This document shows, one piece after another, positions 1 to 38,963 of a stretch of DNA of 38,963 nt. The translations under genes and the position numbers were made by a program. This DNA is from an uncultured Flavobacteriales bacterium (lineage in GTDB: Bacteria; Bacteroidota; Bacteroidia; Flavobacteriales_G; Salibacteraceae), in assembly GCA_937899835.1 (NCBI GenBank), contig CALCCE010000019.1, forward strand, positions 1 through 38,963, read 5' to 3'. Below the pieces are notes generated by a model. The model was not told the DNA's origin, ran no database searches, and was given only the letters and a program-made list of their open reading frames with translations. The number at the start of each line of letters is the position of its first letter. The stretch's first letter is position 1.

Positions 1-3000
1 GCTTGGTGCGTTTTTGCTTGTAATTGCTGTGCCGTATCCAGTTGATTTTGAAGGGCCAATACCTGTTGTTGCACGGCTGCATTTTCAGTTTGTGATTGCT
101 GCCATTGGATGTTAAAACTGGCCAGCTTGCCTTCTAACTCACCGATGTGTTGCCGGTGATTGGCCTCTTGCTCCTGCAATGTGGCCACCTGTTGTCGTTC
201 AGCTTGCAACGCCTCTCTTTGTTGCTGTTCTTTTGCTTTGGAAGTTTCCAGGCTGGCCAATAAAAGTTGTTGCTGGGTTTGGTGCAATTGCTCGGCCGCC
301 AAAAGTGTGTTTACCCGATTTTCCAGCTCCTTTTGCGCTTGCTGTTGCGATTGTTGCAATGCCTGTAGTGCTAGCAGTGAGTCAGTAAGCAAGGCTTGTT
401 CTTGTTGTAACGCTTTCACCGAGGAGTTACCTGCTACCACCTCGTGCTTAAGCGCATCCAACTCACGCTCAGCGTCCAAGGCTGCTTGTTGATACACTCC
501 AATTTTTTGTTCTGCCTTCTCACGATTTTCGTGTTCTAAGGCAAAGTTTTGGCGCAAGTCGTTCAGTTGTTGGTCACTGTTGGCTTGTTGCTGCTGCAGT
601 CCGGTTACCTGTTGTTGGAGGTCCTGCACCAACAGTTGTCGCTCGCGTACCTCGGTTTCTTTTGCTCTCACGAGGTCTTGCAATTCCTTCATTTGTGCAT
701 CCAGTTCCACATTTCCGGCATTGGAAGATTGCAGCGACTCGTGAAGTTGGGCAATGCGTTCTTGGTAGGCGACTGCAGTTCGGGCATTCACTTGCAATTC
801 GGCGGCCAGATCATTGCGCTCCCTTTCGGTAGTTTGTAGTTGGTTTTGCAGCAATTGAATGCGTTGGTCCGCACGAATGATTTGCTGTGCCAAATCATTG
901 TTTTTTGCCTCAACCTTGCCAACGCGTTCCTCCAACAACGCCTTGCGGTCGATTTGTTCTTCCAGTTGATGTTGGGTGGCGGCCAGGCTATTTTGCAACT
1001 GCATTTTTTCGCGGTCGAGTGCAGCGGCTTGTTTCTGGCTTTCTGCTAAAGATCTTTGAGTATTGAGGTGCTGTGCTTCCAGCGCCTCGTGCTCCCGTTT
1101 CCAAGATTGAACCGCAAGCCTTAATTGTCCGGCATCCTGCTCCGCAGCATCCAGCGCAAGCGCCAGTTTTGCCTCGCTTTGCTGCAATTGTTGCCGCTCT
1201 TGTTGCACGCCTTTCAAATCCAGTTGCGTGCTCAGCAGTTGGCTTTCTGTCGCTTGAAGTTGATCTTGCAATCGACTCCCCGCATCCTCGGCCGCCATCA
1301 TGCGCACTTTGGTTTGCTTCAAATTACTGTCCAGCAACAAGGTTTTTTCTCGGTAATGCTCCAAGTCTGCCTGTATGCGCGCCAGTTGCTGTGCCGTTTT
1401 TTGTGCCCCATCTATGGCCACTTTCCGTTCAGATTGGAGGCCTTGCAAGGCCGATTGGACCTGGGCCAATTGTTGGTTCAACTGTTCTTCCTGGGTCCGT
1501 ATGGTGTTGTATTCCGCTTTCAGTGACCACAATTGGTCTTGAGTTTTGCGAAGCTGGATTTCCAAGTCACTTTCCCGTTGGCGGGCATGGGCCAATTGGT
1601 CTTGTGCATTGACCTGATCCACTTGTTGGGAACGCAGGTGCTGCTTCGACTGGGCCAGTTCTTGTGAAAGGCGGTTTTTTTCCCGGTACCAGTGCAGCAA
1701 ACTGTCTCGGCTGGTTTGCAATTGCTGCTCCAGCTTTTCCACCTGTAGTGCTTGCTGCGCGAGGTCTTTACGGTATTGCTCAGCCTGCGGTTGAAGGGAT
1801 TGAAGTTTTTCGGAAAGCCCACGTTGTTGCGATTTCCATTCGGTCTCTTGGGTCTGCCAGGAAAGCAAAAGCGAATCCATTTGGCCTTTTCGGGAAACGG
1901 CTTCTTGCTGCGCAATATTCCTTTCAGCTTCCAGCGAGTTTACTTTTGCTTGCGCTAAAATGCGCTGCGCTTGCAGGTCGGACACTGAATCCTGAAGGGT
2001 CCATACCTGTGCATCCGACTTTTCAAGTGCTGCACTGGCAATGGACATTAGATTTCGCAGCAACACCACACTGTCTTGCAAATGGATGGCCTGGGTGTGC
2101 GCTTTTTCAATTTGCTGCGCCAAACGTTGTTGAAGCTGGGCTGCTTCTGCTTGTAAGCCAAACTGTTCCTCCAATTGCTCCGCCAGGGTTTGGGTAGAAT
2201 CGCGCAGACTTTGCTTCTCCGATTCAAGCTGTGCGAGACGTGCTGCTAAACCTTCTTCGCGTTGGGTTTGTCGCTCAAGTTGGGCTTTCAAAGCCACGAG
2301 TTTTCGGACTTCCAATTCCCGCTCGGCTATCAAAACCTTGTGTTTCAATTGCAAAGCCTCGTGTTGTTTCAACCAGCTACTGTCGGGGTCGGCGGATTTC
2401 AATTGCGCTTGCAAGGCATTGATCTGTTCCGATTGGCGGTAGACCTGTTGGTCGAGGGTTTGTATGGCTTGACGATGATTTTCCAATAAAGCCAACAATC
2501 CCGGGTCAGGAGAAGCCTCCTTTTGCGTGTATGCCAACGCTTGAACATCACTCAGCCGGTCTACGTCCTTAGGTTCCACTTGAACTGTGGTCGAAATGTC
2601 CGAATCCACAAACATGGGATTCAATTCAGGGGCGGTTTGTGTGCTGTCGAAATAGGCACGGAGGTTCAAAGCCGTTTCCCATTGGCGGTCGGGACCAGAA
2701 AATTGCACGACGACCCAAGTAGAAAAAGCACCATGAGGTGCTTGGGGTGGAAGCAAAACCTTAACGAAACCAAATTCACCGGGTGCGATGTTGGAGCGGG
2801 TGTGTACCCATTCCAGTTGTTGCGCTCCACTTTGAACCTGAGTCACCTGAATGTTGGTTTGCCCGGTGTTCTTGAAGAGAAAATCGTATTGAGCTATGGA
2901 GGAGCCTTGGCGCAGGGTGTCGAAATCGTGCTGAAGCCAGGCAAAATGCACGTCGGAAACCTGCCCGAAAAGGGGACTTATCAACAAACACCAGCCCAAT

Positions 3001-3059
3001 AGTACGAGCCACAGGGCTCGAAAGCTACTTTGAGGAAGAATGGATGCAAATCCGATCAT
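1..3059 (-). CDS. Secreted giant coiled-coil protein with N-terminal DUF1573-like domain (3' end outside window)
   Basis: The reading frame is open from an ATG at 3059 to the left edge, giving at least 1019 residues with no stop. Residues 1-32 form a signal peptide (hydrophobic core LWLVLLGWCLLISPLFG). Residues 35-140 resemble a DUF1573/Hydin-like Ig domain: DVHFAWLQHDFDTLRQG, then FLFKNTGQTNIQV, then IAPGEFGFVKV. After a short linker, everything from about residue 180 to the edge is Gln/Leu/Glu-rich heptad sequence, a continuous coiled coil of more than 800 residues. The gene is preceded by 198 bp of non-coding sequence. It is missed by ORF callers that need a stop because the C-terminus lies outside the window. 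The function is unknown. A secreted filament or envelope-spanning structural role is inference from architecture only. The family assignment of the N-terminal domain is moderate; the coding call is firm. Confidence 0.88.
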   Translation of the reverse strand, partial: MIGFASILPQSSFRALWLVLLGWCLLISPLFGQVSDVHFAWLQHDFDTLRQGSSIAQYDFLFKNTGQTNIQVTQVQSGAQQLEWVHTRSNIAPGEFGFVKVLLPPQAPHGAFSTWVVVQFSGPDRQWETALNLRAYFDSTQTAPELNPMFVDSDISTTVQVEPKDVDRLSDVQALAYTQKEASPDPGLLALLENHRQAIQTLDQQVYRQSEQINALQAQLKSADPDSSWLKQHEALQLKHKVLIAERELEVRKLVALKAQLERQTQREEGLAARLAQLESEKQSLRDSTQTLAEQLEEQFGLQAEAAQLQQRLAQQIEKAHTQAIHLQDSVVLLRNLMSIASAALEKSDAQVWTLQDSVSDLQAQRILAQAKVNSLEAERNIAQQEAVSRKGQMDSLLLSWQTQETEWKSQQRGLSEKLQSLQPQAEQYRKDLAQQALQVEKLEQQLQTSRDSLLHWYREKNRLSQELAQSKQHLRSQQVDQVNAQDQLAHARQRESDLEIQLRKTQDQLWSLKAEYNTIRTQEEQLNQQLAQVQSALQGLQSERKVAIDGAQKTAQQLARIQADLEHYREKTLLLDSNLKQTKVRMMAAEDAGSRLQDQLQATESQLLSTQLDLKGVQQERQQLQQSEAKLALALDAAEQDAGQLRLAVQSWKREHEALEAQHLNTQRSLAESQKQAAALDREKMQLQNSLAATQHQLEEQIDRKALLEERVGKVEAKNNDLAQQIIRADQRIQLLQNQLQTTERERNDLAAELQVNARTAVAYQERIAQLHESLQSSNAGNVELDAQMKELQDLVRAKETEVRERQLLVQDLQQQVTGLQQQQANSDQQLNDLRQNFALEHENREKAEQKIGVYQQAALDAERELDALKHEVVAGNSSVKALQQEQALLTDSLLALQALQQSQQQAQKELENRVNTLLAAEQLHQTQQQLLLASLETSKAKEQQQREALQAERQQVATLQEQEANHRQHIGELEGKLASFNIQWQQSQTENAAVQQQVLALQNQLDTAQQLQAKTHQ

Positions 3060-3095
3060 GTCGCTATAGGCCAGCGAATACAGCAATACATCCCT

Positions 3096-3110
3096 TTCAA
3101 GGGCCTTGAA
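3096..3110. repeat. Short dyad upstream of the coiled-coil gene
   Basis: TTCAAGG-G-CCTTGAA is a perfect inverted repeat of two 7-bp arms around one base. It lies 37 bp upstream of the ATG at 3059, in the 198-bp gap to the DUF819 gene. Position and symmetry fit a dimeric regulator site, but no partner is known. The rest of the gap shows no clear TAnnTTTG box and no terminator. Confidence 0.35.
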
Positions 3111-3257
3111 GGTGGATTTGTACTACAGAAGCGCTAAACTCAAAATAGCGAGAAGGACCACGGAAACACAAGCCTGTACCAGTGGTGAAAGAGAGGGTTA
3201 TCAACAACCCGGAAATTGTTTTGAACAGGCCGAGTTAGCAAGCTTTTTAGGGGTGCA

Positions 3258-4538
3258 TCAGGGGCTAACGTTGCGCATCATTTCGGCACAAACGATGGCG
3301 CCATAGGTACCCAGTGCATAGCCCAATACTGCCAGCAATACGCCCACCGGAGCCAATACCGGGCTAAAGGCAGAAGCCACCACCGGAGCCGATGCTGCGC
3401 CACCTACGTTGGCTTGGCTACCTACCGCAACGAAGAAGAAAGGAGCTCGAATGAGGAAAGCCACTAAAATCAGCAAGGTCACGTGCACGGCCATCCAAAT
3501 CAATCCAATGAGCAACAACCACTTGATGGTTTCCCAATTTTCAATGAGGGCGGCAAGGTCCATTTTCATCCCAATGGTAGCCACCAGAATGTAGATAAAA
3601 ACACTGCCAATTTTGCTTGCTCCGGAGCCTTCGAGGTTTCTTGCGGAGGTAAAAGAAAGCAATACACCTACGGTAGTGGCAATCACAATCAGCCAGAAAA
3701 AACCGCTTTGCAGCGAAGCAAAGTTGCCATTAGGATCGATGTTGCTCTCCATAATAGGAGTGATGAGGTCGCTGCCAAAATGCGCCAGACCAGTGGCACC
3801 AAAACCTACCGCCAGGATTAAAAACAGGCTGGTAGTAGTGGGAATTCGGGCCGAAGACAAACTGAAGTTTTCCATTTTCGTCCGCAGAGAGTCGATGGCC
3901 GAAGTATTGGATTTGAGCAATTTATCGAGTTTTCCGGTTGCTCCTGCACCAATGAGCAGGAACATCATCCAGAAGTTGGCCACAAAAATATCAACCAACA
4001 ACATTGCCGAGAAAAGGTCATCATCTACCGAATACACCTCTTTCATCGCAGCCTGATTGGCTCCACCACCGATCCAACTACCGGCCACAGTGGCTAAACC
4101 GCGCCACAATTCCATCCCTTCTCCCGAGGCCTGAAAAACTTCGGGCGCGATGCCGGATACAATCCAAATGGCAGCCGGACCGCCGACTACAATCCCAATG
4201 GTGGCCGTCAAAAACATCACCAAGGCTCTGGGTCCCAAATTGATTACTCCTTTGAGGTCGATGCTCACGCAGAGCAACACCAAACTGGCGGGCAACAAAT
4301 AGCGCGAAGCCACAAAATAGAGTTTCGATCCTTCGGAAGGAATGATGCCCAGCGAACTCAACAGTGCAGGCAAAAAGTAGCACAACAGCAGCGAGGGGAC
4401 GAATTTGTAAAACTTTTGAAAGAAAGGCGCCTTGGAGCTGGAAGTGGCAAATACCAGGGCCAAAACGAGTATCAGTACCCCCAATACGGAGGCATCATTG
4501 GTCAATAAAGGGGCGGCAACTTGTTCAGCTTCTTCCAT
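3258..4538 (-). CDS. DUF819 family integral membrane protein
   Basis: The 426-aa product is almost entirely hydrophobic, with about ten membrane spans. It matches the DUF819 (YjcL-like) family in length and in its internal motifs: GSWIGGGANQAAMKEVY near residue 155 and GSQANVGGAASAPVVASAF near residue 375. These two Gly/Ala-rich inverted-repeat halves resemble those of ion/substrate transporters. The substrate is not known for the family. The ATG start at 4538 gives a short cytosolic N-terminus before the first span. It stands alone, with a terminator hairpin upstream and a 198-bp gap downstream, so it is probably monocistronic. The family call is good; a transport role is inference. Confidence 0.9.
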   Translation of the reverse strand: MEEAEQVAAPLLTNDASVLGVLILVLALVFATSSSKAPFFQKFYKFVPSLLLCYFLPALLSSLGIIPSEGSKLYFVASRYLLPASLVLLCVSIDLKGVINLGPRALVMFLTATIGIVVGGPAAIWIVSGIAPEVFQASGEGMELWRGLATVAGSWIGGGANQAAMKEVYSVDDDLFSAMLLVDIFVANFWMMFLLIGAGATGKLDKLLKSNTSAIDSLRTKMENFSLSSARIPTTTSLFLILAVGFGATGLAHFGSDLITPIMESNIDPNGNFASLQSGFFWLIVIATTVGVLLSFTSARNLEGSGASKIGSVFIYILVATIGMKMDLAALIENWETIKWLLLIGLIWMAVHVTLLILVAFLIRAPFFFVAVGSQANVGGAASAPVVASAFSPVLAPVGVLLAVLGYALGTYGAIVCAEMMRNVSP

Positions 4539-4591
4539 GTTCGTCGATTTCGGGCCAAAATAGGAAAAAAATCCTCCTGGTGAGTTGCAAC

Positions 4592-4623
4592 AAAGCCCAG
4601 CCGCTGAGGAGCGGTTGGGCTTT
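4592..4623 (-). terminator. Rho-independent terminator of the 7860-4671 operon
   Basis: Fourteen-base arms (AAAGCCCAGCCGCT and AGCGGTTGGGCTTT) with one G-T wobble surround a 4-base loop, followed on the minus strand by TTTGTT. It lies 47 bp after the stop codon at 4671 and before the DUF819 start, so it ends the upstream operon. Confidence 0.75.
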
Positions 4624-4670
4624 GGAAAGGTTGGGGTTAAGGGAGTGTAGGCGGGTGTGCGGGCAGGTAT

Positions 4671-5384
4671 TTAGAGCAGGTAGCCGAGCGGAAAAATGGT
4701 ATCTCCGTCAAAAACTTCCACGAGTGCTAAAAGAGGAAAGTCGGCCACGATGGTGAAGAAGAGCGAACAGCCAATCATGAAAAAAACGGCTCCTGCGTAG
4801 ACCATGGGTTGCGAAAAGACGGGTGTTTTGCGCAATTCAATCACCGCCCATCCGGGCAAACGAGCCGTGGAAGCCTCCGGGTTCATGTAAGCGTTGCGTT
4901 GGTGCTGCTTGAGCTGTCGGATGGCATGCGTTTGAAAAATCAGGAAGATACCCGGTGCCAAAAGTGGAAAACCGAATTGAGGCAACAGGCCAATGCCAAG
5001 CAAGGAAATGGGCGAAAAAAATTGAATAACCAGCACCAAATTGATGAACAGGCCCACCACAGTACCGATACTGACTAACCAGATTACTTCTGGTGCCAAC
5101 TGTTGGAGGTACAAGCGAACCGCCCAGTAACAGCTGATGTAGAAGATGAATAAGACCATCAAAAGTGCAAACAACCGAACATCGAAGGGTTTGAAATCTG
5201 ATTTGAAAATGAAGACATAAATGCAACCCACTACGGGTGTTATACCGCACCAGAAAACCTCTGTCCAATTGACATCGGGTGTCTTCCCAGCTCTGAGGGT
5301 GGCACCACTATTGGATAAGTGAACGGCAGTAAACCAAGCGATGAAACTGAGGACTAGCCAACAGAAAATGCTAAATGCGACCAT
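4671..5384 (-). CDS. Hypothetical membrane protein, last gene of a three-gene operon
   Basis: The 237-aa product has about six hydrophobic segments, including the N-terminal span (FSIFCWLVLSFIAWFTAVHL), a pair around residues 70-125, and one near 200-220. I recognise no domain. The start at 5384 overlaps the end of the upstream EEP gene (stop at 5371) by 14 bp, which suggests translational coupling and a shared transcript. A strong terminator follows. Its job is unknown; context suggests it works with the membrane-anchored EEP protein and the DUF4173-like protein. Confidence 0.8.
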   Translation of the reverse strand: MVAFSIFCWLVLSFIAWFTAVHLSNSGATLRAGKTPDVNWTEVFWCGITPVVGCIYVFIFKSDFKPFDVRLFALLMVLFIFYISCYWAVRLYLQQLAPEVIWLVSIGTVVGLFINLVLVIQFFSPISLLGIGLLPQFGFPLLAPGIFLIFQTHAIRQLKQHQRNAYMNPEASTARLPGWAVIELRKTPVFSQPMVYAGAVFFMIGCSLFFTIVADFPLLALVEVFDGDTIFPLGYLL

Positions 5385-6342
5385 GGTTGGTAGATTGAAG
5401 TTGGGTTAAGAAAGTTTCGCTCCAGTCGTAGTGTCCAATCACACCAAGGTGGTCTGATCCGGTTCCTGAGATGGTGTTGAAGGCGCGGCAACGCAACTCC
5501 TCGGAGTGGAAAATGTAATCGAGCGGAATAGCCAGGGGAGCACACCAGGAAGGGTAGGTAGAGGCCAGGTTTTTTCGGCTGTCCATCAATTCAGTTTGTT
5601 GACCGTAATCCAGAATGGCCGGGTCCCAGGGCACAATATTGTAATCGCCAAAGGTGATGGTGGGCCCAGAAAGTAGTCGTACCCGCTGGGCCAGCAGTTG
5701 CAAATGGTCGTTGCGCAGTCGGAAATTGGAAGGTGAAGTAGGCGCTTTGGTATGGGAAGCAATGAATGCAATCGATCGATCGGGAAGCTGAATGCTGCCC
5801 TGTAAATTCACCATTTCTTTCCAGTAAAACTCCTCCACCTGCTTCAAGGGATACTTAGAAAAAACGGCCAATCCATAGCAATTTTGGTCGCGGGCCACCG
5901 AAACGTAATAAGGAAACTGGTCTTTTAACCCTTTCACCAGCGCACGTTCCCAATCGGAATCAATTTCCTGGAAAGACAACACGTCGGCGTTGGTGTCTCT
6001 TGCCGCAGCTACGGTAAGTTCTCTTTTGAGGTTGTATTTCAAAACGTTGAAATGCGCCACACTCAAGGCTTCGGTGCCTTCGGTAGGAGGAGATGAAAAA
6101 TGAAGCAATGGCGGGAGGCTTGCTTGCAGCAATACAATACAAACCAGCGCAACCAAGACCAATGACAGTTGTTGGCGCCAAAGCCAATAGGCAGCCAAAC
6201 CCGCAATTACAAAGAGGAATTGAACTGCAAAGGAGCGGAAAAGCATGGTGAGAAACCCACCGGGAAAAGCCATGAGGTAGAGGGTGATTCCCAAAAGTAA
6301 GAGGGCAGAAAGCCAGGGGAGGAGGGAGCGAAGGTTTTTCAT
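5371..6342 (-). CDS. Membrane-anchored endonuclease/exonuclease/phosphatase (EEP) family protein
   Basis: The 323-aa product begins with three membrane spans (about residues 5-27, 37-55 and 58-80), followed by an EEP catalytic domain. The metal and catalytic signatures are visible: FNV with Asn99, SFQEID with Glu126, SHTKAP with His197, GDYN with Asp233/Asn235 (usually GDFN), PLDYIF with Asp275, and GSDHLG with Asp297/His298. The active-site set is therefore complete. EEP enzymes cleave phosphodiesters in DNA, RNA or lipids; the substrate cannot be told here. Topology places the domain outside the cytoplasmic membrane if the N-terminus is inside. It starts 9 bp after the upstream gene and overlaps the downstream gene by 14 bp. 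Confidence 0.9.
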   Translation of the reverse strand: MKNLRSLLPWLSALLLLGITLYLMAFPGGFLTMLFRSFAVQFLFVIAGLAAYWLWRQQLSLVLVALVCIVLLQASLPPLLHFSSPPTEGTEALSVAHFNVLKYNLKRELTVAAARDTNADVLSFQEIDSDWERALVKGLKDQFPYYVSVARDQNCYGLAVFSKYPLKQVEEFYWKEMVNLQGSIQLPDRSIAFIASHTKAPTSPSNFRLRNDHLQLLAQRVRLLSGPTITFGDYNIVPWDPAILDYGQQTELMDSRKNLASTYPSWCAPLAIPLDYIFHSEELRCRAFNTISGTGSDHLGVIGHYDWSETFLTQLQSTNHGRI

Positions 6343-6351
6343 AGTTAGGAG

Positions 6352-7860
6352 TTATGGTCGGGCAGAAATGGCAGGTTGAACACCAGTTGGATAAGCATCC
6401 TCCAGTATTTCCTCAGCGATTGTCCGGTTACTATGAGCATTGACCGACCAAGAGGGCCATCCGGTTAAAAACAAATCGTTGTCAAGGGTATGGGCAAGGT
6501 TGGTGACATAAGTAGAAGAAACATACAAGGGATCATGGATAGCGTTGTGGCGTTGGGCATGGGCTGCGATTTGCGCCAAATTTCCCGGGCCAATTTGGCG
6601 CAGATACCGCCAGTCGGGCATTTCTTGTTTCACTTCAGCAGCATGCAGGTTGTAGCGCGTCACAAGGTTGGTCCAGTCCACTACCGAGGCCAACAGCAGA
6701 CACACCAGTGCGGCTTCGCTAAACCGACGAATCAAAAACCAGGTAGACTTGCGCTCCACCACTTTCCAAAACATCAAAGCGAATCCAATGATGGCTAGCA
6801 ATAGCCACACCATCACACCGATGCGCTTGTAGGTAAGTCCCAAAGCTTCGATGTATTGGAAATTGCGGGCCATGGTAAATCCAATCAACAATAGGTTTTG
6901 AAACATCCACACGTAGGCCAGGCCCTTAAGCCACAGGTTTTGCCGAAAGAAATTGAGCTCGCCTTTGAAGAAAAAGAGTAGGATGAGAATGACCAGAACA
7001 ATGCTCATCATGAGGGTGCCTACCCCTTCGTGCACCAACTCCATGTAAGAAACACCTCCCGGCAAGGCGCGGTCGCCCAGCCAAAAAATGGCATCGGTGA
7101 GGTTGACCAGTAACAACAAAAAGTTGAGCAGCACCAGCAAAAACACCCCGAACCACATTTCCTGGTGCAGTTGGAAAAATGAAAAAGAAGCTTTCCCAGA
7201 AAACAAGCGAGGGTTGAGGCGGTTGTTGGCCAGACGGTCGATGCGCACCAAGCGGCCCTTGAGACGAGGAAACCAAAGCCCCGAAATCAAAGTGAAAATC
7301 AGCAAGGTGAAAAAGGTGTGTCCCCAAGACCAGAAATTGAACTCGAAATGCTCAATAAGGGTAGCGAAAGCAGGGTTGGAAGAACGATAGAGTGCTAAGA
7401 AAAGCAACCCGATGACGGTGGGAGCCAGTAGAAAGACCAGAATACCGGTGGTGCTCAACCCAATTTTGGCAGCAGGTGAAGCCAGCTGTTTTTTCTGGAG
7501 TGCATTGAATTGGGCAAATAGCGTGAAAGGCGCTAATACTGCCGAAACAAGTCCAGTTAAAAAACTCCACAATACCGATAGCCGGGGAGCGATGGTAAGG
7601 GTACCCAGCAAAAGAAGCCCCACCAGCAGTCCGATGAAAGCCAGGTTAGAACCGTGCCATACACCACCAATACCCGATGCGATCACCAAGCCAATGGAAA
7701 GCCACCAGCGCACCCGATGGCCGGTTTCCTGGTTTTTCCAAGCCATGAGCATTGCGAACAATACGCCAGATACCAAGAGGTTGATGCCAAAAACTTCTCC
7801 ATAAAACAAAGTGGTGCCTAAAAAAGATAGACCTAAGAGGAGCAGAAGTTGATTTTTCAT
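6352..7860 (-). CDS. DUF4173-like polytopic membrane protein
   Basis: The 502-aa product has around a dozen membrane spans. The central and C-terminal part (SYMELVHEGVGTLMMSIVL, then FQYIEALGLTYKRIGVMVWL and FWKVVERKSTWFL) resembles the DUF4173/DUF4153 group of uncharacterised membrane proteins. The last 100 residues are soluble, with an HAAEV...DWRYLRQIGP segment. It is the first gene of the operon and is read from the promoter at 7896-7926. The ATG at 7860 follows that promoter by a short leader. The function is unknown. Confidence 0.85.
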   Translation of the reverse strand: MKNQLLLLLGLSFLGTTLFYGEVFGINLLVSGVLFAMLMAWKNQETGHRVRWWLSIGLVIASGIGGVWHGSNLAFIGLLVGLLLLGTLTIAPRLSVLWSFLTGLVSAVLAPFTLFAQFNALQKKQLASPAAKIGLSTTGILVFLLAPTVIGLLFLALYRSSNPAFATLIEHFEFNFWSWGHTFFTLLIFTLISGLWFPRLKGRLVRIDRLANNRLNPRLFSGKASFSFFQLHQEMWFGVFLLVLLNFLLLLVNLTDAIFWLGDRALPGGVSYMELVHEGVGTLMMSIVLVILILLFFFKGELNFFRQNLWLKGLAYVWMFQNLLLIGFTMARNFQYIEALGLTYKRIGVMVWLLLAIIGFALMFWKVVERKSTWFLIRRFSEAALVCLLLASVVDWTNLVTRYNLHAAEVKQEMPDWRYLRQIGPGNLAQIAAHAQRHNAIHDPLYVSSTYVTNLAHTLDNDLFLTGWPSWSVNAHSNRTIAEEILEDAYPTGVQPAISARP

Positions 7861-7895
7861 TGAAAGTATATGTTTAATCAGAGTACTTTGTAATT

Positions 7896-7926
7896 CAAAG
7901 TTAACAACAAATCAAAAAACGCCAAG
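7896..7926 (-). promoter_or_regulatory. Bacteroidota-type promoter for the 7860-4671 operon
   Basis: On the minus strand, CTTG (7926-7923), a 19-bp spacer and TAACTTTG (7903-7896) match the Bacteroidota -33 TTG/TTTG and -7 TAnnTTTG elements with ideal spacing. Transcription would start near 7890, leaving a leader of about 30 nt before the ATG at 7860. This is the best promoter match in the window. Confidence 0.65.
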
Positions 7927-8033
7927 CTTTAAAGCCTATTGTGTGCACCGAAAAAAATGTGAAATAACCGGAGAAGTCGCCTCAAAAGTGTCCCTAAGGG
8001 TGCAGGAACAGTGAAATGGGAGAGATAAAAAAA

Positions 8034-8999
8034 TTACGGAGTAGGCGCTTCTTCTCCCTGGTAATGCTCGTAGAGCTCTTTGGCCAGGTTGCTCATAATC
8101 TCAACCAGGGAATCGGGCGCCAAAACCCGCACTTTATTGCCGTATTGAATCAACCAGCGGCCCAACGTTTCCAGGTAGGGATGCGAAAAGCGCAGTTCAG
8201 CTTCGTCCCCCAAATTTTTTTCCGACACAAACCCCATGTAGTATTTCGCCTCCTGGTAAAAGGGGCGTATCGAATGGTGAAACCGCACCACAGCCGTTTC
8301 CAAATCCACTTCATAGGATTCGCGTTGCAGGTATTCTTCCAAGGTAATACGTGCTTTTGGATCGTAAGCCTCAGCAAGCAAGTCCAAATGTTCAATCCTA
8401 CTCACCCGAAAATCGCGGTAATCGTCACGCAATTGGCAATAGCCGATCAGGTGCCAGTGGCCGATGTAGTGCAGCAACCCCAGCGGCTCGATGTTCCGGT
8501 CGGTCGCTACGCCACGCCGGTTGCCGTTGTAGCGCAGTTGCAAACACCGTTTTTCAGCCAAGGCTCGTTGAATTTCAGGCAAGAACCGTCCCGTCATGTT
8601 GCTCTGGTTGGGGCTTTGCTTCACCTGAATGGCAGGAATAAGGCTTTCCAAATGATCCCGATCCGGCTCAGGCAGCACCGAGCGAATTTTGTGCAAAGCC
8701 GATTCGCTGTGTTCTTGCACGCCAGCATCGGTATAGCGTTGCGCCAACACATGGCTCATCATCAGGGCGCTGGCCTCCTCACGCGTGAGGTGTACCGGTG
8801 GCAATTGATACCCTTCAACAAGGTAGTAACCCAAACCCACCTCCGCTCCAATGGGCACCCCAGCCTCTTCCAAGGAACGAATGTCGCGGTAAACCGTTCG
8901 AATGCTCACCTCAAACCGTTCGGCCAAGGCTTGCGCAGTCACTACTTTCTGGCTTTGCAGTCGGATTAGAATTGCTTGAAGACGGTCGAGACGGTTCAA
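8034..8999 (-). CDS. WYL-domain transcriptional regulator (YafY family, DeoR-type HTH)
   Basis: The 321-aa product has an N-terminal winged helix-turn-helix (residues 5-60, AQALAERFEVSIRTVYRDIR) and a WYL ligand-sensing domain (about 140-215, with RNIEPLGLLHYIGHWHLIGY). A C-terminal WCX-like extension follows. The start is a TTG at 8999: an in-frame TGA lies two codons upstream, and the resulting N-terminus MNRLDRLQAIL matches the usual beginning of this family, so no ATG start is available without losing the HTH. Two overlapping dyads directly upstream (9001-9037) suggest autoregulation. Targets are unknown. Confidence 0.92.
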   Translation of the reverse strand: MNRLDRLQAILIRLQSQKVVTAQALAERFEVSIRTVYRDIRSLEEAGVPIGAEVGLGYYLVEGYQLPPVHLTREEASALMMSHVLAQRYTDAGVQEHSESALHKIRSVLPEPDRDHLESLIPAIQVKQSPNQSNMTGRFLPEIQRALAEKRCLQLRYNGNRRGVATDRNIEPLGLLHYIGHWHLIGYCQLRDDYRDFRVSRIEHLDLLAEAYDPKARITLEEYLQRESYEVDLETAVVRFHHSIRPFYQEAKYYMGFVSEKNLGDEAELRFSHPYLETLGRWLIQYGNKVRVLAPDSLVEIMSNLAKELYEHYQGEEAPTP

Positions 9000-9000
9000 T

Positions 9001-9037
9001 ATTCAAAGAATTTGAATCCCTAAAAATAAAGGGAATC
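9001..9037. promoter_or_regulatory. Overlapping dyads at the WYL regulator start, probable operator
   Basis: ATTCAAA-GAA-TTTGAAT (9001-9017) is a perfect dyad ending one base before the TTG start codon. A second one, GAATCCCT-AAAAATAA-AGGGAATC (9014-9037), has one mismatch and shares bases with the first. Such symmetry at the gene start fits a binding site for the dimeric regulator itself; that is inference. Confidence 0.45.
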
Positions 9038-9126
9038 CAAGAATTTAGTGCGCCTTAAGTGAAAGAAGATAGGCTGGTGGGAAATTATTTAGACCAGTGC
9101 GCCCGACAACTTACCCGTGTTTCGAT

Positions 9127-9747
9127 TTACCGCAAGCGACCACCGTTGGCAAAATACTTTTTATAGTAAGGGTTGTTCAGGTCACTGATCACCACCCCGC
9201 GGCTGGAACTGGCGTGTACAAATTTGCCGTTTTGGAGGTAGACCCCCATGTGGGAATTCTTTTTGCCAGAGATGTGAAAGAAAACCAAATCCCCTTCCCG
9301 CAAGTTCGATTTGCCCACCGATTTGCAGGTAGAAGCAATGTCGCGGGTGGTACGCTTCAATTGTTTGTGATACACCTCTTTGTACAACAAATTGGAAAAA
9401 CCGGAGCAATCTACCCCTGAGCGCGACATGCCGCCATATCTGTATTTCACGCCCATCCATTGGTCTACAAAGGTGTAAAGCTTCACATTGCTGATGGCAT
9501 TTGTCGTCACACCAAGCTGTCCGGCATACTTTTTCTTCAGCGCTGTGGAAGCACTTCCGGTACTTTTTTTCGAGGCAGGAGCCTTTCGGGCTGGTTTTCG
9601 GTGTGCCGTTTGGGTTTTAGATGCCGGACGCTTAGAAGCCGTTTTTTTGGAAGGACCACAAGCAGCTACACCCAGTAAAAAGATGAGGACAAGCGCCTTG
9701 GCCAGAGATGAAAACCAATGGCTTCGTTTGGTTGAAAAAGTGTTCAT
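9127..9747 (-). CDS. NlpC/P60 family lipoprotein, peptidoglycan endopeptidase
   Basis: The 206-aa precursor has a lipoprotein signal peptide ending in GVAAC, with lipidated Cys30. A Lys/Ala/Ser/Pro-rich linker follows (residues 31-70), then an NlpC/P60 domain (about 85-206). The catalytic Cys114 sits in SGVDCSGF, His166 in SHMGVYL and His178 in FVHASSS; the spacing of 52 and 12 residues agrees with the Spr/MepS-type active site. It should cleave D-glutamyl-meso-DAP type peptide links in the cell wall and be anchored in the outer membrane. It is divergent from the ECF sigma gene, with a 10-bp inverted repeat between them. Confidence 0.93.
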   Translation of the reverse strand: MNTFSTKRSHWFSSLAKALVLIFLLGVAACGPSKKTASKRPASKTQTAHRKPARKAPASKKSTGSASTALKKKYAGQLGVTTNAISNVKLYTFVDQWMGVKYRYGGMSRSGVDCSGFSNLLYKEVYHKQLKRTTRDIASTCKSVGKSNLREGDLVFFHISGKKNSHMGVYLQNGKFVHASSSRGVVISDLNNPYYKKYFANGGRLR

Positions 9748-9851
9748 AACAAGGTAAATCTCTCCTAACCTGCAAATTAACTGCTGGATAAGCCAGGATT
9801 TGCCGAGCGAGAATGGAGTTTTTAAAAGAAGAATGTTGAAAACGTTGACGC

Positions 9852-9889
9852 CTTTTCAGGCTTTCGTGGATAATTTTCTGCCTGAAAAG
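9852..9889. repeat. Perfect 10-bp inverted repeat between divergent genes
   Basis: CTTTTCAGGC (9852-9861) and GCCTGAAAAG (9880-9889) pair perfectly around an 18-base AT-rich centre. The repeat lies in the 214-bp gap between the NlpC/P60 lipoprotein gene (minus) and the ECF sigma gene (plus), about 72 bp before the sigma ATG. It may be a regulator site for one or both genes. It is not followed by a T-tract, so it is not a standard terminator. Confidence 0.45.
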
Positions 9890-9961
9890 CCGAATACGGG
9901 ATGGATTGCTATTTTTGGCAATTCCGAAAGGTGACCTTTGTGCCCCATCGGGAATTCTACT

Positions 9962-10516
9962 ATGACCACTGCCCCCAATACCGATGAAGCCTGGCTGGCC
10001 GAGTTGCGTGAAGGTTCAGATGAAGCCTTTGCTCAGTTGTATCGTGCTTATTTTGGGATGATTCACCATTTGGTGATCAACAACAGTGGGAGTGAGGCAG
10101 ATGCACAAGATATTTTTCAGGATGCGGTGGTCGTACTCTACGAGAAAGCCCGTGATCCGGAATTTGTACTCAGTGCAGCGCTCAAAACGTATTTGTATTC
10201 TATCTGTCGGAACTTGTGGTTGAAACGCTTGCGCAACCGGCAGAAAAAAGAGAAAGTGAAATGGATCGATTATGAACCCCGGATGGAGGTGGACGTAGAA
10301 CCCGAACCGGACATGACCGAACGGCAGCAATCCATTTTGAACACCTGTCTTGAAAAGTTGGGAGACCCTTGTAAAACACTCCTGGTGGAATTTTATTACC
10401 ACAAAACCCGGATGGAAGAAATCGCCCGGAAACTGAATTATGCCAACGCAGCAACTGCTAAGAATCAAAAATACAAGTGCCTTCAACGCCTCCGTAAAAT
10501 GGCTTTGATTGCCTAA
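9962..10516 (+). CDS. ECF-type RNA polymerase sigma factor
   Basis: The 184-aa product has sigma region 2 (about residues 20-92: DEAFAQLYRAYFGMIHHLV, AQDIFQDAVVVLYEKA, LYSICRNLWLKRLR) and region 4 (about 122-180: LGDPCKTLLVEFYYHKTRMEEIARKLNY). I chose the ATG at 9962. The longer frame opening at TTG 9938 would put the start inside a -7-like GACCTTTG box (9933-9940). Region 4 is followed 7 bp later by a membrane protein gene with anti-sigma-like architecture, the usual arrangement for ECF control. Regulon and signal are unknown. Confidence 0.92.
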   Translation: MTTAPNTDEAWLAELREGSDEAFAQLYRAYFGMIHHLVINNSGSEADAQDIFQDAVVVLYEKARDPEFVLSAALKTYLYSICRNLWLKRLRNRQKKEKVKWIDYEPRMEVDVEPEPDMTERQQSILNTCLEKLGDPCKTLLVEFYYHKTRMEEIARKLNYANAATAKNQKYKCLQRLRKMALIA

Positions 10517-10523
10517 GACCAAC

Positions 10524-11240
10524 ATGGAACTCAACGAACAAGAACTCGATCTGATTGAACGCTACCTCGACGGCCAGCTGGCTGCCGCGGAGCTGCAGCA
10601 AATGCAGCAGCGTTTAGAGAGCGATGTCGCTTTTGCGGAAGCCGTTGAGGTACAGAAAGACCTTCGCGTTGCCCTTCATCAGGCAGGACGCAACGCCATG
10701 AAAGCCCACATTGGAGCCATCGGTGCTACCGTGATTGCCGAAGGAGCAGCGGGCGTCAATCAATACAAACCTTCAGGAAGAGACTCCGGAGCGCCCGGAA
10801 CCAGCACCTTCCTCACCATTGGTGTAGTAGTGGTGGCCCTTGCAGGAGCCCTGGTGTGGCAAACCCTTAACCAACCCGAAGCAGCGATACCAGCACCACC
10901 TCCGCTAATAGAAGACACCCTGCCGAAAACAGAAACGCCTCCCGTTCCCGAACCGAAAAAAATAACGGTACCCAAAGAACCCAAGGTGCAACATACCGTC
11001 ACCCGCAAAGAAACCATCCTAACCCGTTTTCAGGTCATTAAAGGTGAAACCATCAAAGTTGACGAAGGACGTTCCTACTTAGATACACTTCCCACCGAAA
11101 CCAAAGTGATCCGAAGAGATACGGTGATAAAAGTAGAACCCGAAGACGCACAGCTGGACCAGCAAGAAAAAGAGCAAGGCTCAAATACGAAAGCGGCTGT
11201 AAATCAGTTCAAAGACGGCGGGCAAAAGCGGATAGAATAG
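10524..11240 (+). CDS. Putative membrane-bound anti-sigma factor
   Basis: The 238-aa product has an N-terminal cytosolic helical part (residues 1-60: LDLIERYLDGQLAAAELQQM, then RLESDVAFAEAVEVQ) of the kind seen in anti-sigma proteins. One membrane span follows (about 96-113, FLTIGVVVVALAGALVW), then a Pro/Lys/Thr-rich periplasmic tail. No zinc-binding His/Cys motif (HxxxCxxC) is present, so it is not a ZAS-type anti-sigma factor. The ATG at 10524 lies 7 bp after the sigma stop; a TTG at 10509 would overlap that gene and is less likely. The last codons (AAVNQFKDGG) are encoded by DNA that resembles the repeat unit beyond the stop. The anti-sigma role is inferred from position and architecture. 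Confidence 0.75.
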   Translation: MELNEQELDLIERYLDGQLAAAELQQMQQRLESDVAFAEAVEVQKDLRVALHQAGRNAMKAHIGAIGATVIAEGAAGVNQYKPSGRDSGAPGTSTFLTIGVVVVALAGALVWQTLNQPEAAIPAPPPLIEDTLPKTETPPVPEPKKITVPKEPKVQHTVTRKETILTRFQVIKGETIKVDEGRSYLDTLPTETKVIRRDTVIKVEPEDAQLDQQEKEQGSNTKAAVNQFKDGGQKRIE

Positions 11241-11248
11241 CGCGAGAG

Positions 11249-11395
11249 CGGCTTTAAATCAGTGCGAATGCGGAGCACGAAAGGAGTGCGAATGCGGAGT
11301 GCGAGAGCGAAGGGCTGCTAAAATCAGCGCGAGTACGGAGTGCGAGACCGGAGAGCTGCTTAAATCAGCGCGAGTACGGAGTGCGAGACTGGAGG
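11249..11395. repeat. Purine-rich 41-bp tandem repeat block
   Basis: Two 41-bp copies (11314-11354 and 11355-11395) differ at only three positions. A more degenerate, longer unit precedes them at 11249-11313. Each begins with a GCTGC/GGCTT...TAAATCAG head and continues with CGGAGTGCGAGA-like runs. A further head, GGCTGTAAATCAG, lies inside the anti-sigma coding sequence at about 11194. The block lies directly after that stop codon; no gene is supported in 11241-11540. Confidence 0.7.
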
Positions 11396-11425
11396 GCTGC
11401 GCTGCTAAAAGTTATTATGCAAAAC

Positions 11426-11552
11426 CTCGTCTCTCGTTCTTGCTCTGTCCCTTTCCTCGTTCTCGTCTCTCGTTCTCCGTTCTGTCATTTCTCGCCTCTC
11501 GTCCTCGCTCTGTCACTCTCGCCTCTCCGTTCTCGTCTCTCTATTCTTCTCC
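11426..11552. repeat. Pyrimidine-rich degenerate repeat tract facing the purine-rich block
   Basis: This tract consists of variants of CTCGTCTCTCGTTCTCCGTTCTGTC. On the minus strand it reads as GAGACGAGAACGGAG-type units, in the same purine-rich style as the block at 11249-11395, so the two tracts are inverted relative to each other. It runs into the last codons of the M61 peptidase gene. Being between two convergent genes, it could give either transcript a long imperfect 3' hairpin. Confidence 0.6.
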
Positions 11553-13328
11553 TAACCACGCCTCATACAAAGCCTGTTGCTGTTTGGTCGGTTTTTCCAC
11601 TTTTCCGATAGAGTAGGTCATGCGGTTGTTGGGAATCAGGTTCATTTCCAGAGTCGTCAACATGCCATCACGCGAAACCAACAAGGAAATTTGATCTCCT
11701 GCTTTCATGTCCGAAAGAATCTTCTTCAACTGCCGGGTAGAATTGATCCGAAAGCCATTGACTGCCAGCAGCTCATCCTCCACATTGAGTCCCCCGGAAT
11801 AGGCGGCAGAGCCACGGTTCACCCGCGTCACCTCCATGTTGTCGTTAAAAGAGGCGCCCAAAGAAGGTCCTTCGTCGGGATAGGTTTGTGTTTCCAGTTT
11901 CAAGCCCACATAGCGCAGGTAGCGGTCGTAGTTAGGCGTTTGCGTACCGTTCACATAATCGTTGAAAAATGCATCCATCTCCATACCGGCCACTTCTTCT
12001 ACTACATCTTGAAATTCCTGGTCGGTAAAGCCCCGTCCTTGTTGCTTGTAGAACCGGTTGTAGAGAATTTGCATCACATTGTCGAGGTCCTTTTTACCCT
12101 CGGTAGCGTTCAAAATTTCGAGGTTGAGTAGTGCCGCTAACACCGCCCCTTTAGAATAGTAAGAAACCGTCGTATTGAAACTATTTTCATTGGGCCGGTA
12201 GAATTTGATCCATGCATCGAAGCTGGCATCAGCCACCGGCTGCACAGCGTTGCCCGGACGGTTTTCTACCACATTGATACTGCCACCCAAACGCTTCAGG
12301 TAAGCCTCTTGGGTGAGAAAACCCATGTCCACCAACAAGTATTCGTCGTAATAGCTGGTGAACCCTTCCATGACCCAAAGCAGGCGGGTATAGTTCTCCT
12401 CGTCGTAGTTGAAAGGACCGAGTGCCGCCGGACGAATCCGCTTCACATTCCACAGGTGAAAATATTCGTGGGCCGCCAGGCTGAGAAAGTTGACATAAGA
12501 ATTGCGCGGCTGGTAAGTCCAGCGATTCACCAACAACGTGGTACTGTTGAGGTGCTCCAAACCTCCCCCACGGGTGGCGGTATTGTGGATGATGAACAGG
12601 TAGCTTTGGTTCGGGTTTTCGCCAAACACATCGGTACAGGATTCCACCACGGTTGCCAGGTCTTTCTTAAGCGCTTCCTCGTCGTGGTTTCCCGGACCAT
12701 AAATAGCCACCCGGTGTTCTACCCCTGCCGCTTGAAAGCTGATCACATCGTGGTTACCCATCTCGATGGGCGCATCGGCAAACACATCGTAGTTGGGAGC
12801 TGTATAAATCCATCGACCGTTGGAAGAAGACTTTAAAGTAAGTCCGGTGCTCACCCGGCTCCACTGCTTGTAAGGAATAACGGTGAGTTCAACCGGTTCA
12901 TTTACCGCCCCATCCAAATAGAAAAAGACGCTTGTGCCATTGATGTAACCGTGCGTGGCATCCAGGTAACTGGTGCGGACCGAAAGTTCGTAGGCGTACA
13001 CCATGTAATTGACAATCACCCGGTCTGCCCCTTCAGATTGCACTTTCCAGGTGTTTTTGTTGGTCTTGTTCACCTCCAAAAGATCGCCGTTGCTATTGAT
13101 GGCCCGAACACCTTCTACGTGGCGGGCAAATTCGCGCACCAGGTAAGAACCGGGTGTCCAAACGGGCATTTTGAGGTCCATCTCGGCCGCGTTGCTGCCC
13201 GAAATTTCCATCCGCACTTCGAAATAGTGGGTGTGTGGTTCCGACATTTTCAATTCGTAAGAAATGTCAACAGCAAATATTGAAATGGAAAACAGCAGGG
13301 ACAGCCCGGCAAGAATCAAGCGCTTCAT
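11541..13328 (-). CDS. M61 family metallopeptidase with PDZ domain (glycyl aminopeptidase-like)
   Basis: The 595-aa product has a signal peptide (residues 1-20), an N-terminal beta domain and a zinc-metalloprotease core. The core carries HEYFH (His287, Glu288, His291) in AAHEYFHLWNVKRIRP and the third ligand Glu321 in WVMEGFTSYYDE. The family hallmark GGGLEHLNST precedes it at 254-263. A PDZ domain lies at about 490-570 (GSAAYSGGLNVEDELLAVNG). All catalytic residues are present. M61 enzymes remove N-terminal Gly/Ala residues or act as endopeptidases in the periplasm. It converges on the sigma/anti-sigma pair. Its last codons merge into the repeat tract. Confidence 0.93.
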   Translation of the reverse strand: MKRLILAGLSLLFSISIFAVDISYELKMSEPHTHYFEVRMEISGSNAAEMDLKMPVWTPGSYLVREFARHVEGVRAINSNGDLLEVNKTNKNTWKVQSEGADRVIVNYMVYAYELSVRTSYLDATHGYINGTSVFFYLDGAVNEPVELTVIPYKQWSRVSTGLTLKSSSNGRWIYTAPNYDVFADAPIEMGNHDVISFQAAGVEHRVAIYGPGNHDEEALKKDLATVVESCTDVFGENPNQSYLFIIHNTATRGGGLEHLNSTTLLVNRWTYQPRNSYVNFLSLAAHEYFHLWNVKRIRPAALGPFNYDEENYTRLLWVMEGFTSYYDEYLLVDMGFLTQEAYLKRLGGSINVVENRPGNAVQPVADASFDAWIKFYRPNENSFNTTVSYYSKGAVLAALLNLEILNATEGKKDLDNVMQILYNRFYKQQGRGFTDQEFQDVVEEVAGMEMDAFFNDYVNGTQTPNYDRYLRYVGLKLETQTYPDEGPSLGASFNDNMEVTRVNRGSAAYSGGLNVEDELLAVNGFRINSTRQLKKILSDMKAGDQISLLVSRDGMLTTLEMNLIPNNRMTYSIGKVEKPTKQQQALYEAWLGEE

Positions 13329-13417
13329 GGTCGAGAAATTTTGAGCGATTATACGAAAAAATGAATCGAATCCAGCAGTACAAAAAGGATACCGGAGTGG
13401 AGGGCTGACAAAAGAAA

Positions 13418-13430
13418 CCGTACGCTACGG
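13418..13430 (-). terminator. Weak terminator-like hairpin after the nucleoid-associated protein gene
   Basis: On the minus strand CCGTA-GCG-TACGG is followed by TTTCTTTTG, 10 bp after the stop at 13441. The stem is only 5 bp, so termination is possible but not certain. The rest of the 112-bp gap to the M61 gene shows no clear promoter. Confidence 0.35.
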
Positions 13431-13440
13431 CCGGTAAGCA

Positions 13441-14496
13441 TTAGCCCATTTCCTGGTTGAAATACACCTTGTAGTAATACATGTTTTTCTCCTGGTCGTA
13501 GCCCTTTTCCAAAAACTGTCGGGCCGATTCGGCCTGGTCGAAGTCCAGTTTGATCTGGATGTTGGTATCCAGGTTGATGGAGCTTTTCACCTGTTTCTTC
13601 AGGGTTTTTACTGCCGGTTGGGCAATCTCGAAATCGTCCCGCAACTCCACCTCGTGGTTGGCTTCGTACGACTTTTTGAAGTGCAACAGTTCCTCAGCAG
13701 CTTCGGGTTGTGGCAACACCTCCTTGGCAAACTCCTCCATCTCAAAGTTGTCGTGGTTTTTCAGGTAATCAACCGACTTGCTGAGAAACACCATTTGTTC
13801 CGCTTTGTCTTCCTGCAATTCGGGCGACTCCTTCACAAAATCTTGACAAAGGTCCATTACCGCCTTGGTTTGAAAACTCTCGTTTTGATCGATGCGCAGG
13901 GTTAGGAAATCGTCGTTCCAGTAATGCGTGTCGTAATTGTTGGCATCCACCACCGCTACCCGGTAGCCATTTTGCGCCTCAGTGTTAAAGATCAATACCC
14001 CTTTGTCCAGTTTGCCCACGTTGATGCCCTCCAGCAACGACAGCTGGGTAGGCTGAGCTCCAAACCGCAAAAACGACTCTTTGCGCTCTGCCTTGAAAAT
14101 GCCCACAGCGTCTACCAACTCTCCTTCCAACACCGCATCGCTCAGTTTGGCGATAAAAAATTCACCCGGTTTGATGTGGGGGTGTTGCGATTGGGCAAAC
14201 AAATGATTGGCCAGTTTCACCGATTGATCGAACAAGGTATCAGCATCGGCAAAAATGGATTGGCAAGCTGCAAAAATAGGGTTGTCTTCCAGCTTTTCGC
14301 CTGCTTCGGGCGTATGCAGTTTGTAGGAAACTTCTGCCTTACCAAAAGGCTTCAAAAAATATTGGATCAAAGCAATTTCCACCTCAGGAGACGGCTCAAA
14401 AAGCGCATCCGAAAGTTCAATTTTTCCACCTTGGTTCTGGTTGCCCACAAAGTGAACCGCCAATTCAGTCATTACAGTTTCCGACAGTTGCAGCAT
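13441..14496 (-). CDS. Nucleoid-associated protein, NdpA/YejK family
   Basis: The 351-aa product matches the 37-kDa nucleoid-associated protein family in length and pattern. It has an N-terminal MTELAVHFVGNQNQGGKIELS, a central FFIAKLSDAVLEGELVDAVGIFK block with KESFLRF, and GKLDKGVLIFN followed by VAVVDANNYDTHYWNDDFL. No signal peptide or membrane span is seen, consistent with a cytosolic DNA-associated protein. It is divergent from the SDR gene and has its own promoter at 14524-14554. The biological role in Bacteroidota is not established; chromosome-associated function is family knowledge. Confidence 0.88.
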   Translation of the reverse strand: MLQLSETVMTELAVHFVGNQNQGGKIELSDALFEPSPEVEIALIQYFLKPFGKAEVSYKLHTPEAGEKLEDNPIFAACQSIFADADTLFDQSVKLANHLFAQSQHPHIKPGEFFIAKLSDAVLEGELVDAVGIFKAERKESFLRFGAQPTQLSLLEGINVGKLDKGVLIFNTEAQNGYRVAVVDANNYDTHYWNDDFLTLRIDQNESFQTKAVMDLCQDFVKESPELQEDKAEQMVFLSKSVDYLKNHDNFEMEEFAKEVLPQPEAAEELLHFKKSYEANHEVELRDDFEIAQPAVKTLKKQVKSSINLDTNIQIKLDFDQAESARQFLEKGYDQEKNMYYYKVYFNQEMG

Positions 14497-14523
14497 CTAT
14501 TCGTATGGATTAGGATAGGCCGA

Positions 14524-14554
14524 CAAAATTAGCTTTTTCAGTGGTCGGTTCAGA
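14524..14554 (-). promoter_or_regulatory. Promoter of the nucleoid-associated protein gene
   Basis: On the minus strand TCTG (14554-14551), a 19-bp spacer and TAATTTTG (14531-14524) match the Bacteroidota -33/-7 pattern, with a perfect -7 box and one mismatch in the -33 box. Transcription would begin near 14517, about 20 nt before the ATG at 14496. Confidence 0.5.
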
Positions 14555-14587
14555 GTCTTATTTTTATTCCACGATCAAAACCTGCCT

Positions 14588-15382
14588 ATGCGCTTGAGAG
14601 AGAAAACAATATGGGTCACCGGAGCCTCATCGGGAATCGGAGAAGCGTTGGTGCGCGAATTGGCCACACGGGGCAACCGCCTCATCATTTCGGCCCGCAA
14701 CCGCGCGAAATTGGAAACGATCGCTCAAGAGTTGGACTTGCCACCAGAAAACGTGTTGGTGCTGCCCTTAGACCTGTCTCAACCCGAGCGGTGCACCGAA
14801 TGGGTAGACCAAGTTTTGCAGCACATGGGACCAATTGACCTGATGATACACAATGGAGGCATCAGTCAGCGCAGCCGGGCAGTGGAAACCGACTGGAAAG
14901 TGGATGAACGGCTGATGGTGGTAGATTACCTCGGTACGGTGGCTTTGACCAAAGCTTTGTTGCCCCACTTTCTTGAGCGCAAAGCCGGTCATTTTGCGGT
15001 AGTATCCAGTTTGGTGGGCAAATTCGGAACTCCGTTGCGCTCGGGCTATGCGGCTGCCAAACATGCGTTGCACGGTTTTTTCGATTCATTGAGGGCCGAA
15101 TTGTGGCAGGAAAACATCCGCGTCACCTTGGTTTGCCCGGGCTTCATTTATACCCAAGTATCGATCAATGCCCTCGGGGCCGATGGCAAGGCCACCGGGG
15201 TGATGGACGAGGCACAGGCCAAGGGAATGCCGGCGGCTCAATTTGCCCGCAAAATGATCCATGCCATTGAGGCGGAAAAGCGGGAAGTGAACATTGGCGG
15301 AAAAGAGAAATATGCCGTTTTACTGAAACGCTTTTTCCCGGGCATTTTTGCCAAAATGATCCAAACCGCAAAGGTAACGTGA
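14588..15382 (+). CDS. Short-chain dehydrogenase/reductase (DHRS7-like SDR)
   Basis: The 264-aa product is a classical SDR. It has TGASSGIG (residues 11-18) for NAD(P) binding, HNGGIS (88-93) in place of NNAG, Ser141 in VVSSLVGKFG and YAAAK (Tyr154/Lys158). The fourth member of the classical tetrad, usually Asn in VNxxGT, is Asp113 here (VVDYLGT). The motif block FGTPLRSGYAAAKHALHGFFDSLR is typical of the DHRS7 subgroup. The substrate is unknown. The S46 peptidase gene follows after 63 bp on the same strand. Confidence 0.92.
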   Translation: MRLREKTIWVTGASSGIGEALVRELATRGNRLIISARNRAKLETIAQELDLPPENVLVLPLDLSQPERCTEWVDQVLQHMGPIDLMIHNGGISQRSRAVETDWKVDERLMVVDYLGTVALTKALLPHFLERKAGHFAVVSSLVGKFGTPLRSGYAAAKHALHGFFDSLRAELWQENIRVTLVCPGFIYTQVSINALGADGKATGVMDEAQAKGMPAAQFARKMIHAIEAEKREVNIGGKEKYAVLLKRFFPGIFAKMIQTAKVT

Positions 15383-15445
15383 TCCGCCCTGAGCATCCCG
15401 AAAAATAGTAGCTTAGCGCACTCAACGATTTCTAAAAAACCGACC

Positions 15446-17707
15446 ATGTTAAAATTCCGGATTTCCATCCTGCTTGTCGCCCTTTTGTTGTCGAATGTTC
15501 GCTTGGTGCAGGCCAGCGAAGGCATGTGGTTGCCCTTGTTGCTCAAAAGCATGAACGAAGGCGACATGCAGAGCCGCGGATTCAAACTCACCGCGGAAGA
15601 CATTTACTCCATCAACCGGAACAGTATGAAAGATGCGGTGGTGCATTTTGGCGGAGGCTGCACTGGTGAAATCATTTCCTCGGAAGGCTTGTTGTTGACC
15701 AACCACCACTGCGGCTACTCGCAAATACAATCGCATTCATCGTTGGAAAACGATTACCTGAGCAATGGCTTTTGGGCCATGAGCAAAGAAGAAGAATTGC
15801 CCAATCCAGGGCTCACCGCCACTTTCATCATTCGCATGGCGGACGTGACCTGGAAGGTGTTGGACGGTGTAACCGAAAGCATGTCGGAGGAAGAGCGCCA
15901 GAAGCTCATCAAAGACAACATGGAAAAAATCAAGGCCCAGGAAACAGAAGGAACCCATTATGATGCTTCCATCAAAGCTTTCTACTACGGAAACGAATAC
16001 TACCTCTTCATTACCGAAACCTTCAAAGATGTGCGCTTAGTAGGGGCACCTCCTTCCTCCATTGGAAAATTTGGTTTCGACACCGACAACTGGGTTTGGC
16101 CACGCCACACTGGTGATTTTTCCATCTTTCGCATCTATGCCAACCAAGACAATCAACCGGCAGAATACAGCAAAGACAACGTGCCTTTCACTCCGCGCCA
16201 CCATTTCCCCATCAACCTCAACGGGGTAGAGGAAGGTGATTTTACCATGGTCTATGGTTTTCCTGGTCGCACCGAAGAATACCTACCTTCTTATGCGGTA
16301 GACTATGTATTGAACGTGGGAAATCCTGCCAAAATCGAATCCCGTCGGACCTCTTTGAGCATCATTGATGCCGCCATGCGCAGCGATGCCAAGGTGCGGA
16401 TTCAGTATGCTGCTAAGCAGAGCCGCATCAGCAATGCTTATAAAAAGTGGATTGGCCAAAGCCGTGGCTTGAAACGCCTCAAGGCCATTGAGATGAAGGA
16501 AAAAGTAGAGGCAGAATTCACCGCAAAGGTGAACGAAAAGCCCAAGTACAAAGAAGATTACGGGCAATTGTTGCCCCAATTCAAAGAAAAGTACGAGGCG
16601 GTGAAGCCTTATTCGCTGGCACGCGACTACTTCATTGAGATCTTTTATTACGGACCTGAAATTCTACGCTTTGCCTCCGGTTGGAATACCCTGCTGGCAG
16701 AAGCCACAAAAGCCGAAGTGGACGAAGCGAAACTGCAGGAAGAAATCGAAAAGCAAAAACGACGGGTAAAAGGCTTCTTCAAAAACTACCACCAGCCCAC
16801 TGACGAAAAACTCTTTGCGGCCATGATGCCGCTTTACCAGAAAGGGGTACAGGCCAACCTGCAACCCGATGTGTTTACGAACCTGGTGGCCAAGAAGTAC
16901 GGCAACGATTTTGAAAAGTACGGGGACTTCATCTATGGAAAAACCTTGTTGATGAACGAAGCCAACCTACTTTCCATCCTGGATAAGTTCAGCGGCAAAA
17001 TTGCCAAGAAGATGAAAGCCGATCCTGCGATTATTCTGACCAATCAAATGCTGGATGCGTATTGGGGGAAAGTACGGCCAACGTATTCGAACTTGAAAAA
17101 TGACATCGACCGTTTGATGCGCACCTACATGGATGCGCAACGCATTTTGTTGCCCAAACCCAACTATTACCCGGATGCCAACAGCACTTTGCGCCTCACT
17201 TATGGTAAGATGGAAGGCTATAATCCGGCGGACGCGGTAACGTATCGTTCCTACACCACCCTTTCGGGTATCGCTCAGAAATACATTCCCGAGAGCTATG
17301 AGTTCGATGTGCCCGGAAAGCTGCTCGACCTCTACGAAACCAAAGATTATGGGTTGTATGGTAAAAATGGAGAAATGCGGGTTTGTTTCATTGCCTCCAA
17401 CCACACCTCCGGTGGAAACTCCGGGAGCCCGGTGATTGATGGCGAAGGCAACCTGATTGGACTCAACTTTGACCGAACTTGGGAAAGCACCATGAGTGAT
17501 ATTGTGTACGATCCTACCATTTGCCGAAACATCGCGGTAGACATTCGCTACGTGTTGTTCATCATCGACAAGTTTGCCGGGGCCTCGCACCTCATTTCTG
17601 AGATGGACCTGATCCACGCCGATTTGGCCGCCAAAAAAGAGGCGGAACGTGCCAAAATCAAAGCAGAACTCGACAAAGAACGCGAGGAACGCCTCAAGGG
17701 CCAATAA
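15446..17707 (+). CDS. dpp11: S46 dipeptidyl-peptidase, predicted Asp/Glu-specific (DPP11 type)
   Basis: The 753-aa product has a signal peptide (about residues 1-24) and the S46 fold: GGCTGEIISSEGLLLTNHHC with catalytic His88, the DTDNWVWPRHTGDF block (212-225) carrying the catalytic Asp, and SGGNSGSPV with nucleophile Ser659. A helical cap domain lies between. Eighteen residues after the nucleophile is Arg677 (GLNFDR). This is the position that is Arg in acidic-specific DPP11 and Gly in DPP7, so cleavage after Asp/Glu at P1 is predicted. It should act in the periplasm to release dipeptides from oligopeptides for uptake as carbon source. The C-terminus is a charged helix (residues 730-753). 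Confidence 0.93.
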   Translation: MLKFRISILLVALLLSNVRLVQASEGMWLPLLLKSMNEGDMQSRGFKLTAEDIYSINRNSMKDAVVHFGGGCTGEIISSEGLLLTNHHCGYSQIQSHSSLENDYLSNGFWAMSKEEELPNPGLTATFIIRMADVTWKVLDGVTESMSEEERQKLIKDNMEKIKAQETEGTHYDASIKAFYYGNEYYLFITETFKDVRLVGAPPSSIGKFGFDTDNWVWPRHTGDFSIFRIYANQDNQPAEYSKDNVPFTPRHHFPINLNGVEEGDFTMVYGFPGRTEEYLPSYAVDYVLNVGNPAKIESRRTSLSIIDAAMRSDAKVRIQYAAKQSRISNAYKKWIGQSRGLKRLKAIEMKEKVEAEFTAKVNEKPKYKEDYGQLLPQFKEKYEAVKPYSLARDYFIEIFYYGPEILRFASGWNTLLAEATKAEVDEAKLQEEIEKQKRRVKGFFKNYHQPTDEKLFAAMMPLYQKGVQANLQPDVFTNLVAKKYGNDFEKYGDFIYGKTLLMNEANLLSILDKFSGKIAKKMKADPAIILTNQMLDAYWGKVRPTYSNLKNDIDRLMRTYMDAQRILLPKPNYYPDANSTLRLTYGKMEGYNPADAVTYRSYTTLSGIAQKYIPESYEFDVPGKLLDLYETKDYGLYGKNGEMRVCFIASNHTSGGNSGSPVIDGEGNLIGLNFDRTWESTMSDIVYDPTICRNIAVDIRYVLFIIDKFAGASHLISEMDLIHADLAAKKEAERAKIKAELDKEREERLKGQ

Positions 17708-17752
17708 GTGGAACTATCTACACATTAGCATGGGCGCAACAAAGGCTTTCGA

Positions 17753-18640
17753 ATGGTAAAAGCAGCACTCAAAAAAGGCTACCAGTTACTGCCGTTCAAG
17801 AAAAACGTTTTCGACGTGTTGAAGGCGGTTTATGTTCCTTCCAAGGACGTGACCAAGCACCTCCACTTCCAAGGTGACTTTAAGGTGAAAGTAAAACCGG
17901 GAGCAGCCTTCAAGATGCAGTCGATGGGCTATCAGATCGAAAACGAACTGTATTGGCACGGGCTGTATGATGGATGGGAGCGGTATTCGCAAAAGCTGTG
18001 GGCGCAATTGTGCGAAAAGGCTGAAATCATTGTAGATATTGGCGCCAACAATGGCTTGTACTCCTTGGTGGCGCGTACCGTGAATTCAGAATGCACCATT
18101 TATGCGGCCGAACCCCTGGAATTTATCCTCAAGAATTTTGAATACAACCTGGGCATCAACCACATGGATGACATCCACGTGTTGCGCCTGGCCTTTTCCG
18201 ATTACAACGGAGAAGGGGTGGTCTACCTGCCCAAAGATGCCGAATACATCCGTTCGGCAGCGGTCAATACCAATTTGCTCAACCGGGAGGCTGCCCGTAT
18301 TGATAAGGTCACCATTCAAACCCAAACCCTGGAAAGTTTTATTGAGCAGACAGGCATTGAAAAAATCGACCTCATCAAGGTAGACGTGGAAAGCCACGAG
18401 CCGGCGGTGCTGAAAGGCATGGGACCCTACCTGGAACGCTTCAAACCGGCGATCCTGGCCGAGGTGTCTTACGATGGAGTAGGCGAGAAGCTCAACGCGA
18501 TACTCGACGGTATGGGGTATTTGTATTTCAACATCGACGAAAACAAAGGAGTACGCCTGGAAGAAAAACTCTCTTACAGTGATTCGGACAACTACCTGAT
18601 ATGCACCGAAGAACAGGCGCGCTCCATCCAACTGCTTTAA
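17753..18640 (+). CDS. FkbM family SAM-dependent methyltransferase
   Basis: The 295-aa product has the SAM-binding motif VDIGANNGLYS (residues 94-104), an acidic motif after beta-2 (YAAEPLEFILKNFEYN), and the FkbM signature IDLIKVDVESHEPAVLKGM near 205-224. The N-terminal 90 residues are a variable region. FkbM enzymes O-methylate sugars, polyketides or small molecules; the acceptor cannot be told. No glycosyltransferases surround it, so a polysaccharide cluster is not supported. The ATG at 17753 follows the S46 gene by 45 bp, and the two may be co-transcribed. Confidence 0.9.
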   Translation: MVKAALKKGYQLLPFKKNVFDVLKAVYVPSKDVTKHLHFQGDFKVKVKPGAAFKMQSMGYQIENELYWHGLYDGWERYSQKLWAQLCEKAEIIVDIGANNGLYSLVARTVNSECTIYAAEPLEFILKNFEYNLGINHMDDIHVLRLAFSDYNGEGVVYLPKDAEYIRSAAVNTNLLNREAARIDKVTIQTQTLESFIEQTGIEKIDLIKVDVESHEPAVLKGMGPYLERFKPAILAEVSYDGVGEKLNAILDGMGYLYFNIDENKGVRLEEKLSYSDSDNYLICTEEQARSIQLL

Positions 18641-18756
18641 GCAGTGCGAACATCGCAGCCAGCGGTTTGTTGGTTTTGCCAACCGAATCAGTACACCGTT
18701 CGGCACTGATTTTCGCTAATTTCGAACACACATTTTAACATACCACTCAACCACAC

Positions 18757-19734
18757 ATGGAATACCGCAGATTAGGACGTTCGGGCTTGCAGGTAAGCAC
18801 CCTTTCGTTTGGCTCCTGGCTCACTTTTGGCAAACAAATTGGCGATGGCATCGCTGAAGAATGTATGAAAGTGGCCTACGATAACGGCATCAACTTTTTC
18901 GACAATGCCGAAGTGTACGCCAAAGGTGAATCGGAACGCGTAATGGGATCCATCCTTAAGATAATGGGCTGGAACCGAGATACCTACGTCCTTTCGAGCA
19001 AAGTGTATTGGGGCGGAGATTTGCCCAACCAAATGGGCTTGAGCCGCAAACACGTAGTAGAAGCTTGTCATGCCGCACTCAGGCGGATGCAAGTGGATTA
19101 CCTCGATCTGTTTTTCTGCCACCGACCCGACAAAAACACACCGGTAGAGGAAACGGTGTGGACGATGCACCAACTCATCATGCAGGGTAAAATTTTGTAT
19201 TGGGGTACTTCTGAGTGGAGTGCGCAAGAAATTCAGGAAGCTTATTCAGCCGCCCGGCAATACAACCTAATTCCGCCCACCATGGAGCAGCCGCAATACA
19301 ACATGCTGCACCGCCAACGGGTGGAAGTGGAATATTTCAAACTCTACCGCGAAATGGGCCTTGGCACCACCATTTGGTCGCCATTGGCTTCCGGTGTCCT
19401 TACCGGGAAATACAATGACGGATTCCCGGAGTCAACCCGCTTGGGCATGGAAGGAATGGATTGGCTCAAAGACCGTGTTCACGTGGAGGAAAACCTGGAA
19501 AAAGTGCGCAAGCTCACCACTTTTGCCAAAGAATTGGGTACGACCATGCCGCTACTTGCTTTGGCATGGTGCCTTAAAAATCCAAATGTGAGCACCGCCA
19601 TAACCGGAGCCTCCAAAGTAGAGCAGTTGCAGGAAAACCTAACCGCCATCGAATTGGTTGAAAAATTGACGCCCGAGGTGATGGAACAAATTGAGGCTAT
19701 TCTGGACAACCAGCCACCTATGCCTCAATGGTAA
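18757..19734 (+). CDS. Aldo/keto reductase (Kv-beta/YghZ-like)
   Basis: The 325-aa product is a TIM-barrel aldo/keto reductase with a complete tetrad: Asp49 and Tyr54 in FFDNAEVYAKGESE, Lys82 in SSKVYW and His122 in FFCHRPD. The segment EQPQYNMLHR followed by TTIWSPLASGVLTGKY is characteristic of the potassium-channel beta-subunit-like group, which reduces aldehydes with NADPH. It heads a run of plus-strand genes to 23697. A weak -7-like TAATTTCG (18717-18724) lies 33 bp upstream of the start. Confidence 0.93.
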   Translation: MEYRRLGRSGLQVSTLSFGSWLTFGKQIGDGIAEECMKVAYDNGINFFDNAEVYAKGESERVMGSILKIMGWNRDTYVLSSKVYWGGDLPNQMGLSRKHVVEACHAALRRMQVDYLDLFFCHRPDKNTPVEETVWTMHQLIMQGKILYWGTSEWSAQEIQEAYSAARQYNLIPPTMEQPQYNMLHRQRVEVEYFKLYREMGLGTTIWSPLASGVLTGKYNDGFPESTRLGMEGMDWLKDRVHVEENLEKVRKLTTFAKELGTTMPLLALAWCLKNPNVSTAITGASKVEQLQENLTAIELVEKLTPEVMEQIEAILDNQPPMPQW

Positions 19735-19741
19735 TTGAAAC

Positions 19742-20425
19742 GTGCCCGTTTACCGAATTGAAGACGCACTGATTTTTCCCGACCCCAACCTCGCTCGGGA
19801 AGACGGCATGCTTGGAGTAGGAGGCGACCTTTCGGTAAAAAGGTTACTGATGGCCTACAAAATGGGCATTTTTCCCTGGTACAGCCAAGGACAGCCCATC
19901 TGCTGGTGGAGTCCCGACCCGCGTTTTGTGCTTTACCCTGAACACCTCAAGGTATCTAAAAGCATGCGGCAGTTGTTGCGCAAAGCGCCCTTTCAAGTGA
20001 GTTTCGATACGAAATTTGAAAATGTGATGCGGGCTTGCAAAAACATCTACCGACCCGGTGAGATCGGCAGTTGGATTGACGAAGACATGATCAAAGCCTA
20101 CAAAGAATTGCACCATTTGGGCATGGCTCATTCTATAGAGGTTTGGCAAGAAGGGCGGTTGGTCGGTGGGCTTTACGGCGTGTCTATTGGAGCTGCCTTT
20201 TTTGGGGAATCGATGTTTGCCAGGGCGAGCAACGCCTCAAAATATGGTTTCATCGTCTTAGTGCGCTGGCTACAGGATAGAGGCTTTCGCTTGATCGACT
20301 GCCAAATGCATACCGACCACTTGGAAAGCTTGGGAGCAACGATGATTCCAAGAATGCAATTTATGGACGAATTGAAAGCTGCCATTGCCGGGAATCAACC
20401 TGCTGGCCAGTGGAGCTATTCCTGA
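19742..20425 (+). CDS. aat: Leucyl/phenylalanyl-tRNA-protein transferase
   Basis: The 227-aa product matches Aat over its full length: GMLGVGGDLSVKRLLMAYKMGIFPWY (residues 22-47), WWSPDPRFVL, and the C-terminal GNAT-like core GGLYGVSIGAAFFGESMF followed by ASKYGF and LIDCQMHTDHLESLGA. It adds Leu/Phe to N-terminal Lys/Arg of proteins, marking them for ClpS/ClpAP degradation by the N-end rule. Translation starts at a GTG (19742), 7 bp after the upstream stop; the first ATG would remove the conserved N-terminus. It is probably co-transcribed with its neighbours. Confidence 0.95.
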   Translation: MPVYRIEDALIFPDPNLAREDGMLGVGGDLSVKRLLMAYKMGIFPWYSQGQPICWWSPDPRFVLYPEHLKVSKSMRQLLRKAPFQVSFDTKFENVMRACKNIYRPGEIGSWIDEDMIKAYKELHHLGMAHSIEVWQEGRLVGGLYGVSIGAAFFGESMFARASNASKYGFIVLVRWLQDRGFRLIDCQMHTDHLESLGATMIPRMQFMDELKAAIAGNQPAGQWSYS

Positions 20426-20445
20426 GCCATCAACCCGAGTAACGC

Positions 20446-21822
20446 ATGGTCCCACCCACCCTCCCCCCAGCTTTCAAATCGCGGATGCAGGCTCAACTCG
20501 GAGCCGAAAGCGCAGCGTTTGAGCAAGCGCTGGAAACCAATGCACCGGTGTCCATTCGGCTCAACCCGAAGAAATCGATGGCACTGGAAGAAACCGAAAA
20601 CCTTACCATTCCCTGGTGTGCGCAAGGCCGCTATTTGCCTGCACGTCCGGCGTTTGTAGAAGATCCGGCCTTCCATGCCGGTCAATACTATGTGCAGGAA
20701 GCCTCCAGCATGTTTTTAGATTGGGCCGTTCGCCAACTGCCCGCACCCCATCGGGTACTCGACCTTTGTGGGGCACCCGGTGGAAAAAGCACCTTGCTGG
20801 CCGCTGCAATACCGTCAGAAAGCATATTGGTGGCCAATGAAGTGATCGGGAAACGGGCTGCTATCCTTGCGGAAAACCTGACCAAATGGGGCTACCCCAA
20901 CACCTTGGTGACGTCCGCTGATCCTGCGGTATGGGCTCGATCAGAGGCACAGTTTGATTGGGTGGTGGTAGATGCCCCCTGCTCGGGCGAAGGGTTGTTT
21001 CGCAAAGACCCACAAGCCCGCGAAGAGTGGTCGCCTGAGGCAGTAACACTTTGTGCAGCCCGTCAAAAGCGAATTTTGGCAGAGGCCTTAAAACTAGTCC
21101 TTCCCGGTGGACACATGATTTATTCTACCTGCACTTACAATGCCTCCGAAAATCAAGAAAACATCCAATGGGTGTTGGAGCAAGGCGGATGGGAAACGAT
21201 AGCCCTTTCCGTACCGCCCGAGTGGGGAGTGCAAGAGGTGCCCATCGCCAACGGCTCCGGCTATGCCTTTTGGCCGCATCGGGTAAAAGGAGAAGGCTTT
21301 TTTCTGGCAGTGCTGCGCAAAGTAGCAGGCGAGGAGCTACGTTCTGCTCGGTGGAAAAAGAAGGCCATAGGGCCGTGGAAACCGTTTCGTTTGGAGAAAC
21401 TGAACAGTTGGGCCCAATACCTGGAAAACACAGCAGCCTACTCTTGGTGGTGCGATCAGCAACAGGAAGTGGTGGGCATCCCAGTCGGTCATGAAGCATG
21501 GCTGGCCGGGTGGATAAAAAGCATTGCAGTGCAGCAATGGGGCGGCCATATTGGGCGGCTGAGCCCGAAGGAGTTTATTCCCAGCCATGGATTGGCCATG
21601 AGCCCGATGTTGGATACTAACTATTCTGCTTTGCCGTTGGATCGAACACAAGCTTTGCGTTATTTGCAGCGAGAAGCCTTGCCAATGCCAGCTGTTTCGG
21701 CAAAAGGATGGAAATTAGCACGCTATGAAAACCTTGCTTTGGGCTGGCTAAAAGTAGTGCCAGGGCGAATGAACAATTATTACCCGAAAGCGTTCCGCAT
21801 TCGGAAACAACTACACCTGTGA
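20446..21822 (+). CDS. RsmF/NOL1-like rRNA (cytosine-5) methyltransferase
   Basis: The 458-aa product has the SAM-binding motif VLDLCGAPGGKSTLLAA (residues 104-120), motif IV DAPCSGEGLFRKD with Cys179, and motif VI YSTCTYNASENQ with the catalytic Cys229. The C-terminal 150 residues resemble the PUA-like RNA-binding region of RsmF proteins (GWKLARYENLALGWLKV). It transfers methyl from SAM to C5 of cytosine in 16S rRNA or possibly tRNA. It starts 20 bp after aat, and its stop overlaps the GTG start of the next gene (GTGA), so translation of the two is probably coupled. Confidence 0.93.
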   Translation: MVPPTLPPAFKSRMQAQLGAESAAFEQALETNAPVSIRLNPKKSMALEETENLTIPWCAQGRYLPARPAFVEDPAFHAGQYYVQEASSMFLDWAVRQLPAPHRVLDLCGAPGGKSTLLAAAIPSESILVANEVIGKRAAILAENLTKWGYPNTLVTSADPAVWARSEAQFDWVVVDAPCSGEGLFRKDPQAREEWSPEAVTLCAARQKRILAEALKLVLPGGHMIYSTCTYNASENQENIQWVLEQGGWETIALSVPPEWGVQEVPIANGSGYAFWPHRVKGEGFFLAVLRKVAGEELRSARWKKKAIGPWKPFRLEKLNSWAQYLENTAAYSWWCDQQQEVVGIPVGHEAWLAGWIKSIAVQQWGGHIGRLSPKEFIPSHGLAMSPMLDTNYSALPLDRTQALRYLQREALPMPAVSAKGWKLARYENLALGWLKVVPGRMNNYYPKAFRIRKQLHL

Positions 21823-22550
21823 CCGAGCAAGAGGCCAAAACCGTATTTCGAATTACTGCTGCTACCACCGAGGCATCGTGGGAAGATGCGTATCAGGAAC
21901 GCGTATTTGAGTGGCGCAATTATCTGTTGCGGCAGGCGGTAGTACCGCCTCTGTTTCAAAAGCGCATTCACAACTTGCTGCGCCTGGAAGAAGCCTCGCA
22001 TTTGTTGTTGCCCGAACGGCAGCATCAACCCACCAGTGCACAGGTCATGCAACTCAAAGCCCAGGCGGGTATGCCCAAGGAGAATCCTCCGTTGCGCATT
22101 TACAAACCGCGCCCCACAGAGTTTGCCACCCAGTTGCCCTTGGAATCGCCCACCGTATTGGGGTTGATCAAAGCTTATGGAAAGCGCCAATCCCTATTGA
22201 AATTGGGAATTGCCTCTTCTCAACGGCCTACCGATATCGCTGCTTTTGCGGTGGCTTTGGTGAGCCTGGAGTGGATTTGGATCGAACAACTGGTGCCCCT
22301 TTTTGCTGCTTTGGCCCACGAAGTAGCGCCCGATCAGAGTACGATAAAGGCCGGACAGCCCATCGATCCGGCCGAGTGGATAGCCCTTAACCGCAAGTTG
22401 GGCCTCATTGAACTTTCTTTAGAACCACAAACCGGTATAGCGTTTCAACCCTTACCGGATCTACCAGCGCAAGAATTAAAGGAATACAAAGACCGCTGGT
22501 CGAAGGAATTGTTACGGCTTGAAAAGATTCAAAAACTCAATTGGGGCTAA
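21819..22550 (+). CDS. Hypothetical protein coupled to the rRNA methyltransferase
   Basis: The 243-aa product is a soluble, mainly helical protein that I do not recognise. Visible features are an amphipathic N-terminus (ASWEDAYQERVFEWRNYLLRQ), a Pro-rich middle (KENPPLRIYKPRPTEF) and a Trp-containing hydrophobic helix (FAVALVSLEWIWIEQLVPLF). It starts with GTG at 21819 inside the stop of the upstream gene (4-bp GTGA overlap), with no other start near. That overlap and consistent codon use support it as real. A role linked to rRNA modification is only suggested by position. Confidence 0.78.
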   Translation: MTEQEAKTVFRITAATTEASWEDAYQERVFEWRNYLLRQAVVPPLFQKRIHNLLRLEEASHLLLPERQHQPTSAQVMQLKAQAGMPKENPPLRIYKPRPTEFATQLPLESPTVLGLIKAYGKRQSLLKLGIASSQRPTDIAAFAVALVSLEWIWIEQLVPLFAALAHEVAPDQSTIKAGQPIDPAEWIALNRKLGLIELSLEPQTGIAFQPLPDLPAQELKEYKDRWSKELLRLEKIQKLNWG

Positions 22551-22572
22551 AACATCTTAGGGTTTTCCTTTG
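22541..22572 (+). promoter_or_regulatory. Possible promoter of the ferredoxin reductase gene
   Basis: TTG (22541-22543), a 21-bp spacer and TTCCTTTG (22565-22572, one mismatch to TAnnTTTG) lie 27 bp before the ATG at 22600. If used, the reductase has its own transcript in addition to any read-through from the upstream operon. Confidence 0.35.
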
Positions 22573-22599
22573 TATGGTATTTATATTGAAACTGAAACT

Positions 22600-23697
22600 A
22601 TGAGCCAATTCCACGCACTCACCATCCAATCCTTAGAACGCGAACCTGCCAATACCACGGTAATTCAATTTGAAATTCCCGAGGGGCTCGCCTCTGATTT
22701 TCATTTTTTGCCAGGGCAGTACCTGACGTTGAGTGTGGAAGTAAATGGCCAGGAAGAACGCCGTTCGTATAGTCTGTGTAGCAATCCTTATGCGGAGCAA
22801 GGGCACCGGGTAGCGGTGAAAGTGGTAGCAGGCGGCAAAGTGTCTACCTACCTCAACCAGCAAGTGCAGGTAGGCGATACCATTGATGTGAAAGTGCCGG
22901 AGGGGCGTTTCGTTCCCGAGATTCAACCCAATCGAGCGGTAACCTACGGCTTGTGGGCCGGTGGAAGCGGCATCACCCCCATATTGAGCATTTTAGAAGC
23001 AGCCCTCAGTCAAGAAGCACAAAGCAGAGTGGTGTTGGTATATGCCAACAGTACTCCCGAGGAGGTGATTTTCAAAAACCGACTGCAACACTTGCAGCAG
23101 CAATACGGTAACCGATTAAAGATCGCTAACATTTATAGCCAAAACGGAGGCAAAGATGCCCTGCACGCCGGCAGAATTGATGTGGCCAAGGCCGAAGAGT
23201 TGTTGCGCACTTACATTGGTACAGGCCCTGACCGGGAGCACTACATCTGCGGTCCTGAAGGCATGATGAAAGCTGTAATGAATGCACTACAGAACCAACA
23301 AGTGCCTGCTAACCAAGTCAACAGCGAGTATTTCGCAGCTCCCGAAGAGGTGCAAGAACCAGCAGAATCCGCTGAGGAAGATTCATCAGAAGTTTGGGCG
23401 GGACTCGCCGAGGGAGAAGGTAGCCATGTAACGGTAGAGTTGGATGGAGACGAGTACACCATCGTCGTGCAGGGAGATCAAAAAATTCTGGATGTAGCCC
23501 TTAATGAGGGAATAGACGCACCTTACTCTTGTCGGGGAGGGGTGTGCGCCTCTTGCATTGCCAAATTAGAAGCAGGCGAAGTAGAAATGAAGATGAACTT
23601 CGTACTCTCCGACGATGAAGTAGAAGAGGGCTTGATTGTTACCTGCCATGCGCATCCCAAAACTTCGAATGTGCGTTTGTCTTTCGACGACGTGTGA
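22600..23697 (+). CDS. NAD(P)H oxidoreductase with FAD, NAD and C-terminal 2Fe-2S ferredoxin domains
   Basis: The 365-aa product has the domain order of PaaE-type reductases. The FAD domain (1-110) carries RRSYSLCS at 54-61, the NAD domain (115-250) carries GGSGITP at 121-127 and YICGPEGMM, and an acidic Glu/Ser-rich linker follows (about 255-280). The C-terminal plant-type ferredoxin has Cys311, Cys316, Cys319 and Cys349. It passes electrons from NAD(P)H to a partner oxygenase or desaturase not encoded here; no paa genes are present, so the pathway is open. I chose ATG 22600 over TTG 22570 because the latter lies in a -7-like box. Confidence 0.92.
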   Translation: MSQFHALTIQSLEREPANTTVIQFEIPEGLASDFHFLPGQYLTLSVEVNGQEERRSYSLCSNPYAEQGHRVAVKVVAGGKVSTYLNQQVQVGDTIDVKVPEGRFVPEIQPNRAVTYGLWAGGSGITPILSILEAALSQEAQSRVVLVYANSTPEEVIFKNRLQHLQQQYGNRLKIANIYSQNGGKDALHAGRIDVAKAEELLRTYIGTGPDREHYICGPEGMMKAVMNALQNQQVPANQVNSEYFAAPEEVQEPAESAEEDSSEVWAGLAEGEGSHVTVELDGDEYTIVVQGDQKILDVALNEGIDAPYSCRGGVCASCIAKLEAGEVEMKMNFVLSDDEVEEGLIVTCHAHPKTSNVRLSFDDV

Positions 23698-24288
23698 TCA
23701 AGCCGATTCGTGGTGGTATTTGACTTCGTTTTCCAGTACGTTGTACACCGCCATGTCCAAAAACTCCCCTTTGAAATAGACCCGCTCACGGTATAAAGCA
23801 TCCCGCTGAAAACCGCAAAGTTGCATGAGGTAGATCGCACCTCGGTTGTCAGGGTTCACCCGGGCCTCGATGGAGTGAAGACCAAAAGTGTCGAAGCCAA
23901 ATTGCAGGATAGCACTAAAAGCTTCTAAGGCAATGTGCTTGCCCCAATACTTGGGGGAAAGCTCTCCGCCGATTTCGGCGTGCAAGTTCCAATGATCGAT
24001 GTAATTGAAACCACACGAACCAATAATGTCGCGGTTTTCGCGAAGCATCCCGGCAAAGGCAATGCCTTGCTTATCGGTATACGCCTGTCGGGTACGGGCC
24101 ACCAGCTCATCCGAATCTTTCACGCTATCCATCACCGGCCGGGCAATGAATTGATTGACCCGATCATTGGTGCGCATGTCAAAAATAAGCCGGGCGTCTT
24201 CTGGTTGAATTTCTCGTAGGGTGAGGCGCTTGGTTTTCAGTTCCGGGTAGTGTTCGAAAACCGCCTGGTTGAGACTGCGATGCTCCAT
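23698..24288 (-). CDS. GNAT family N-acetyltransferase (RimJ/RimL-like)
   Basis: The 196-aa product has the RimJ/RimL pattern: TKRLTLREIQPEDARLIFDM at residues 19-38, IIGSCGFNYID near 89-98, GGELSPKYWGKHIALEA for acetyl-CoA binding, and ARVNPDNRGAIYLMQLCGF. It probably N-acetylates a protein terminus or a small amine. Its stop codon directly abuts that of the reductase on the other strand (TGATCA at 23695-23700), leaving no intergenic base. Upstream lies the terminator of the DUF1573 gene. Confidence 0.9.
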   Translation of the reverse strand: MEHRSLNQAVFEHYPELKTKRLTLREIQPEDARLIFDMRTNDRVNQFIARPVMDSVKDSDELVARTRQAYTDKQGIAFAGMLRENRDIIGSCGFNYIDHWNLHAEIGGELSPKYWGKHIALEAFSAILQFGFDTFGLHSIEARVNPDNRGAIYLMQLCGFQRDALYRERVYFKGEFLDMAVYNVLENEVKYHHESA

Positions 24289-24301
24289 GATTGTAGGGGA
24301 T

Positions 24302-24334
24302 AAAAAAAGCCTTCATCGAAACGAGGAAGGCTTT
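24302..24334 (-). terminator. Rho-independent terminator of the DUF1573 gene
   Basis: Perfect 9-bp arms (AAAGCCTTC at 24306-24314 and GAAGGCTTT at 24326-24334) surround an 11-base loop, with a minus-strand T-run ending at 24302. It lies 25 bp after the stop at 24359 and ends that transcript before the GNAT gene. Confidence 0.85.
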
Positions 24335-24358
24335 CAGGATGGAAATACGATGGGTCAA

Positions 24359-24931
24359 TTACGATTCCACTGCGTTCACATCGGCAGTAATGGTCAACTG
24401 CGTAGTAGAAGGCTCGGTGTTGGCCGTAATGGTGACCGTTTTGGTTTGCTTGTCTTTTTGAGTACCAGGCTTGTAAACCACCTCAATTTCTCCGGTTTGT
24501 CCGGGAGGAATGGGCTCCTTAGGATACTTAGGAACAGTACAACCACAAGAACCTACAGCACTTTGAATGATCAGCGGGTTACTACCCGAGTTGGTAAACT
24601 TGAAAACGTGCTTGTTTTCGGTGTTTTGATCGATAGACCCAAAGTCGTGGCTCATTTGAGCAAAAGTCATGTCGGTAGGAGGACCGGCAGGCTTTGGTGG
24701 CTCAGCAGGCTTGTTAAAATCGTTGGTGTTGATGGTTTTGGTCACATCTCCGGGAGCCGTCACATTAGGAGCGGGCGTAGCTGGTGCGGTACTTGCGGTG
24801 GAGAGGCTGGGCCGGGCGGGAGTAGAAGAGCTGCTATCACTACCACCGTTCATAAAGAAGGTGTTAACGATCAGCACTACTGCAATAACCCCTAAAAGGC
24901 CGACTTTGATCTGTTCGAGATTTTCTTTCAT
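24359..24931 (-). CDS. Membrane-anchored DUF1573 protein
   Basis: The 190-aa product has an uncleaved N-terminal membrane helix (residues 8-27, IKVGLLGVIAVVLIVNTFFM). A Ser/Thr/Pro/Ala-rich linker follows (30-85), then a DUF1573 domain (about 88-185: MSHDFGSIDQNTENKHVFKF, SAVGSCGCTVPKYPKEPIPPGQ, GEIEVVYKPG). The CGC motif is typical of the family. Function is unknown; Ig-like periplasmic domains of this kind are very common in Bacteroidota. It is a single-gene unit with its own -7 box and a strong terminator. It shares its fold with the N-terminal domain of the coiled-coil protein at 1-3059. Confidence 0.92.
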   Translation of the reverse strand: MKENLEQIKVGLLGVIAVVLIVNTFFMNGGSDSSSSTPARPSLSTASTAPATPAPNVTAPGDVTKTINTNDFNKPAEPPKPAGPPTDMTFAQMSHDFGSIDQNTENKHVFKFTNSGSNPLIIQSAVGSCGCTVPKYPKEPIPPGQTGEIEVVYKPGTQKDKQTKTVTITANTEPSTTQLTITADVNAVES

Positions 24932-24963
24932 AGTCTTATGGGTTTCGGTGGTTTAGAGTCCGT

Positions 24964-24971
24964 CAAATTTA
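24964..24971 (-). promoter_or_regulatory. -7 promoter element of the DUF1573 gene
   Basis: The minus strand reads TAAATTTG (24971-24964), a perfect TAnnTTTG box 32 bp upstream of the ATG at 24931. No convincing -33 TTG is found at the usual spacing, so confidence is moderate. Confidence 0.4.
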
Positions 24972-24984
24972 AAAAAAATGCCTT

Positions 24985-26592
24985 TTACTTATAACTCAAC
25001 TTCATTTTTTCAAAAGTACGGCCTTCAATGATCTCCACCGCCTTGTTAAAAGTAGCGTCAGAATCGTTGTAAATCTGGTAATAAGCCCCGGTTTTCCACA
25101 ATCCACGTGCAATCAAAGCCTTGATTTGGAGGGCAATTAAATCGCCGGAAATCAGGATGTCGTCATCGTTTTGGGCCACCCCTTCCGCAGCAGCGTAGTC
25201 GTAAAAGCGGGCCAACAAAGCGGCATTCACCTCAAATTCATCTTTAAAGTCCGTTACCTGATTGTAAGACGACAGCAACTGATCGCGGTTGTCGTCCAGG
25301 TAAGAAATTACAAAATCGTTCAGCAAGCCTTTTCTACGAACCAGGTTGTAGTAATCGGAAATACCTGAAGTGTCGAGCGGCACAAAAATGTCGGGCATGA
25401 TGCCACCACCACCGTAAACTACCCGCTTTTTGGGCGTGTAAAACTTGAGTGAATCCGGAAATTGAATGCTGTCGCTGCTCCACACTTCGCCAGTTTCAAA
25501 GCGCTGGGTAATGGCTTTGTAATATTCCTGGGTGCCATCTTCGTAGGGCCGCTGGATGGAGCGGCCGGTAGGCGTATAGTAGCGTGAGATGGTGAGCCGA
25601 ATCGCTGAACCGTCGGGCATCGAATACGGTTTTTGCACCAGTCCCTTGCCAAAGGAACGACGACCGATAATAATGCCACGATCCCAATCCTGGATCGCTC
25701 CGGCCACGATTTCGCTGGCGGAAGCCGAACCTTCGTCGATCATCACCACCAGTTTTCCCTTTTCAAAATTGCCTTTCGAGGTGGCAAACTTCTCTTTCTT
25801 CGGAAAAGAGCGGCCTTCGGTGTACACCACCAACTTTTTATTCGATAAAAACTGATCCGCCAGATCGATGGCGGTGCGCAGGTAGCCCCCGCTGTTGCCC
25901 CGCAAATCCAAAATCATGTGTTTCATGCCTTTGGATTGCAGCACCCCGACTGCCAGTTCGATTTCGCCCATGGTAGTGGCCGAAAAGCGGTTGAGCTTGA
26001 TGTAGCCAATGTCCTTGTTGATCATGTAAGAGGCATCCACGCTAAAAATGGGTATCCGGTCGCGGGTAATGGTATAAGGCACAAGGTCAACTTCTCCCCG
26101 GCGTTTCACCCGCAAATGCACTTGGGTGCCTTTGGGGCCGCGCAGGTGTTCGGTCACGTCTTTGCTCGAAAAACCCACACCGGCAACCAGCTTGTCGCCA
26201 ATGTAAACGATGCGGTCGCCCGGGCGAACGCCCAACTTCTCGGAAGGGCCACCACTGATCGGACTCACCACCACAATGGTGTCTTTCACCATGTTGTATT
26301 GAATGCCAATACCGTCAAAATTACCCACCAGGGGCTCATTCATGCGTTTCAGCTCCTCCTTGGAAATGTATACCGAGTGCGGATCGAGGTCTTTGAGTAC
26401 CCCCATAATGGCCGACTCCACCAATTGATCGGGGTTGACAGTGTCCACATAGTAGCGGGATACATCTTCTAAAAAGGATTCGAATTTTTTGGCCCCGTCG
26501 TAGGTGTCGAATTGGGCATGAGCGGTGGTGTTGAGCAACAAACCGAATACCAAAAGACTTAGGGCAGGAGGGATAAATTTCCTAAAGAACAT
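24985..26592 (-). CDS. S41 family C-terminal processing peptidase
   Basis: From ATG 26592 the product has 535 residues: a signal peptide (1-26, ending AHAQ), a PDZ domain (about 85-170, VRPGDRIVYIGDKLVAGVGF), and an S41 core with LDLRGNSGGYLRTAIDLAD. The catalytic Ser291 is in EGSASASE and the general base Lys316 in GRRSFGKGLVQ. The longer frame to 26679 would put 29 Cys-rich residues ahead of the signal peptide and is rejected. CtpA-type enzymes trim C-termini of periplasmic proteins. It is divergent from the DUF4476 gene and ends 54 bp before the DUF1573 start. Confidence 0.94.
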   Translation of the reverse strand: MFFRKFIPPALSLLVFGLLLNTTAHAQFDTYDGAKKFESFLEDVSRYYVDTVNPDQLVESAIMGVLKDLDPHSVYISKEELKRMNEPLVGNFDGIGIQYNMVKDTIVVVSPISGGPSEKLGVRPGDRIVYIGDKLVAGVGFSSKDVTEHLRGPKGTQVHLRVKRRGEVDLVPYTITRDRIPIFSVDASYMINKDIGYIKLNRFSATTMGEIELAVGVLQSKGMKHMILDLRGNSGGYLRTAIDLADQFLSNKKLVVYTEGRSFPKKEKFATSKGNFEKGKLVVMIDEGSASASEIVAGAIQDWDRGIIIGRRSFGKGLVQKPYSMPDGSAIRLTISRYYTPTGRSIQRPYEDGTQEYYKAITQRFETGEVWSSDSIQFPDSLKFYTPKKRVVYGGGGIMPDIFVPLDTSGISDYYNLVRRKGLLNDFVISYLDDNRDQLLSSYNQVTDFKDEFEVNAALLARFYDYAAAEGVAQNDDDILISGDLIALQIKALIARGLWKTGAYYQIYNDSDATFNKAVEIIEGRTFEKMKLSYK

Positions 26593-26729
26593 ACAATTAC
26601 AAAAGATTGATAAGCGCCTTCCACCTAAATGTACACAGCATGGGGCAATGGAAGATGGCCTACAGAAATTTTTTTTCACCGACCCTTAGTGTAAATCACT
26701 GAAAGGTAAGCTAATGCATAACGCCTGAA

Positions 26730-26761
26730 CAAAGGAAAAGTTACGGCATCCCATCAGCAAA
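26730..26761 (-). promoter_or_regulatory. Possible promoter of the S41 peptidase gene
   Basis: On the minus strand TTTG (26761-26758), a 20-bp spacer and TTCCTTTG (26737-26730, one mismatch) fit the Bacteroidota pattern. The leader to the ATG at 26592 would be about 130 nt. Confidence 0.35.
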
Positions 26762-26901
26762 ATTGCCTTGGGCGTTTTCCTTCCAAAGCTTATTGAAAGC
26801 ATTTACAAATCCTCTTTTTTTCAAGTGCCTGAAGTTGATGGTTTTAGGTTTTTGGCACGGCCTTTGGTTACTGTAGAGCAACATCACAATAATCCTAAAA
26901 G

Positions 26902-26908
26902 AAAGGAG
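26902..26908 (+). promoter_or_regulatory. Strong Shine-Dalgarno sequence deciding the DUF4476 start
   Basis: AAAGGAG lies 9 bases before the ATG at 26918, an ideal anti-SD match. It is unusual in this window, where most genes lack one. It fixes the start at 26918 rather than the upstream in-frame ATG at 26768. Confidence 0.65.
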
Positions 26909-26917
26909 AGCAGTAAC

Positions 26918-27697
26918 ATGAAAAAAGCGTTAACAACCCTCGCCCTCGGACTCGGAATTCTCATCGGCAGTGCATCGGCTAACTACCGGGGACACGCTGC
27001 TTCGATCCTGACCCTGTCTTCTTTTGACAATGCTTTGATAACGATTGAAATGAACAACCGTGTCATCGCCAACCCCAGCCAGGTCGTTCGAATGAATGGC
27101 TTACGCCCCGGGAACCACTGGATTCGCGTGGTGAAACACCAACTGAACCCCCACGGCTACGGCACGACCAACTTCATTGCGTACGAAGGATACATTCAAA
27201 TTCCGGCACGCTCCAGAGTTACCGCCCGCTTAGGAGGCAGAAACAACCTCTTCATCAAACGCGTGGTTCCCCTGCAGGTCAACCGCCCGGTGGTAAATCC
27301 AAACCGTGGACGCTATGGTAGAGGTTCTACCGCTCCCCGTCCTCGCTACGGACGCGGCAGCACGGCAACACCAGTTTGTCAACCAGTAGTACAACCCGTA
27401 CAACAACCGGTTTTTGGAATGCCGCCTCAAGTAATGGAAAACGTGTTGTTTTCCATGCAGAACACCGCTTTCGACAATTCGAGAGTATCCATAGCCCGTC
27501 AAGCGATTTCTGCCCACGGCATTAGTTCAGATCAGGTGTTGCAATTGATGCAACAACTCACCTTCGAAAGAAGTCGACTGGAGTTGGCCAAGTTCGCCTA
27601 CCAGTTCACGGTAGACCCCAACAACTACTTTGTAGTCAACAACGGGTTCACCTTCAACAGTAGCATTCGCGAACTCGACCGCTTCATCTACGGATAA
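26918..27697 (+). CDS. Secreted DUF4476 domain protein
   Basis: The 259-aa product has a signal peptide (residues 1-21, ending GSASA) and an N-terminal beta domain (25-110, LITIEMNNRVIANPSQ and GLRPGNHWIRVVK). An Arg/Gly/Pro repeat linker contains RYGRGST twice, and a C-terminal DUF4476 domain follows (about 165-258: FDNSRVSIARQAISAHGISSDQ, then LTFERSRLELAKFAY and VDPNNYFVV). DUF4476 is a Bacteroidota family of unknown function. The strong SD suggests high expression, and a strong terminator follows. The protein probably resides in the periplasm or outside the cell. Confidence 0.92.
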   Translation: MKKALTTLALGLGILIGSASANYRGHAASILTLSSFDNALITIEMNNRVIANPSQVVRMNGLRPGNHWIRVVKHQLNPHGYGTTNFIAYEGYIQIPARSRVTARLGGRNNLFIKRVVPLQVNRPVVNPNRGRYGRGSTAPRPRYGRGSTATPVCQPVVQPVQQPVFGMPPQVMENVLFSMQNTAFDNSRVSIARQAISAHGISSDQVLQLMQQLTFERSRLELAKFAYQFTVDPNNYFVVNNGFTFNSSIRELDRFIYG

Positions 27698-27726
27698 ATA
27701 ATCTTTACTTGCTCCACATCCCGACT

Positions 27727-27761
27727 GGGGGCCGATTCAACAGAGTCGGTCCCCTTTTTTT
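27727..27761 (+). terminator. Rho-independent terminator of the DUF4476 gene
   Basis: A 12-bp stem with two G-T wobbles (GGGGGCCGATTC paired with GAGTCGGTCCCC) and an AACA loop is followed by seven Ts. The T-run overlaps the last two bases of the convergent EEP gene, so the gap between the genes is used entirely by the terminator. Confidence 0.85.
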
Positions 27762-28791
27762 AGCGCTTTTTTACAAAGACCAGCGTAGCCCGCACCGGAA
27801 GGTGATCGGAATAGCCCCCATAGTAGCGGTTGCCCCCGTAAGTACGGTTGGGTTTCTGTTCCCCGTTATCGGGGTTGGTGTAGAGCATAAACTCTTCTTT
27901 CACCGGTTGGGCACAATCCGGGGTACCTATCAAACCGATGGAAGCTTGCAGTAGAGGATAGGACACGACTATTTGATCGAGCATGCCCCAGTTGCCCCGG
28001 TAATTGTAACTGCCTTCGCCTCTATCTTGCCCGGCACTCATGAGGTTGAACAAATCTTGCGGGCGGCTTGGAGTGGGGTTGGGGGTAGCCGAAAGCGTTT
28101 CGGTCATGCTTTTGTTTTGTGGATAATCGTTGAAATCGCCCATGATGACGATTTTGGCCTTCGGGTTGCGTTTCATAATCTTCTCCACTTCTACCCGAAG
28201 GACATAGGCCGCCCGTAGCCGTTTGGGCTCCGATTTTTCTTGTCCGCCGTAGCGGGAGGGCCAGTGGTTCACAAAAAAGTGTACCGTATCTTTTTTATAG
28301 GCCAATCCTTTCACATAGAGAATGTCGCGGGTCGTGCGCGAAGTATCTGCCAGGGTGACCGGTATGGCCCGATGGCTCAACACTTTGAGGTGCTTTTTGC
28401 GGTAGGCAAAAGCACAATCGATGCCGCGAAAGTCGGGGCTTTCATAGTGAATGATTTTGTATTTCCCTTTGCGGAGCTTGTCGGTTTTCAGCAGGTCGAC
28501 CACCACTTTGCGGTTTTCTACTTCGCACAAGCCAATGGCTGATGGCAACGTTTCGCCTCCGGCAGTGCTGAGGGCCAGGCTTAGTTTGTTGAGCTTGGTG
28601 GTGTAACGGGGAGCGGTCCACTTCTTTTCGCTGGAAGGGGTAAACTCATCGTCGTTTTTTACCGGGTGGTTCAGGGTATCGAAAAGGTTTTCCACGTTGT
28701 AGAATACCACGTTGAAAGGTTTGGTCTTTTGAGCCTGAAGGTTGGGGCTCGCAAAAAACAAGAGCAGGGAAACAAGGCAAAGAATACGCAT
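27760..28791 (-). CDS. Secreted endonuclease/exonuclease/phosphatase family nuclease
   Basis: The 343-aa product has a signal peptide (1-20, ending LQAQ) and a complete EEP domain. The residues are Asn32 in FYNVENLFD, Glu90 in GLCEVENRKV, His176 in NHWPSRYGG, Asp219/Asn221 in IMGDFNDYP, LDQIVVS, and Asp329/His330 in YSDHLPV. The VENLFD start and NHWPSR motif are typical of secreted Bacteroidota DNase-like proteins. It probably hydrolyses extracellular or periplasmic nucleic acid phosphodiesters. It is unrelated in architecture to the membrane-anchored EEP protein at 5371-6342. It converges with the DUF4476 gene. Confidence 0.92.
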   Translation of the reverse strand: MRILCLVSLLLFFASPNLQAQKTKPFNVVFYNVENLFDTLNHPVKNDDEFTPSSEKKWTAPRYTTKLNKLSLALSTAGGETLPSAIGLCEVENRKVVVDLLKTDKLRKGKYKIIHYESPDFRGIDCAFAYRKKHLKVLSHRAIPVTLADTSRTTRDILYVKGLAYKKDTVHFFVNHWPSRYGGQEKSEPKRLRAAYVLRVEVEKIMKRNPKAKIVIMGDFNDYPQNKSMTETLSATPNPTPSRPQDLFNLMSAGQDRGEGSYNYRGNWGMLDQIVVSYPLLQASIGLIGTPDCAQPVKEEFMLYTNPDNGEQKPNRTYGGNRYYGGYSDHLPVRATLVFVKKR

Positions 28792-28795
28792 GCCG

Positions 28796-28803
28796 CAAAA
28801 ATA
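28796..28803 (-). promoter_or_regulatory. -7-like element very close to the EEP nuclease start
   Basis: The minus strand reads TATTTTTG, a perfect TAnnTTTG box ending only 4 bp before the ATG at 28791. If it is functional the mRNA would be nearly leaderless. There is no -33 TTG at proper spacing, so chance is a real alternative. Confidence 0.25.
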
Positions 28804-28937
28804 ATCGTTTCCTAATTGGACCCCGATTTTTTGTTGGGTTGCCTTTCGCAGGCGATTATTTTGGATTTTTCTGCGGGATTTCTTCTATTTAATAGCCTGT
28901 AAAGCGCTTCCCGTTCTTGAAACGAACCCTTTCTTAC

Positions 28938-29696
28938 ATGAAATTCATTCAAAGATTGGCCCTTGGCTTGGGCTTTTTGTTGTTGGTCTCCGGCTCAACT
29001 TTGCCAACGCCCGATTTCAAAGCCGATCAAATGCGTTACTCCCGGGTGCGCAATGCCTACCAGGAAAAAGAAGCAGGCGCCAAAGCCCTGCTGACCGCTC
29101 AACAACTCGATTATTCCAATTTCGATCTGTTGTTGCGGGCCTATAAAGCCGAGAAAGAACTGCAAGTATTTGCTAAAAAGAAATCGGAAAAAACCTACCA
29201 ACTGGTGCAGACCTACGATTTCTGTCTCTTATCCGGCGAATTGGGTCCCAAAAGGCGCCAGGGCGATTATCAGGTACCCGAAGGGTTTTACCACATTGAT
29301 CGTTTCAATCCGGCCAGTAATTTTCATTTGTCGTTGGGCATCAACTACCCCAATGTTTCCGATCGAATATTGGGCTACAAAGCCTCCCTTGGTGGAGATA
29401 TTTTCATTCACGGTGCTTGTGTTACGGTGGGATGCATTCCAATTACCAATGCGAAAATCAAGGAACTCTATATTCTGGCGGTTCAAGCAAAAAATGCGGG
29501 TCAGAAAAAAATCCCGGTGCTCATCTTTCCCAACAAGATGCGCCCTGCTCAAATGGAAGCGCTGAAAAAGGAAGCACCTCAACTGATGGATTTTTGGGTC
29601 AACCTCAAAGCTGGCCACGATTTGTTTGAGTCCAGCAAGCAGCTACCCGCTTTTCGGGTAACCGAAAAAGGCCACTATGTTTTTACGGGCTCGTGA
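28938..29696 (+). CDS. L,D-transpeptidase (YkuD) family protein
   Basis: The 252-aa product has a signal peptide (about 1-21) and a helical region (25-85). A YkuD/L,D-transpeptidase core follows (about 90-200) with QVPEGFYHI near 112-120 and the active-site motif HGACVTVGCIPI, holding His158 and nucleophile Cys166. It resembles the murein L,D-transpeptidase family protein YafK/ErfK group, which forms or breaks 3-3 crosslinks or attaches proteins to peptidoglycan. I chose ATG 28938 rather than TTG 28917 because it starts the signal peptide directly. It converges with pbpC, 3 bp apart. Confidence 0.9.
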   Translation: MKFIQRLALGLGFLLLVSGSTLPTPDFKADQMRYSRVRNAYQEKEAGAKALLTAQQLDYSNFDLLLRAYKAEKELQVFAKKKSEKTYQLVQTYDFCLLSGELGPKRRQGDYQVPEGFYHIDRFNPASNFHLSLGINYPNVSDRILGYKASLGGDIFIHGACVTVGCIPITNAKIKELYILAVQAKNAGQKKIPVLIFPNKMRPAQMEALKKEAPQLMDFWVNLKAGHDLFESSKQLPAFRVTEKGHYVFTGS

Positions 29697-29699
29697 GGC

Positions 29700-32090
29700 T
29701 TAGCGCTCCCGGTCCACCACTTGAAACCGTTTTTTCAAAGTATTCCCCGCCTCATCAATGGCTACCATCAGGTGCCAACCCGGTGCAGGAGCTACTCCCA
29801 TTTGGTGGTAGAGCCGCGTATCGCCCAGGTATTCGCCATCCAGGTGCCAGAAAACCGAAGCCTTAGGGTTGCGGTGGGCCAATTCAAACACCACACGGCC
29901 TACCTCGCCATTCAATTCCAAAGGCACAAACAATTGCGAAGCTTCCCGCGGGTAGATCCACTCCATGACGGCTTCTTCCTCTTGCGGGCCGCAGCCCGGT
30001 GCAAAAGACGGCAATCGGCGATAGTTCGGATCGCGCTGTTGATAATACCAGGCCTGCACCGGCGGAAGCACAAACCAATCCGCAGCCACCATCTCACTGG
30101 CAGGCACACAGTCACGCGATACGCGGTATCGGCCCTCCAAATCGGTATGGATGCGTTGGTGAAAAGGGCAAGCGGGTGCTTCTTTGGTACTGGCAGCTAC
30201 CCAAGTCGTATCCCGGTCGGGGCACCAGGGACTTGCCTGGTAGCCACTGCGTTGGCAAACCACCGTTTCCTGCAAATCATCGTAGGGCACCTCAAACCAT
30301 CGGCTTTCGGGCCGAAGCAGGCGAAAAAGATCGAACATCACCGGAGCAGCTGCGCCCACGCCGGTGAGCCCGGGCCGGCCTTCTCCATCGGCATTGCCTA
30401 CCCACACGCCCACTACGTGGCGGGGCGTGGTGCCAATTGCCCAGCCATCGCGAAAACCAAAACTGGTTCCGGTTTTCCAGGCCACTTGCCGCGAACCGGC
30501 AAAAGCTTGCCAGCCTTCGTCTTGCAGGGGCCGGGCAACCTCTTGCATTGCTTCGTACACCGTGTAAGTAGCGCCAGCGGTTAAAGGAGCGTTGGTAGCG
30601 TGGCCTTCTGCGGCTAAAGGTGGAGGAGCATCCGCTAATAAATAGTGTGGAGGGTGCCAATCTTCAGGAGCATACCGGGAATTCAATTCCCGAAAATGAT
30701 TCAGGCTGCGGCTCATGCTGGCATAAGTGCCGCACAACTCGTAGAGGCGGGCTTCGGCCCCACCCAAAATGAGGGAAAGGCCATAGTGATCGGCCGATCG
30801 GTTGAAAGTGGTAAACGGCAATTGCTGTAGCAGGTGGTGAAACTTTTCGGTGCCGAAATCACGCAGTAAGCGCACGGCAGGCACATTGAGCGATCGCGAG
30901 AGGGCCAGGTGAGCGGGCACCGCTCCATCGTAGCGCTGGTCAAAGTTTTTCGGAGTGTAACCTGAAATGTGGGTTGGAATATCCGGCACCAGCATGGCCG
31001 GCAACAAGTCGCCCTCCTGCATCAGTTGGGCATAGAGTAGGGGCTTTAGGATGCTACCCGTGCTGCGAGGGGCCATCGCGCAATCTACTTGCTGGCCCGT
31101 GACTTGCCCCGTTGGAGCCGCTACGTTGCCAATGTAAGCGCGGGTAGCGCCACTTTCTACCTCCAAAATCACAGCCGCCAGGTTGTAAATTTCGTTGGCC
31201 CGTAAGCGGGGCAGGTGTCGTTTCACAGCCTCTTGAGCACGGGCCTGCAATTCAATTTCTAAAGTAGTAGTGATGCGTTGGCCGTGGTGGCCATCTTTGG
31301 CTGAGCGGTCCAACAGGTGCGGTGCCAGTTGAGGCAGTGGTAAAGGTTTGCCGGGCAGGTCTTCCAGTTGTGAAAGGGCACAAGTAGCCGAATCGATATA
31401 ATCGTTTTGCCACAACCGATGGAGCAGTAAGTTGCGTTTCAACTTCAAACGCTCTTGGTTCCGGCCCGGAAAAATGAGCGAAGGTGCATTGGGCAACACC
31501 GCCAGCGTAGCCGATTCGGCCCAACTCAAGGTATGGGCCGGCCGGCCGTAGTACCGCCAGGCTGCTGCTTCCAGGCCCACCACATTTCCGCCAAAAGGCG
31601 CATTGGAGGCGTAGAGTTTTAGAATGTCTGCCTTGCGGTAGCTGCACTCCATGCGCAGTGCCTGCACCATTTCAATGATTTTTTCCCAATAGGTACGGGC
31701 TTGTCCCTTGCGTGCCATGCGAATCACTTGCATGCTGATGGTGCTGCCGCCTCGCACCACGCGTCCGTTTTGCAGGTTGCGTTTCAAAGCATTGAACAAC
31801 GACACCGGATTGATCCCCGGGTGGGAATAGAAATGCCGGTCTTCGAATTGCAGCAAGGCCACTTCAAATTTGTGGGGCACACTATCGGAAGGCGGAAAGC
31901 GCCATTGCCCATCGGAAGCAATACGGGCGCCCAAAAGCTCCCCTTGCCGGTCGAGCAAAACAGTGCAAGTCGGTTGGTCGAACAAAGGGTCGGGCAGGAA
32001 GTTCCAAAACCAAACGAAGAGCAAGAGCAGACCAAGCAAACGCCAACGCTGCCGGCGAAATCTTGCTTTCCAACGCTTACGTGTTTTCAT
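29700..32090 (-). CDS. pbpC: Penicillin-binding protein 1C (bifunctional glycosyltransferase/transpeptidase-type)
   Basis: The 796-aa product has one membrane anchor (residues 17-33) and a GT51 domain with catalytic Glu83 in FEDRHFYSHPG and RGGSTISMQVIRM at 113-125. The transpeptidase domain has active Ser346 in STGSILKP, SLN at 400-402 and KTGT at 539-542. A C-terminal BiPBP_C domain lies at about 690-790. All catalytic motifs are intact. It polymerises glycan strands on the periplasmic face. The A2M gene upstream on the same strand is the known partner of PBP1C; here a GldM-C-like gene lies between. The gap to that gene is 130 bp and contains a hairpin. Confidence 0.96.
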   Translation of the reverse strand: MKTRKRWKARFRRQRWRLLGLLLLFVWFWNFLPDPLFDQPTCTVLLDRQGELLGARIASDGQWRFPPSDSVPHKFEVALLQFEDRHFYSHPGINPVSLFNALKRNLQNGRVVRGGSTISMQVIRMARKGQARTYWEKIIEMVQALRMECSYRKADILKLYASNAPFGGNVVGLEAAAWRYYGRPAHTLSWAESATLAVLPNAPSLIFPGRNQERLKLKRNLLLHRLWQNDYIDSATCALSQLEDLPGKPLPLPQLAPHLLDRSAKDGHHGQRITTTLEIELQARAQEAVKRHLPRLRANEIYNLAAVILEVESGATRAYIGNVAAPTGQVTGQQVDCAMAPRSTGSILKPLLYAQLMQEGDLLPAMLVPDIPTHISGYTPKNFDQRYDGAVPAHLALSRSLNVPAVRLLRDFGTEKFHHLLQQLPFTTFNRSADHYGLSLILGGAEARLYELCGTYASMSRSLNHFRELNSRYAPEDWHPPHYLLADAPPPLAAEGHATNAPLTAGATYTVYEAMQEVARPLQDEGWQAFAGSRQVAWKTGTSFGFRDGWAIGTTPRHVVGVWVGNADGEGRPGLTGVGAAAPVMFDLFRLLRPESRWFEVPYDDLQETVVCQRSGYQASPWCPDRDTTWVAASTKEAPACPFHQRIHTDLEGRYRVSRDCVPASEMVAADWFVLPPVQAWYYQQRDPNYRRLPSFAPGCGPQEEEAVMEWIYPREASQLFVPLELNGEVGRVVFELAHRNPKASVFWHLDGEYLGDTRLYHQMGVAPAPGWHLMVAIDEAGNTLKKRFQVVDRER

Positions 32091-32174
32091 GCCTTAAGCC
32101 ACTACTACAGTTTCGGATTCGGGACAATGTTACTTTATAAAGAAAGCTGTAAAACTTCAATGCAACAGGATAAC

Positions 32175-32204
32175 ATGGCCCATCTTTACAGGCCATATTT
32201 TTTT
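32175..32204 (+). terminator. Hairpin with T-run between the GldM-C-like gene and pbpC, antisense orientation
   Basis: ATGGCC (32175-32180), a 10-base loop and GGCCAT (32191-32196) are followed by A and seven Ts on the plus strand. No plus-strand gene lies upstream, so as a terminator it would only stop antisense transcription into the A2M gene. On the minus strand the same stem lacks a T-run and may be a processing or attenuation structure before pbpC. Confidence 0.4.
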
Positions 32205-32220
32205 ATGAATTCGGGATTCA

Positions 32221-32943
32221 TCACCATTGCACCACCAAAAATATCGGTGCCAAGTTTCGGGTATACCCATCCGGACCGATGGCTTTCACTTCTGAGATAT
32301 CTATCCGATCGGGCTTTTGCTCGGCGATAAACTTTTTCATTTCCGTTGTAACCCGGTTGCCTCGTGTACCGTCAGTGTTGCTTGCCCGCATCACGGTAGG
32401 TTGGTTGTTTACCCAAGCCGTCATGGTAAATTCGGTGACGGTAAATTTCACGTCAAACTCGAAATACTCCATTTTGGCAATCACGCCTTGAGCGGCCCGT
32501 AGCTTAAAACCTTTGATGGTATCGGTATAGCAGCTGGCGGCAAAATAGGGAATTGGATTCGGGATGGGTTTTACCCGAAATTCATATTTCCCCGCTTCAA
32601 TGGGTGTTCCCTCCTGGAGAACATGGACGAAGATAACCGTTCGGCTGCCCCGGCCCGGTTTCACCAACAAGCGTTTGCCCGTGCCGCTAAAGGTGCAGTT
32701 GGAAGCACTGATCTGCAACAGCGAGTCGGGGTAGCCGGGCACGCTGATACTGACCGGATTGTCGATGCCGCGGTATAAAATGTTCATCTGAATCGCCCTG
32801 ATGAAAGGTTCGGGAGGTTGTACAGGTATTGTTGGTGGGGAAACTTCCAGTGAATCGGTCGTTGCGTCAACCGCAACGGTATCTTGCGCCTTAACTGCAA
32901 TGGTTAAAGCACAAAAACAGATAACAAGGGCGGTGCGCATCAT
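32221..32943 (-). CDS. Secreted stand-alone GldM C-terminal-domain-like protein
   Basis: The 240-aa product has a signal peptide (1-20, ending VKAQ) and a Pro-rich segment (30-45). Two domains follow that resemble the C-terminal part of GldM: NILYRGIDNPVSISVPGYPD at about 54-73, GTGKRLLVKPGRGSRTVIF, EFRVKPIPNPIPYFA, then GVIAKMEYFEFDVKFTVTEF and a closing KAIGPDGYTRNLAPIFLVV. In GldM these domains reach across the periplasm in the type IX secretion/gliding motor; the GldM membrane helices and helical domain are absent here. It overlaps the A2M stop by 4 bp (ATGA-type) and precedes pbpC, so all three are probably one operon. A structural or coupling role is inference. Confidence 0.85.
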   Translation of the reverse strand: MMRTALVICFCALTIAVKAQDTVAVDATTDSLEVSPPTIPVQPPEPFIRAIQMNILYRGIDNPVSISVPGYPDSLLQISASNCTFSGTGKRLLVKPGRGSRTVIFVHVLQEGTPIEAGKYEFRVKPIPNPIPYFAASCYTDTIKGFKLRAAQGVIAKMEYFEFDVKFTVTEFTMTAWVNNQPTVMRASNTDGTRGNRVTTEMKKFIAEQKPDRIDISEVKAIGPDGYTRNLAPIFLVVQW

Positions 32944-35900
32944 AGTGAAGCAGGATTAAAAGGAAGAACTTCCACCCATTGCCCAGGTTTTCGTGCATTG
33001 ATCGTGTTGTCGTACATAGATTCGCTGTAGACCGGTGCGAGGTAAAAGCGTCCCTGGTAGGCGGCATGCAGCAGCACCACGAAGGTGACGCTTTGCCGTG
33101 CCGGCACTTTGTAATAGGTATACACCCGGTCGTCTCTAAAATCCTGATAATCTGGCGTGGTGGTGCCTTGTAGCAAAGGATTTTCAAAACCGTCCATGCG
33201 CACGTTGCGGATTTCCCATCCCGAGGGAAATACCTGTTCCAGGGCCATTTCTTGATAATCGCCCCGCAAGCCAGGGTTGCTGATGATGACTTCAGCCATA
33301 AAATCAGTGCCTTGTTGCAATTGGCGAATGTCTATCGACTTCCCTTGCAGGTCCATGTAGGAAACCACCATCTTCAGGTCGTTTTCCGAGGCCGTGGTTT
33401 CGCCCACCGCCGGGATGCCTTCCATCACCAGGCGTACATAAAGCACGCCATCGCCTTCGTTTTCCACCTGCATCTTGCCACCGGTGGCCTGGTCCAAATC
33501 CCACTCCGTTTGGCTGATGGGCTGCTCGGTTTCAATCGATTCGTCATCATCGCCAAAGGTGTATTCGTATTCGATCGTCTTGGAGGTGTTTTGGCCGCCA
33601 ACAAATTTGGCCATCGCCAAAAGATTGTAGGCCGTGGTTTGGGTACTCAACCAGCGCTTGCCACTCAGGGCTTTCGCCACCAGATCGACAGAGGTTTTGG
33701 CCCGGGTGCGTTGTTCGAGCAGTACCATGGTTTCCAGAATCATGGCCTGGTCCCTATCGCTTGAACCGTAGGTGGAGCCAGGTGTGGTGTAAGTGCCTGT
33801 GGTTTCGCTTAGGTTTTCAATCATTTGATTGGCCACCTTGGGTTGCCCGGCCAGCGCGTAGGCAGCGGCCAATCGCCATTGAGCGATGATGCTCAATTTG
33901 GAGCGTTCTTTCAGGCGGTTCATGGCGCCCATTTCGGGTGAACCGCTCAAGGCCAGGGTATACAGCCGGTAAGCTTGGGTCAGTTCGTCCGATTCGGGGT
34001 TTCGGTAGCGGGGCGACCATTCCCGGGCAGCTTTTTTCTGGTATTTGCGCCATTTTTTCAACAAACTTGGTGGCACGTTGTAGCCTCGGTTTTTTGCTTC
34101 CAACAGAAAATGGCCGGCGTAGTTGCTTCCCCAGGAGTTGGACTCAGAGCTGCCCGGCCAGTAGGCCATGCCGCCATCAGGCGTTTGGAACGTGCGCAGT
34201 CGGGCAATCCCGGCGTTCACATTGCTGGTGATCTTTTGCTCCAAGGTGCTGTTCACCTCCATCAAATCGGCCAAAAACAACTGTGGAAATACCGATGAAG
34301 TGGTCTGCTCCACACATCCGTGTGGGTATTGCAGCAAGTATTTGAGGCGCTTGCCCAGGTTGATGGGCGGAATGCTGGACACTTCGAGCAGCAGCTTGTT
34401 GGTGCCGGCCACTCCCGGAGCCTTGAAGTCGCTGGTCCAGGTTTTGCCCGGTTCCACCAAAGCATCGATGACCTCCACCACCCGCGGGTTGGGGTTGCGC
34501 ACGTCAATCTCAATTTTATATTGAGCCGTTTCCGAGCCGCTTTTGGCGGTAACCGTCACTTCACCAATGCCCACTGCATTGGCCACCTGAAGGTCGAAAT
34601 CCACCACCTCGTCTCCGATGTCGGAAAAGGAAATGGATTTGCTGCTGCCACCTTGAGGGCTGAGAAAATTGTTGGTTTCAATTTTCAGGTCCACCTTCTT
34701 CACCTTCTTGTCCATGGCAAAAACCGTGACCGGAAGTTTCACTTGTTCACCAGGACCCACTACCCTTGGCAGGGTGGCCAACACCATCAAGGGCTTTTTC
34801 ACCGGCGTGGCTTTTTCCGTAGCTCCATAGGCAAGGCCGTTACCCGCCACCACCATCGTGCGCACCGAGCCGATGTATTCGGGCATTACAAAAGAGTGAA
34901 TGCCGGTGCGTCCACCGCCCAGTTCAAAGGGGCCGAGAAATTTCACCATGGGTTTGAAGCGGTTGGCTTTCTTGTTTTTATTGCCGCCCAACCCTTCGTC
35001 ACCGCCGAGGGCCAGCAGGCCGCTCACTTCGCCGGTGTAGGCGCCCATTACCAGGTCGTACAAGTCCCAGGTTTTCACTCCGAGGGCTTCCCGGGCATAA
35101 AAATGAGGCCAGGGGTCGGGAGTCGTAAAGCGGGTGAGGTCCAGCAACCCTTCGTCCACCACCGCAATGGTGTAGGTCATAGGGTAGCCGTTTTTCTCTT
35201 CCACTTCAATGCTCACTTCTTCACCAGGGGTGAGTTCGTCCGGCATTTTCAACACAGGTTCGAGGTGTGTTTCCGGATTTTCTACCTGAATGGGAGTGAT
35301 GCCATAGAGGCGTATCGGCAGGTCGTTTTCGGTCAGGTTGTGCGGCTGCACCAGGGTGATGTTCACAAATACGTTGGGCGCCATAGCCTCCGTCACCTCA
35401 AAATTGAACAAGGTGGTTTCTTCTGTGGCTTCCACCCAATAGGAGTCCACCACTTTCGAACCGTTTTCTACCGACACCAGGGCACGCCCCTGGCCACCAG
35501 TGGGAATGGAGAGGTGCACTTTTTCACCTACCTCGTAACGCTTTTTGTCGGTGCCAAAGGTGAGCATGGAAGCACCCCCTGGGTTTTCGCGTTTGCCACG
35601 TCCGGCCCAGCCGGGCCAATCTACAAAGACTACTTTGGCAGCGCTGTGGCCGCTTCGGGGATCTTCTACCCGCACAAGGTAGCGGCCCCAATCGGGGTAC
35701 TCCACTTTAAAGGTTGTTTCACCAAAACCGCCAGAGGTAGATACATTTTTGGAGAGCAGGCGAACGGTGCGCGTGCTGCTTCTAAAACCTGCCAGGTCTT
35801 CGCCCGATTGCGATTCCCACCACCAGCGCCAGGAGAGTTTGAACACCTCCACCCGCAGGCCGTTACGGCTCACCTTGTTACCGTCGGCATCGAGGGAAAT

Positions 35901-38546
35901 CAATTCTATTTTGTGGTCTTCATCGGTGAGCAACATGCCCCGCGCCTGATCGCCTTTGGGTGTTTTGAGGCCTACATAGCTCGAGTAGGGCTGAAAGGGA
36001 ATGGAAAAACGATCGATGCTAAAGTCTCCGCTTTCTTCGTAAACCCGGGTTACAAAGTTGGCCTTCAAAGTGCCTGGAGCTTCGTTTCCCGCATCCAGGT
36101 CCAGGTAAAGGTTGGCGTTGCCCTCAGCATCCAGCTTGCCTTCAAATACCGTTTGCTCGTCGGCAGAATAGCTACGGGTAGGGTCGTCAAACTGGTAGTC
36201 CTGGTATTTGCCAAAGTCGGTTTTACCTTTTACCAAAGTAACATTCACGTCTGCTTTGAGGTTACGGGCAGTGGCTCCGTGCAACCATTTGGCCGCCAGT
36301 TTTCCTGAGAGGGCACCGCCAGCACCCGTGAGGCGTTCGGTACCGAAATCAAGGTTGATTTTTAAACGGTTCGGTTTCACCGTCTCGATACGGAGGGGGC
36401 GACTGAAGGAAGCGCCACCTACCTGCACCTTTGCTGTCCAGTAACCGGTGGGAGCTTCTACCTCCGTTCGGGTGCGGAAATCGTAGAAACCGTTGAGGCC
36501 GTTGGAACGCACCAGGCGTTGTACGGTTTGTCCCGAAGGATTCACCAATTCCAAAGTCACCGGATGCGTTTCGGGCAACACCCCTTCTTTGTCTTCGAGC
36601 ACAAAAGTGAGGTAAAGCGAATCGCCCGGCCGCCAGACACCCCGTTCGCCGTAGAGGTAACCTTTCAATCCGCGTTGCACCTCCTGGCCACTCACGTCAA
36701 ATTTGCTCACCGAAAGGGCAGAACCATCATCGAGGCGCAGGTAGCCCCGTTGCTTTTCTTTGCGCGCCACCAACAAGTAGGGTTTGCTCTGTAGGGCTAC
36801 TACCGCCCGGCCATCGCCATCGGTGGTGGTCGAACCAATTTTCTGTTGTTGGTAGTTGAGCAAGTCAATCTCCACACCAGAAAGGGGAGCGGTGGTCACC
36901 AAATCGGTGACGACAATGTTCAATTCGTTGTTTTTTCCGGCCTTGGCAATGATGCCCAGGTCCGAAGCCAACACGTTGCGCGCCTCGCGGGTACGGCTGG
37001 TGATCATGTAATACGACGGGGTGCAAGGGTTGTCACGGTCGTCGTAGTTGTAATCCGAGTTGTAGTAGTAATCGTCGTAATAATAGTCCTCGTAATAATC
37101 CCAGGAAGAAGTCTCGTCCCACGATTCGCTGTCCCAATCGTCTGCTACTTCGGCGAGTTCGTTTTCTGTTTCATCCGCTTCACCTTCGCAAGGGTAGAGG
37201 CTGTGTTTTTGGGCAAAGCTGAGTTCTATCCGGTAAATGGCTCCGGGTTCCGTTTCCATCAATTTGGAAAGATCGATGCTGAACGCGTTCCACTGGCTCA
37301 GGTCGGCGGCTTGTTGCGAAAGGGAGATTTCCTCGCGGTGAACGATGCGACCCACGCGTTTCATTTCTCGCTTGCCATCCAGTTGATTCACCTGTAGAAA
37401 CTGGGCTACATTGTCTTCAAACACTTGAATGACCTTCACTTGCACCCCGCTGAGGTTCACTGCCCGGAAGGGAAAAATGAGGCCGTTGGAACTGGGCAAA
37501 ATCACCCCGTCACCCACCAATTCAATGGCCGGTTTCAGGTCTTGAAAGGTGACCGAGGCACTGGTGCCTTGTTCGAATTTGTAGCCGAGAATGTTTTCGA
37601 TGCCCTCGTTGATCTCCACCTTTACCGTACCACTTTGACGCTCCGAAGGGTAGACCCGGATCTCGTTGTCTTCTACCAACAGGCGGGCAGCCTGACCGTT
37701 GGCCATGCGCACCAGCCCCCGCAGGTTTTGCCGTTCGGCCAGTGGGTCGGAAAAAACCAGGGCCACGTATTGTTCCGGGTATTGAATCACGCGAGTGGTC
37801 ATCAGTCGAAAATCGCCCAGGGCTGGAATTTCTACTTTCCTTTCTCCCTTCGTTTCGTCCGCTCCGATCGGATCACCGTTCCAGCTTACTTCCACTTCAC
37901 TGGCATCTTCACCCCGTTGGATGCTGTCAATCTGAAAGCGGTGTTGGCGTTGGTTTACATCGTGCTCCCACCTTACTTGCAAGTTGCGTCCGTTTTGCCG
38001 GGCTTGCAACACTTCATTCACGGTTTTGTCCTCGGCCACATCGGCGGTGTTGATGGTGCCTTGCAACTGGTACCATTCAAGGTTGCGTTTCTCGTAGGTT
38101 TTGAGTCCTAAAAGTTCCAGTGCCAGGTTTTGCTGGATGATCTGGAATTGAAATTCGAACGTTTCCAAGGCTTCGGTGACCGTGAACAACTCTTCCAGAA
38201 AAAAACGCGCACCGTAGGTTTCGCCAGAGCGTAAACGTTCTTCAGGTCGAAATTCGATGGTGCGTGGGTCTACCCACCAGGCCTCTCCGTCGATGCCCGG
38301 GTCAAAATCGAATAAGTCGTCGTCGATCGGTTGGTCCGTTTGCAGCTCACCCGAATACGGCTCTGCCAACCGAATGCGAATAATCGACTCGCCCGATATC
38401 ACTCCAGAGGTAAACGCCGAAATGTAGGCACTAAAGGCCGGGTTGATTTTGGGAGGCATTTTATCGCCGGAACAAGTTACCAGCAACAAGCCGCACAACA
38501 CTGCGGCCAATGTTTGTAATCGATGAGTGCGCAACCAGGAAACCAT
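32940..38546 (-). CDS. Bacterial alpha-2-macroglobulin lipoprotein (thioester type)
   Basis: The 1868-aa precursor has a lipoprotein signal with LVTC (lipidated Cys25, then Ser, Gly, Asp). Several MG-type beta domains follow (A2M_N near 620-720, MG/A2M near 1180-1290), then the thioester motif GCVEQ (Cys1411 to Gln1414) in an alpha-alpha toroid (about 1390-1680) and a C-terminal domain. The intact thioester implies covalent trapping of attacking proteases, as in E. coli YfhM, which pairs with PBP1C. Residues about 470-508 are an acidic Tyr/Asp-rich insert (YYEDYYYDDYYYNSDY). The downstream GldM-C-like gene and pbpC follow on the same strand. Probable location: periplasmic, tethered to a membrane. 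Confidence 0.95.
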   Translation of the reverse strand: MVSWLRTHRLQTLAAVLCGLLLVTCSGDKMPPKINPAFSAYISAFTSGVISGESIIRIRLAEPYSGELQTDQPIDDDLFDFDPGIDGEAWWVDPRTIEFRPEERLRSGETYGARFFLEELFTVTEALETFEFQFQIIQQNLALELLGLKTYEKRNLEWYQLQGTINTADVAEDKTVNEVLQARQNGRNLQVRWEHDVNQRQHRFQIDSIQRGEDASEVEVSWNGDPIGADETKGERKVEIPALGDFRLMTTRVIQYPEQYVALVFSDPLAERQNLRGLVRMANGQAARLLVEDNEIRVYPSERQSGTVKVEINEGIENILGYKFEQGTSASVTFQDLKPAIELVGDGVILPSSNGLIFPFRAVNLSGVQVKVIQVFEDNVAQFLQVNQLDGKREMKRVGRIVHREEISLSQQAADLSQWNAFSIDLSKLMETEPGAIYRIELSFAQKHSLYPCEGEADETENELAEVADDWDSESWDETSSWDYYEDYYYDDYYYNSDYNYDDRDNPCTPSYYMITSRTREARNVLASDLGIIAKAGKNNELNIVVTDLVTTAPLSGVEIDLLNYQQQKIGSTTTDGDGRAVVALQSKPYLLVARKEKQRGYLRLDDGSALSVSKFDVSGQEVQRGLKGYLYGERGVWRPGDSLYLTFVLEDKEGVLPETHPVTLELVNPSGQTVQRLVRSNGLNGFYDFRTRTEVEAPTGYWTAKVQVGGASFSRPLRIETVKPNRLKINLDFGTERLTGAGGALSGKLAAKWLHGATARNLKADVNVTLVKGKTDFGKYQDYQFDDPTRSYSADEQTVFEGKLDAEGNANLYLDLDAGNEAPGTLKANFVTRVYEESGDFSIDRFSIPFQPYSSYVGLKTPKGDQARGMLLTDEDHKIELISLDADGNKVSRNGLRVEVFKLSWRWWWESQSGEDLAGFRSSTRTVRLLSKNVSTSGGFGETTFKVEYPDWGRYLVRVEDPRSGHSAAKVVFVDWPGWAGRGKRENPGGASMLTFGTDKKRYEVGEKVHLSIPTGGQGRALVSVENGSKVVDSYWVEATEETTLFNFEVTEAMAPNVFVNITLVQPHNLTENDLPIRLYGITPIQVENPETHLEPVLKMPDELTPGEEVSIEVEEKNGYPMTYTIAVVDEGLLDLTRFTTPDPWPHFYAREALGVKTWDLYDLVMGAYTGEVSGLLALGGDEGLGGNKNKKANRFKPMVKFLGPFELGGGRTGIHSFVMPEYIGSVRTMVVAGNGLAYGATEKATPVKKPLMVLATLPRVVGPGEQVKLPVTVFAMDKKVKKVDLKIETNNFLSPQGGSSKSISFSDIGDEVVDFDLQVANAVGIGEVTVTAKSGSETAQYKIEIDVRNPNPRVVEVIDALVEPGKTWTSDFKAPGVAGTNKLLLEVSSIPPINLGKRLKYLLQYPHGCVEQTTSSVFPQLFLADLMEVNSTLEQKITSNVNAGIARLRTFQTPDGGMAYWPGSSESNSWGSNYAGHFLLEAKNRGYNVPPSLLKKWRKYQKKAAREWSPRYRNPESDELTQAYRLYTLALSGSPEMGAMNRLKERSKLSIIAQWRLAAAYALAGQPKVANQMIENLSETTGTYTTPGSTYGSSDRDQAMILETMVLLEQRTRAKTSVDLVAKALSGKRWLSTQTTAYNLLAMAKFVGGQNTSKTIEYEYTFGDDDESIETEQPISQTEWDLDQATGGKMQVENEGDGVLYVRLVMEGIPAVGETTASENDLKMVVSYMDLQGKSIDIRQLQQGTDFMAEVIISNPGLRGDYQEMALEQVFPSGWEIRNVRMDGFENPLLQGTTTPDYQDFRDDRVYTYYKVPARQSVTFVVLLHAAYQGRFYLAPVYSESMYDNTINARKPGQWVEVLPFNPASL

Positions 38547-38584
38547 GGAGAGAAGAGGTTTGGGGTAAGTAGGTTTAGGAAGGA

Positions 38585-38617
38585 TAAAGGTAAAACAGCC
38601 CTTTCAATATTGAAAGG
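38585..38617 (-). promoter_or_regulatory. Putative promoter with perfect 18-bp palindrome upstream of the A2M operon
   Basis: CCTTTCAAT-ATTGAAAGG (38600-38617) is perfectly palindromic. It covers the -33 position and part of the spacer of a minus-strand promoter candidate: TTTC (38615-38612), a 19-bp spacer, then TACCTTTA (38592-38585), each element with one mismatch. The ATG at 38546 is 39 bp further on. The arrangement fits a repressor-controlled promoter; the regulator is unknown. Confidence 0.5.
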
Positions 38618-38642
38618 TGTTGTCTTCCTCCTTTTGAGTTGG

Positions 38643-38711
38643 AAAAAAAGCTGGTCTTGAAGCGAAGAAATGGGCTAAGAAAGAGCAATTTTTCACCTTA
38701 CAGGTGACCAG
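38643..38711 (-). terminator. Possible terminator of the DUF2335-like gene
   Basis: On the minus strand CTGGTC and GACCAG (38711-38706 and 38656-38651) flank a 49-base loop, followed by seven Ts. A small perfect hairpin TCACCT-GTA-AGGTGA (38707-38693) lies at its start. The large loop makes efficient termination uncertain. Confidence 0.3.
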
Positions 38712-38717
38712 AACGGT

Positions 38718-38963
38718 TTATCCTTCCTCGTTTTCTTCTTCCATCTTTTTGCGAAGGACTTTTCCTCCGGTAATGAACAAAGAAACCAAGCCCAAAGTAG
38801 TGGTACTAAAGATGGCTCCGGCAAGCCATTCGTGATCATGCATGCCCAGATAGATGGCACCTGCCAAACAGCCAAAAACGATGGAGAATCCCATAAATAG
38901 ACCGGTTCCCTTGAAGATGAGTCTTTTGGAGCTTTGCTTTTCGTGCAATTGCATTTCTCTTTC
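38718..38963 (-). CDS. 3' part of a DUF2335-like membrane protein gene (start outside window)
   Basis: At least 81 residues are visible. A charged segment (EREMQLHEKQSSKRLIFKG) precedes two membrane spans (LFMGFSIVFGCLAGAIYLGM and AGAIFSTTTLGLVSLFITGG), and the tail is acidic (KKMEEENEEG). A charged coil before two C-terminal spans with a short GHE/DHE loop is the pattern of DUF2335 proteins. The frame stays open through the right edge, so the Met at 38954 is probably internal. If that Met is the start, it is a 78-aa two-span protein instead. Family function is unknown. Confidence 0.6.
   Translation of the reverse strand, partial: EREMQLHEKQSSKRLIFKGTGLFMGFSIVFGCLAGAIYLGMHDHEWLAGAIFSTTTLGLVSLFITGGKVLRKKMEEENEEG

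Follow-up and report, generated by a model that had tools for sequence, protein, structure and literature searches.

Here, we describe a locus at which the genes for a bacterial alpha-2-macroglobulin (A2M), a 240-residue protein of the GldM/PorM type and PBP1C follow one another on the minus strand of the window, i.e., the whole 38,963-nucleotide stretch of DNA from an uncultured Flavobacteriales bacterium that was analysed (Table 1). The ATG of the middle gene overlaps the A2M stop codon by 4 bp (ATGA; junction ...CACTATGATG...). Because a second ATG immediately follows the first, translation may in fact begin one codon further on. The overlap involves only these two genes, and pbpC is set off by 130 bp. 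A preliminary description had read the three genes, the overlap and an intact pbpC from the sequence, and the ORF list, the profile matches and the motifs bear it out on all of these points.

Table 1. Features at the macroglobulin locus; positions are those of the window.
Feature	Position	Strand	Basis or remark
A2M, 1868 aa	32940..38546	minus	ORF list, Pfam, motif reading
GCVEQ thioester of A2M	34319-34305	minus	residue 1410
Low-complexity run in A2M	37038-37142		residues 469-503
Predicted exported GldM D3-D4 protein, 240 aa	32221..32943	minus	ORF list, Pfam, predicted fold
Gap between GldM-C gene and pbpC, 130 bp	32091..32220	minus
pbpC (penicillin-binding protein 1C), 796 aa	29700..32090	minus	Pfam, TIGR02073, motifs present
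YkuD-type L,D-transpeptidase gene	28917-29696

The A2M has Pfam matches above the cut-off to bMG3, MG2, bMG5, bMG6, BRD, A2M, TED and bMG10. Its MG domains, its bait region and a thioester motif of the CxEQ form (GCVEQ) make it a type I bacterial A2M. An LLVTC-S lipobox, read by eye, makes the A2M a predicted lipoprotein. Its low-complexity run consists of Asp, Tyr, Trp and Ser. The pbpC product matches Transgly, Transpeptidase and BiPBP_C in Pfam, belongs to PBP1C by TIGR02073 (641 bits, cut-off 494.2) and carries EDRHF at 83, STGSILKP at 343, SRSLN at 398 and KTGTS at 539. The L,D-transpeptidase gene is convergent with pbpC.

In the bacterial A2M/PBP1C pair, as in Escherichia coli YfhM-PbpC, PBP1C likewise comes after a thioester A2M on the same strand, and a passage in PMC4498604 describes A2M as frequently paired with PBP1C in bacteria. 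What differs here is the inserted GldM-type gene. On the coding strand of the gap before pbpC, neither a sigma-70-type promoter scan nor a terminator scan gave a match, and the promoter scan gave none between 31950 and 33100. The consensus used was that of sigma-70, which is not the Bacteroidota type of promoter, so that the scan by itself settles nothing. Together with the 4-bp overlap, the promoter-scan result is only suggestive of a putative A2M-gldMC-pbpC operon.

Identity and condition of the 240-residue protein

Several lines of evidence place the 240-residue protein in the GldM/PorM C-terminal domain family, as the preliminary description had proposed. In Pfam, both domains score above the cut-off: GldM_3rd matches residues 48-125 (1.3e-15; 57.8 bits, cut-off 25.2) and GldM_4th residues 144-234 (5.9e-13; 49.9 bits, cut-off 24.6). 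Among sequences of solved structures, the closest are those of PorM and GldM. An AlphaFold2 model built on 45 alignment rows has a mean pLDDT of 86.2 and a pTM of 0.69, with residues 1-50 at a pLDDT of about 52-61. A Foldseek search with this model gave PorM 315-516 as the top match (E 7.4e-15) and PorM or GldM chains as the first seven matches, and superposition on PorM 315-516 gave Z 17.1 with an rmsd of 2.5 over 181 residues, the first other entry following at Z 8.1. The protein does not qualify as a full GldM motor protein: it reaches 89.8 bits against a TIGR03517 cut-off of 180, and this match spans only profile positions 312-518 of 524, as expected because it is a fragment. The N-terminus reads by eye as a Sec signal peptide of about residues 1-19, ending near VKA-QD, so that the layout is signal peptide, linker, GldM_3rd and GldM_4th. 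We are thus almost certain that the gene, directly behind A2M and with an overlapping start, encodes the D3-D4 half of a GldM/PorM-type protein with a Sec-like signal and without the motor helix, D1 and D2.

The 240-residue protein has its D3-D4 domains, its sequence motifs and its predicted fold in common with GldM/PorM proteins (TIGR03517; Pfam GldM_3rd, GldM_4th). However, it lacks the N-terminal part of the profile and has its own signal-like N-terminus, its gene lies outside any gldKLMN cluster, its D4 turn is altered and the loop that follows is longer. Of 38 columns that are near-invariant in canonical GldM, 37 are filled and 27 of these 37 keep the consensus residue; those that differ are found at what was the D2-D3 border (residues 42-51), at residues 55 and 136 and in D4. 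The codon usage of the gene correlates with that of the other genes at r 0.75, a value shared by two of the eight other genes compared and exceeded by the remaining six; GC3 is 0.568, and both measures are at the low end but within the range of the genes compared. With its open frame, retained core and codon usage, the gene is well formed and shows no sign of decay.

The host genome (6.9 Mb in 307 contigs, 98% complete) encodes a gldK-gldL-gldM-gldN cluster on contig C49, with all four products above the NCBIfam cut-offs. The GldM of this cluster is the closest to the 240-residue protein in the genome (42% identity); a GldM encoded on contig C250 is 32% identical. This second, full-length gldM (L055, 8921-10579) has no gldK, gldL or gldN in the surrounding 20 kb by tblastn with the four C49 proteins.

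Gene order and free GldM tails across genomes

The preliminary description had further suggested that, in Bacteroidota, the GldM-type protein may belong to the A2M/PBP1C system as its third component. In an order-level sample of 42 genomes, bMG6 was found in 15, and 17 A2M-pbpC pairs, including both pairs of the host genome, were readable. In 13 of these 17, the two genes overlap or are at most 37 bp apart, with the genes of L070 and L077 broken into several frames and some pairs running off contig ends. The remaining pairs are two with gaps of 338-376 bp (L065 and L078), the one on host contig C138 and the locus under study. The gaps in L065 and L078 gave no GldM-C remnant in the three coding-strand frames and no profile match. 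On C138 (L064), A2M and pbpC lie 7.5 kb apart without a GldM piece; the interval holds mostly opposite-strand genes, including those for a LytTR regulator and a propeller sensor kinase.

A draw of 396 genomes at the level of the class, with bMG6 in 205 and PBP1C in 213, gave 54 nearby pairs among the matches listed, six of them common to the order-level set. Among these listed pairs, 31 leave no room for an insert and 23 are wider. The wider ones comprise the locus under study, C138 and G003, which had already been read, 19 newly examined pairs and G292, which cannot hold a 723-bp gene because its spacing is too small. A D3-D4 profile run on the ORFs of L064-L101 gave no match at E up to 10; the control for this profile is weak in that the known cases it recovered had been used to build it, one further match in L061 excepted. 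Not counted as pairs were G230, G083, G302, G253, G294 and G331, in which the genes are far apart on the same contig, the reversed pair in G384 (L101, no D3-D4 match) and the A2M-only loci L076 and L081. Altogether, the GldM piece occurs in one of 65 A2M-pbpC pairs (order-level sample plus class-level draw, among the matches listed) and is absent from the other 64. At this sampling the order A2M, GldM-C, pbpC is thus unique to this genome, and a conserved third component is rejected. Of the earlier reading, the GldM-C identity stands and the general role in Bacteroidota does not.

In quick trees of A2M and pbpC, from which L077 and rows under half length were omitted, the studied locus groups with L074, L069, L075 and L065 (98 and 97 SH-aLRT). 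All four relatives are without the GldM piece, their genes being adjacent in L074, L069 and L075 and separated by 376 bp in L065. The closest locus in the A2M tree is L076 (88), on a contig that breaks off before pbpC. The simplest reading is that the piece was gained on this branch rather than lost by all relatives; it would then be an acquisition of a single lineage and not a part that the proposed cell-envelope defence pair has in general.

Elsewhere, various genes occupy the junction between A2M and pbpC, so that the mere presence of an extra gene there does not point to a function. A LytTR regulator and a Reg_prop/Y_Y_Y/His_kinase sensor are encoded on the opposite strand in L064 (6053-9915, C138), L082-L086 and L095, an assignment based on Pfam for the C138 pair and the L095 sensor and on length and sequence likeness for the other loci; they are a candidate regulator of A2M/pbpC. 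Other junction genes encode DUF4440 proteins (L093, L100), YoeB (L088) and ParE (L092), and the L087 junction has a weak match to an IS200 transposase, below the cut-off. A search for mobile-element borders at the studied locus gave no direct repeats of 14 or more bases in 31800-33300. In a search of mostly non-subscription papers, we found nothing linking A2M with GldM or type IX secretion; the sole paper listed with both terms (PMC9437196) is an unrelated one on radiology. Literature on A2M with PBP1C/PbpC, on GldM fragments and on GldM paralogues, again mostly non-subscription, gave nothing on this arrangement.

D3-D4 proteins that are not part of a full GldM also occur elsewhere. A search of genomes G000-G440 with the 240-residue query, in which weaker copies are missed, gave at least seven further copies in at least six genomes among the matches listed (L052, L053, L060, two in L061, L063 and L103). 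All seven have GldM_3rd and GldM_4th above the cut-off and, by eye, a signal-like or lipobox-like N-terminus. The searches gave no other genome of the host's genus. In the named genomes, a scan gave only full GldM-sized frames or contig-end pieces. By tblastn, the six loci with free copies have no A2M or PBP1C in the DNA examined, L052 and L053 being no more than 2.3 kb from the end of a contig. In L052 (1423-2424) and L053 (566-1594), D3-D4 is fused to a tyrosine-phosphatase-like domain, which is below the Pfam cut-off. L061 (1950-2579, 8096-9463) holds two tandem D3-D4 genes with lipoprotein-like products, a third gene, also lipoprotein-like, with GldM_2nd and GldM_3rd, and an nSTAND1 gene. 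The D3-D4 genes of L063 (862-2841, 8519-9205) and L103 (5480-8152) may be orthologues because both are near dxs (DXP synthase). Three candidates were rejected as free forms: L062 (G047), by eye a gldM split in two within a gldK-L-M-N cluster, and L102 and L104, gldM pieces cut by contig ends.

A tree of 45 sequences included six free forms and left out L053 and L103. The tree rejects a common origin for the free forms (p-AU 0.0012, at a cost of 40 log units), with some doubt left by the long branches, and supported branches force at least two changes. The free forms are also more clustered than chance, only 2 of 500 shuffles being as low. The 240-residue protein has a branch of 1.88 and no supported nearest group. 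As a side finding of wider reach, the GldM tail is thus encoded as a free protein in several Bacteroidota. That such proteins do not form one clade is a warning against annotating their genes as GldM, and they are natural D3-D4 fragments for ring-binding tests.

Possible roles of the GldM-type protein

We tentatively favour, at somewhat less than even chances, an accessory protein made with this A2M. Translation coupling would cause the 240-residue protein to be made beside A2M, and it would be exported to the same compartment; its two beta-sandwich domains could then bind or stabilise A2M, much like the small Mag proteins with MagD. Docking to the GldK/GldN ring through D4 would be a possible extension of this role rather than the default. 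What speaks for this role is that the gene overlaps A2M, that its product has a signal-like N-terminus and a retained core, and that MagD offers a precedent. In the Pseudomonas aeruginosa mag operon (MagA-F around MagD), smaller envelope proteins are likewise encoded with an A2M, and MagA, MagB and MagF bind MagD, as stated in an excerpt of PMC5764988 that names no GldM-type partner in this operon. However, MagD is a type II A2M without a thioester while the A2M here has one; thus, the precedent is an analogy only. Moreover, the single occurrence among the pairs compared (one of 65, among the matches listed) leaves a working link to A2M without support from conservation, and the second A2M/pbpC of the host, which has no GldM piece, argues that A2M does not generally need one.

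The same rarity suits a reading that we hold to be only slightly less likely, namely that a free D3-D4 gene landed at a junction open to insertions and either has its own unrelated job or is on its way out. The YoeB and ParE genes, the DUF4440 genes and the below-cut-off transposase match at this junction elsewhere, as well as the other surroundings of free D3-D4 genes, are consistent with such a passenger; by contrast, the 4-bp overlap with A2M, the apparent signal peptide and the retained core residues suggest a used and coupled gene. It is unlikely that the protein instead docks to the GldN/GldK ring via D4 and in that way brings A2M to the type IX machine or regulates that machine. Excerpts from the literature report that, in a bacterial two-hybrid assay, D4 of PorM interacts with PorN by itself (PMC5790014) and that PorM S460C cross-links to PorN A241C (PMC12421860), and the host genome has the C49 cluster. 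However, at the D4 turn, 43 of 45 aligned rows have a glycine where the 240-residue protein has Asn180; this residue comes immediately after Asn179, with which PorM S460 aligns by manual count. The next loop carries an insertion of six residues compared to the C49 GldM. These changes in the turn and the loop weaken the case for ring docking. In addition, the excerpt of PMC5790014 describes PorK binding as requiring D2-D3 with D4, and the 240-residue protein is without D2; nor does A2M co-occur with D3-D4 at the free loci examined. A broader version, in which the GldM tail would be a portable exported docking module, released several times in Bacteroidota (alone, as a lipoprotein or in the phosphatase-like fusion), that takes unrelated proteins of the envelope to the GldN/GldK ring and at this locus recruits A2M to guard the type IX site, strikes us as quite improbable. 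Finally, a GldM fragment mis-joined to the A2M locus during assembly is conceivable in a genome of 307 contigs, but we consider it highly improbable: the start of the ORF falls precisely on the A2M stop codon and its product has a signal-like N-terminus of its own, the stretch around it is free of direct repeats as noted above, and a false join would lack a near-identical repeat, given that the closest GldM in the genome shares only 42% protein identity.

Altogether, we regard the locus as a modest variant of the known A2M/PBP1C gene pair; a general third component is not supported. If the favoured accessory protein does bind A2M, or if it binds the type IX ring, then protease trapping would be tied to the secretion motor of Bacteroidota, and the GldM tail would work outside the motor.
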